A DNA stretch of 41,164 bases from Lachnospiraceae bacterium (GTDB lineage: Bacteria; Bacillota; Clostridia; Lachnospirales; Lachnospiraceae): the NCBI GenBank assembly GCA_017520425.1, contig JAFXFO010000042.1, positions 1-41,164 of the forward strand, written 5' to 3'. A model generated the notes under the pieces. It was not told the DNA's origin and did no database searches. It was given only the letters and a program-made list of their open reading frames with translations. Positions 1 through 41,164 of this stretch are shown piece after piece; position 1 is the first letter of the stretch, and each line of letters opens with the position of its first letter. The position numbers and the translations under genes are program-made.

Positions 1-2
1 CA

Positions 3-60
3 AATAAATGAAAGGGCTGCCGCAAAAGCGTATTCTGCGACAGCCCGGTTTCATTTATCT
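3..60. terminator. Long imperfect inverted repeat, probable terminator
   Basis: AAATGAAA, GGGCTG and CGCA on the left arm pair with TGCG, CAGCCC and TTTCATTT on the right arm, around a loop near position 30. It lies just past the stop codon of the minus-strand remnant ending at 68, so it probably ended that transcript. It is close to symmetric and could work in both directions. Confidence 0.6.
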
Positions 61-67
61 TATCATT

Positions 68-250
68 TTACGGTGTAGCCTCCGCCTCGATCATCAATTT
101 GACGCCTAGCCGGAATCCGTAGGAGAACGCTTCGACCTCTGCAACTGAGTGCATTTCCTTTACCGCCGATTCGTATTTCTCAAACAGTTCGGCTTTCTCG
201 GGGGATAAAGAAGCGCTGAGTCTTTCCTGATCCTTTGCATAATAAGTGGA
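68..250 (-). pseudogene. 3' remnant of a DUF6809-type gene
   Basis: Reading the minus strand back from a TAA at 68-70 gives about 60 codons ending in the block FSYGFRLGVKLMIEA. That block, preceded by a LSPEKAELFEKYESAV-type helix, resembles the C-terminal half of DUF6809 small proteins found in many Lachnospiraceae (recognised by eye; function unknown). No start codon or ribosome site precedes it. The recognisable sequence fades at about 240-250, where an unrelated plus-strand fragment begins. I read it as a truncated gene left at a rearrangement junction. Confidence 0.5.
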
Positions 251-412
251 GATGGAAAAGGAAGTGTATTTGACAGTGAGTTACGAGTGCTTGAAGTAAA
301 AGGTAATCCAAAGAAAGCAGATTTTTGGAGAATGAATGTTGTTTGTGATGATAATCAGGAATCTGCATTCAAAAATATGAACGAAGAACATGTGTGGGTA
401 GTATCTTGCTAA
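242..412 (+). pseudogene. C-terminal fragment of an unrecognised gene
   Basis: An open plus-strand frame of about 56 codons ends at TAA 410-412 with the peptide EEHVWVVSC. It has a natural-looking composition (GDGKGSVFDSELRVLEVKG) but no start codon or ribosome site near its open end. It overlaps the place where the minus-strand DUF6809-like remnant stops, so it looks like the 3' end of a gene whose 5' part was lost. I do not recognise the family. Confidence 0.35.
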
Positions 413-516
413 ATAACATGTAAATTTTTCTATCAATAAAAAACAACGTGTTTTCGTGTTTTTTCAAAGTTGAGGGGTCTAAGACTGCCTTGGTATATCA
501 CCAACAACTCAAAACG

Positions 517-543
517 GCACAGGCTGCACTCAATAATAAGTAG
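517..543. repeat. Left copy of a 27-bp imperfect direct repeat
   Basis: This segment (GCACAGGCTGC, four variable bases, then AATAATAAGTAG) recurs at 4161-4187 with 24 of 27 bases equal. In one frame both copies encode AQAALNNK followed by a stop, so they may be copies of the 3' end of one gene. Each copy is followed, 50 or 26 bp later, by a hairpin whose loop contains GTAA, and then by a T tract and TGTGGC. The two copies bracket the accessory block with the resistance-like operon and the type III toxin-antitoxin locus. Confidence 0.55.
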
Positions 544-593
544 GGTAATCGTTGGGATAACGGTTGTTGAAACTTAATAAAATGAAACAAATT

Positions 594-628
594 ACACCTC
601 CGAATGTAACAGTTCGGAGGTGTTTTTG
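594..628 (+). terminator. Rho-independent terminator
   Basis: An 11-bp perfect stem (ACACCTCCGAA at 594-604 with TTCGGAGGTGT at 613-623) has an 8-nt loop and is followed by a T run. Between 413 and 741 I see only the direct repeat, this terminator and AT-rich sequence without a convincing gene. Confidence 0.85.
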
Positions 629-741
629 CGTTGTGGCGAAAAGGGGCAGAAAGTGATGTGGGGTATGGAGTTGTTGTGAAAAAGCAATTGGTTTTTGAGA
701 AGAAAACTTAGTTTGAAAAAGTAGTGTAGTGAAGATACTGA

Positions 742-771
742 TTGTTAGTAGGAGCGTTCCTGTGTTATAAT
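742..771 (+). promoter_or_regulatory. Sigma-A promoter of the three-enzyme operon
   Basis: TTGTTA at 742-747 is separated by 18 bp from a perfect TATAAT at 766-771. The predicted transcript start is near 778. This rules out the ATG at 777 as a useful start for the next gene and supports the one at 813. Confidence 0.7.
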
Positions 772-812
772 GAGAAATGTACAAACAAGAAATTAACGAG
801 GAAAATTATTGT

Positions 813-1439
813 ATGAAGAGCAATCAGCAAAAGTATATTGAATATGTTAAGCGATTTGCGGAAGAAAACAAAAGCCACATTTGGTTAGGTGGTTCGTTTT
901 TGAATGGAACAGCTACAGTATTTTCTGATGTAGATATAAGTGCTTTTTGTGACATTGAAAGTTTGAAAGAACTGATTTATGGTTATGGAAAACCGGTGTA
1001 TATATCATTTACACATAAACCATTGGGTATACTTATAGTTATCTATGAAGATGGCGTGGCTGTAGATTTGGAAATAATTGAAAGAATAGTAATAACAGAT
1101 ACTGAATTCTTCCATACTGATGATATTAAGTTATACGATTATAGTAGAAATGAAAAATTATGTAAAGATTTTGCTTTAAGAGATGATATGCAATATCAAA
1201 TATCTCGGTTGTTTCATCGGAGTTTGATTAAGTTTTTATCAGGTAAACAAGATATAGGTGTAAGTGTAGCAAATGAAGTGGCTATATTTAATAAATGTAA
1301 TATCTGCATTGATAAAGCAAGATACAGGAATAGCATTATTGACCTTTTAAAAGTTTTTAATGAACAGTATCCGTTACCATTAGAATATTTCGCTATTTTG
1401 TGTGAATTGATAGAGAAGTTAGACGAGGTAAATTGGTAG
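813..1439 (+). CDS. Nucleotidyltransferase (ANT-like fold)
   Basis: A 208-aa protein with the hallmark of minimal nucleotidyltransferases: a Gly-Gly-Ser loop at residues 26-28, the Asp-Val-Asp pair D39/D41 and a third acidic residue D85 in GVAVDLEI. Enzymes of this superfamily move an NMP from a nucleotide to a small molecule (for example aminoglycosides) or a protein. The C-terminal helical half would shape the acceptor pocket. I chose ATG 813 because ACGAGG lies upstream of it and the ATG at 777 coincides with the predicted transcription start. It is first in an operon with an acetyltransferase and an APH-type kinase, which favours small-molecule inactivation, but the substrate is unknown. 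A toxin/antitoxin-type NTase is less likely because no HEPN partner is present. Confidence 0.75.
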   Translation: MKSNQQKYIEYVKRFAEENKSHIWLGGSFLNGTATVFSDVDISAFCDIESLKELIYGYGKPVYISFTHKPLGILIVIYEDGVAVDLEIIERIVITDTEFFHTDDIKLYDYSRNEKLCKDFALRDDMQYQISRLFHRSLIKFLSGKQDIGVSVANEVAIFNKCNICIDKARYRNSIIDLLKVFNEQYPLPLEYFAILCELIEKLDEVNW

Positions 1440-1502
1440 TTAAGTAAGCAAATTCCAATCATTAAAACTGTTAGACAAACTTTGCAATTGACGGAGGATA
1501 TT

Positions 1503-2072
1503 ATGTTAAAAGATTATGAAATAGATAAACCAATTCTTGAAACGGACAGATTGATTATTCGTGTGCTTAACGAAAATGATGTACCAGATTTAAAAGAGTG
1601 GCTTGGGAGAGATGAAATCTATACATATTGGGGGAGAAAAGCAAGTAAGAGTGAGAAAAATCCAGAACTCATGTTTATTGATCCCCGCCCTTGGGTAAAA
1701 AGAAAACCTTCTCCTGATTTTGATTGGGGAATTGTATTGAAAGAATCCCATAAAGTGGTAGGCATGATTGCGGTATTTGATATCCAAAATGCCAGAATGG
1801 GTGATATAGCATACAGAATTAATCCTGAGTACTGGAATATGGGAATTACTACAGAAGCTTTAAAGGAAGTGGTACGGTTTATATTTGAGAACACGGAAAT
1901 AGACCGCTTGAATGGGCGTGCGGATGTAAGAAACATTGCATCAAATAAAGTCATGGAGAAATGTGGTTTTATAAAAGAGGGAACTGTTCGTCAAGGGAAA
2001 ATGGTTTCTGTTTATTGCGATTATAATATTTATGGTATGCTTAGAGAAGATTATGTGGGTAACAAATTATAG
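1503..2072 (+). CDS. GNAT acetyltransferase, RimJ/RimL type
   Basis: A 189-aa protein with the RimJ/RimL-like GNAT layout (Acetyltransf_3 type). It opens with ILETDRLIIRVL and has an acetyl-CoA-binding beta4/alpha3 region near RINPEYWNMGITTEAL. The closing strand contains NIASNKVMEKCGF, typical of the family. It should transfer acetyl from acetyl-CoA to an amine on a small molecule or a protein N-terminus. ATG 1503 is preceded by GGAGG with 5-nt spacing; an upstream in-frame TTG has no site. It follows the nucleotidyltransferase by 63 bp and overlaps the start of the next gene. Context suggests drug modification; the family alone does not settle the substrate. Confidence 0.82.
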   Translation: MLKDYEIDKPILETDRLIIRVLNENDVPDLKEWLGRDEIYTYWGRKASKSEKNPELMFIDPRPWVKRKPSPDFDWGIVLKESHKVVGMIAVFDIQNARMGDIAYRINPEYWNMGITTEALKEVVRFIFENTEIDRLNGRADVRNIASNKVMEKCGFIKEGTVRQGKMVSVYCDYNIYGMLREDYVGNKL

Positions 2073-3003
2073 AGAGGCGGATTTTAAATTGCTGACTGAT
2101 ATTATAGCGGAACGCTTTATGAAAAAGTTAGATAAAGAAATCTTTAACGAACGAATCAGTATGGTAGAGAAATACAAAAAACAATGGGTGCTGTCTGAAA
2201 TAGAATTTAAGTCAGAACTTTCTATTAACAACTTGATTTTCTATGCAGTTTCAAAGCGATATGGGGAGGTTATTCTCAAAATTCTTATCAACAGTGAGTT
2301 TGACGAAGACTATAAGGAAATGCTGGCACTAAAATTGTTTCAAGGTGAGAGTTTCTGTGAGCTTTACGAGTATTCATTTGAAGATAAGGTATACTTAATG
2401 GAACGAATTGTGCCCGCCCATACTTTATATGAAAGTGAACCCCGCAATGAACGTATTAAAATTGTAAGTGAAATATTTAAAGGACTGCATAAGACGGACT
2501 CGTCTGATAGTACATTCCCCACATACACCGAATGGTTTGAAGCCGGCAAAGAAGGTACAAAAAATCGTAAGGATTGTGAAGAATTGTATCAGTATCTTGA
2601 CAGTGCAGAACAAATGCTTATAGATATATGTCAAAAGTATTCTCGCAATTTCTTGCTACACGGTGATTTACACCATGAAAATATACTTAAAAACGAAAAT
2701 GGAGGCTATACTGTTATTGATCCGAAAGGCGTAATAGGCGATCCGGTATTTGATTTATCGAGATTTATACTTGATGAATTTAGAGATGATTTGACCTCAG
2801 AGCCAAAGGATGTAGTAATTGATTTCGTACAAAAGCTTGGTGACGGTGTAGGTATTTCATGTGAGATTTTATTGCGTTGTTTGTATATTGAAACGGTCAT
2901 TTGGCTTTTCAGAGAGGAGCTTGCAAACGGAGAAAGTCTTGAAGAGTGCCGGCAGCTGATTACGAATATGAAAGTGGCGCATGAGTTTACTCTCAGCAAG
3001 TAA
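2053..3003 (+). CDS. APH(6)/streptomycin-kinase-like phosphotransferase
   Basis: About 316 aa. It carries the kinase catalytic loop HGDLHHEN at residues 203-210 (catalytic D205) and the metal-binding DPKG at 223-226 within VIDPKGVIGDPVFD. This variant, with DPKG rather than D-F/W-D, is typical of the aminoglycoside/hydroxyurea kinase family that includes streptomycin 6-kinases. The start is uncertain: ATG 2032 lies inside the previous gene, ATG 2053 overlaps its end by 20 nt (chosen, translational coupling likely), and TTG 2089 has the best ribosome site (AGGCGG). It is the last gene of the three-enzyme operon. The likely role is ATP-dependent phosphorylation of a hydroxylated antibiotic; the substrate is inferred from the family only. 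Confidence 0.75.
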   Translation: MWVTNYREADFKLLTDIIAERFMKKLDKEIFNERISMVEKYKKQWVLSEIEFKSELSINNLIFYAVSKRYGEVILKILINSEFDEDYKEMLALKLFQGESFCELYEYSFEDKVYLMERIVPAHTLYESEPRNERIKIVSEIFKGLHKTDSSDSTFPTYTEWFEAGKEGTKNRKDCEELYQYLDSAEQMLIDICQKYSRNFLLHGDLHHENILKNENGGYTVIDPKGVIGDPVFDLSRFILDEFRDDLTSEPKDVVIDFVQKLGDGVGISCEILLRCLYIETVIWLFREELANGESLEECRQLITNMKVAHEFTLSK

Positions 3004-3055
3004 GAGATAAACTCCAATATGTATAATAGTGAATTTTAGTTGTAGTGTTATTGAT

Positions 3056-3090
3056 AGAGAGTGAGGTATGTGTATATTTCACTCTTTTTA
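3056..3090 (+). terminator. Operon terminator
   Basis: AGAGTGA at 3058-3064 pairs with TCACTCT at 3079-3085, followed by TTTTTATTT. It closes the three-enzyme operon. Confidence 0.75.
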
Positions 3091-3115
3091 TTTGCAAACA
3101 ATGCCAAAAATAAAA

Positions 3116-3151
3116 TTGACACAAACTGAATGACATGATACAATAGTGTCA
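3116..3151 (+). promoter_or_regulatory. Promoter with overlapping palindromic operator
   Basis: TTGACA at 3116-3121 and TACAAT at 3139-3144 are 17 bp apart, a near-ideal sigma-A promoter. TGACA at 3131-3135 and TGTCA at 3147-3151 form an interrupted palindrome across the -10 element, and TTGACAC repeats the same half-site at the -35. This would suit autorepression by the small HTH protein encoded immediately downstream (inference). Confidence 0.65.
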
Positions 3152-3179
3152 CAAATGAAATAAGGCACAAGGAAAATAT

Positions 3180-3455
3180 ATGATAAAAACATTAGAAGAA
3201 GCATTAAATTACATAGCAGAATTGGAAGCAGAGAACAAAGCATTGCGTGAGGAATTAGCGCATTATCGTTCCAGGAATCGTGCCGGACGTAAGAAGCATG
3301 ACGATACATGGCAGGCGTCTTATAATGATTTTGTGGTGAAATACGAAGGTGGTATGAGTATTATGGAGATTGTGAACCAGGGAGAGATTAGCAGGAGAAC
3401 AGCGTATCGGTATAAGGCGTATTATGACGAACTGCAACAAATAAAAAAGAATTGA
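3180..3455 (+). CDS. Small coiled-coil / helix-turn-helix protein
   Basis: A 91-aa protein. Residues 1-35 form a Leu/Glu-rich coiled coil (LEEALNYIAELEAENKALRE). Residues about 58-85 (MSIMEIVNQGEISRRTAYRY) read like the C-terminal HTH of resolvases or Hin-type recombinases, without any catalytic recombinase domain. It probably dimerises through the coiled coil and binds DNA. A palindrome over its own promoter suggests autoregulation. Its stop overlaps the -35 element of the following antitoxin RNA promoter, so it might influence that locus too. A deleted copy of the same promoter and gene end lies at 8136-8240. Exact family not recognised. Confidence 0.7.
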   Translation: MIKTLEEALNYIAELEAENKALREELAHYRSRNRAGRKKHDDTWQASYNDFVVKYEGGMSIMEIVNQGEISRRTAYRYKAYYDELQQIKKN

Positions 3456-3481
3456 CGAACACAACCACCTAATAGTATACT
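3452..3481 (+). promoter_or_regulatory. Promoter of the type III antitoxin RNA
   Basis: TTGACG at 3452-3457 and TATACT at 3476-3481 are separated by 18 bp. Predicted initiation at about 3488 lies four bases before the first antitoxin repeat. Confidence 0.7.
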
Positions 3482-3487
3482 ATCTGT

Positions 3488-3597
3488 AGAAGGTGATGCA
3501 CAGCCTAATAAATGAGCGAGTTATGAGTGGGTGATGCACAGCCCTAAAGTGAGCGAGTTAACAGAAGGCAGAGACTATTTGGTCTCTGTCTTTTTTC
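3488..3597 (+). ncRNA. Type III antitoxin RNA (ToxI-like repeats)
   Basis: Two tandem units with a 38-nt period start at 3492 and 3530. Both open GGTGATGCACAGCC and share TGAGCGAGTTA in the second half; a third, partial unit may precede the terminator. The order (strong promoter, short tandem repeats, leaky terminator, ToxN-like gene) is the defining layout of type III toxin-antitoxin loci. There each repeat folds into a pseudoknot that binds one toxin monomer, and the toxin cuts the precursor RNA between repeats. The leading GGTGAT resembles the start of known ToxI repeats from memory. No protein is encoded here. Confidence 0.75.
3568..3596 (+). terminator. Attenuating terminator between antitoxin RNA and toxin
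   Basis: CAGAGAC at 3569-3575 pairs with GTCTCTG at 3582-3588 (6-nt loop), followed by TCTTTTTT. In type III loci this terminator keeps the antitoxin RNA in excess over toxin mRNA. Confidence 0.85.
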
Positions 3598-3613
3598 ATA
3601 GAGAGGAATATGG

Positions 3614-4093
3614 ATGAAAGATAATATTCGCATATACAAGGTGAAAAGTGAGTATATCAAGTATTTAAGTATGTATCAGAAACATATTTTTACACAGGAT
3701 GCAGAAAAGGATAATCGTAAATATATCGGTGTTGTATTTGAAATAAAGGGTATGAAGTATTTTGCACCTTTATCATCCTACAAGGACAAGCATAAGAAGA
3801 TGAAGGAAAGCGTAGACATTATTAAAATAAAAGATTATGCAGTTATTAATCTTAACAATATGATACCTGTTCCGGCAAGTCAGGTTATGGATATTGATAT
3901 AAATAAGGAAAAAGATTCAAGTTATAGATACTTATTGCAGGCTGAGAGCCGCGAAATTAATAAACAAAGGAATAGAATAAAAAAGAACGCCGAAATTGTA
4001 TATAGCCATAAAAAACATAATGGTATTACAACACCACTTTCCAGTCGAACAAATGATTTTGAACTGCTGGAAAAGTTGTGTAAAGAATATTAA
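3614..4093 (+). CDS. toxN: Type III toxin, ToxN/AbiQ/CptN-type endoribonuclease
   Basis: A 159-aa protein with the family's layout: an N-terminal strand with paired tyrosines, then KYIGVVFEIKGMKYFAPLSS at residues 37-56, followed by the basic stretch YKDKHKKMK. In known family members the conserved Ser/Thr and Lys just after APL form the RNase centre. The C-terminal half is charged and helical, as expected for RNA binding. AGAGG lies 8 nt before ATG 3614. The gene follows its cognate repeat RNA and terminator directly. Such systems arrest growth and often give phage defence by abortive infection. Whether it belongs to the ToxIN, CptIN or TenpIN branch cannot be decided by eye. Confidence 0.85.
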   Translation: MKDNIRIYKVKSEYIKYLSMYQKHIFTQDAEKDNRKYIGVVFEIKGMKYFAPLSSYKDKHKKMKESVDIIKIKDYAVINLNNMIPVPASQVMDIDINKEKDSSYRYLLQAESREINKQRNRIKKNAEIVYSHKKHNGITTPLSSRTNDFELLEKLCKEY

Positions 4094-4160
4094 CTTATAT
4101 AGTTCCATCAAGAAAGGGGCTCTCTTACACCCGAGATAGCTAACCCCTTGTGCGAGTGCA

Positions 4161-4187
4161 GCACAGGCTGCTTTGAATAATAAGTAG
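4161..4187. repeat. Right copy of the 27-bp imperfect direct repeat
   Basis: It matches 517-543 at 24 of 27 bases, including GCACAGGCTGC and AATAATAAGTAG. It lies 67 bp after the toxin stop codon and 26 bp before a strong terminator, mirroring the arrangement at the left copy. It marks the right edge of the accessory block, beyond which glycerate kinase and denser chromosomal-type genes begin. Confidence 0.55.
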
Positions 4188-4213
4188 TATATCGCTAAAC
4201 TATAAAAGCAACA

Positions 4214-4252
4214 AAACGCTTCAGAATCTGTAAATGTTCTGAAGCGTTTTTT
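4214..4252 (+). terminator. Rho-independent terminator
   Basis: A 13-bp stem (AAACGCTTCAGAA at 4214-4226 with TTCTGAAGCGTTT at 4237-4249) is followed by a T tract. A TGTTATAAT extended -10 element at 4262-4270 follows directly and probably serves the glycerate kinase gene. Confidence 0.88.
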
Positions 4253-4338
4253 GTGGCTTTGTGTTATAATAAAACCAGTTAGATTTACTTAAGCAAGCTG
4301 ATTACATCAAGTAAGCGAAAATAGGAGATAATTATCAG

Positions 4339-5472
4339 ATGAATGTTGTAGTAGCTATGGATTCTTTTAAAGGCAGCCTATCCGGTCTGGAGGCCGGAAA
4401 CGGGGTAAAGGAAGGTATACTAAAGGCAATACCGGAAGCTAATGTGGGCGTGTATCCCCTGGCTGATGGTGGCGAGGGTACCGTGGAGGCACTGGTATTG
4501 GGACTAAATGGTAAGTTGGAAAAAGTAATGGTTACGGGTCCTTTAGGAGAACCGGTGGAGTGTACATACGGTATATTGGAGGCTACAGGAACTGCGGTTA
4601 TTGAAATGGCCGGGGCGGCAGGAATCACGCTGGTACCTGAGAAGAATCGCAATCCCTTAAATACAACAACATATGGTGTGGGTGAAGTTATAAAAGATGC
4701 AATCAGAAAAGGATGCCGCCATTTTATTGTAGGTATCGGCGGCAGTGCCACCAACGATGGTGGTATTGGTATGCTTCAAGCGTTGGGTTATGATATGCTG
4801 GATAGGAATGGTAAGCAGGTTGCCTTCGGCGCCAAAGGTCTGGAGCAATTGGTAACCATTGGCGATGAGGGTGTGATTGAGGAACTGAAGGAGTGTGATT
4901 TCCGTATAGCCTGTGACGTGGTGAATCCTCTATGCGGAGAGAATGGTTGTAGTGCTGTTTTCGGACCGCAAAAAGGAGCTACGCCTGCGATGATTGCACA
5001 GATGGACCGGTGGCTTAAAGCGTATGCTAACCTAACAGCTGTAAAATGTAAAAATGCAAATGCAAGCTATCCGGGAACCGGAGCCGCAGGGGGTATTGGT
5101 TTTGCTTTCTTAGCCTATACGAATGCGGTACTGGAATCCGGTGTGAAAATTATCCTTGATGAAACCAAGCTGGAAGAACACATTTTGAATGCGGACATAG
5201 TAATTACCGGAGAAGGAAGGCTGGATGGACAAACCATTTTCGGCAAAGCCCCCATTGGAGTGGCCAAGCTTGCCAAAAAGCATGGAAAAAGAGTTTTGGC
5301 ATTTGCAGGGAGTGTGACGGAAGATGCAAGGATGTGTAACGCGCATGGTATAGATGCTTTCTTTCCGATTGTTCGTGGTGTTTGTACATTGCAGGAAGCT
5401 ATGGATAGTGAACTTGCAAAGAAAAATATGGTTTCTGCCGTGGAGCAGGTTTTTCGGTTGATTAAGTACTAA
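4339..5472 (+). CDS. glxK: Glycerate kinase (GlxK/GarK family)
   Basis: A 377-aa protein of normal family length. Family landmarks are the N-terminal VVAMDSFKGSLS, PLADGGEGTVEAL near residue 45, GGSATNDGGIGML near residue 138 and VITGEGRLDGQT near residue 288. It phosphorylates D-glycerate with ATP (to 2- or 3-phosphoglycerate depending on subtype), feeding sugar-acid or glyoxylate breakdown into glycolysis. AGGAGA lies upstream of ATG 4339. It is preceded by its own extended -10 element and stands apart from the toxin locus. Confidence 0.92.
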   Translation: MNVVVAMDSFKGSLSGLEAGNGVKEGILKAIPEANVGVYPLADGGEGTVEALVLGLNGKLEKVMVTGPLGEPVECTYGILEATGTAVIEMAGAAGITLVPEKNRNPLNTTTYGVGEVIKDAIRKGCRHFIVGIGGSATNDGGIGMLQALGYDMLDRNGKQVAFGAKGLEQLVTIGDEGVIEELKECDFRIACDVVNPLCGENGCSAVFGPQKGATPAMIAQMDRWLKAYANLTAVKCKNANASYPGTGAAGGIGFAFLAYTNAVLESGVKIILDETKLEEHILNADIVITGEGRLDGQTIFGKAPIGVAKLAKKHGKRVLAFAGSVTEDARMCNAHGIDAFFPIVRGVCTLQEAMDSELAKKNMVSAVEQVFRLIKY

Positions 5473-5503
5473 AATAAAATGAATTTGAGAGGAGGCGATT
5501 GGC

Positions 5504-5563
5504 ATGAGAACAATGAGCCGTGCTAAAAAAGAAATGAGAAATAAGGTGGACAAAAAACAGTAA
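5504..5563 (+). CDS. Putative 19-aa basic leader peptide
   Basis: A 19-codon frame (MRTMSRAKKEMRNKVDKKQ) with an excellent ribosome site, GGAGG, 8 nt before ATG. The peptide is Lys/Arg-rich. Three bases after its stop a hairpin begins (GCAGGCA at 5567-5573 with TGCCTGC at 5579-5585), leading straight into the ribosome site of the next gene. It could be a small protein or a leader peptide whose translation controls the downstream kinase. Support is the ribosome site and position only. Confidence 0.4.
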   Translation: MRTMSRAKKEMRNKVDKKQ

Positions 5564-5597
5564 CAGGCAGGCATGAAGTGCCTGCAGAAAGGGTACT

Positions 5598-6581
5598 ATG
5601 CTGAAACTAAAATATTTATTTGAGAATTATGATTTAGCAAGAGAATGTCTTGCATTATACGATTACGATGAAGAATCCTTGGAGCAGATGCTTTCCTTTT
5701 TTCGAATTTCTTCCAATGCTATTTATCCGTTTCGCAATAAAATGGATAAGAATGAAGTTTGTTTTTTAAGACTTTCGCCTTCGGAAGAAAAGACATTTTT
5801 AAGTGTGATTACTGAGATACATTTGATTCAGTGGTTGATGGATAAGGGCTTCCCGGTAATGCGACCGGTAACAATGAAACATGGTGAATTTGCAAAGGAG
5901 GTCTGTACAGAGTGGGGAACCTATAATGTATCCTGTTTTGCCAAAGTGCCGGGGAATAGCTTAGAAGATACAGAAGGGTATCCTGATGTTGTAAGAGGCT
6001 ATGGGCGTATATTGGGGCAATTTCACAGATTGATGAAGGAGTATCCCTATTCTGAAGAGCATCAGAGTCACAAAGATTTGTTGAAGGAGATTGAAGACAG
6101 ACTTCAAACGTATGGTGCCCCGGAGACAGTTTGCGCAGAATACCGGGCTGTTTGCAGGGAATTGGAGCAGTTAGCAATTTCATCGGCAAATTATGGTGTG
6201 ATTCACTATGATTTTGAACCGGACAATGTATTTTATGATGCCAAGAGAGATTCCTTTAGTGTAATCGATTTTGATGATGCTATTTGTTGCTGGTATGCGT
6301 TGGATATTGTCAGAGCCTTGGATTCACTGGATGATGTGATGAATGGCTGTGATATGGAACATGCGGAACGTGTTTTTTTAGAGGGTTATCAAGAAGAAAC
6401 AGACCTGACAGCTGAGCAGATAGAATCTTTTTTCCTTATGAGGCGCTTGGTTCGTTTGCAGGAATATATGACGATAAGGCATGTGCTGAGTGAGCCGATT
6501 GGGGAAATGCCTGATTGGATGAAGGGATTGATACAGAAACTGCAATATAAGGCAGGTTGCCTGGAAAAAGCAATGGAATAG
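5598..6581 (+). CDS. APH-fold phosphotransferase, substrate unknown
   Basis: A 327-aa protein of the aminoglycoside-phosphotransferase superfamily (APH, PF01636 type). It has the catalytic loop HYDFEPDN at residues 203-210 (D205, N210) and the metal-binding VIDFDDA with D224/D226. The family also includes homoserine, choline and fructosamine kinases, so drug resistance should not be assumed. AGAAAGGG precedes ATG 5598. It follows the 19-aa mini-ORF and its hairpin by about 10 nt. Confidence 0.8.
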   Translation: MLKLKYLFENYDLARECLALYDYDEESLEQMLSFFRISSNAIYPFRNKMDKNEVCFLRLSPSEEKTFLSVITEIHLIQWLMDKGFPVMRPVTMKHGEFAKEVCTEWGTYNVSCFAKVPGNSLEDTEGYPDVVRGYGRILGQFHRLMKEYPYSEEHQSHKDLLKEIEDRLQTYGAPETVCAEYRAVCRELEQLAISSANYGVIHYDFEPDNVFYDAKRDSFSVIDFDDAICCWYALDIVRALDSLDDVMNGCDMEHAERVFLEGYQEETDLTAEQIESFFLMRRLVRLQEYMTIRHVLSEPIGEMPDWMKGLIQKLQYKAGCLEKAME

Positions 6582-6601
6582 GTATGTTTGAGTATGCGGT
6601 G

Positions 6602-6654
6602 GCTCAGAATCCTTAGGATTCTGAGCTATTAGCGAATGATACCATTCGTATCAT
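6602..6654 (+). promoter_or_regulatory. Two consecutive hairpins before the PAP2 gene
   Basis: The first is a perfect 11-bp stem with a 3-nt loop (GCTCAGAATCC at 6602-6612 with GGATTCTGAGC at 6616-6626). The second is 7 bp with a 5-nt loop (ATGATAC at 6636-6642 with GTATCAT at 6648-6654). Neither has a T tract, so they are not classical terminators. They may be an RNA-stability or processing element, an operator, or a decayed repeat. Confidence 0.5.
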
Positions 6655-6745
6655 AAATGTGAGAGTACGTCTCTTTTCAGAGGTTATGTTTTTTGCTATT
6701 TCTAAATTAGCCATATGGCGAAATAGAAAGAAAGGACATATAAGA

Positions 6746-7408
6746 ATGAAAAGAAATGGAAAGAGCCACCTGTTTTTGGGGGGGATGCTGCTTGCAGCTT
6801 TCGTGAATTGGACGCTACTGATACAGATAGTGGATGTACAACCCATAGGACAAAATGGAACGGATATTGGTCTTGCAACAATAAACAATTGGTTGCATCA
6901 ATGGATCGGTGTGCATATGCCGATTTATATTATTACGGATTGGTTGGGACTTGTGGCCATATTTGTATGTATGATATTTGCCGGAATCGGCTTTGGGCAA
7001 TTAGTAAAGAGAAGGAGTCTTCTCAAAGTGGATTATGATATTCTTTGTTTGGGGATATATTATATCATAGTGATATTTTGTTATTTGATTTTCGAGATGT
7101 TTCCTATCAATTACAGACCGGTACTCATAGACGGATTTATGGAAGCTTCCTATCCATCCTCAACCACATTATTGGTACTATGTGTCATGCCGACACTTAT
7201 GGAACAGGCAGAACGTAGAGTGGGGAGTTGGCGGATTAAGCGGGTACTTCGTGTGTTTGTAATTTGTTTTTCGGCATTCATGGTATGGGGGAGGTTGCTC
7301 TCGGGAGTGCATTGGGTTACAGACATTGTAGGTTCGATTCTTCTTAGTACAAGCTTGTTTACTATCTATAAAGCGGTTGTTTTGTTGGTGAAGAAAGATA
7401 AAAATTAG
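6746..7408 (+). CDS. PAP2-family membrane phosphatase-like protein
   Basis: A 220-aa protein with about five or six hydrophobic spans. The acid-phosphatase (PAP2) signature is present in order: NYRPV near residues 123-127, YPSSTT at 136-141, and GRLLSGVHWVTDIVG near 182-196 with H189 and D193. The family removes phosphate from lipids such as phosphatidate or undecaprenyl diphosphate. Oddly, the second motif reads PSSTT where most members have P-S-G/S-H, so the usual His is replaced by Thr and activity may be altered. ATG 6746 follows AAAGGA; an upstream in-frame start would overlap the hairpins. It is followed within 17 bp by a membrane-anchored XRE regulator. Confidence 0.78.
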   Translation: MKRNGKSHLFLGGMLLAAFVNWTLLIQIVDVQPIGQNGTDIGLATINNWLHQWIGVHMPIYIITDWLGLVAIFVCMIFAGIGFGQLVKRRSLLKVDYDILCLGIYYIIVIFCYLIFEMFPINYRPVLIDGFMEASYPSSTTLLVLCVMPTLMEQAERRVGSWRIKRVLRVFVICFSAFMVWGRLLSGVHWVTDIVGSILLSTSLFTIYKAVVLLVKKDKN

Positions 7409-7424
7409 TAGGGAGGTCCTTCTT

Positions 7425-8072
7425 ATGGAATTACATGAAAAACTTCAGGAATTAAGAAAGAGCAGAGGGCTTACTCAGGAAGAATTGGCAGAAGTCTTGT
7501 ATGTATCCAGAACGGCTGTTTCAAAATGGGAATCGGGAAGGGGATATCCAAGCATCGATTCCTTAAAGGCAATTGCTTCCTATTTTTCAGTAACCATTGA
7601 TGAATTGTTGTCCGGGGAGCAATTACTTTCTATAGCGGAACAGGAAAATAGGGCAAATATTCGAAGTGTTTGCTACTTATTATTTGGAATCGTGGACGTA
7701 TGCACTTTTTTGTTGATTGTTTTACCGCTGTATCCGAATATGGCAGATGCGCATATTTATTCTGTAAATCTGTTACAGTACACAGAAGCTATGATGTGGA
7801 AAAAATTTGTTTACTGGATTCTGTTTCTGGTGCTTATTGCGTTAGGTCTGGTCAAAATATTGTTGGTGAAAAAACAAGTAAAGAATAATCAAAAGAAGGT
7901 GACGGATATTTCTATGTTGCTAGGCATATTTACGGTTTTGTTCTTAGCACTTGCAAGAGAGGTATATGCCATAGTGATTGCATTTTTATTGTTAGTGATT
8001 AAGGGGATATTATTGTTAAAGAGTGTAAGTGGGGGTGAAAAAAATTCTCCTTTGAATGTTTCTTTGAAATAA
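7425..8072 (+). CDS. Membrane-anchored XRE-type regulator
   Basis: A 215-aa protein. Residues 5-62 are a Cro/CI-type HTH (LRKSRGLTQEELAEVLYVSR, then AVSKWESGRGYPS). The C-terminal two thirds contain about four hydrophobic spans (around residues 84-103, 128-147, 163-180 and 183-198). Such proteins may link membrane state to transcription. GGGAGG lies before ATG 7425, and the 17-bp gap from the PAP2 gene implies co-transcription. The target is unknown. A terminator follows. Confidence 0.82.
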   Translation: MELHEKLQELRKSRGLTQEELAEVLYVSRTAVSKWESGRGYPSIDSLKAIASYFSVTIDELLSGEQLLSIAEQENRANIRSVCYLLFGIVDVCTFLLIVLPLYPNMADAHIYSVNLLQYTEAMMWKKFVYWILFLVLIALGLVKILLVKKQVKNNQKKVTDISMLLGIFTVLFLALAREVYAIVIAFLLLVIKGILLLKSVSGGEKNSPLNVSLK

Positions 8073-8080
8073 GATGAAGG

Positions 8081-8115
8081 AAGAGTGGAGTATGAAAGTG
8101 CTTCACTCTTTTAAT
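8081..8115 (+). terminator. Rho-independent terminator
   Basis: AAGAGTGGAG at 8081-8090 pairs with CTTCACTCTT at 8101-8110 (one G-T pair), followed by TTAAT. It closes the PAP2/XRE pair. Confidence 0.75.
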
Positions 8116-8135
8116 GTTTGTGCCATTAAATCAAT

Positions 8136-8240
8136 TGATACGCGTAAACATATATGATTCAATGATACCATAAATAATAAGAGGCATAAGGTGGACTTAG
8201 CAGGAGAGTTGCATACCGATATAAAGCTTACTTAACAGGA
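8136..8240 (+). pseudogene. Deleted second copy of the small HTH gene
   Basis: Positions 8136-8191 align without gaps to the promoter and leader of the 91-aa HTH gene (3115-3170): about 60% of bases agree, most in the second half, including AAATAATAAG and GGCATAAGG. Straight after it comes coding sequence matching only the end of that protein, SRRVAYRYKAY against SRRTAYRYKAY. The start codon and about the first 65 codons are missing. I read this as an internally deleted remnant. Confidence 0.6.
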
Positions 8241-8253
8241 AGGATAAGCAGAT

Positions 8254-8510
8254 ATGGAAGAGCGAGCAAATATGATTATTGAAGCCTGTTTGCATGAGGT
8301 GAGTAAAAGTCCCATAGATATTTTTAATCATATTGCCCATATGGATTTTGTCGGAATACACGGACCCGAACATCATGTGTTAGACGGAGCTGCCCTATTA
8401 ACAGCTTTTTACAATGCCGGTGGGGAGGTTGATTTTACAGAATAGTTTACAGGAACTTATGAAAAGGGGACTGCAAATGCCGGGAGCTATTTGTGGCATG
8501 TGGGGTGTCC
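8254..8510 (+). pseudogene. DUF5714 gene fragment, frameshifted
   Basis: The first 63 codons read MEERANMIIEACLHEV and then GIHGPEHHVLDGAALLTAF, the signature block of DUF5714 proteins (function unknown). An in-frame TAG at 8443-8445 stops it, but the homology continues in the +2 frame from about 8438 as LQELMKRGLQMPGAICGMWG. A single-base indel therefore broke the frame. The match ends abruptly near 8506, where an unrelated tail begins. The N-terminal Cys-rich part of normal DUF5714 proteins is also missing. Confidence 0.65.
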
Positions 8511-8640
8511 GTTTATCGGTAGAGCATTTGATGATAATTGGGGATTAGAGGATCCAACCGGAAAAGCAGATGAGGCTTACAGATTGGTTATTGCGGAAAT
8601 TGAAAACAATATCATGCACTTGAAAAAAGAGTTAGAATAA
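8506..8640 (+). pseudogene. 3' remnant of an arsenate reductase-like gene
   Basis: From 8506 a frame reads CPFIGRAFDDNWGLEDPTGK and continues to TAA 8638-8640. The DNWGLEDPTGK block resembles the C-terminus of low-molecular-weight phosphatase-type ArsC proteins (recognition by eye). The catalytic N-terminal half with the P-loop cysteine is absent. It directly abuts the DUF5714 fragment, which suggests a deletion that fused two neighbouring genes. Confidence 0.45.
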
Positions 8641-8659
8641 TTGAAGAGAACATAAGAAA

Positions 8660-8966
8660 ATGAGTGCGTATATGGGAAAGGAAAGAAAGCAGGAAGCAAG
8701 GAAACAGAAAAAGGAAGGACTCGGCACCGAGGAAAAGCACGACGTTTGTCAATACATTGTACCGGCAGATGCATTGCCGCAGAGTTTTATACGGAGCTTG
8801 AGAATCCGGAACATTCATTGGCGGCCATGCTGGTTTATGGTATTAGTGCATATTTGGTATCTGTGGTATCGGGGAAATTTATCTTGGATGTGTGAATACC
8901 GCGGACAATAGGCTTGTACTATATCCGATTGATGTGGAAGAAATGCAATTTGATCCCTTTGAATAG
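8660..8966 (+). pseudogene. Decayed ORF of unknown family
   Basis: The first frame reads MSAYMGKERKQEARKQKKEG and then GLGTEEKHDVCQYIV. More natural-looking sequence continues in another frame (AAEFYTELENPEHSLAAMLV, then GISAYLVSVVSGKFILDV), and in a third frame to TAG 8964-8966 (YPIDVEEMQFDPFE). Two frame changes in 300 bp suggest a gene inactivated by small indels. I do not recognise it. Confidence 0.4.
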
Positions 8967-8972
8967 AGTATA

Positions 8973-9006
8973 AAAAGAGTGAAGTGTAATAACTTCGCTC
9001 TTTTAT
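8973..9006 (+). terminator. Rho-independent terminator
   Basis: A 13-bp stem (AAAAGAGTGAAGT at 8973-8985 with ACTTCGCTCTTTT at 8992-9004) ends in a T run. Confidence 0.85.
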
Positions 9007-9088
9007 ATTGGAAATATTGCAGTTATAGTGTCGCAATTTGTAGTGATGTGATATACTGTATACAGAAACATATTAGGAGGACGCGAAT

Positions 9089-10498
9089 ATGAAGAAACGG
9101 ATGAACAAAGGGATATGTTTGGTTGTGTCTCTGATTATAATGTTAGGTGCTATGGGATGCGGACAGAAGGCGGATGTAGTGGGCGAGGAAAGCATAACGG
9201 AAAGTAGTGTTTCGATATCGAAACACGAAGCTGAAGAGGTTCAGCCCACACCGGTTCCGGAAATAGTTGAGGATACAGAAGAAATCGAAGGATTACAGGA
9301 AATCTCTGATGTGGAGAAGCAGATTAGTATGCAGCATTATGAGAGGTTGGATACAATCGATGTCTATTCAAAGGAAGTAAATGGCCATCCTTATTATATC
9401 GGACGTGACAATTATGAAGCAAATATTGATTACATGATGAATCATAAGACAGCCGAAGATGGTTTTGTATATTTGGGGTTGCCTCTGTATTTGCCGAACA
9501 AGGTAAGTAAAGATACTTGTTATGTAACTGTATCCGATGAAAACGTAGCAAAAGTGGAAAACAATGAACTGATAGGCCTTCAGCAAGGCGTATTTGTACT
9601 TTCGACTTATGATGAGAACAAAACACTTATCGAAGAGAAGAAGTATGTATGTACCACCTTTAATGATTCTAAGACGGACAAAGAAGCGTTGATGACCATA
9701 AAGGTTGGTTCCGACGGAATGACAGCAGATTTTATCAATGCCAGAGATTTTGAGTATTGGAAGAAGTCCGTACATACCATTATGGATATGAGTTTTATGC
9801 TTCAGGCAAGACATTTTGTATATGACTTTTATAAAGAACCGGCATTTGGTGTGATTGAACATACGGATAATCCGGAAGAGGTTTGGAACTGGACAGCTCA
9901 TGCAGAAACTATTTTTGATATGAGCGGTGGTGTATGTATTGAGGTGGCACAGCTGGCATTAGCTATGTTGGCAGAGGATTATGAGGACTGGGGAGTGGTC
10001 CTGGTAGAAGGAGAGCAGGGACATATTTTCAATTGGTTCTTTGAAGATGGTTACTATTACATTTTTGATTTCACACAAGTGATTTCGGATAATGCATGGT
10101 CTAAGAGTTTTGAAAACGGACAGTACCATAAGTATTGGGATTATTCGGATAAAGTAGTAAAATGTGCTGATATTGAAGAAATCAAAGAGTACATTGTGAC
10201 AAAAAAGGTGGATACCCGGTTGAATTATCTTGTATATATGTATTCCTGCAAGGGACATGATTATATTGCATGTAATCTGAATACGGCTATGAATGATAGT
10301 TATGCTGCTAACAGAGGGGAGTTTGAAGAGATTATTATCGGATATCAGGATGTGGTAATGGAGGATTTGGTTGTACTTTATCAGAAGGAAGGGATTCGTA
10401 TTACATTCAAATCCTTCGATGTAGATCAGATTAATATTTCAATTCCATGTGGTATTTACAATAATAATGAGAAACTAACATACAGACATCCTTACTAG
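9089..10498 (+). CDS. Transglutaminase-like lipoprotein
   Basis: A 469-aa protein with a type II signal peptide: basic start, hydrophobic residues 9-20 and lipobox LGAMGC with C24. A Ser/Glu-rich linker (about 28-75) leads to a region with an Ig-like flavour (95-205), then a transglutaminase-like core. Its likely triad is C283 in SGGVCIEVAQ, H312 in GHIFNWFF and D327 in YIFDFTQ. The family includes peptidases and cross-linking enzymes acting on surface or cell-wall proteins. It is expected on the outer face of the membrane. AGGAGG precedes ATG, and an extended -10 element (TGATATACT) lies at 9049-9057. It is followed 79 bp later by a histidine kinase gene; co-transcription is possible. Confidence 0.72.
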   Translation: MKKRMNKGICLVVSLIIMLGAMGCGQKADVVGEESITESSVSISKHEAEEVQPTPVPEIVEDTEEIEGLQEISDVEKQISMQHYERLDTIDVYSKEVNGHPYYIGRDNYEANIDYMMNHKTAEDGFVYLGLPLYLPNKVSKDTCYVTVSDENVAKVENNELIGLQQGVFVLSTYDENKTLIEEKKYVCTTFNDSKTDKEALMTIKVGSDGMTADFINARDFEYWKKSVHTIMDMSFMLQARHFVYDFYKEPAFGVIEHTDNPEEVWNWTAHAETIFDMSGGVCIEVAQLALAMLAEDYEDWGVVLVEGEQGHIFNWFFEDGYYYIFDFTQVISDNAWSKSFENGQYHKYWDYSDKVVKCADIEEIKEYIVTKKVDTRLNYLVYMYSCKGHDYIACNLNTAMNDSYAANRGEFEEIIIGYQDVVMEDLVVLYQKEGIRITFKSFDVDQINISIPCGIYNNNEKLTYRHPY

Positions 10499-10577
10499 TG
10501 CAAAAGTTTTATTTAAGAGAGATGCCTGAGATGAAGGAACATCTGCTTTCCGGCAAAGAGTTTGGAGGTATATATAG

Positions 10578-12782
10578 ATGAGACAAATCGTAATGATAAC
10601 TCAATGGATAAACTTTTCTTTAGTCATAATCGAGCTTTGGGCGGTTTTCATAAATATGAGAAAAAAGACGCACTACTACTTATTTTTGAATGGTATTGCG
10701 ACACTTATATATAGTGTGGGTTCGATATTGATGCATTACGTAGAGTCGGAAGAGTCATATTATATATTTTTTATGTTTTCCTGGGTAGGAAAAGTGGGAG
10801 CCGTAGTAACCACACTATTATTTTGTGTAAAGATTTGCGATAATAAACTTCCGGTAGTTATTACGGCAATAGAGAGCGGACTGGCGACGATTGCTTGTGT
10901 TATCATTGTAACAACTAATAAAACCGGGTTGTTTTACAAAGGATACCATTTGGTAAAAGAGAAAGGTTTGACGATTATAGAATGCGAGCCGGGTCCTTGG
11001 CGAGCAATGTGGCCAATTATAGTTGTAATTGTTCTTATTACCTGTTTGACAATGATAATGAAGGCTTTGGTTGAGGAAAAAAATAAGCAGAAAAGAAATC
11101 GATATATAGTGATATTGATAGCTTTGCTGATAGAAATGGCAATTGGATTTCTTATGAAACTGCCAATGGGAAGATACTATGATTTTAATCAGTTGGGATT
11201 TTCTGTTTGTATCATAATTGTTATGTTTGCTATTTTCCGCGGCAATTTCATGGATACGGAAACCATGGCTAAAGATTACGTAATTGATGAATTGTCAGCC
11301 GGCGTGATTGCCATGGGCAGGGATGGAATGGTGGCATATTATAACAAGACGATTCTACAGGTTTTTCCCGATATTATTGGTGATGACCGTGAAGTCATAG
11401 CAAGGATTACGAAATCTATTGAAACAGGAGAACCCATTACCGTTCAGGACAAGGTATACAATTTTGAAGAAAGAAAGCTGGTTCGAAATTCCTCAGATAA
11501 AAGTAAACTGTATGTAATGATTGACTCCACAAAGCATTATCAGCATTTAAAGGAGCTGGAACAGGAAAAGCAGATAGCGGATGCTGCCAATAAAGCCAAA
11601 AGTGAGTTCCTGGCAAATATGTCTCATGAAATCAGAACACCCATAAATGCAGTACTGGGAATGGATGAGATGATTCTTAGAGAATGTAAAGACAGTACCA
11701 TCAAAGAATATGCTACTGATATTCAGGCGGCAGGAAACACATTGCTTACCATAATCAATAATATACTTGATTTAAATAAGATAGAATCAGGTAAGATGGA
11801 AATCATACCGGTAGAGTATGATGTTTCCAGTATGATATATGATGTGTCTAATATGACAAAGGTTAGGGCAAAGGATAAGAACTTGTCCTTCCATGTAAGT
11901 GTATCTCCGGATATCCCCATGAGATTGTGCGGAGATGATGTGAAAATCCGACAGATACTGATGAATTTACTTACAAATGCAGTCAAGTATACTCCAAGCG
12001 GTGATGTGTGGCTGAGAGTATCATTAAAGTCGGAAACGAAATGCCAAAGTGGTTCAGAGACACTCCTTCACTTCGAAGTGGAAGATACCGGAACCGGTAT
12101 CAAAACGGAAGATTTGGATAAGCTATTCCTGGAATTTGAGAGAATAGAAGTGGAAAGAAACAGAAGCATAGAGGGGACCGGATTGGGAATGTCCATTACA
12201 TATAAATTGCTTTCTTTGATGGGTTCTGAACTTAAGGTGGAAAGTGAGTATGGTAAGGGCACAGTATTTTCTTTTGATTTGAAACAGGTGATGGTTGATG
12301 AGACGCCGATGGGCGCTTTTGAGGATAAGATAAGAGATATCAAATCAGAAGAATACACATATAACGAGACCTTCATAGTGCCGGATGCACAGGTGCTGCT
12401 TGTTGATGATAATATGATTAACCGAAAAGTGTTTAAGCAATTATTAAAACAAACACAGATGCAAATTACAGAAGCAGATAGCGGATACAAAGCCATCGAA
12501 TTAGCAAAGGCACAGGAGTTTGATATTATTTTCATGGACCACATGATGCCCGAGATGGATGGTGTTGAAGCCATGGAGAAGATAAAGGCTGATAAGAATG
12601 GGCTATGTGCAGATACACCAATCATTGTACTGACGGCAAATGCTGTTATCGGTTCAAAGGAGAAATACCTGGAACAAGGCTTTAACGGATATTTGTCAAA
12701 ACCGGTTGCATATGAAGATTTGCTTGAGATAATCAGGGAGAATCTGCCGGAAGAGAAAATAAAAGCTTGTATCCAACCCTAG
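10578..12782 (+). CDS. 7TM hybrid histidine kinase with receiver domain
   Basis: A 734-aa protein. Residues 1-220 hold seven hydrophobic spans, like the HisKA_7TM sensor module. A PAS-like segment (about 228-320) and a coiled coil lead to the HisKA domain with H350 in [12 protein letters not shown]. The ATPase domain has the N box near residue 466 ([11 protein letters not shown]), DTGTGI near 503 and [10 protein letters not shown]. The receiver domain (about 610-730) carries phospho-acceptor D654 in [11 protein letters not shown]. It probably senses a ligand or membrane state and starts a phosphorelay; no HPt protein or output regulator lies next to it. GGAGG precedes ATG. Its stop codon falls in the loop of its own terminator. 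Confidence 0.9.
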
Positions 12783-12799
12783 GTTGGATGCAAGCTTTT
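12761..12799 (+). terminator. Terminator overlapping the kinase stop codon
   Basis: An 18-bp stem with one mismatch (arms 12761-12778 and 12782-12799) closes on a 3-nt loop. The kinase's TAG (12780-12782) sits in the loop, so the last six sense codons are part of the terminator. Confidence 0.85.
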
Positions 12800-12886
12800 G
12801 TCATCAAACGAATGCGTTATTGTTTTAGGTGTCATGAGCCTCTATACTAAAGTTGTAGCTACACTACATCGGAAAGGAGAATAATT

Positions 12887-13657
12887 ATGAACACGATAAA
12901 TATGAAAGAACAAATAGCATTTTTGAGAAAGCAAAAAGGTCTTACCCAAGAAGAACTGGCGAAGGCATTGGGAGTCACCAATCAGGCGGTATCCAAATGG
13001 GAATCGGGACAGAACTTTCCGGACATCCAATTATTGCCGGATATGGCAGAACTTTTTGAGGTTTCTGTGGATGAGCTTCTTGGTTGCAATTCCGAAAAAG
13101 GCTTAGGTGATATTTGCTTGAATCTGAAGGATTATTTTGCCGCATTGCCGGAAAGGGAATCCTTTGAAAATGTTTTTCGTCTGGCAGCCTTGTTGCACGA
13201 AATCGCAGTTACGGATGGATATAAGAAGTTTACACCATGGCAGAAAAAGGATTATTCTACAGATAGTATTTCCAATTGGGGACTTTCGGTCTGTTCAGAG
13301 CCGGAGGGCAGTACCGGTCGAATTGCGGACAGTGTATTTTTCTCCTATGGTAAGGAATTTCATACACCGAATATCTCACAGTTGTACGAATTATCTTTGA
13401 GCATGGAATGCTTTTCGGATCTGGCTGTGCTGAAAACCATGTATGCAATACAGGAATTGACAATTAGGGATTTTGACCTTTATGTAGCATTAGAAGATAT
13501 TGCTTCCAAGGCGAATTTGCAACCGGAAGAGACGAAACAGGCCTTGAAGAAGCTGCCATTAACTGCGAAGGAGGACAACGGTAATCTATTATATCGTCTG
13601 GATGGAGCTTTTTCCCACATGCCGGCCCTGTTGACATTCTTGTTTAAGTTTCGGTAG
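12887..13657 (+). CDS. XRE-type regulator with C-terminal sensor-like region
   Basis: A 256-aa protein. Residues 6-64 are a Cro/CI HTH (LRKQKGLTQEELAKALGVTN, then QAVSKWESGQNFPD). The remaining 190 residues are soluble and mostly helical, with SISNWGLSVCSEPEG and a C-terminal segment EDIASKANLQPEETKQALKK that may itself be a small winged helix. It resembles other Clostridia XRE proteins with an unassigned C-terminal ligand or dimerisation region. GGAAAGGAGA precedes ATG 12887. A second XRE gene follows at 13781. Confidence 0.8.
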   Translation: MNTINMKEQIAFLRKQKGLTQEELAKALGVTNQAVSKWESGQNFPDIQLLPDMAELFEVSVDELLGCNSEKGLGDICLNLKDYFAALPERESFENVFRLAALLHEIAVTDGYKKFTPWQKKDYSTDSISNWGLSVCSEPEGSTGRIADSVFFSYGKEFHTPNISQLYELSLSMECFSDLAVLKTMYAIQELTIRDFDLYVALEDIASKANLQPEETKQALKKLPLTAKEDNGNLLYRLDGAFSHMPALLTFLFKFR

Positions 13658-13673
13658 TGAGCGGAGGGGAATC

Positions 13674-13733
13674 ATGTATAGAACGGTTTCTCAAAATATG
13701 TGGAGATTTCATAAGTCTACTTTCCGTAGGTAG
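13674..13733 (+). CDS. Putative 19-aa peptide between two XRE genes
   Basis: A 19-codon frame (MYRTVSQNMWRFHKSTFRR) starts 16 bp after the upstream XRE stop codon. A GGAGGGG ribosome site lies 6 nt before ATG. It is basic and contains one Trp. There is no homology I recognise; its support is the ribosome site and the operon-like spacing. It may be chance. Confidence 0.3.
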   Translation: MYRTVSQNMWRFHKSTFRR

Positions 13734-13780
13734 TAAAATATGCCTCATTAAGTTATGATAGGGGCATGGAGGTGAAAGGT

Positions 13781-14452
13781 ATGAATCAATACGTTACCGG
13801 TGCAGTTATCAAAGAGTTACGTGAAAAGAAGAATATGACTCAGGCAGAACTGGCAGAGAAACTGTGTGTTTCGGCCAAAACCATATCTAAGTGGGAAACT
13901 GCAAAGGGTTATCCGGATATTTCTTTGCTGGAACCTATTGCGAGGGTTTTCGGAATATCTGTTACAGAACTGATTTCTGGAAATACCGTACAAAATGTGA
14001 ATGTTTCGGCAAATATGTTGCGTTCAAAAATTTATGTATGTCCTATCTGCGGGAATGTCATTCACAGCATGGGAGAGGCGGTAGTACAGTGCCATGGAAT
14101 ATTACTTACACCATGTCAGGCAGAAGAGACCGATGAGAAGCATATGATTTTTATTGAATGCATTGAGGATGAGTATTATGTACGTATAGAACACGATATG
14201 ACGAAGGAACACTATATTTCCTTTGTGGCAGCATTGTCTTCGGATAAAATACAAATGATTAAGCTATATCCGGAAGGAAATTCGGAAGCAAGATTTAAGA
14301 TACGCGGGGTAAAAAAGATTTTATTTTATTGCAATAGGGATGGCCTATTTTCCTTGAATGTGGTGAAAGGAATTGATGATAAACTGAGTTCTTATGATGA
14401 TGTAAATGAGCGTCGAGAGCTGGAAAAGATGGCAAGAAAGTTGCTTGGATAA
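13781..14452 (+). CDS. XRE regulator fused to a desulfoferrodoxin-like domain
   Basis: A 223-aa protein. Residues 7-64 are a Cro/CI HTH (MTQAELAEKLCVSAKTISKW). Residues 83-110 resemble a desulforedoxin knuckle: C87-P-I-C90, then C104-H105-G where the family normally has Cys-Cys-Gly. Residues 115-190 resemble the superoxide-reductase domain: candidate iron ligands H121, H138 (EHDM), H144 (KEHYISF) and C184 in YCNRDGLF. The last canonical ligand, His in CNxHG, is Asp187 here. So the domain probably senses (iron, redox or superoxide) rather than catalyses, which is inference. ATG 13781 is chosen because the ATG at 13766 lies inside the GGAGGTG ribosome site. Confidence 0.78.
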   Translation: MNQYVTGAVIKELREKKNMTQAELAEKLCVSAKTISKWETAKGYPDISLLEPIARVFGISVTELISGNTVQNVNVSANMLRSKIYVCPICGNVIHSMGEAVVQCHGILLTPCQAEETDEKHMIFIECIEDEYYVRIEHDMTKEHYISFVAALSSDKIQMIKLYPEGNSEARFKIRGVKKILFYCNRDGLFSLNVVKGIDDKLSSYDDVNERRELEKMARKLLG

Positions 14453-14567
14453 AGTGTTAATAAATACAATAAAATTATAGTTGGGGAGTATCGTTTTCAG
14501 TTTTTTTGTGGTATAATAAAAAAGTTATTAGAGTATTATGAGCGGAAGGAAATGTTAGGAGGATTTT

Positions 14568-16598
14568 ATGGAGTATCATGTAGCAAAAACAGGAAACGAT
14601 GGAGCGTTAGGTACCAAGGAACAGCCCTTTTTGACGATTTCACATGCGGCTGAAGTGGCAGTGGCAGGTGATGTGGTTACGGTACATGCAGGTGTGTACC
14701 GAGAGTGGGTTAGTCCGGCAAATGGCGGTACAGAGGACGCCAGAATCATATATCAGTCTGCAGGTGACGGAGAGGTAGTGATTTCCGGTGCTGAGCCGTT
14801 GACCGGATGGGAAAATATGGGCGGTCAGGTATGGACTGCGGAAGTAGATAACAGTATTTTTACAGAGAGAAATCCTTTCAAGGAGGATTTGGCCGGGGAT
14901 TGGCTTTTTAAGGGAGAATTTGTACCTCACTTGGGTGATGTGTACTTAAATGGTAAGTCCCTGTATGAGGCGGCATCCGTAGAGAAGGTGCAGAATCCGG
15001 AAGTTTGGCCACAGGCTAAATATGCAGAAGAGTCCAAGCTGGTATGGTATGCGGAAGCAGGAGAAAAGACTACCAAGTTTTGGGCAAATTTTGGAGATAC
15101 GGATCCCAGAGAGGAAAATATCGAAATTGTGGTGCGTCCTTTCTGTTTCTGGCCTAAGAAGACAGGTTTGAACTACATTACCGTAAAAGGCTTTACCATT
15201 TGTATGGCGGCACCTCAGTGGGCACCTCCTACAGCATTACAGGAGGGTATGATCGGACCGCACTGGAGTAAGGGATGGATTATTGAAGACAATGAAGTAT
15301 TTGGTACCAAATGTGTAGGTATCAGTTTGGGTAAGGATTTGGATGCAGGACATGACAGAGGTCCTAAAGGAAAGGGTAAATTTGGTACCCAGAGAGAGCA
15401 GGAAGTGATTTTCCATGCGCTGCAGGGCAACTGGCACAAGGACAATATCGGTAGCCACATCGTACGTAATAATGTGATTCACGATTGTGAGCAGGCCGGT
15501 GTGGTAGGTCATTTGGGTGGTGCTTTCAGTACCATTGAAGGCAATACCATTTACCATGTTCACCATAAGATGATATTCCACGGGGCAGAAGTGGCAGGTA
15601 TCAAGTTGCATGCTTCTTTGGATACCCAGATTATCAACAATAAGATTTACGGATGCTATCGTGCGGTTTGGTTGGATTGGCAGGCACAGGGTACCAGAAT
15701 CAGCAGAAATGTATTTTTTGACAATAAGTCAGAGGACTTCTTTGTGGAAGTATGTCACGGTCCTTATCTGGTAGACCACAATCTGTTCCTGTCCAAGATG
15801 AACTTTAGAAATTTATCACAGGGTGGTGCTTTTGTACATAATTTGTTTGCAGGAAGAATGGTGCTTCGTGAGGAGTTGTCCAGATGGACCCCTTATCACT
15901 TTGCACACGAGACAGCAGTAGCCGGTTACAACAATTTTACCGGTGGTGATGACCGTTATGTGAACAACCTGTTTCTGTTTGACGGGGATGAGGATACTAC
16001 TGTAAAGCCCATGACTTTCTTTGAACATTTGCCCTTGCCGCCTCGTACAGAGAACAAGGAAAAGGGACAGATTATGGATGGTGTGCCGGATGATTCGGTT
16101 TGTTACCTGTATCCTTCAGGACTTTCCTCTTATGACAAATATCCTAACGGTACCGAGAAGAGTCCTTGGGAATATACGGAGGAAGAGCGTAAAGAGCGTA
16201 TTGAAAAGTACGGCAGTATCTATCCTTTAGGACGTTGGGCGATTCCTGTGAAAATAAAAGGCAATGCTTACTTCGGAGGTGCCATTGGCAGTGCACACGA
16301 GCCGGATGCAAAGGTTTGCGCTGAAGCAGGTATCACCATAGAACTTTCCGAAAAGAAGGATAAGGTGATAGTGTGTATCAAGGATGCTGAGCTTCTTGGC
16401 GGGGAAGGTTCTGAACTTCTGTCTGCGGATACCTTAGGTGAGGCCTATCATGCAGAAATGGCTTATGAGAATCCGGACGGAAGCAATATTGTATTTGATA
16501 CGGACTTCTTTGGCAAGAAACGTCCTGCCGGAAATGTAACACCGGGACCTTTTGAAGTAATGGGTGTGGATTCGTTAGAAAAAACGTTTGAGATATAG
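14568..16598 (+). CDS. GH120-like beta-xylosidase
   Basis: A 676-aa protein built as a right-handed parallel beta-helix. It resembles, from memory, the GH120 enzyme XylC of Thermoanaerobacterium: the start MEYHVAKTGNDG, then VHAGVYREWV, IGPHWSKGWIIEDN, GSHIVRNNVIHDC and AQGTR. The catalytic pair would be D370 in WLDWQAQG (nucleophile) and E394 in FFVEVCHGPYLVDHN (acid/base); their spacing is one residue longer than in XylC. It removes xylose from xylo-oligosaccharide ends. There is no signal peptide, so it is cytoplasmic and acts on imported oligosaccharides. It is longer than XylC, with extra sequence around residues 490-560. AGGAGG precedes ATG 14568 and an extended -10 TGGTATAAT lies at 14509-14517. 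Confidence 0.85.
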   Translation: MEYHVAKTGNDGALGTKEQPFLTISHAAEVAVAGDVVTVHAGVYREWVSPANGGTEDARIIYQSAGDGEVVISGAEPLTGWENMGGQVWTAEVDNSIFTERNPFKEDLAGDWLFKGEFVPHLGDVYLNGKSLYEAASVEKVQNPEVWPQAKYAEESKLVWYAEAGEKTTKFWANFGDTDPREENIEIVVRPFCFWPKKTGLNYITVKGFTICMAAPQWAPPTALQEGMIGPHWSKGWIIEDNEVFGTKCVGISLGKDLDAGHDRGPKGKGKFGTQREQEVIFHALQGNWHKDNIGSHIVRNNVIHDCEQAGVVGHLGGAFSTIEGNTIYHVHHKMIFHGAEVAGIKLHASLDTQIINNKIYGCYRAVWLDWQAQGTRISRNVFFDNKSEDFFVEVCHGPYLVDHNLFLSKMNFRNLSQGGAFVHNLFAGRMVLREELSRWTPYHFAHETAVAGYNNFTGGDDRYVNNLFLFDGDEDTTVKPMTFFEHLPLPPRTENKEKGQIMDGVPDDSVCYLYPSGLSSYDKYPNGTEKSPWEYTEEERKERIEKYGSIYPLGRWAIPVKIKGNAYFGGAIGSAHEPDAKVCAEAGITIELSEKKDKVIVCIKDAELLGGEGSELLSADTLGEAYHAEMAYENPDGSNIVFDTDFFGKKRPAGNVTPGPFEVMGVDSLEKTFEI

Positions 16599-16620
16599 TG
16601 TGTTAAAGTGAAAAGAAAAG

Positions 16621-16652
16621 CAGCCCGGAATTTAATGGTTTCGGGCTGTTTT
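16621..16652 (+). terminator. Rho-independent terminator
   Basis: CAGCCCGGAA at 16621-16630 pairs with TTTCGGGCTG at 16639-16648 (one G-T pair), followed by TTTTG. It ends the xylosidase transcript. Confidence 0.82.
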
Positions 16653-16690
16653 GATGTAATAGTGCTATGAAAATGTGGGGTGATTTCCAA

Positions 16691-16719
16691 TTGAACACCA
16701 CCCGGTAATAAGATATACT
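16691..16719 (+). promoter_or_regulatory. Sigma-A promoter of the MerR-like gene
   Basis: TTGAAC at 16691-16696 and TATACT at 16714-16719 are separated by exactly 17 bp. Confidence 0.7.
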
Positions 16720-16749
16720 AGAGATAGCAGGAAACAGGGGGATGAAAAT

Positions 16750-17190
16750 ATGGATAAGTATTATACTCTGAACGATTTGGCATTGATGACCGGATTAACC
16801 ACCAGAACACTTAGAAATTATTTGAAAATGGGTATACTTAGGGGCGAAAGAATTGACGGCATCTGGAATTTTACAGAAGAGGAAATCGCAGAGTTTTTTG
16901 ATAACCCCTATGTGATATCCGGTGTACAAGCAAAGAATCGAGCCATAGTGTTTGATTTCCTGGCACAGAATAAGAAGCAGCATAATGAAATATGTACGAT
17001 TATTGACTTGTACATAGAACAAAGAGAGGCAAAAGAGATTTCCGGATTTTTCTGTGAGAAAGTGGGAAAGAGAAATGAGGAGAGAATAAAAGTTACCTGC
17101 GAGAGAAATGGTGCTTATTTGAGAGTGATTTTAAGAGGACCTGCGGATTTGGTAATGGAAATTCTGAATGAGTACTATCATTTAAGTTAG
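16750..17190 (+). CDS. MerR-like small DNA-binding protein
   Basis: A 146-aa protein. Residues 3-55 form a MerR/excisionase-type winged HTH (YTLNDLALMTGLTTRTLRNY, then LRGERIDGIWNFTEEEIAEF). The rest has a helix rich in Lys/Glu and a C-terminal strand-helix ending in MEILNEYYHLS; no classical MerR coiled coil or metal-binding cysteines are seen. It has its own promoter and precedes the HEXXH protein, PfkB kinase and APH-type kinase. It may regulate this set, which is inference from position. Confidence 0.72.
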   Translation: MDKYYTLNDLALMTGLTTRTLRNYLKMGILRGERIDGIWNFTEEEIAEFFDNPYVISGVQAKNRAIVFDFLAQNKKQHNEICTIIDLYIEQREAKEISGFFCEKVGKRNEERIKVTCERNGAYLRVILRGPADLVMEILNEYYHLS

Positions 17191-17221
17191 ATACTGGTAA
17201 AAATAGGAGGAGAGGTTTGTT

Positions 17222-18259
17222 ATGGATTTATTACAGCTATATGGGGAAGTGGATGAGATACTAAATACCCTTGATTTTGATATATTATTTCAAGGCTTCT
17301 ATAAGTATCGGTTTGCACTTTATAACAGAGAAGAAATTATCTTAGATGGTAAGGTAATGTCTTACCGGGAGGACTTTCGTGGCAACACGGCTAAAGAGTA
17401 TGAAGGAGAGTATATTGCCATCTGGGATGTTGGGTTTGACCCGGTAGAGGATGTGGAGCGACTGGCTTACTGTCTGGTGCATGAGATGTTTCATTGCCAT
17501 CAGTATACCCATAAGAAAGAGGGATATCCTAATGACCTTGACTTACTGAATTATCCGGAGGATGTGGGGAACTTTATAAGGAAGTATAATGAAAACCGTT
17601 ATTTGGCAGAGGCTTATGAAAATAAGGATGAGGAATCGCTTCGTAAGTTTGCGTATATCAGAGCGAAGCGTTTCAAACAATATCCTGCCAGTCTTTCCCA
17701 GGAATGGAAGGTGGAAGGCTTGGAAGGCATGGCTGAATACATAGGACTGAAGGCTTTGGAGTGTATCAATCCGGTACGGTTTGAGAATGTGGTTGGGGAT
17801 TATCTTGGGAAGTTGAGAGAGGAGAGTAATCTTCTATTTGATGTGAGACGGATTTCTTATTTTGTGGGAGCGATTTATTTCTTGTGCATGGAAAAGCTTG
17901 GCAGACCGGTAAGTTTTGAATGGAATAGTGAACAGACCATATATGAGCAGAATCCTATTGATAGTGACGGTTGTGTGGCAGAGGTGATAACTTACGATTT
18001 TATTGCTGACAATCAAAGGAAACGTATGCTGGAGAAAGAAGCTATACTTCAGGCACATATGAAGGCAGCAGAGTATATAGCGTGCAAGGGTATTATCTGT
18101 GGCTATGATCCCATGAATATGTTTCGGTTGAAGGATATGATTTATTGCAGTCACTTTATTCTCTTATATATTGATGGTGAAATGCGGACAATCAATTCAG
18201 AGGTAACACTGCGACTGGAAGAAGGTTCTAATCGGAATGTGGTAGGGTATTATGTGTAA
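17222..18259 (+). CDS. Putative zinc metallopeptidase-like protein (HEXXH)
   Basis: A 345-aa soluble protein with the zinc-binding motif H87-E-M-F-H91 inside CLVHEMFHCHQYTH. A downstream acidic helix, VEGLEGMAEYIGLKAL, could supply the third ligand, as in gluzincins. There is no signal peptide. The N-terminal half has aromatic strands; no known peptidase family is recognised with certainty. AGGAGG precedes ATG 17222, and the genes on both sides are close enough for one operon. Cytosolic proteins of this kind can be peptidases or regulators; the substrate is unknown. Confidence 0.6.
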   Translation: MDLLQLYGEVDEILNTLDFDILFQGFYKYRFALYNREEIILDGKVMSYREDFRGNTAKEYEGEYIAIWDVGFDPVEDVERLAYCLVHEMFHCHQYTHKKEGYPNDLDLLNYPEDVGNFIRKYNENRYLAEAYENKDEESLRKFAYIRAKRFKQYPASLSQEWKVEGLEGMAEYIGLKALECINPVRFENVVGDYLGKLREESNLLFDVRRISYFVGAIYFLCMEKLGRPVSFEWNSEQTIYEQNPIDSDGCVAEVITYDFIADNQRKRMLEKEAILQAHMKAAEYIACKGIICGYDPMNMFRLKDMIYCSHFILLYIDGEMRTINSEVTLRLEEGSNRNVVGYYV

Positions 18260-18301
18260 CAATAAAAACGACGAAGAACAGAGGATAATTAGGAGGTTTT
18301 T

Positions 18302-19210
18302 GTGGGATACGAGGTTTATTTACACGGCCAGATTTTAGGAACACATTCTTTTTTATTGAAGGGTGAATTTGTGCAGCCGGATGAGTATGCGGAGATTAAG
18401 CAGAAGTATTTCCTACCCGGTGGAGAGACCGGTACCGCAGCTACGGTTTTGGCTTCTTTAGGTGCGCAGGTAAAGATGGACGGTACCCATATCGGTACAC
18501 AGGTGGCACCGCTGTTAAAGGAATTTTATAAGGATAAGTCGGTAGATTTGTCATCTTTATATTTTGATCCGGAGTATGAAGGATTGATGGATTATGTGGT
18601 GATTGCGGGGCTGGTGCGTTCGCCCATGGGATTTTTTCAGGCACTTTATGAAAGTGGAGAGAAACGCTGGAATATGCCGAAGGAAGAGGATATTGCAGGC
18701 TGTAAGGTGGTGGGTATCGACCCTTATTTTCAGGAGGAAACCCAGGCTGTGGCAGAGTTGTGTGTAAAGTACGGAAAGCCCTACGTAACTATCGACAGCA
18801 GACATGACAGCTTCCTTCATCAGAACTGTGCTGTTAATGTAGTATCTAAGGAATGTACCCATGCGTATTTGGAAGAAGGTTATAGCATGGAGGAAATCTT
18901 TGAGAAGCTGGTAGAAACATCGGATGGATTGGTAGTGATTACCATCGGCGAAAAGGACATGTTGTACGGACGAAAAGGGCAGCCCATGAAGCGTATGAAA
19001 CCTTTTTATGTAGAGGTGAAAAGTACACTGGGTGCAGGTGATACCTTTAAGGCTGGCTGCGTGTATGGTTTGTTAAAGGGGATGACGGATGAAGAAATCG
19101 TACGTTTCGCAAGTGCTTGTTCAGCTATTGCGATTTCCAGATTCCCCCTTCCTTTAAATCCACCCACCATGGAGGAAGTGAAGTCCATGCTGGAGACCGG
19201 AAAACTGTAA
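18302..19210 (+). CDS. PfkB-family carbohydrate kinase
   Basis: A 302-aa ribokinase/PfkB-fold protein. The second PfkB signature STLGAGDTFKAG lies at residues 241-252, with the catalytic base D247; the early GGETGTAATVLASLGAQV (40-57) is the substrate-side Gly motif. It uses ATP to phosphorylate a sugar or nucleoside; the exact sugar cannot be told from sequence. The start is GTG 18302 with AGGAGG 6 nt upstream. It lies between the HEXXH protein and an APH-fold kinase in one apparent operon. Confidence 0.85.
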   Translation: MGYEVYLHGQILGTHSFLLKGEFVQPDEYAEIKQKYFLPGGETGTAATVLASLGAQVKMDGTHIGTQVAPLLKEFYKDKSVDLSSLYFDPEYEGLMDYVVIAGLVRSPMGFFQALYESGEKRWNMPKEEDIAGCKVVGIDPYFQEETQAVAELCVKYGKPYVTIDSRHDSFLHQNCAVNVVSKECTHAYLEEGYSMEEIFEKLVETSDGLVVITIGEKDMLYGRKGQPMKRMKPFYVEVKSTLGAGDTFKAGCVYGLLKGMTDEEIVRFASACSAIAISRFPLPLNPPTMEEVKSMLETGKL

Positions 19211-19240
19211 AAGAACGTAAGTTAAAATAGGAGGATGCAC

Positions 19241-20185
19241 ATGACGGTTACAAAATGTTTACAGACAAAAGAGAATATTATCCGCATGGCGAAGGCAACG
19301 TTTCCTGAGAAAGGAATACCTCAGATAGAGGAGCTGACGGAAGGCATGTGTAATGTGGCCTATAAGCTTACCTATGAGGATGGTTTTCGGACCATTCTGA
19401 AGATTGCCTCGCCTATCAAAGAAGGTTTTATGACCAATGAATGCCATCTGATGGATGCAGAAGTGAAGGCGATGCAGTTGGTTGGAAAATATACGGATAT
19501 CAAGGTGCCGGAAGTATATACCTATGACACTACGAAATTACTGTGCCAAGGGGATTATTTCTTCATGGAATGTATGGAAGGAGAAAACTGGATTACAGTG
19601 TATGACAGTCTTGGTGAGGAAGTGCTTGCGGGACTTCGTAAGGAAGTGGGCAAGGTACAGAAGAAGTTGACTTTAGTTTCCGGTGAAAAGTTTGGAATGC
19701 TGGGCGATACGGAGCATACATTTGATACCTTGTATGAATTTATACATTACCTGATCAGCAATGTATTGCAGGATGCAGAACGAAAAAATGTGGAAATAGG
19801 CATATCCAAAGAAGTGATGTTGGAGCGGCTGGCAAAAGACAGGGAGTATTTTGATGCAGTGAAAACACCGACTCTGGTACACTGGGATATGTGGGAAGGT
19901 AATATTTTTATCAAGGGCGGTGCCATCACAGGCATTATCGATTGGGAAAGAGCCATGTGGGGAGAATCCTTTATGGATGAACCCTTCAGACATCATAAGA
20001 GAAATCCTCAGCTTTTGGAAGGTTTTGGTGTAAGTGAACTGTCTGGGGAGGAACTTGGAAGAATTTTCTGGTATGATGTGTTGTTGTATCTTACCATGAT
20101 GACAGAAGGGTTTTATCGGGAGTACGAAGATGATGGGCTGTATCATTGGTCTAAGTCGCTGCTTGAGGAAGTGTGGAAGAAATGA
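19241..20185 (+). CDS. APH-fold phosphotransferase, substrate unknown
   Basis: A 314-aa APH-superfamily kinase. K54 in ILKIA is the likely ATP lysine. The catalytic loop is HWDMWEGN at residues 214-221 (D216, N221), and GIIDWERAMWGE supplies the metal-binding Asp (D234). The DMWEGN loop and IDWE motif resemble chromosomal clostridial APH-like proteins rather than characterised resistance enzymes. ATG 19241 has GGAGG at proper distance, while the ATG at 19235 almost touches it. It follows the PfkB kinase by 30 bp. Metabolite phosphorylation is as likely as drug modification. Confidence 0.8.
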   Translation: MTVTKCLQTKENIIRMAKATFPEKGIPQIEELTEGMCNVAYKLTYEDGFRTILKIASPIKEGFMTNECHLMDAEVKAMQLVGKYTDIKVPEVYTYDTTKLLCQGDYFFMECMEGENWITVYDSLGEEVLAGLRKEVGKVQKKLTLVSGEKFGMLGDTEHTFDTLYEFIHYLISNVLQDAERKNVEIGISKEVMLERLAKDREYFDAVKTPTLVHWDMWEGNIFIKGGAITGIIDWERAMWGESFMDEPFRHHKRNPQLLEGFGVSELSGEELGRIFWYDVLLYLTMMTEGFYREYEDDGLYHWSKSLLEEVWKK

Positions 20186-20293
20186 CTTGGTATGTGATTC
20201 TCATGGGCTATAAGGAGATTCGCAACTGAAATCAAGCAGACTTACGTAAACTGTGCGATACTAATTTCAGAGCAAAGGAAAGGTGGCAGTCAA

Positions 20294-21265
20294 ATGGACG
20301 AATGGCAGAAGCAGATACAGGTTTTGATACAGGAAATTGATAATTGTATTAAGAGAAAAGAGGATGAGAATTTAACGCTTTCGGCCCTTGCGAAGAAGCT
20401 TGGTTTTTCTGAGTTTTATGTATCGAGAAAGTTTCGGGAAGTGTCCGGGATGAGCCTGCGAGAGTATATGAGGCAGAGAAGTCTGGCGCTGGCCTTGAAG
20501 GAAGTCAGGGATACGGACAGAGGTTTGCTGGCCATTGCGTTGGATTATGGATTTTCTTCTCATGAAGCATTTTCCAGAGCCTTTAAGAAGGCATATGGAG
20601 TATCTCCGGGAGAATACAGAAGGAATCCGGTACCGGTCGTGCTTCGTACTGTGCTAAAACCTTTTGATTGCTACTTAATGGCTAACGGAGGTGTAAGTAT
20701 GGAAAATACAACAAGTGATGTTAAGGTTTATTTTGTGACTATACCGGCGCACAAATTTCTGCATATCAGAAATTACGAAAGTATTGGATATTGGGACTTT
20801 TGGCAAAAGCAAAGTGTGATTCCGGGGCAGGATTGCGAGACGATTTGTGGATTATTGAACAGTATACCGGGTAAGCTGGATGATATGGGAGGCGATGAGC
20901 CGGATAGCGGTAGCGGTCAGGTGATGGCTTATATCAATGAGCCTACAGGAAGAATTTGCAGTTGGGGGATTCCTTTAGCGGAAGGTTATGGCGTGAGACT
21001 GCCGGCTGATTATAGCAAAGATGTGCCCAAGCAGATGCAACTTATGGATGTGGAAGAAGGTACATACATTGTATTTGAGCATGGACCCTTTGATTTCGAG
21101 ACACAGAACCAGATGGTGGAGCAAAAGATTGAAGATGCTATGAAGAATTTTGATTATGCTTCTTCGGGGTATGAATTAGACACCACACAGGGCAGAGTGT
21201 TCTATTTTTATCATGATTGTAAACGTTTCTGGAAATATGTGAGACCGGTGAAGAAATTACGGTAA
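20294..21265 (+). CDS. AraC-type regulator with GyrI-like effector domain
   Basis: A 323-aa protein. Residues 8-112 form the AraC DNA-binding domain with two HTHs (LTLSALAKKLGFSEFYVSRK, then IALDYGFSSHEAFSRAFKK, ending GVSPGEYRR). Residues about 145-320 form an AraC effector-binding/GyrI-like domain, starting VKVYFVTIPAHKFLHIRNYE and containing EEGTYIVFEHGPF. This architecture matches Rob/SoxS-type regulators that bind drugs or small amphipathic ligands. AAGGAAAGG precedes ATG 20294. A bidirectional terminator separates it from the convergent CoA-transferase gene. Confidence 0.87.
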   Translation: MDEWQKQIQVLIQEIDNCIKRKEDENLTLSALAKKLGFSEFYVSRKFREVSGMSLREYMRQRSLALALKEVRDTDRGLLAIALDYGFSSHEAFSRAFKKAYGVSPGEYRRNPVPVVLRTVLKPFDCYLMANGGVSMENTTSDVKVYFVTIPAHKFLHIRNYESIGYWDFWQKQSVIPGQDCETICGLLNSIPGKLDDMGGDEPDSGSGQVMAYINEPTGRICSWGIPLAEGYGVRLPADYSKDVPKQMQLMDVEEGTYIVFEHGPFDFETQNQMVEQKIEDAMKNFDYASSGYELDTTQGRVFYFYHDCKRFWKYVRPVKKLR

Positions 21266-21273
21266 GATAAAAC

Positions 21274-21303
21274 AATCCCCTTCAGTTCATCTGAAGGGGA
21301 TTA
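21274..21303. terminator. Bidirectional terminator between convergent genes
   Basis: A perfect 12-bp stem (AATCCCCTTCAG at 21274-21285 with CTGAAGGGGATT at 21291-21302) lies between the AraC gene and the minus-strand CoA-transferase gene. Confidence 0.82.
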
Positions 21304-21319
21304 GTATTTTCGAAACTAT

Positions 21320-22849
21320 TTAATACTGCAACAACGAATCAACCTCCACCTCGAAAGGCAGCAAATCTAAAATATCAGCATGCATATTCACACCGGGATA
21401 GACTTCTATCAGTCTGAGACCTTTTTCTCCCAACTCAAATACACAACGTTCGGTAACATAGAGTACCTTTTGACCATTGGCACGGGCACGCTTTGCGGAA
21501 AAGCTGATGCCGGCTACTTTATCTACAAATTTGGGTAAGGATCCATTGTTTTTGATGGTAACCTTTCCGTCGTTTTCATCCACATCCAATCCCTTGGTGT
21601 TAAAGGTAAGACAGAAGACTACAGTGCCGGTTTTGGCAGTAATGTTGGCGAAACCGCCAATACCTGCATAGGTGCCGGGGCTGCGATGGGCATTTACATT
21701 GCCATGCTTGTCCACTTCGATACCGCCCATAAAGCAGATGTCCAAACCGCCGTTATTATATAAGTCGAACTGGTTGGCCATATCGTACACAGCATCCGCA
21801 CCGATGACTGCACCGAATACCTTGCCGGAGGCGGGGAAACCGCCTACGCCGCCGGATTCTACGGTTAAGGTTACTTTGTCCAAGATACCGCTTTCACGGG
21901 CATATTTGGTAACGGTTTCGGGGATACCTACGCCGATGTTTACGATGTCATCTTCCTTTAATTCCATAGCGGCACGCTTACCGATGATATTACCCGCGAT
22001 ATTTACCACACTCTTGGTGGAGGTGCGGCTTTCTAGCATTTCACTCCAGTCCGTCCACTGGGAATAGGGGATTTCAAAACTACCGGTCAGGGATTCGAAA
22101 GCTGCATGTCTGGGCTGGGGCTTTACCATAACGATAGCATCTACCAGACAGCCGGGGATAATGGTATTACGGGGTCTGGAGGGACCGTTTACAATACGGT
22201 CCACCTGTACGATGACCTTACCACCATTGGCTTTCGTAGCCTGCGCGATGGAAAGGGCATCACCGGACATAAACATATCATCAAAGGTAATATTGCCTTT
22301 ATAATCAGAAACGGTTCCTTTCAATAAAGCCACATCAAATTTGGGGAGCTTGTAATATAAGAATTCTTCCCCGTCCACATCCACTCGCTTTACCAAAGAA
22401 TCATCATGGGAAATGGTATTGATACCGGGACCGTCTACCAGGGGGTCTACAAAAATATCCAAACCCACCTTGGACAGTGCACCGGGGATACCGCCGGCTT
22501 GTGCACGAATGGCATGGGAAATACAGCCCAAGGGAAGGTTATAGGCTTCAAAACGGTCTTCCAACACAAGCTTTTTGGTGCTAAACATGGCACCGAAATG
22601 TCCGCAGATGATTTTGTCTACGGCACCTTCTTTTATGTACATTTCTGCATTGCTTGTATCATCCCACACTCCAAAACCGGCACTGGAAACCATGGTCAGA
22701 TGCTTTGGAGAACCGGTTGCTTTATATTTGCGATAAATGGCTTCGTGTAATGCTACCGGATTCTCTATTCCAAGGAAGGAATTCAGGCAGATTACATCAC
22801 CATCGTTTATTAAATTGATTGCTTCATCAGAAGTCATGATTTGAACCAT
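21320..22849 (-). CDS. Acyl-CoA:acetate CoA-transferase (family I, Pct/YdiF type)
   Basis: A 509-aa single-chain family I CoA-transferase with alpha and beta parts fused. The alpha half contains GHFGAMFSTKKLV and GCISHAIRAQAGGIPG. The beta half starts near residue 300 (DDIVNIGVGIPETV) and carries catalytic Glu331 in TVESGGVGGFP, which forms the glutamyl-CoA intermediate. Family members move CoA between acetate and propionate, butyrate, lactate or 3-ketoacids in fermentation; the acyl specificity is open. The start is the ATG whose first base is 22849, with AAGAGG upstream on the minus strand; an in-frame ATG 22 codons earlier has no site. Confidence 0.88.
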   Translation of the reverse strand: MVQIMTSDEAINLINDGDVICLNSFLGIENPVALHEAIYRKYKATGSPKHLTMVSSAGFGVWDDTSNAEMYIKEGAVDKIICGHFGAMFSTKKLVLEDRFEAYNLPLGCISHAIRAQAGGIPGALSKVGLDIFVDPLVDGPGINTISHDDSLVKRVDVDGEEFLYYKLPKFDVALLKGTVSDYKGNITFDDMFMSGDALSIAQATKANGGKVIVQVDRIVNGPSRPRNTIIPGCLVDAIVMVKPQPRHAAFESLTGSFEIPYSQWTDWSEMLESRTSTKSVVNIAGNIIGKRAAMELKEDDIVNIGVGIPETVTKYARESGILDKVTLTVESGGVGGFPASGKVFGAVIGADAVYDMANQFDLYNNGGLDICFMGGIEVDKHGNVNAHRSPGTYAGIGGFANITAKTGTVVFCLTFNTKGLDVDENDGKVTIKNNGSLPKFVDKVAGISFSAKRARANGQKVLYVTERCVFELGEKGLRLIEVYPGVNMHADILDLLPFEVEVDSLLQY

Positions 22850-23026
22850 CGTATTGGCCTCTTTTCTTTCAAGTATCAATGGGTATATCATACCATTGAA
22901 AAAGGGGATTGGCAAGTGTTAGTGCGGAAAAGATAAGTATGGAAAGTGCCTGTTTCTTATGTTAAAATAGTAGTATGTAGAAAAACGAAGTATGCGTTAA
23001 AACATAAATTGCAGGAGGATAGTAGC

Positions 23027-24376
23027 ATGGCAAATCCATATTTACCTAAGTGGGAGTATATACCGGATGGTGAACCCAGAGTATTTGGTGACAGAGTGTA
23101 TATTTACGGTTCCCATGACAGGGCAGGTTCTATTACTTTTTGTGATAAGGTGCTGAAATGCTGGAGTGCGTCCGTAGATAATCTGAATGATTGGATTTGT
23201 CACGGAGATATTTTCCACGTGGCTGATGACCGGGATCACAAGTCGGATACGGACTGGACAACGGAAATCAATGATTTGTATGCGCCGGATGTGGTGGAAA
23301 AGGATGGAAAGTACTATTTATATGCCTATATTATGAACGGCAGAGGCTGCGTGGCGGTCAGTGACAGACCGGAGGGCCCCTATCGATTGCTTTCCAAGTA
23401 TAAATACAATATTTCGGAGGAAATTACCTGCAACGGTTGGTTTATCGATCCGGGAGTATTGGTGGATGATGACGGACGTACCTATATTTATTGTGGGTTC
23501 GAACGATCCTTCCTGGCAGAAATAAACAGTGATAATATGTATGAGGTACTCGATGGTACCTGTATCGAGCATTTTATCCCGGTAGAAGACCGCCCGGAGG
23601 ATGGCTTTGTGGGAAGGGAGACTTGGTTCTTTGAGGCCTGTTCGCCCCGCAAAGTGGGAGATACTTATTACATGATTTATTCTCCCAAACAAGGTAGTAG
23701 GTTGGCCTATGCTACATCGGATAAGCCTACCGGTCCCTATAAGTATCGCGGATATATCGTTGACAACGGAGTGGATTATCCGGGAGGAAATGACCATGGG
23801 TCCATTGCCTGCATCAATGGTCAATGGTACATCTTTTATCATCGAATGACTAACGGAACCATTATGTCCAGAAGAGCCTGTGTGGAACGGATAGAGATTT
23901 TGGAGGATGGTACCATACCTGCTGTGGAAATGACTTCCCTGGGCTTTCAGGATGCACTAAATCCTTACGAGATAACACCGGCAGAAATCGCCTGTGTACT
24001 AAAAGGCGGAGCCATTGTAACCGAAAAGAACGTATTTGAAAGAGTCATAACACAAATCAAAGAAGGCTGTATCATAGGTTACAAATATTATGATTTTGGG
24101 AAAGATTACTCCAGCAAGACCATGGAATTTGCTATGCAGGTATACGGATTGGGATGTGATTGCGATGTGCATATTCTTTTGGACGGAGAAGATGGGGAAG
24201 AAATCGGTAGTGTCCATGTAGGGCCGGATAGTGGTGTATTGACTACTATTGTAAAAGCGGTGACAGGACGACATGCCGTATTCCTAAAAGTAACAACAGA
24301 TTATCAAGGATGGCAATGCGGAGAAATCAGTAGGCGGCCTCTGTTTGATTTGAAGCAGTTTGTATTTATGAAATAG
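23027..24376 (+). CDS. GH43 glycosidase with C-terminal CBM-like domain
   Basis: A 449-aa protein. The N-terminal 310 residues form a GH43 five-bladed propeller: catalytic base D14 in YIPDGEPRVFGDRVYIYGSH, pKa-tuning D141 in GWFIDPGVLVDDDGRTY and general acid E203 in WFFEACSPRK. Residues about 320-449 form a beta-sandwich like CBM6-type modules (GYKYYDFGKDYSS, then DYQGWQCGEISRR). Expected activity is beta-xylosidase or alpha-L-arabinofuranosidase. There is no signal peptide, so it is intracellular. AGGAGG lies before ATG 23027. It is divergent from the CoA-transferase gene and ends at a strong terminator. Confidence 0.88.
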   Translation: MANPYLPKWEYIPDGEPRVFGDRVYIYGSHDRAGSITFCDKVLKCWSASVDNLNDWICHGDIFHVADDRDHKSDTDWTTEINDLYAPDVVEKDGKYYLYAYIMNGRGCVAVSDRPEGPYRLLSKYKYNISEEITCNGWFIDPGVLVDDDGRTYIYCGFERSFLAEINSDNMYEVLDGTCIEHFIPVEDRPEDGFVGRETWFFEACSPRKVGDTYYMIYSPKQGSRLAYATSDKPTGPYKYRGYIVDNGVDYPGGNDHGSIACINGQWYIFYHRMTNGTIMSRRACVERIEILEDGTIPAVEMTSLGFQDALNPYEITPAEIACVLKGGAIVTEKNVFERVITQIKEGCIIGYKYYDFGKDYSSKTMEFAMQVYGLGCDCDVHILLDGEDGEEIGSVHVGPDSGVLTTIVKAVTGRHAVFLKVTTDYQGWQCGEISRRPLFDLKQFVFMK

Positions 24377-24384
24377 TAGAGACA

Positions 24385-24414
24385 AAAATGCCCGGTTATG
24401 CAACCGGGCATTTT
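24385..24414 (+). terminator. Rho-independent terminator
   Basis: A perfect 13-bp stem (AAAATGCCCGGTT at 24385-24397 with AACCGGGCATTTT at 24402-24414) ends the GH43 gene. It is symmetric and could also stop minus-strand transcription from the remnant to its right. Confidence 0.88.
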
Positions 24415-24600
24415 CAATGTCAATCCGTTCCGATGATATATGCCGTTTGAATCAGTGGTGAAAGAGAGAGTAGTACTCGTCTCATTCAAGGAGGTATTGA
24501 TTCCGGAAAGGTCTTAGCAATATCAAAAGCCTGCAACCGATAACCGTATATAGATACGGGTAGCGGCCTTGGGAGAGAGGCACTATATTGCGTGCATCGG
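24415..24600 (-). pseudogene. Decayed partial second copy of the phosphoesterase gene
   Basis: On the minus strand this stretch reads, with frame breaks, SLPRPLPVS, then AFDIAKTFPESIPP, a stop, and TSTTLSFTTDSNGIY. The intact gene next door reads SLPRPRPNS, then KLTKIAATPNED and NTTLSFTTSSSGIY in the same order (about 26045-26216). Only this middle piece survives: the signal peptide, catalytic domain and C-terminal repeats are gone. The promoter and phased operator of the intact gene are duplicated too, just upstream (24630-24739). With those two features it explains most of the 379-bp gap between 24377 and 24755. Confidence 0.6.
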
Positions 24601-24629
24601 AAGGTATGTGTATTTCAATTATTAAATAC

Positions 24630-24658
24630 ATTATAGTAAACAAATATTACAGAAACAA
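24630..24658 (-). promoter_or_regulatory. Promoter of the decayed copy
   Basis: On the minus strand TTGTTT (24658-24653) and TATAAT (24635-24630) are 17 bp apart. The element sequence, spacer length and flanking CTTGTTTCTGTA match the promoter of the intact gene at 27468-27496. Confidence 0.65.
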
Positions 24659-24689
24659 GGTTTCGCAGACAACATACCGAATAGGTGTA

Positions 24690-24739
24690 TAAGTGGCTGT
24701 ATTAAGGGATAAGTTGCCAAATAAGTCTGCTAAGTTGCC
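24690..24739. promoter_or_regulatory. Three phased TAAG repeats, second copy
   Basis: Plus-strand 9-mers TAAGTGGCT (24690), TAAGTTGCC (24710) and TAAGTTGCC (24731) are spaced 20 and 21 bp apart. They start 32, 52 and 73 bp upstream of the -35 element, exactly as in the copy at 27528-27577. Two-turn spacing of about 9-bp direct repeats is typical of LytTR regulator sites, whose published consensus begins with a core ending in GTT. Confidence 0.55.
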
Positions 24740-24755
24740 GTTAAGGACAAAATGC

Positions 24756-27428
24756 CTATTTTGCCACCTTTACGGTAACTTCCTTGAAAATCTGCATGTT
24801 TCTGGAGCTGGTAGAGCTATTTGCTGAGGTGGCCCATTTCCAGTATTCTCCGGAATAAGTGGTGTAGTACAAATACTTAGTGGTGCCGGAAACTGTCTTC
24901 AATCTGTCTGCGGATGCATCATAGATAACCTTTGCAGCGTTAGAAGATGAACTGCGGATGGTGTCACCGGCATTGTCTGATTTGGTACCGATATATTTAC
25001 CGTTATTGCTTAAGATAAAACCATTTTTCGTATCACCGGATGCCGTCCAAACTGCGTTAGCATTACTTAATTCAATATAACCGTTCTGGTAAGTAGTAGT
25101 ATCGGTTACCAGAGGAGTCGTGTTGATGGTGACTTTTTGGGCACCTTCATCTCCGTTGTTGTTCAGGTGAGCAAGAGGAGCCCCACCAATGGTTTCTTCG
25201 CCGATTAACAAATATTTACCGCTGTTTTCAAAATTGTCTACCGGTACATAGATGGTCTTTTCTTCGTAAACCACAGGTGCATTTGGGGTAGGATTAGCAG
25301 GTGTCTTATTACTACTTGTGGTGGAAGAAGATGAGCTGGTAGATTCTTGCGTAATGCTACCGGTAGTAATCTCCTTCATAGCTGTTATTTTTATGGTTGC
25401 TTCCGGATTGGAAGAACCGGGAGCTGTAAAATTGCCTGCTGTGTCACTGTAACCGCAGATTGCACAGGTTCTTTTCGTCCAGCCTACAGAATCCGAAGTG
25501 GGCTGTGTGGTTGCACATGCAAAAGCATGATGGCTGCAAACAGGGACTTCTCTATAAATCCACATTTGTCTGGAGCTGGTTTCGCTATACTTGGAATCAA
25601 TAAATTTCCACTGTTCCGTTCCACTGGTAGAGTAGTATAAGTACTTAATCGTGGAAGAATTGGTATGAAGTCTTACATCTGCTGCATTGTAAAACAGGTA
25701 AGCAGCCTCTGAGGAAGAACCTTTCACGGTATTGCCGGTTTCTCCGCCGATATAACGGCCGTTATTACTTAACTTATAACCGTTTTGGTCATCACCGGTA
25801 GCGGTCCATACCGCATTGGGGTTATTGAGGTAAATCTGGGAGTAGTTCACAGAAACATTTTCGGTTCCTTCGTTACCATTATTGTTTACATAAGCAATGG
25901 GTTCCCCATAACGTCCAAGTTCGCCTATCAGAAGATATTTGCCGCCATTTTCAAAGGAATCTGCTTTCTGATAAACCGTTCCCGTATTTGTAGGTAAGCT
26001 ACCCGCATTGAAGGTAGTACCTGCAGTAGCACCGGGATTCAAATCCGTTCCGATGAAGTAAATACCGCTGGAAGAGGTAGTAAATGAAAGGGTAGTATTA
26101 TCTTCATTCGGTGTGGCAGCAATCTTAGTCAGTTTCTTGCCATCCTCAGAAAGCTGATACACTCCTAAAATTAAGGTTGAATTTGGTCTGGGTCTGGGAA
26201 GTGAAATGTTTGCCGTGCGTGCTTTTCCATCGGAAGGTAAATTCACATGATATCCGGTATAATCATTTAATGCACCGGAAGCTGCTATGTAATGGTCACG
26301 ATGGTCGGCTAATTCTATTCTTCTCACATGAGGAACTGCTTGTCTGTAAACATCAAGGTCTACTCGGAATCCATCTTTATAAATACCATCTTTATTGTAG
26401 GTTGAGTAATTAATTCTGTCCGGATAAATGGTGATAACCATGGCGGTATCAATACGGGTATTTTTCTTTGCAGTGTGAGAACCGGGATTTAAATAACCGG
26501 CACACAGATGCGTAAAGTTGAGTTTGACGTTAGTACTGTCGCATTCAGGTTTACCATTAACCATATGGGGGTTGCATGCTACAGGCATGGTAGAGCCTTT
26601 CTGGTAGGTATAATCACCCACTTCGTCATGGTTATGGTTATGACCAAAGAAAAACGCTACATCCATATTTTCGGCGACGCTGTTAATCGCGTCACACCAT
26701 TCTAAAGCATGTCCGTTGTCATTGCGGCGGTCAAATAAAGGCTGGTGTGACATAATAAAGAGGGGCTTGCTTGGATCTAATTTAGCTGCTTGTGTTTCAA
26801 ATGCTTTAATGGTTGCAGTAACAGCTTCATCACTATTGAAGCCTGAAGAGTAGCGGTCATCGGTTGATAAATCCGCCATGCTCAAATTGTAAATATAATA
26901 ATTGGATTTACCATCCAAACCATATACAAATCCGCTGGTTTTACCGCCTTCTATATTTTTTTTGTCTTCCGTTGTTACTATGGGATGGATATTACCATTT
27001 TGGTCCCGGGTATTGAATTTGTCCGAATAACGGTCATGGTCGGACCATACATAGTTCACAGGGATATTACCAAATACAGATTGAATGGTATCAGTGATTG
27101 GTGCGGTTTCGCAAAAATACTTTGGCTTATCGCCGCTATCTTCACATACGGAGAAGGCGTCTCCGGAACTGGTAACAGTGCTGATGGGAAGCCCGGAATT
27201 TTTAATACCGGTCATCACAGAGCGAAGAAAATCGGTCTTGTATGCTTCGTTAAGTTGTTGCTCAGAAGCGTTTGCGGGTGGCTGGTTTACGTGAAAGTCC
27301 GCAAATACCACAGCGGCGTCTATCACGTCTGTTTTTGCACCTTCACCGGCATGAACCGGGGTACTCATGGTTAAGAGTAGCGCCAATGTCAAAAGCAGGG
27401 AAGGAATAAGGCGTTTCATTCGTTTCAT
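24756..27428 (-). CDS. Secreted metallophosphoesterase with tandem C-terminal repeats
   Basis: An 890-aa protein with a Sec signal peptide (residues 1-27, MSTPVHAG cleavage region). The calcineurin-like metal motifs occur in order: D44-F-H46, G-D90, S-D130-H131-D132 (usual G-N-H-D varied), H228 in MSHQPLF, and G-H263-N-H265. A module at 395-465 follows, then two related 140-155-aa repeats (about 491-628 and 731-886), both with SGKYLLIGE-like starts and NAVWTASGD cores. A Cys-rich insert with CSHH and CAIC and a Ser/Thr linker separates them. There is no LPXTG or SLH anchor, so it is free or bound through the repeats. It probably cleaves an extracellular phosphoester. GGAGG precedes ATG. It is divergent from a LytTR regulator. 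Confidence 0.82.
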   Translation of the reverse strand: MKRMKRLIPSLLLTLALLLTMSTPVHAGEGAKTDVIDAAVVFADFHVNQPPANASEQQLNEAYKTDFLRSVMTGIKNSGLPISTVTSSGDAFSVCEDSGDKPKYFCETAPITDTIQSVFGNIPVNYVWSDHDRYSDKFNTRDQNGNIHPIVTTEDKKNIEGGKTSGFVYGLDGKSNYYIYNLSMADLSTDDRYSSGFNSDEAVTATIKAFETQAAKLDPSKPLFIMSHQPLFDRRNDNGHALEWCDAINSVAENMDVAFFFGHNHNHDEVGDYTYQKGSTMPVACNPHMVNGKPECDSTNVKLNFTHLCAGYLNPGSHTAKKNTRIDTAMVITIYPDRINYSTYNKDGIYKDGFRVDLDVYRQAVPHVRRIELADHRDHYIAASGALNDYTGYHVNLPSDGKARTANISLPRPRPNSTLILGVYQLSEDGKKLTKIAATPNEDNTTLSFTTSSSGIYFIGTDLNPGATAGTTFNAGSLPTNTGTVYQKADSFENGGKYLLIGELGRYGEPIAYVNNNGNEGTENVSVNYSQIYLNNPNAVWTATGDDQNGYKLSNNGRYIGGETGNTVKGSSSEAAYLFYNAADVRLHTNSSTIKYLYYSTSGTEQWKFIDSKYSETSSRQMWIYREVPVCSHHAFACATTQPTSDSVGWTKRTCAICGYSDTAGNFTAPGSSNPEATIKITAMKEITTGSITQESTSSSSSTTSSNKTPANPTPNAPVVYEEKTIYVPVDNFENSGKYLLIGEETIGGAPLAHLNNNGDEGAQKVTINTTPLVTDTTTYQNGYIELSNANAVWTASGDTKNGFILSNNGKYIGTKSDNAGDTIRSSSSNAAKVIYDASADRLKTVSGTTKYLYYTTYSGEYWKWATSANSSTSSRNMQIFKEVTVKVAK

Positions 27429-27467
27429 AATAATTATCCTCCGTTTGTACGAATTGTTACATAGGTA

Positions 27468-27496
27468 ATTATAGATAAGAAAAAATACAGAAACAA
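27468..27496 (-). promoter_or_regulatory. Promoter of the phosphoesterase gene
   Basis: On the minus strand TTGTTT (27496-27491) and TATAAT (27473-27468) are 17 bp apart, about 40 bp before the start codon. It is duplicated at 24630-24658. Confidence 0.72.
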
Positions 27497-27527
27497 GGAT
27501 TGCGGAATGACAGACCGTTTAGGAGGA

Positions 27528-27577
27528 TAAGGCGTCGTATGAAGGAATAAGCGGTATGATAAAGGGAGTAAGTTGCC
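27528..27577. promoter_or_regulatory. Three phased TAAG repeats, probable LytTR operator
   Basis: Plus-strand 9-mers TAAGGCGTC (27528), TAAGCGGTA (27548) and TAAGTTGCC (27569) are 20 and 21 bp apart. They start 32, 52 and 73 bp from the phosphoesterase -35 element. The identical register in the decayed copy at 24690-24739 points to selection or recent duplication. The neighbouring LytTR-domain regulator is the natural candidate to bind here (inference). Confidence 0.55.
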
Positions 27578-27602
27578 ATTTTCTGTTTTGAAACAAAAAC
27601 AT

Positions 27603-27632
27603 GGCATCTTGGTAGTCAAATATGCCAACTTA
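27603..27632 (-). promoter_or_regulatory. Opposite-strand pair of the same 9-mer
   Basis: On the minus strand TAAGTTGGC (27632-27624) and CAAGATGCC (27611-27603) are separated by 12 bp, a 21-bp period. They lie next to a TTGACA at 27636-27641 that may be the -35 element of the LytTR gene, so they could serve in autoregulation. Confidence 0.4.
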
Positions 27633-27719
27633 GTGTTGACAAAGCAATGCTGTTAAGCTAAGGTTAAGTTAAGAGAAGTTGTTTGTGTATTTGACATTAA
27701 AACAGGGAAAGGAACAGCT

Positions 27720-29441
27720 ATGGAACGTAAGAAAATCTGTATTATTTCCGGTGAAATGAAGGGGGATTATAATGATGATTATATGTTGGGAGCAGAGTCC
27801 CGTGCCAATGAGCTGGAATATCAGACAGTCACCTTTTCCATGCTTTCCCAAGGAACTGTTGATACCAATAAAGAAGAATGCATATACTCCTACATAAATT
27901 TTGATGATTACGCAGGAGTGATATTCAATGAGCATTCCTTTTCGGCACATAAGCACCTGGCACGCAGTGTGGAAGGACAGATTAAAAAACAGTGCAAGGT
28001 GCCGGTGGTAACACTGGGACAGTCCAATGTATCCGAGGATTGTTTTGTGCTGGATAGCATGAGGGATTTTGAGGCAATCACAGAGCATCTGATACTGGTG
28101 CATGGTTGCAGGAGAATCTATTTCCTGGGTGGAAATAAGTCAGACAGAGGACGTCGTATCCAAGGGTTTAAGAATGCGGTTATTACCCATGGATTGTGCG
28201 AGGAAGAGTGTATAAGCCTGTACGGAGGATATTGGACGGATTGTGCAGAAAAGCTGGCAAGAGACATTGCCAGTGGTGATGTGGAGATTCCGGAAGCTGT
28301 GGTTTGTATTACGGATATTGTGGCATTTGCATTGATAAAGGCGTTGTTCCGACAGGGAATCCGTGTGCCGGAGGACATCCGCGTTTGCGGCTACAATGCT
28401 CATCCCTGTGCTTTTAATAGTTTGATTTCCGTGACGACCTTTCCGGTTCGGGCAAAGGAGTGCGGTGCGAAGGCAGTAAATCGTCTTCATGAATTGATTA
28501 CAGGCAAGAAAGAGACGATGAAAATGCGCCCCCCATCCTCCCTTATTACGGGAAAGAGTTGCGGATGCGGTACACAAAGTCCGGCCAATTTGAAATTCCG
28601 CCTGTTAGAGGCTGAGAGGGAAGAACAGCAGGAGATGTATTTCCGCAACGGCAAACTGGAGGAGGCTATCATGGATGCCAAAACAGTGGAGCAAATGCGG
28701 GATATTGTGCGTGACAGGGAATATCTGATTCCCTATAGAAATCTGTTATCAGTGAATCTGTTAAATAACAACGGAGAAATCTGGTGTCAGTATATGTCTG
28801 GTAATATAGTGACCGGAGGCGCGGAACGGGTCAAGAAGGGAAAGCTGTTTCCGGAAAATAATCTGCCGCCGGACAGCATTAACAATTTGCATGTTGTACC
28901 CTTGGTTTATAATGGAGTAAACTACGGATATGTGATAGTAGGATATACGGAACCATTAGTATATAATAAGCATTTGAGGAGCTTTTGCCATTGCCTGGCA
29001 CTTTGGTGCAAGGTGATGGGAAGCGGTCTGGTTGATGTAAGTTCTGAAGAAGAAAAGTCACAAACCTTATTCAACCGGGAAGCACTTGGTATAAAATCGG
29101 AAGCGTCTAAAACGACAGATGTGGTTTTTGGTAAGAAGAATAATCTGATGCATAAGCTGAAGCTGGAAAATATTCTGTATTTTGAAGCGCTGGATAAAAA
29201 GGTTTATGCCATTACGAAAAATGAAACATACGAGGTGAACCAGAGACTGTTTGAAATAGAGGAACTCTGTGCCGACAAACGATTTATGCGAATATCCAAA
29301 TCTGTAGTCCTGAATCTGGACAGAATCAGCAGTGTTAAGCTGGAGGAGGACAGGAGCTGCAAGGTAATTCTGACACCACAGATGTCAGTGCGGGTGTCGC
29401 GTGCTTACATAAAAGAGTTTCGAATGAGACTGGGTATGTGA
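27720..29441 (+). CDS. LacI-type ligand-binding domain fused to LytTR DNA-binding domain
   Basis: A 573-aa cytosolic protein. Residues 5-285 look like the periplasmic-binding-protein sensor of LacI/GalR regulators (GVIFNEHSFSAHKHLA, VVTLGQSNVSEDCFVLDS, RRIYFLGGNKSDRGRRIQGF, and VPEDIRVCGYNAHPCAF). There is no N-terminal LacI HTH. A middle region (290-450) with a GAF-like feel follows. Residues about 470-573 form a LytTR domain (ENILYFEALDKKVYAITKNE, then RFMRISKSVVLNLDRISSV). It should bind a sugar-like ligand and control genes through LytTR repeats, probably the divergent phosphoesterase gene and perhaps the FecR-domain gene downstream. GGAAAGGA precedes ATG 27720. Confidence 0.8.
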   Translation: MERKKICIISGEMKGDYNDDYMLGAESRANELEYQTVTFSMLSQGTVDTNKEECIYSYINFDDYAGVIFNEHSFSAHKHLARSVEGQIKKQCKVPVVTLGQSNVSEDCFVLDSMRDFEAITEHLILVHGCRRIYFLGGNKSDRGRRIQGFKNAVITHGLCEEECISLYGGYWTDCAEKLARDIASGDVEIPEAVVCITDIVAFALIKALFRQGIRVPEDIRVCGYNAHPCAFNSLISVTTFPVRAKECGAKAVNRLHELITGKKETMKMRPPSSLITGKSCGCGTQSPANLKFRLLEAEREEQQEMYFRNGKLEEAIMDAKTVEQMRDIVRDREYLIPYRNLLSVNLLNNNGEIWCQYMSGNIVTGGAERVKKGKLFPENNLPPDSINNLHVVPLVYNGVNYGYVIVGYTEPLVYNKHLRSFCHCLALWCKVMGSGLVDVSSEEEKSQTLFNREALGIKSEASKTTDVVFGKKNNLMHKLKLENILYFEALDKKVYAITKNETYEVNQRLFEIEELCADKRFMRISKSVVLNLDRISSVKLEEDRSCKVILTPQMSVRVSRAYIKEFRMRLGM

Positions 29442-29451
29442 CAGAATATAG

Positions 29452-29480
29452 TTGTGCATTATTACAGTTAATGATAAAAT
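29452..29480 (+). promoter_or_regulatory. Promoter of the FecR-domain gene
   Basis: TTGTGC at 29452-29457 and TAAAAT at 29475-29480 are 17 bp apart. Between them ACAGTTAAT (29464-29472) fits the published LytTR half-site pattern, but I see no second copy at 21 bp. Confidence 0.5.
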
Positions 29481-29518
29481 GCATAATTGTAAATTAATAT
29501 ACACACAGGAGTGAAGAA

Positions 29519-31312
29519 ATGGAAAAGAAAAAAGGGAAAAAAGTACTACTGATAGCAATTATTGCAGTAATACTGGTTGTAGCTGCTGTAATCACCACTG
29601 TTCTGCTGATGGGCGGACATCGTGTGATTAAAGTAGATGACATGGACGGTTAGGTGACTTTGGAAAGAGGGTCTGCAGAAAAAGATATTGTAGAAGGCAT
29701 GAATCTGAAGTCCAAAGATATGATTACCACAGGTGAGGATGGTTTGTTGGAGTTGCTGGTAGATACGGATAAGCATATTCTGGCAAAGCAGAATACCTGT
29801 TTTGAGATTGTTTCCAGCGGTAACGAGAAGAAGGGTAAACTGAAGATTAAGCTGGCATATGGTTCTTCTTTGGTTGAGATTGAGAATAAGTTAAATGAGA
29901 ATTCATCCGTGGAGGTGGAAACACCCAATGCCAGTCTTAGTGTAAGAGGTACTACTTTTGAAGTAAGCTACTCTGAGGAAGAAGAGAATACCATAGTAGA
30001 GGTTACCGATGGTGTGGTAGAAGTAAAAGTCGGTGACGAGAAGCAGAAGGTGAAAGCCGGTCAGATTGTAAATGTTTCAGAAGAGGGTATCGTAGTTGCG
30101 TATAAGGAATTTATGTACAACAACGTACCTGCATTTCAGATTGGGCATTCCGAAAACGGTAAAATCTATGATGTTTACATGAAGGAATTGAAGGATTGGA
30201 AGTATGAAGTGTCTGAGATTAACGGTACGATCATAGACGAGATGGTTAAGGACGGAATCCGAATTCGTTATTTAGTAGAATCGAAGGAAGAAACGGAAGA
30301 TAATCTGGAATACTTAGAGGAAGCCGGTTACTTAATGAGCAGAGAGACTCTGACCAATGACGATGGGGATGAGGTTTTGTATGCGTTAAGCGGATCGAAG
30401 GATGCGGATGGAGATTTAAATGTATCTTACCGCTATTATAAGGAATTGCCCAATGATATGTATGTCTATATCAATGTATTCTCCTTAGAACGTCCTAAAG
30501 TAGTGGGTACAAAGGATAAGGAAGACTATTTACCATTGACCAATGATTGCTATTTCTTCTTAGGTTTGCCGGAAGGAGTAGAAGAGCCGAAGACGGAAAG
30601 TTCAGCAAGTTCCGGTTCGGAATCAGAGGCACCGAAAGGGGATGTAGAAGTATCTATCCCTGAGGCAGAGCCTGAAGTGACAGAACCTGAAGAAATTGTA
30701 GTTTCGGATACTTTTGAACTGAGTGCAGAGCCTATATTCGAGCTGGAACCGGTAGACCCTGAAAAAATGATTGCGGCGGATGAAGTCCCCAATTTATTTA
30801 ATGGTGAAGTGACTTTTGAGGAGTTACAGTATGCTATCAGAGTTAGGGATTATTCACGTATGAAGCAAAGTCAGGATACCATTAAAAATGCATTGGAAAT
30901 CATGTGTTATGAACCGGAGATTGCGGGCGTATACAGTCCCTTGAAGGGTACAAAGTATTCCTATGATGCAGAGCATTTGAATCGTATTTATTCAGTGATT
31001 ACAACATTCTGGATTGTGGATGAGGTTCTTCCCGAGGGGGCTACCTGCCCTTGGCCTGAAAATATATTAACACTTGTGCCGGCTTCAGGGGTTCAAGAGG
31101 ATAAGAATTATGCAAGAATTATCAGGATTTATTATGGGGAAGAAGAAAATGATATTTGTGTAGATTATAATTTCAGACAAAACTATAATGCAGAAGGAAC
31201 AAGATATTGTGAAGGAACATGCTGTATCCATTTTGCAATTGATGAAGAAACCGGCAAGTATAGGTCGAATTTCATAATGCAATATGACTGTCGCGATGTA
31301 TACCCGGAATAA
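29519..31312 (+). pseudogene. FecR-domain membrane protein interrupted by an amber codon
   Basis: An ATG with AGGAG upstream starts a basic stretch and one membrane span (residues 8-32, VLLIAIIAVILVVAAVI). At codon 45 the frame hits TAG (29651-29653), immediately before VTLERGSAEKDIVEG, the first strand of a FecR domain. The same frame then stays open for 552 codons. FecR core motifs follow (ELLVDTDKHILAKQNT, TPNASLSVRGTTFEVSY, VEVTDGVVEVKVG), then an acidic linker and a C-terminal domain. No ribosome site precedes the GTG at 29654. It is either a recent nonsense mutation, a sequence error or readthrough. Without the anchor the domain would stay cytosolic. Confidence 0.75.
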
Positions 31313-31327
31313 GGAAGGAGATTTTTT

Positions 31328-32254
31328 ATGGAAAACAAGAATTTTTGCACCAATCCGATTATTAAGAATATTTACACAGCGGACCCTGCACCCATGGTGT
31401 ACGGAGATACCTTGTATCTTTATGTAACTCACGATGAAGATGAGTTGATTAATGACTTTTATACCATGTTTGACTGGAGATGCTACTCTACCAAGGATAT
31501 GGTGAATTGGACCGACCATGGCAAGATTTTCTCTTTGGATGATATCGAATGGGCGGATGACAGAGCTTGGGCACCTCAGGCAGTGGAACGTAACGGTAAG
31601 TTCTATTTGTATTGTCCGGTACATAAAACAAATGGTGGTATGGCCATTGCAGTAGGTGTTTCAGACAGCCCTACCGGACCTTTTACGGATTTGGGATATC
31701 CTTTGGTGGATGAGGGCGACTGGAATGATATCGACCCTACCGTATTTATCGATGATGACGGTCAGGCATATTTGTATTTTGGTAATCCGGAGCTTCGTTA
31801 TGTGCTTTTAAATGAGGATATGATTTCCTACAATCAGGAAGTGGGAGTGGTTAAGATTCCAATGACGGTAGAATCCTTTGCAAAAGGTAGTCATTTTACC
31901 GGAACTACTTATGGCGAAGGACCTTGGTTCTATAAGAGAAACGGTCTTTACTACATGGTTTATGCAGCATTTGGCGAGGGTAAGAAGGATGAGCATCTGG
32001 CATATTCCACATCCGAATCACCTATCGGCCCTTGGGTATACGGTGGTGTACTTATGACGGAAGAAGGTGGTGTGTTTACCAATCATCCCGGTGTGGCTGA
32101 TTTTAAGGGACATTCCTACCTGTTTTATCATACAGGCGAACTTCCGGGAGGAAGCCTGTTCCACAGAAGTGTATGTGTAGCTGAATTTACCTACAATAAG
32201 GACGGAAGTATCACTACCATTCCGAAATGTGACGGTGTATACGGAATTGAATAA
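31328..32254 (+). CDS. GH43 glycosidase
   Basis: A 308-aa single-domain GH43 propeller: catalytic base D19 in [21 protein letters not shown]136 in [15 protein letters not shown] and general acid E197 in [20 protein letters not shown]. Probable alpha-L-arabinofuranosidase or beta-xylosidase. There is no signal peptide. GAAGGAG precedes ATG 31328. It lies 15 bp after the FecR-domain reading frame, so both should share a transcript. It is clearly different from the larger GH43 enzyme at 23027. Confidence 0.88.
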
Positions 32255-32262
32255 AACGGAAC

Positions 32263-32292
32263 AAAAAGAGTCTTTTCGAAAAGACTCTTTTT
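32263..32292 (+). terminator. Perfect palindromic terminator
   Basis: A 30-bp perfect palindrome (AAAAAGAGTCTTTTC and its complement) ends in a T run. A TATAAT at 32296-32301 follows at once and probably starts the lipid-kinase transcript. Confidence 0.85.
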
Positions 32293-32338
32293 CGTTATAA
32301 TGAAGGTATGATTTTATGAGATGTCAGGAGTAACAGGC

Positions 32339-33229
32339 ATGAAAAAAAGAATGTTATTTATCTATAATCCTAAAGCGGGGAAAGCATTGATTCGAAATAA
32401 GCTTGCCGATATACTGGATATTTTTGCAAAGGCTGATTATGAGATTACCATACATCCCACTCAGAGAGCCGGAGAAGCGACACAGGTGATAGCGCAGGGA
32501 GAAGATGAGTACGATTTGCTGGTGTGTAGTGGTGGTGATGGTACCCTCAAGGAAGTGGTGAGCGGTGTCATGAAGAGGGAATTGCATATTCCCATTGGAT
32601 ATATTCCTGCAGGCAGTACCAATGATTTCGCACAAAGCTATAAATTGCCCAAGAATATGCTGAAGGCAGCCCATATCGCAGTGGAAGGCAAGGATTTTGC
32701 CTGTGACGTGGGAAAGTTTAATAAGAATACATTTGTTTATGTGGCGGCATTTGGTTTGTTTACCAATGTAACCTATGAGACCGACCAGGATGTGAAAAAT
32801 GTCTTGGGACATATGGCATATGTATTAGAGGGAATGAAGAGTCTTGCCAGCATACCTTCCTATCGTATGAAGATTACATATAAGGATAAAGTGATAGAAG
32901 ATGATTTTATGTTTGGGATGATTACCAATGCGGTATCTGTTGGTGGTTTTAAGGGGATTACCGGCAAGCATATTAAGTTGGATGACGGAGTATTTGAAGT
33001 GACCTTGATCAAACGGCCCAAAACCATCAAGGCATTGAATGATTTGATATGGTCTCTTGTAAACAGGGAGTTTGATGCGGATGATATGTACTTTTTCCGG
33101 ACCGGAAGATTGGTTTGCGAATCGAAAGAAGCGGTGGCCTGGACTGTGGATGGAGAAAACGGAGGAATTCATTTTGAAGTGGATATACAGAATCTGAATA
33201 AAGCAATCTGTATCCGTGTAGAAGAATAG
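32339..33229 (+). CDS. Diacylglycerol/lipid kinase family protein (DagK/YegS type)
   Basis: A 296-aa protein with the NAD-kinase/DAGK-like catalytic domain: IYNPKAGK at residues 8-15, nucleotide-binding GGDGT at 65-69 and GSTNDFA at 92-98. The C-terminal beta-sandwich contains GFKGITGKHIKLDDGVFEV and the closing WTVDGENGG. It phosphorylates diacylglycerol or a related lipid with ATP, recycling it into phospholipid synthesis. AGGAG lies 8 nt before ATG 32339; the earlier ATG at 32321 lacks a site. Confidence 0.87.
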   Translation: MKKRMLFIYNPKAGKALIRNKLADILDIFAKADYEITIHPTQRAGEATQVIAQGEDEYDLLVCSGGDGTLKEVVSGVMKRELHIPIGYIPAGSTNDFAQSYKLPKNMLKAAHIAVEGKDFACDVGKFNKNTFVYVAAFGLFTNVTYETDQDVKNVLGHMAYVLEGMKSLASIPSYRMKITYKDKVIEDDFMFGMITNAVSVGGFKGITGKHIKLDDGVFEVTLIKRPKTIKALNDLIWSLVNREFDADDMYFFRTGRLVCESKEAVAWTVDGENGGIHFEVDIQNLNKAICIRVEE

Positions 33230-33276
33230 ATTGCAACTATTTTAGGATAGTAATTTACAAAAAAATACAAGAAGTA

Positions 33277-33305
33277 TTGTGACAATTTTGTTTTTGTGAT
33301 AAAAT
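33277..33305 (+). promoter_or_regulatory. Promoter of the chemoreceptor gene
   Basis: TTGTGA at 33277-33282 and TAAAAT at 33300-33305 are 17 bp apart, with TG ahead of the -10. No sigma-28 flagellar promoter (TAAA and GCCGATAA type) is visible. A 5-bp hairpin (33371-33386) abuts the GAGGGGG ribosome site of the gene. Confidence 0.55.
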
Positions 33306-33398
33306 AGTTTTATTATATGATTGTGAGAAGGGTTATTGAAGGTAAAAGGGCAAAATAACAAAAGGAGAAAGACGTGATAAAACGTCGAGGGGGTAAGC

Positions 33399-34973
33399 AT
33401 GAAACTAAAAGTAAAGTTATTAGTAATTCAGGTTTATGTTATTTGTGTATTATCTATTTTATTATCAGTGGCCGGTATTAATGCAGTAAAGAATACGATG
33501 TATGCGGATGCAGAGGATACCTTGCAAATGGCGGCAATTGGCTTTGACGGGGATGTGAGTTATTTAAAGGGAGCCCAAAATGCGGTAGAAATCGCTGTAT
33601 TTGAAGGTGATACGGTGAAGGAAGCTTCTTTGACAGCCTTGAACGGAATGAAAGCAGATGCAGAGGTTCTGCAGTCAGTGCAGAATGAGAAAAAAACTCA
33701 TTTTGTAAAAGAAATGTTAGTCGGAGGGCAGGAATATTGCGGACTATATATGTCTACTGACGACGGAATGGTATTAGCAATAGAATCCAATGTTTATATT
33801 TCGGATAAGCTGATGGACTTTGTTAAGCTGTTTGTGGGAATTTCCGCCATGGTAACCGTTATTTGCGGTGTGGCATTGTGGTTGATTACTGGACTTATTG
33901 TAGGCAGAGTAAATCGTGCAAGTGACATTATCAAGTCCTTGGCAGAAGGTGATTTGACGAAGGAAATCAAGACCTATCCCGGTGCAAAGGAAGAAACCAA
34001 TGTAATCTGTAATGATGCTGCATCTTTAAGGGAGTCTTTGCGTAGTATGGTAGAGGCCATTAAGGAAGGCGCGGTTCGTTTGGATAACAGCAGTGATCAG
34101 TTCAAGGAACATTTTTCAATCATCAATACTACAGTGGAAGATGTGAATACAGCTATTGACGAGATTGCCCAGAGTGCAAGTGCATTGGCAGATGATGCCA
34201 TTGGTATGACCGGTCGCGTATCGGATATGGGTGATGCGATTGACAGCAATAACAACAGTATTATTAATCTGGAGAACGTGGTTGATAATATGAATGCTGT
34301 TTCCGAAAAGGCAAACGAGTTACTGGAAGGTTTGTCTAAACTGAACGGTAAAACCCAGGATGCTATTAAGGTAGTAAGTGAAAAGACCCAGGCTACCAAT
34401 GTTTCCGTTGATAAGATTAAAGAAGCTGTAAATATGATTCAGTCCATAGCCGGACAGACCAATTTACTTTCTCTGAATGCTTCCATAGAAGCGGCAAGAG
34501 CAGGAGAAGCCGGTAGAGGATTTGCGGTAGTTGCGGAAGAAATCAGACAGTTGGCTGACAGTTCTGCCAGCAGTGCGAGCGCTATTGAAGAGATAATTGT
34601 GGAATTGTTGGAGAATTCCAATGATACTGTGGTGAAGATGAAGGATGTTACAAAGAATTCGGAAGAAGAGGAAAAGAGTCTTGTAGCAACCAAGGAAGTG
34701 TTCCGACAGTTGAAGGAAGAAGCAGAGACGGTTTCCCGTGCAACTCTTGATATTGCAGCACAGATGGATACCCTGGTTGATGCGAAGGACGGTATTGCTT
34801 CAACAGCCAGCAATCTGTCGGCGGTATCAGAAGAAAATGCCGCGGCTACGGAAGAAACTTCCGCATCCATGCAGACCTTAAAGGCAAGCATTGAGGAGTG
34901 TGTTGTAGAAGTGGATTCTTTGGCAGATATGAGTAGAGATTTGTCTTTAGAAGTGGCAAAGTTTAAGTTATAA
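33399..34973 (+). CDS. Methyl-accepting chemotaxis protein
   Basis: A 524-aa chemoreceptor. Membrane spans at about residues 7-29 and 140-167 flank a short (~110 aa) extracellular domain. HAMP (about 168-220) leads to a long coiled coil with the conserved signalling tip ([20 protein letters not shown] near residues 349-368, then [17 protein letters not shown]). It passes ligand binding to CheA/CheW and so controls flagellar rotation. The small sensor domain gives no clue to the ligand. Presence implies a motile or CheA-bearing host. GAGGGGG precedes ATG 33399, and a terminator follows. Confidence 0.93.
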
Positions 34974-34977
34974 ATGG

Positions 34978-35015
34978 AAAACCCTTTTCGGTATAAAATC
35001 GAAAAGGGTTTTTTT
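34978..35015 (+). terminator. Rho-independent terminator
   Basis: AAACCCTTTTCG (34978-34989) pairs with CGAAAAGGGTTT (35000-35011), followed by a long T run. Confidence 0.88.
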
Positions 35016-35100
35016 AAAATATTTAAAATCCGTCGAACCAATTGATTTTTATGACGACTATATAATTGACATGTTAAAAAGAAAGCTTTCGGAGAAACAA

Positions 35101-36735
35101 ATGATAAAAGAAGAATTGGTAGAATATGCAGATTACCTGCTAAAGGCAGCACTGGGCAAAACACAAAATATAACGGAGGCGGAGGAGTTGGTACAGGATA
35201 CTTTGTTAGGAGGTTTACTGGCAATAGCACAGGGGAAGGAGATTATAAACCCTGAAAGTTTTCTAATGACTATTCTGAACCGCAAATTCTATGACAGACT
35301 TCGTAAAAAATATCGAATGCCTGTGGTAAGTATGGATATCGTGGCGGATATTCCGTATGTTGACCAAGGGTTAGAAGCATTGGAACAATCAATAGATGCA
35401 GAGAGTATTCGACGATGTCTGGCAAATCTGACGCAAATTTATCGTGAGGTTATGGTGAAATATTATATGTACGGTCAATCCGTAAAACAGATTTCCCATG
35501 ACTTAAACGTACCGGAGAATACCATAAAGAGTCGTCTGGATGTAGGGAGAAAGCATGTTAGAAAGGATTTTGATATGAATAGTTTTGAAAAGCAAAGTTA
35601 TGAGCCGGAATATTTATGGATGTCGAATAGCGGACATCTTGGAACGGATAATGAACCTTTTTCACTGGTGGGAGATGACAGAATCACCATGAATTTACTG
35701 ATTTTAGCATATGAGAAGCCGGTTACGATTCCGGAACTGGCCAAGGCCATCGGTATTTCAACCACTTATATTGAGCCCATAGTGGAGAAACTGGTAAAGG
35801 GCGAGTTAATGAAACTGGTGGCAGATAAGGTCTATACGGATTTTATTATTTATACGCAAGAAGATAGAGTAAGAAATTTTGAGGCAGAGAAGAAACTGGC
35901 CGAGAAGTTATATAAGGATATTTGGAAGATTGTAGAACAGGGATTAATGGAATTACAGGAACAGGAGTATTATCAAAAGCAAAATAATTCCCAAAAGAGG
36001 AAGTTAGATAGCTTTTTCGTTACCCGTACACTGCAAAGAGCCGTTAATCATATTCGGGATGAGGTTTGTGGCGGAATGCAACCTTTTGAAACTTATCCGG
36101 ACAGACCCAATGGCGGAAAATGGTATGCTATGGGAAACCAATATTCTAAAGAAGATATGGAACATTCCGATTATACTAAATATTACATTAGCGGAGAACG
36201 TATCAATGGTCAAAATGATTATCGGGGCTGCAAACATGTTTGTATATGTGAATATGATTCTTTATTAGGTTTGTCACAAATGGGATATCAGCCCCTTTCT
36301 ACGGATGATATGTTAAATATGTTGTTTGCCATCCATTCGGAAAGTGAAGAAGATTTGAAAATAATCAACCCCAAATGTTTTGAAAGTATTCCGAAACTTA
36401 AGAAGCTTGGGATTTTAGCTGAAGATGCAACGGGAAAAACAGTAGTGGATGTGCCGATTATCGGTTGGAATGATCGTTTCAGCTTCTACAATCTCTCTGA
36501 AAAATATGATGAAATGATTCGGGAATGTTTTGGCGAACAGATAAGGGGATTGATGAAGGGAGCAATCAAATTACCCGGGCATCTGAAATCCGTGCCGGAT
36601 TGGCAAAGATATATGGAATGCTGTAGTAAATTTCCTATGTTGGTTGTTTGGAATGCCTATGAAAATGGTTTGTTTCAGGCAGGATATGATTTGCAGGACA
36701 GCCCTGCACCTGCAATGTTTTTAGCATTGGAATAG
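35101..36735 (+). CDS. ECF-like sigma factor with a long C-terminal extension
   Basis: A 544-aa protein. Residues 5-75 match sigma-70 region 2 (ITEAEELVQDTLLGGLLAIA, then FLMTILNRKFYDRLRKKY). Residues 100-155 match region 4 (SVKQISHDLNVPENTIKSRL). About 390 extra residues follow, beginning with a likely winged helix (about 190-250, PVTIPELAKAIGISTTYIEP) and an unassigned domain with VICEYDSLLGL-type strands. No anti-sigma factor is adjacent, so the extension may do that job (inference). ATG 35101 is chosen for its GGAGA site; an in-frame ATG at 35071 lies only five bases after a TATAAT (35061-35066). Confidence 0.78.
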   Translation: MIKEELVEYADYLLKAALGKTQNITEAEELVQDTLLGGLLAIAQGKEIINPESFLMTILNRKFYDRLRKKYRMPVVSMDIVADIPYVDQGLEALEQSIDAESIRRCLANLTQIYREVMVKYYMYGQSVKQISHDLNVPENTIKSRLDVGRKHVRKDFDMNSFEKQSYEPEYLWMSNSGHLGTDNEPFSLVGDDRITMNLLILAYEKPVTIPELAKAIGISTTYIEPIVEKLVKGELMKLVADKVYTDFIIYTQEDRVRNFEAEKKLAEKLYKDIWKIVEQGLMELQEQEYYQKQNNSQKRKLDSFFVTRTLQRAVNHIRDEVCGGMQPFETYPDRPNGGKWYAMGNQYSKEDMEHSDYTKYYISGERINGQNDYRGCKHVCICEYDSLLGLSQMGYQPLSTDDMLNMLFAIHSESEEDLKIINPKCFESIPKLKKLGILAEDATGKTVVDVPIIGWNDRFSFYNLSEKYDEMIRECFGEQIRGLMKGAIKLPGHLKSVPDWQRYMECCSKFPMLVVWNAYENGLFQAGYDLQDSPAPAMFLALE

Positions 36736-36792
36736 ATAAAAATTGTGCGAGTACAGTAGTGGAGATTAAGGAGATTGCGAAGCAATTCTCCC

Positions 36793-36820
36793 AAGCGGAT
36801 ACGCGGGTATCCGCTTTTTT
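36793..36820. terminator. Terminator between convergent genes
   Basis: A 10-bp stem (AAGCGGATAC at 36793-36802 with GTATCCGCTT at 36807-36816) is followed by T6. A second hairpin (GGAGATTGC with GCAATTCTCC, 36772-36790) lies just before it. Its right end touches the stop codon of the minus-strand AraC gene. Confidence 0.85.
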
Positions 36821-37679
36821 ATTGCCCCAAATACTGTTCCCTATACTTACTGGGAGACAAACCGGTATTTTTCTGAAAGGTTTTGAAAAAGTGGGCATAG
36901 CTGGAGTATCCCAGTTTATCCTGTACCTGTGCTACTGTGTAACCTTCTCGAAGTAAGGATTGGGCAGTGGCAGTTTTTTGTAGGGTAATATATCTGCTGA
37001 CAGAAATATGGGCATGTTTCTTAAACAATCTGGATAGGTAGTCAGGGTGCAAATAAAAATGTGTCGCCAAGTCGCTGACGGTCAGATTTTCATATATATG
37101 TTCCTGTATGTAGGAAATGATTTCGTTGATTCTGTGCTGTGTAGCGGAAATAGGTGGTTGTTTATTGGTCTCGGGTGAAATTTCATTTATCATATTGTTT
37201 AAGGTAGAAAGCAAATCAAAAAAACAGGATAAAGCTTCCGGAGCAGTATTGGAAGAGAAGGACAGGAGTCGGTCCAATTCCTGTACCCATTTTTGACGCT
37301 TGGCATGATCCGGTGTCAAAAATATGGGAGAAGCACTTTTTCTAAGATAAGAAAAAGAATCATCCTTATGGCAAAATACTTCCTCCAGCCATTGCATATT
37401 GATACTCAAAATATAACGTTCATAAACCTTGCCTGCTTCGTGATAAAGCTGGTGTACACAAAATGGAGGGATAATGATTAAGGTACCGGCAGGAACTGCA
37501 GAGACGGTATCATTTAGCAGCACATCCGGCAGATCTGAGAGTGTAAAATAAAGCTCCACAGCATCGTGGGAGTGAGGGCCTACCGGGGAATCTGTATAGC
37601 TGTTTCGATAGACCATATCAAAGGGGGCCGGAACAGGAAATGTTAAAACATTTTTAGAATTTTTCAAGTGTTCTTGCAT
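36819..37679 (-). CDS. AraC-family regulator with cupin sensor
   Basis: A 286-aa protein. The N-terminal cupin (about 20-120; PHSHDAVELYFTLSD, then PAGTLIIIPPFCVHQLYH) probably binds a sugar. The C-terminal AraC domain (about 185-283) has two HTHs (LTVSDLATHFYLHPDYLSRL, then QDKLGYSSYAHFFKTFQKNT) and the closing GLSPSKYRE. GAGGTGAT precedes the start. It is divergent from the oxidoreductase/isomerase operon at 37834-40877, which it most likely controls through the 154-bp intergenic region. Confidence 0.88.
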   Translation of the reverse strand: MQEHLKNSKNVLTFPVPAPFDMVYRNSYTDSPVGPHSHDAVELYFTLSDLPDVLLNDTVSAVPAGTLIIIPPFCVHQLYHEAGKVYERYILSINMQWLEEVFCHKDDSFSYLRKSASPIFLTPDHAKRQKWVQELDRLLSFSSNTAPEALSCFFDLLSTLNNMINEISPETNKQPPISATQHRINEIISYIQEHIYENLTVSDLATHFYLHPDYLSRLFKKHAHISVSRYITLQKTATAQSLLREGYTVAQVQDKLGYSSYAHFFKTFQKNTGLSPSKYREQYLGQ

Positions 37680-37833
37680 TCTACAATCACCTCAATTAGA
37701 GTCGGAAAAATACATAAATCAAGTATTATATATACATATTATTTCATCTGGATATTTTTTACAATAGGATTAGTTAATATTTGGGTAGGAATTGTACCAT
37801 GAGGATAAAGCCGGTGAGAGTGAGGTAATTGTA

Positions 37834-38832
37834 ATGAAAAGGGTAGGTATTATCGGTTGTGGGAATATAGCGCAGGTTCATGCTTGGGTGTTACAGGATA
37901 TAAAGGATGCAGAACTGGTGGCTGTATGTGATACAGATATCGCCAAAGCACATGAATTGTCGCAAAAGTGGACGGCTGGTAAGGCTATGGTTTTTACAGA
38001 TTGGCGAGAGCTATGCCTAACAGAAGTGGACGTGGTCCATATTTGTACGCCTCATCATTTGCATGTTCCCATGGCACTGGAGGCATTAAAACAGGGAAAG
38101 GCTGTGCTTATGGAAAAGCCCTGTGCTATTAGCCGGGAAGAATTTGAACAGTTGAAGGAGATGGCAAGCCGTAAGCCGGGGAAACTGGGATTTTGCTTTC
38201 AAAACCGCTATAACGACACCACATTATTAATGAATGATTTGGTCTCACAGGGCGTAATCGGTGAGTTGACAGGCGGCAGAGCTTTTGTGACTTGGCGAAG
38301 AGATGAGGCATATTATGAGGGCAGTGATTGGAAAGGGAAGCCCTGTACAGAAGGCGGAGGCGCACTGATTAATCAATCCATACATACCCTGGACTTGCTA
38401 CTGCATTTTCTGGGAGTGCCGAAACAGGTTCAAGCTACTATGTCCAACCATCATTTAAAGGGGAAAATAAGTGTGGAGGATACGGTAGAAGCATGGATGG
38501 AGTTTAAGGACGGAAAAAGGGCCTGTTTCTATGCTTCCAACGGCTATGTGACAGATGCGCCGGTGATTTTAGAACTACAGGGTACGGGGGGACGGATTAC
38601 CATGAATGGGCCGGAGGTGGCCGTATGGACACCTGATGAAGGAATCAGACATATTCTTTGTGAGCAGAAGGACGGTATCGGCAAAGGATATTGGGGCTGT
38701 GGCCATGAAGCTTGTATCAATGACTTCTATCGTTGTTTGGAACAGAAAGAAACCTTTCAAGGAAATATAGCCGGTGTGGAAAATACATTTGATACCATGA
38801 TGAAAATATACGAAGCAGCAGGTGGAAAATAA
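37834..38832 (+). CDS. Gfo/Idh/MocA-family oxidoreductase (1)
   Basis: A 332-aa NAD(P)-dependent dehydrogenase. The N-terminal Rossmann fold has VGIIGCGNIAQVHAW; the lysine motif is EKPCAIS near residue 105; and GGGALINQSIHTLDLLLHF lies in the C-terminal substrate domain. Family members oxidise or reduce sugars, inositols and sugar acids. ATG 37834 follows GTGAGGT; an in-frame ATG at 37792 is unsupported. It overlaps nothing and is followed 16 bp later by a second, related enzyme. Confidence 0.87.
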   Translation: MKRVGIIGCGNIAQVHAWVLQDIKDAELVAVCDTDIAKAHELSQKWTAGKAMVFTDWRELCLTEVDVVHICTPHHLHVPMALEALKQGKAVLMEKPCAISREEFEQLKEMASRKPGKLGFCFQNRYNDTTLLMNDLVSQGVIGELTGGRAFVTWRRDEAYYEGSDWKGKPCTEGGGALINQSIHTLDLLLHFLGVPKQVQATMSNHHLKGKISVEDTVEAWMEFKDGKRACFYASNGYVTDAPVILELQGTGGRITMNGPEVAVWTPDEGIRHILCEQKDGIGKGYWGCGHEACINDFYRCLEQKETFQGNIAGVENTFDTMMKIYEAAGGK

Positions 38833-38848
38833 GAAAAGGAGAAGAAAG

Positions 38849-40003
38849 ATGGAACAGGTAAGATTAGGAATTATCGGAATCGGTGGAATGGGCACCAATC
38901 ATGCGTTCAGCATTATTGAGGGCAAAGTACCTGAAATGGTACTAACGGCAGTAGCGGATAATCGCCAAAGCCGCTTGGACTTTGCCAAAGAAAAATTCCC
39001 GAAGAGTGTAAAGGTATTTGGAAACGGCAGGGAATTGATAGAGTCAGGTGCTTGTGATGCGGTGCTAATCGCAACCCCTCATTATTTACATCCCGAGTTT
39101 GTGATTTACGCATTAGAGCACGGAGTACATGCCATCAGCGAAAAGCCTGCCGGTGTGTATACCAAGCAGGTGAGAGAAATGAATGAAGTGGCTGAAAAAA
39201 GTGATGCGGTATTTGCCATCATGCTGAATCAGCGGACCAATTGTGTGTATCGGAAGCTTCATGAGATGATAGAGAGCGGTGAGTTGGGAGCAATGAAGAG
39301 AGTAAACTGGATTATCACGGACTGGTATCGTACCCAGAGCTATTATGATGCGGCCGGCTGGAAGGCTACATGGGACGGAGAGGGCGGTGGTGTACTTTTG
39401 AATCAAAGCCCCCATCAGCTGGATTTACTGCAGTGGCTTTGCGGATTGCCGGTTAAGGTAAGAGCTTTTTGTCATGAAGCAAAGTGGCATGATATTGAGG
39501 TGGAAGATGATGTAACTGCATATCTGGAGTATGAAAACGGTGCTACCGGTGTATTTGTAACTACTACCGGAGATGCTCCCGGAACCAATCGTTTGGAGCT
39601 GACCTTTGAAATGGGTAAGGTGATTTGTGAACATGATAAGCTTATTTTATATAAGCTGGCAGAGAACGAAAGAACCTTCTGCGCTACGGAGCCCAACGGC
39701 TTTAAGAAGCCGGAAATGACCAGAATAGAGGTAGAGACGGATGGTCAGAATGAACAGCATATCGGAGTGTTAAAGGCCTTTGCAGACAGGATTCTGCATG
39801 GCGGCAAGCTGGTGGCAGAAGGTGTAGAAGGCATCAGGGGATTGACCTTATCCAATGCCATGCATTTGTCATCATGGTTGGATAAAACCATTGAGCTGCC
39901 TTTTGATGAGGAACTGTTTTTGCAGGAGTTGAATAAAAAGAGAGCACTGTCAAAGAAGAAGGAAGATAAAGGCGTGGTTTTTGATACCACAGGAACCTAT
40001 TAA
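38849..40003 (+). CDS. Gfo/Idh/MocA-family oxidoreductase (2)
   Basis: A 384-aa paralogue of the preceding enzyme: LGIIGIGGMGTNHAFS at the nucleotide-binding turn, the EKPAGVY lysine motif near residue 104 and GGGVLLNQSPHQLDLLQWL in the substrate domain. It is longer at the C-terminus, with a Lys-rich tail. AAGGAG lies before ATG 38849. Two adjacent, diverged Gfo/Idh/MocA enzymes plus an isomerase suggest oxidation, epimerisation and re-reduction of one sugar or inositol-like substrate through a keto intermediate (inference). Confidence 0.87.
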   Translation: MEQVRLGIIGIGGMGTNHAFSIIEGKVPEMVLTAVADNRQSRLDFAKEKFPKSVKVFGNGRELIESGACDAVLIATPHYLHPEFVIYALEHGVHAISEKPAGVYTKQVREMNEVAEKSDAVFAIMLNQRTNCVYRKLHEMIESGELGAMKRVNWIITDWYRTQSYYDAAGWKATWDGEGGGVLLNQSPHQLDLLQWLCGLPVKVRAFCHEAKWHDIEVEDDVTAYLEYENGATGVFVTTTGDAPGTNRLELTFEMGKVICEHDKLILYKLAENERTFCATEPNGFKKPEMTRIEVETDGQNEQHIGVLKAFADRILHGGKLVAEGVEGIRGLTLSNAMHLSSWLDKTIELPFDEELFLQELNKKRALSKKKEDKGVVFDTTGTY

Positions 40004-40022
40004 GCAGGGAGGATAAGAGAGA

Positions 40023-40877
40023 ATGAAATATTTAATATCAGGCTTTGCCGATGAGATAGCACAGGATTTGACTACACAGCTGGAGAATCTGAAAAAGCTG
40101 GATATGCATTACATGGAGATGCGAGGTGTGGACGGTAACAATCTGATTTTCCACACTCCGGAAAAGGTGAAGGAAATCAAAAAAAGACTGGATGATGCAG
40201 GAATTTCCTTGTCTGCGCTGGGTTCACCACTGGGTAAAATAGGAATAGAGGATGCTTTTGAGAAGCATTTTGAGGATTTTAAGGGTGCCGTAGAGATTGC
40301 ACATACGATGGAATGCAAGAATATCCGTATGTTCAGTTTCTATATCCCGGAAGGCCGTGCTAAGGAGTATAAGGGAAAGGTGTTTGAACGTCTGGGACTG
40401 TTTGCAGACTATGCTAAGGCAAACAATGTGGTTCTTCTTCACGAAAATGAAAAGGGCATCTACGGAGAAAAGGCATTAGAGTGTAAGGAGATTATGGATG
40501 CTTTTCGTGGGGAGCATTTCAAAGCCATATTTGACTTTGCTAATTTTGTGCAGGCAGAACAGGATACCCTGGAGGCTTATGAGCTTTTGAAGGAGGATAT
40601 CGCTTATATTCATGTAAAGGATGCAATGAAGGCTACCGGTCAGGTGGTGCCGGCCGGCATGGGAGACGGTAATGTGGAAGTAATACTTAGAAAGCTGTAC
40701 ACAGACGGTTTTGCGGGTTACTTATCATTGGAGCCGCATTTATTTAACTTCACGGGATTTGCCGGATTGGAAAAGGGGAATGCAGACATCGGCGGCGGGC
40801 CGGCAAAGGTTCTAAGCGGTGAAGAGGCTTTTGCACTGGCTCATGCATCTTTGCAGAGTATATTGAAGAGGGTGTAA
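40023..40877 (+). CDS. Sugar phosphate isomerase/epimerase-like TIM barrel
   Basis: A 284-aa AP-endonuclease-2-type TIM barrel. The probable metal ligands are E141 (HENEKG), D171 (IFDFANF), H197 (YIHVKDA) and E237 (LSLEPH), the pattern of xylose-isomerase-like and IolE/IolI-like enzymes. GGGAGG precedes ATG 40023, 20 bp after the second oxidoreductase, so it is in the same operon. It probably isomerises or epimerises the keto-sugar made by the two dehydrogenases. Confidence 0.86.
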   Translation: MKYLISGFADEIAQDLTTQLENLKKLDMHYMEMRGVDGNNLIFHTPEKVKEIKKRLDDAGISLSALGSPLGKIGIEDAFEKHFEDFKGAVEIAHTMECKNIRMFSFYIPEGRAKEYKGKVFERLGLFADYAKANNVVLLHENEKGIYGEKALECKEIMDAFRGEHFKAIFDFANFVQAEQDTLEAYELLKEDIAYIHVKDAMKATGQVVPAGMGDGNVEVILRKLYTDGFAGYLSLEPHLFNFTGFAGLEKGNADIGGGPAKVLSGEEAFALAHASLQSILKRV

Positions 40878-40887
40878 TAAGCAAAAC

Positions 40888-40916
40888 TTGACGAATATTG
40901 AAAATATATGTAAAAT
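40888..40916 (+). promoter_or_regulatory. Strong promoter overlapping a terminator stem
   Basis: TTGACG at 40888-40893 and TAAAAT at 40911-40916 are separated by 17 bp. The -10 element overlaps the left arm of the following hairpin. Confidence 0.7.
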
Positions 40917-40970
40917 AATAGCAATGCCGTATTATTATTGGGAGAGAGACGGTGTTGCTATTATTTTTTT
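40914..40970 (+). terminator. Terminator of the oxidoreductase operon
   Basis: An 11-bp arm AATAATAGCAA (40914-40924) pairs with TTGCTATTATT (40955-40965). An inner CCGT/ACGG stem extends it, and a seven-T run follows. It stops read-through from the isomerase operon. Confidence 0.75.
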
Positions 40971-40989
40971 ATGAAGGAAGAGGATGCGA

Positions 40990-41164
40990 ATGAAGAGATT
41001 GTTAAAGAGACTGGAACTGATATGCCTGGTATTGATGCTCAGCTTATCCATGACAGCTTGCGGAGAAAACGAAGAGAGAGAGACTTCCAAGATTTCCAAG
41101 GAGGAAAAGTCTGACAAAAAGGATAAGGACAAGGACGATGATGACGAAGAGGATGAAGATGAAG
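40990..41164 (+). CDS. Lipoprotein, 5' part only, acidic linker
   Basis: The frame from ATG 40990 runs off the window end after 58 codons. It starts with a basic segment and a hydrophobic stretch, then the lipobox LSMTAC, so the mature protein should be lipid-anchored on the outer membrane face at Cys25. A strongly charged Lys/Asp/Glu linker follows. The functional domain lies outside the window. GAAGAGG precedes the start. Confidence 0.7.
   Translation, partial: MKRLLKRLELICLVLMLSLSMTACGENEERETSKISKEEKSDKKDKDKDDDDEEDEDE

Follow-up and report, generated by a model that had tools for sequence, protein, structure and literature searches.

Upstream of two minus-strand promoters, the window (the whole 41,164-nt stretch of DNA analysed here) carries the same array of four phased half-sites, and we treat this array as a new form of the known LytTR operator type. 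The repeats are genuine: they greatly exceed chance expectation and have been conserved. The LacI-LytTR regulator encoded alongside very probably binds the array beside its own gene and controls the neighbouring gene. We hold with good confidence the whole scheme, in which the half-sites would belong to this adjacent regulator, which would activate the divergent promoter and be autoregulated, and in which the operator-promoter-gene unit would have been duplicated. The arrays and their promoters are made up as follows:

24670-24739, upstream of a minus-strand promoter: whole array, copy 1
24670..24678, plus strand: copy 1 half-site 1, proximal and degenerate, CAACATACC, 11 bp from the -35 element
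24690..24698, plus strand: copy 1 half-site 2, TAAGTGGCT
24710..24718, plus strand: copy 1 half-site 3, TAAGTTGCC
24731..24739, plus strand: copy 1 half-site 4, distal, TAAGTTGCC
24630..24658, minus strand: copy 1 promoter TTGTTT-17-TATAAT, read by eye
27508-27577, upstream of a minus-strand promoter: whole array, copy 2
27508..27516, plus strand: copy 2 half-site 1, proximal and degenerate, TGACAGACC, 11 bp from the -35 element
27528..27536, plus strand: copy 2 half-site 2, TAAGGCGTC
27548..27556, plus strand: copy 2 half-site 3, TAAGCGGTA
27569..27577, plus strand: copy 2 half-site 4, distal, TAAGTTGCC
27468..27496, minus strand: copy 2 divergent promoter TTGTTT-17-TATAAT of the phosphatase-like gene, read by eye

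An earlier sequence-only reading had placed three TAAG-starting 9-mers per copy at 32, 52 and 73 bp from the -35 element. These positions hold in copy 1 (24690, 24710 and 24731, with the minus-strand -35 at 24653-24658) and, at identical distances, in copy 2 (27528, 27548 and 27569, with the -35 at 27491-27496). All three repeats are present, but the array has four half-sites, the fourth being degenerate and promoter-proximal, 20 bp closer to the promoter (24670 in copy 1, 27508 in copy 2). Both copies have a spacing of 20-20-21 bp, with 11 bp between the end of the proximal site and the -35. Neither minus-strand promoter is listed by the mechanical promoter scan. As expected of a LytTR operator, direct repeats of about 9 bp stand 10-13 bp apart (TAAGTTGCC-N12-TAAGTTGCC and others, with spacers of 11-12 bp) and lie upstream of the -35 at about 10 bp (10-11 bp for the proximal site in the measured arrays), and a LytTR domain is encoded alongside.

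The regulator and its own promoter lie to the right of copy 2:

27603..27632, minus strand: operator pair, reading GGCATCTTG-N12-GCCAACTTA on the plus strand, ending 3 bp before the -35
27636..27641, plus strand: -35 element TTGACA of the regulator promoter, from sequence
27720..29441, plus strand: LacI-LytTR regulator, 573 aa, by Pfam and fold match

This regulator is a one-component LacI-type sensor fused to LytTR. More specifically, Pfam places a LacI-type ligand-binding domain (Peripla_BP_3) at residues 127-281 and, after a middle region, a C-terminal LytTR domain (PF04397, E 2.7e-20) at residues 477-571; besides Peripla_BP_3/Peripla_BP_1 and LytTR it gives no further match at E 0.001. The sensor is fused to LytTR without a receiver or kinase, and at 573 aa the fusion is distinct from the small LytTR regulators without fused sensor of the LytTR Regulatory System (LRS) type. 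Pfam finds no LacI-family N-terminal helix-turn-helix, and residue 1 of the regulator model aligns to CcpA residue 53, past the CcpA helix-turn-helix. The structure-model matches listed have the LacI effector fold; they span residues 1-283, one of them reaching 291, and this search barely probed the rest of the protein, its middle region and LytTR part. The gene directly after the regulator, where an LRS would have its membrane inhibitor partner, encodes a 552-aa FecR-domain protein in the window, a GH43 protein in two fragments in G179 and a DUF1934 protein in L072. An arabinofuranosidase adjoins the regulator in G073 and G514, and a GH43 glycosidase gene also lies near it in the window. Going by neighbour genes only, the ligand is probably a plant-derived sugar; an arabinose-type signal is a guess from the glycosidase neighbours, in whose place L072 has its DUF1934 gene.

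The opposite-strand pair with 21-bp period that had been noted at 27603-27632 was confirmed, and its position at the regulator's own -35 suggests autoregulation. L073 and G179 show the same 3-bp gap to the -35, as does L072 when its register is moved by one base. In the regulator promoter of all six genomes analysed from genus g73, a half-site lies instead between the -35 and -10, which favours autorepression in g73. For the regulator of the window, repression at its own promoter is somewhat more likely than activation.

The possibility, raised beforehand, that the spacing arises equally often in shuffled AT-rich sequence does not hold, as shuffles yield it far more rarely. On the two strands together the window holds two chains of the form TAAG-20/21-TAAG-20/21-TAAG, whereas 300 dinucleotide-shuffled windows average 0.033 and none of them holds two. 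When the intergenic stretches alone were shuffled 20,000 times each, one such chain appeared in 0.00055 and 0.00095 of the shuffles. We built a weight matrix from 20 sites of relatives only (window excluded), selecting them by eye because they resembled those of the window, which makes the test less than fully independent. Across the 41 kb it gives the reported pairs the four highest scores, 30.3, 23.8, 22.7 and 17.8 bits. The fifth-ranked pair scores 11.8 bits and also lies inside copy 1. Three pairs in the real window reach at least 22.5 bits, and any pair does so in 1 of 300 shuffled windows.

We compared 13 regulators, namely those of the window, G179, L072 and L073 (two MAGs), six genomes of genus g73, L076, L077 and L078. 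Identity to the window's regulator is 65% in G179, 58% in L072 and L073 and 37% in G073 (genus g73). Ten of the 13 have the 20-20-21 array beside them: the window (both copies), G179, L072, L073 and the six g73 genomes. The proximal site lies 11 bp from the -35 in G179, L072 and L073 and 10 bp from it in every g73 genome. L077 has a single pair only, at 20 bp; the TAAG array is absent at L078 and at L076 (the window genome's own paralog), each of which has just a weaker related pair. Independently of the by-eye matrix, sites can be compared with the spacers between them. Among the six g73 sequences, 26 of 36 columns are invariant in the four sites versus 13 of 59 in the spacers (P 1.6e-6); L072 and L073 agree at 50 of 54 site positions versus 44 of 71 spacer positions (P 5e-5).

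A motif search of the genome, as the sequence-only reading had proposed, finds pairs with zero or one mismatch only in the window. At two mismatches there is no excess over the backwards control, and within this genome the triple TAAGNNG pattern is confined to the two places already known; on both grounds we rejected a large regulon in this genome. Five exact pair matches turn up among six genomes, four of them upstream of a LytTR gene and the fifth being copy 1. Across 138 genomes of the genus, 22 pairs match with at most one mismatch versus 12 in the control. Outside the window, 4 of 20 matches adjoin a small LytTR gene (L089, L124, L126 and L131), and a weak DUF3021 match, below cut-off, follows the LytTR gene of L089. 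Inspection of 15 of the other 16 (without L121) placed the site within an open frame of at least 110 codons in 11 cases and not inside such a frame in four (L119, L125, L128 and L130). Genus-wide, the triple pattern shows no enrichment (22 matches versus 64 in the control), and no LytTR gene was found at its 20 loci within the flank examined, beyond which the LytTR domains of the three known regulator loci lie.

On the other side of the divergent promoter, the following features were recognised:

24756..27428, minus strand: phosphatase-like target gene, 890 aa
24422..24622, minus strand: relic, a decayed internal piece of the duplicated phosphatase-like gene, frame broken
24385..24414, minus strand: terminator-like hairpin closing the relic transcript, with a perfect 13-bp stem and T-rich sequence after it

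The 890-aa protein has a signal-peptide-like start, read by eye, and carries what we take, also by eye, to be calcineurin-type metallophosphoesterase motifs; it has no Pfam, NCBIfam or PDB sequence match. The operator had been described as conserved in two copies, and both arrays are indeed intact, but copy 1 does not stand before a working gene. The two copies arose by duplication of an operator-promoter-gene unit, and copy 1 now faces a relic of about 200 nt. Nearly end to end, with many gaps, positions 24422-24622 align to an internal segment of the phosphatase-like gene; the alignment scores 89 versus 64.5 for the best of 200 shuffles. In the best 50-bp block, differences fall on 11 of 17 third codon positions versus 2 of 17 and 4 of 16 at the others; given this bias, the duplicate probably stayed functional for a long time and fell into decay late. 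On its contig, G179 has a CoA-transferase gene directly after one phosphatase-like gene, and in the window the GH43 gene and the relic sit between the two. The terminator hairpin is not listed by the mechanical scan.

RcoM1 senses through a PAS domain, RgaR has a LytTR domain, and in VirR/VR-RNA and AgrA/RNAIII LytTR proteins drive regulatory RNAs from repeat pairs. For the LRS (HdrRM, BrsRM and relatives), excerpts of Zou et al. (2018, PMC6193735) describe 9-bp direct repeats with a CTTA core and mostly a 12-bp spacer, strongly biased to 10 bp from the -35; the repeats given include GCAACTTAG-11-GCAACTTGA (SMU_1070c) and ACCTCTTAT. The reverse complement of TAAGTTGCC, GGCAACTTA, is close to these SMU_1070c repeats, and the 11-bp proximal gap of the window is 10 in the published register, which lies one base on (excerpts of PMC6193735). 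The window differs from the LRS of these excerpts (PMC6193735) in having four half-sites rather than two, a regulator that is a LacI-type sensor fusion and an array that serves a divergent gene. Closer in protein architecture are RcoM1 and CoxC, for which excerpts of PMC11347149 likewise describe a sensor fused to a C-terminal LytTR domain and more than two direct repeats; these differ in using triplets of 8-bp repeats, in their CO-related genes and proteobacterial hosts and, for CoxC, in an MHYT instead of a LacI-type sensor. In Clostridioides difficile, according to parts of PMC10602386, RgaR uses direct repeats of VirR-like type to act on the small RNA SpoZ. The critical G residues at -51 and -72 are 21 bp apart and one direct target is a small RNA, which is reminiscent of the arrays here, but RgaR is a two-component response regulator with a single repeat pair of VirR-like sequence (same parts of PMC10602386).

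Taken together, the LytTR domain, the conservation of sites over spacers, the unchanged geometry and the published repeats strongly support the original reading as a LytTR operator, amended to four half-sites. A literature search for the 9-mer gave no bacterial-regulation paper among the matches listed, and searches of the open-licence literature found no paper on LacI-LytTR fusions. The arrays offer a testable regulator-operator pair for this architecture, and suggest that LytTR proteins can read more than two repeats, with the phasing kept and the sequence drifting.

We infer binding, cooperativity, ligand, activation, autorepression and direction of regulation as follows. The soluble LacI-type sensor domain would bind its ligand, and, ahead of the divergent promoter, the LytTR tail would then occupy the four half-sites on one helix face. 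Binding would nucleate at the two strong distal sites, and the two weak proximal sites would fill cooperatively, so that the protein would reach to about 11 bp from the -35 and activate RNA polymerase there. The separate 21-bp pair at the regulator's own -35 would mediate autoregulation, with repression likelier than activation. After duplication, one of the duplicate genes would have decayed to the relic while its operator stayed intact.

We considered other origins and functions for the array. Chance repeats in AT-rich upstream DNA, kept by general promoter conservation, might be suspected because TAAG is short and the two-mismatch pair is no commoner than its control; the shuffles, the matrix and the conservation of sites above spacers contradict this, and we give it next to no credence. 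The array could also serve as LytTR operator for a different LytTR protein, either an LRS-type one or a response regulator, and stand beside 27720 only incidentally. The window genome encodes seven other LytTR domains, and in G186 TAAGTTGCC-N12-TAAGTTGCC precedes a LytTR gene that is LRS-like; the regulator at 27720 therefore does not have the motif to itself. Within the window's genome, however, close pair matches are confined to the window, and 10 of the 13 regulators compared have the array beside them, so we judge such an owner quite improbable.

Two further explanations concern what the array does. It could be a repressor site where the protein obstructs the divergent promoter or makes the DNA between the arrays loop, with release on ligand binding, as with LacI proteins. 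The LacI-type sensor and the g73 half-site between -35 and -10 point this way, as does CoxC, a sensor-LytTR protein that, in the excerpts of PMC11347149, represses from repeats overlapping the -35. At the divergent promoters, however, no site overlaps the -35, and the sites end 10-11 bp upstream of it, matching the position of about 10 bp reported for autoactivating LRS promoters in the excerpts of PMC6193735; we therefore consider repression unlikely there. The other explanation is that copy 1 drives a working regulatory RNA of about 240 nt, with C-rich unpaired loops and a terminator, and does not face a dead gene. A new small RNA at copy 1 was at one point favoured on its fold z-score (-5.5 with the terminator, -3.4 without) and its strong terminator hairpin; the operator is intact, and the arrays of relatives do face non-coding stretches. 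We rejected this candidate since the transcript is colinear with the phosphatase-like gene, as the alignment score and third-position bias given above attest. Outside its own genome it has only 24- and 31-base matches in the 138 genus genomes, and there is no Rfam match at gathering score. A functional RNA at copy 1 is accordingly very unlikely, and we retain the reading of a duplicated unit with a decayed gene.

More tentatively, LacI-LytTR fusions may constitute an undescribed class of one-component sugar sensors with a fixed four-half-site array, the output of which would be exchanged between lineages; this is possible, though we lean against it. If true, the output would be a phosphatase-like protein in the window but non-coding RNAs in other lineages, among them an RNA of about 310 nt in genus g73. 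The system would then do for nutrition what AgrA/RNAIII and VirR/VR-RNA do for virulence regulation in pathogens; the g73 RNA, itself without an Rfam match, is likened to the RNAs of those systems.

In L072 and L073 the array faces a stretch of about 95 nt, identical in both, which ends in a strong terminator hairpin and is followed by a hydrolase-like gene with its own promoter-like sequence. Because a GTG frame in L072 extends from the transcript across the terminator and into the hydrolase gene, the alternative to a separate RNA is that the stretch is a leader of the hydrolase-like gene.

In genus g73 the array faces about 310 nt, and the array promoter appears to face a new, highly conserved structured RNA, putative as read from sequence. 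It would be a new RNA family in another genus, placed as expected for a regulator-driven RNA. We infer the transcribed strand because the promoter-like sequence at the array, TTGAAA or TTGAAT-17-TATAAT, is conserved in all six genomes. The longest same-strand frames starting inside have 38 codons (L141) and 30 codons (L145); one of these is partly shared, in nearly invariant DNA, and the region may encode a short peptide. Searching with the RNA model R1 gave no match in the window, L072 or L073; among 397 family genomes (Infernal, stricter filters) it hit two, both g73 members, and the remaining 395 yielded no relative. The 193-nt core has 92-100% pairwise identity, compared to 74-90% for the first 900 bases of the regulator gene and 66-92% for the operator region. 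With so little variation in the RNA, covariation is modest: both sides have changed in 4 of 95 pairs, a count as high in 40 of 500 shuffles, while the covariation score was reached by 4 and the percentage paired by 1 of 500. The RNA folds far better than shuffles (z -5.8), with a variable hairpin bearing paired changes beside nearly invariant hairpins. Near its 5' end, a conserved hairpin loop, ACUCCUACA, contains CUCCU, the complement of a ribosome-binding site.

A structured RNA candidate adjoins the gene of the LacI-LytTR regulator in all six genomes of another genus, g73, and is highly conserved among them. A search of Rfam returned no match to this RNA, relatives sought in 395 other genomes of the family were not found, and we consider it a candidate for a new structured RNA. 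This and the other features are as follows.

Features of the regulator loci and related loci
L141 1404-1717, minus strand (also in L142-L146): structured RNA candidate, g73
L072 5653-5750 and L073 5283-5380, minus strand: about 95 nt following the promoter of the array, with a terminator hairpin at the end
Window 29654-31312: FecR-domain protein, directly downstream of the regulator
L079 7260-8174, minus strand: GH43 gene, present as two open-frame fragments immediately after the regulator gene of genome G179
G000:C1:8005-9701 (L076): paralog of the regulator in the window's own genome, two overlapping matched pieces
L089 997-1491, minus strand: small LRS-like LytTR gene

The stretch behind the array promoter, identical in sequence between the two metagenome-assembled genomes carrying L072 and L073, may be the leader of the hydrolase gene. 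The FecR-domain protein resembles surface adhesins weakly, far under the NCBIfam cut-offs.

Because the paralog is matched as two overlapping pieces (9495-9701 and 8005-9504), its gene may be frame-shifted. Upstream of it lies the pair CAACATGCC-N12-TAACATGCC, a motif related to, yet different from, that of the regulator.

Triple TAAGTTGC repeats at 20-21 bp spacing occur in or near intergenic DNA of genomes G188 and G237 (L156, L160, L166 and L167, near 1501); no LytTR gene was found within these 3-kb loci, and the repeats possibly belong to another LytTR regulon. In L089, an exact pair, TAAGTTGCC-N12-TAAGTTGCC, precedes the LRS-like gene at a distance of 12 bp from the -35 element of that gene. 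Next to the gene on its downstream side come one for a DUF3021-like protein and then one for an ABC transporter.
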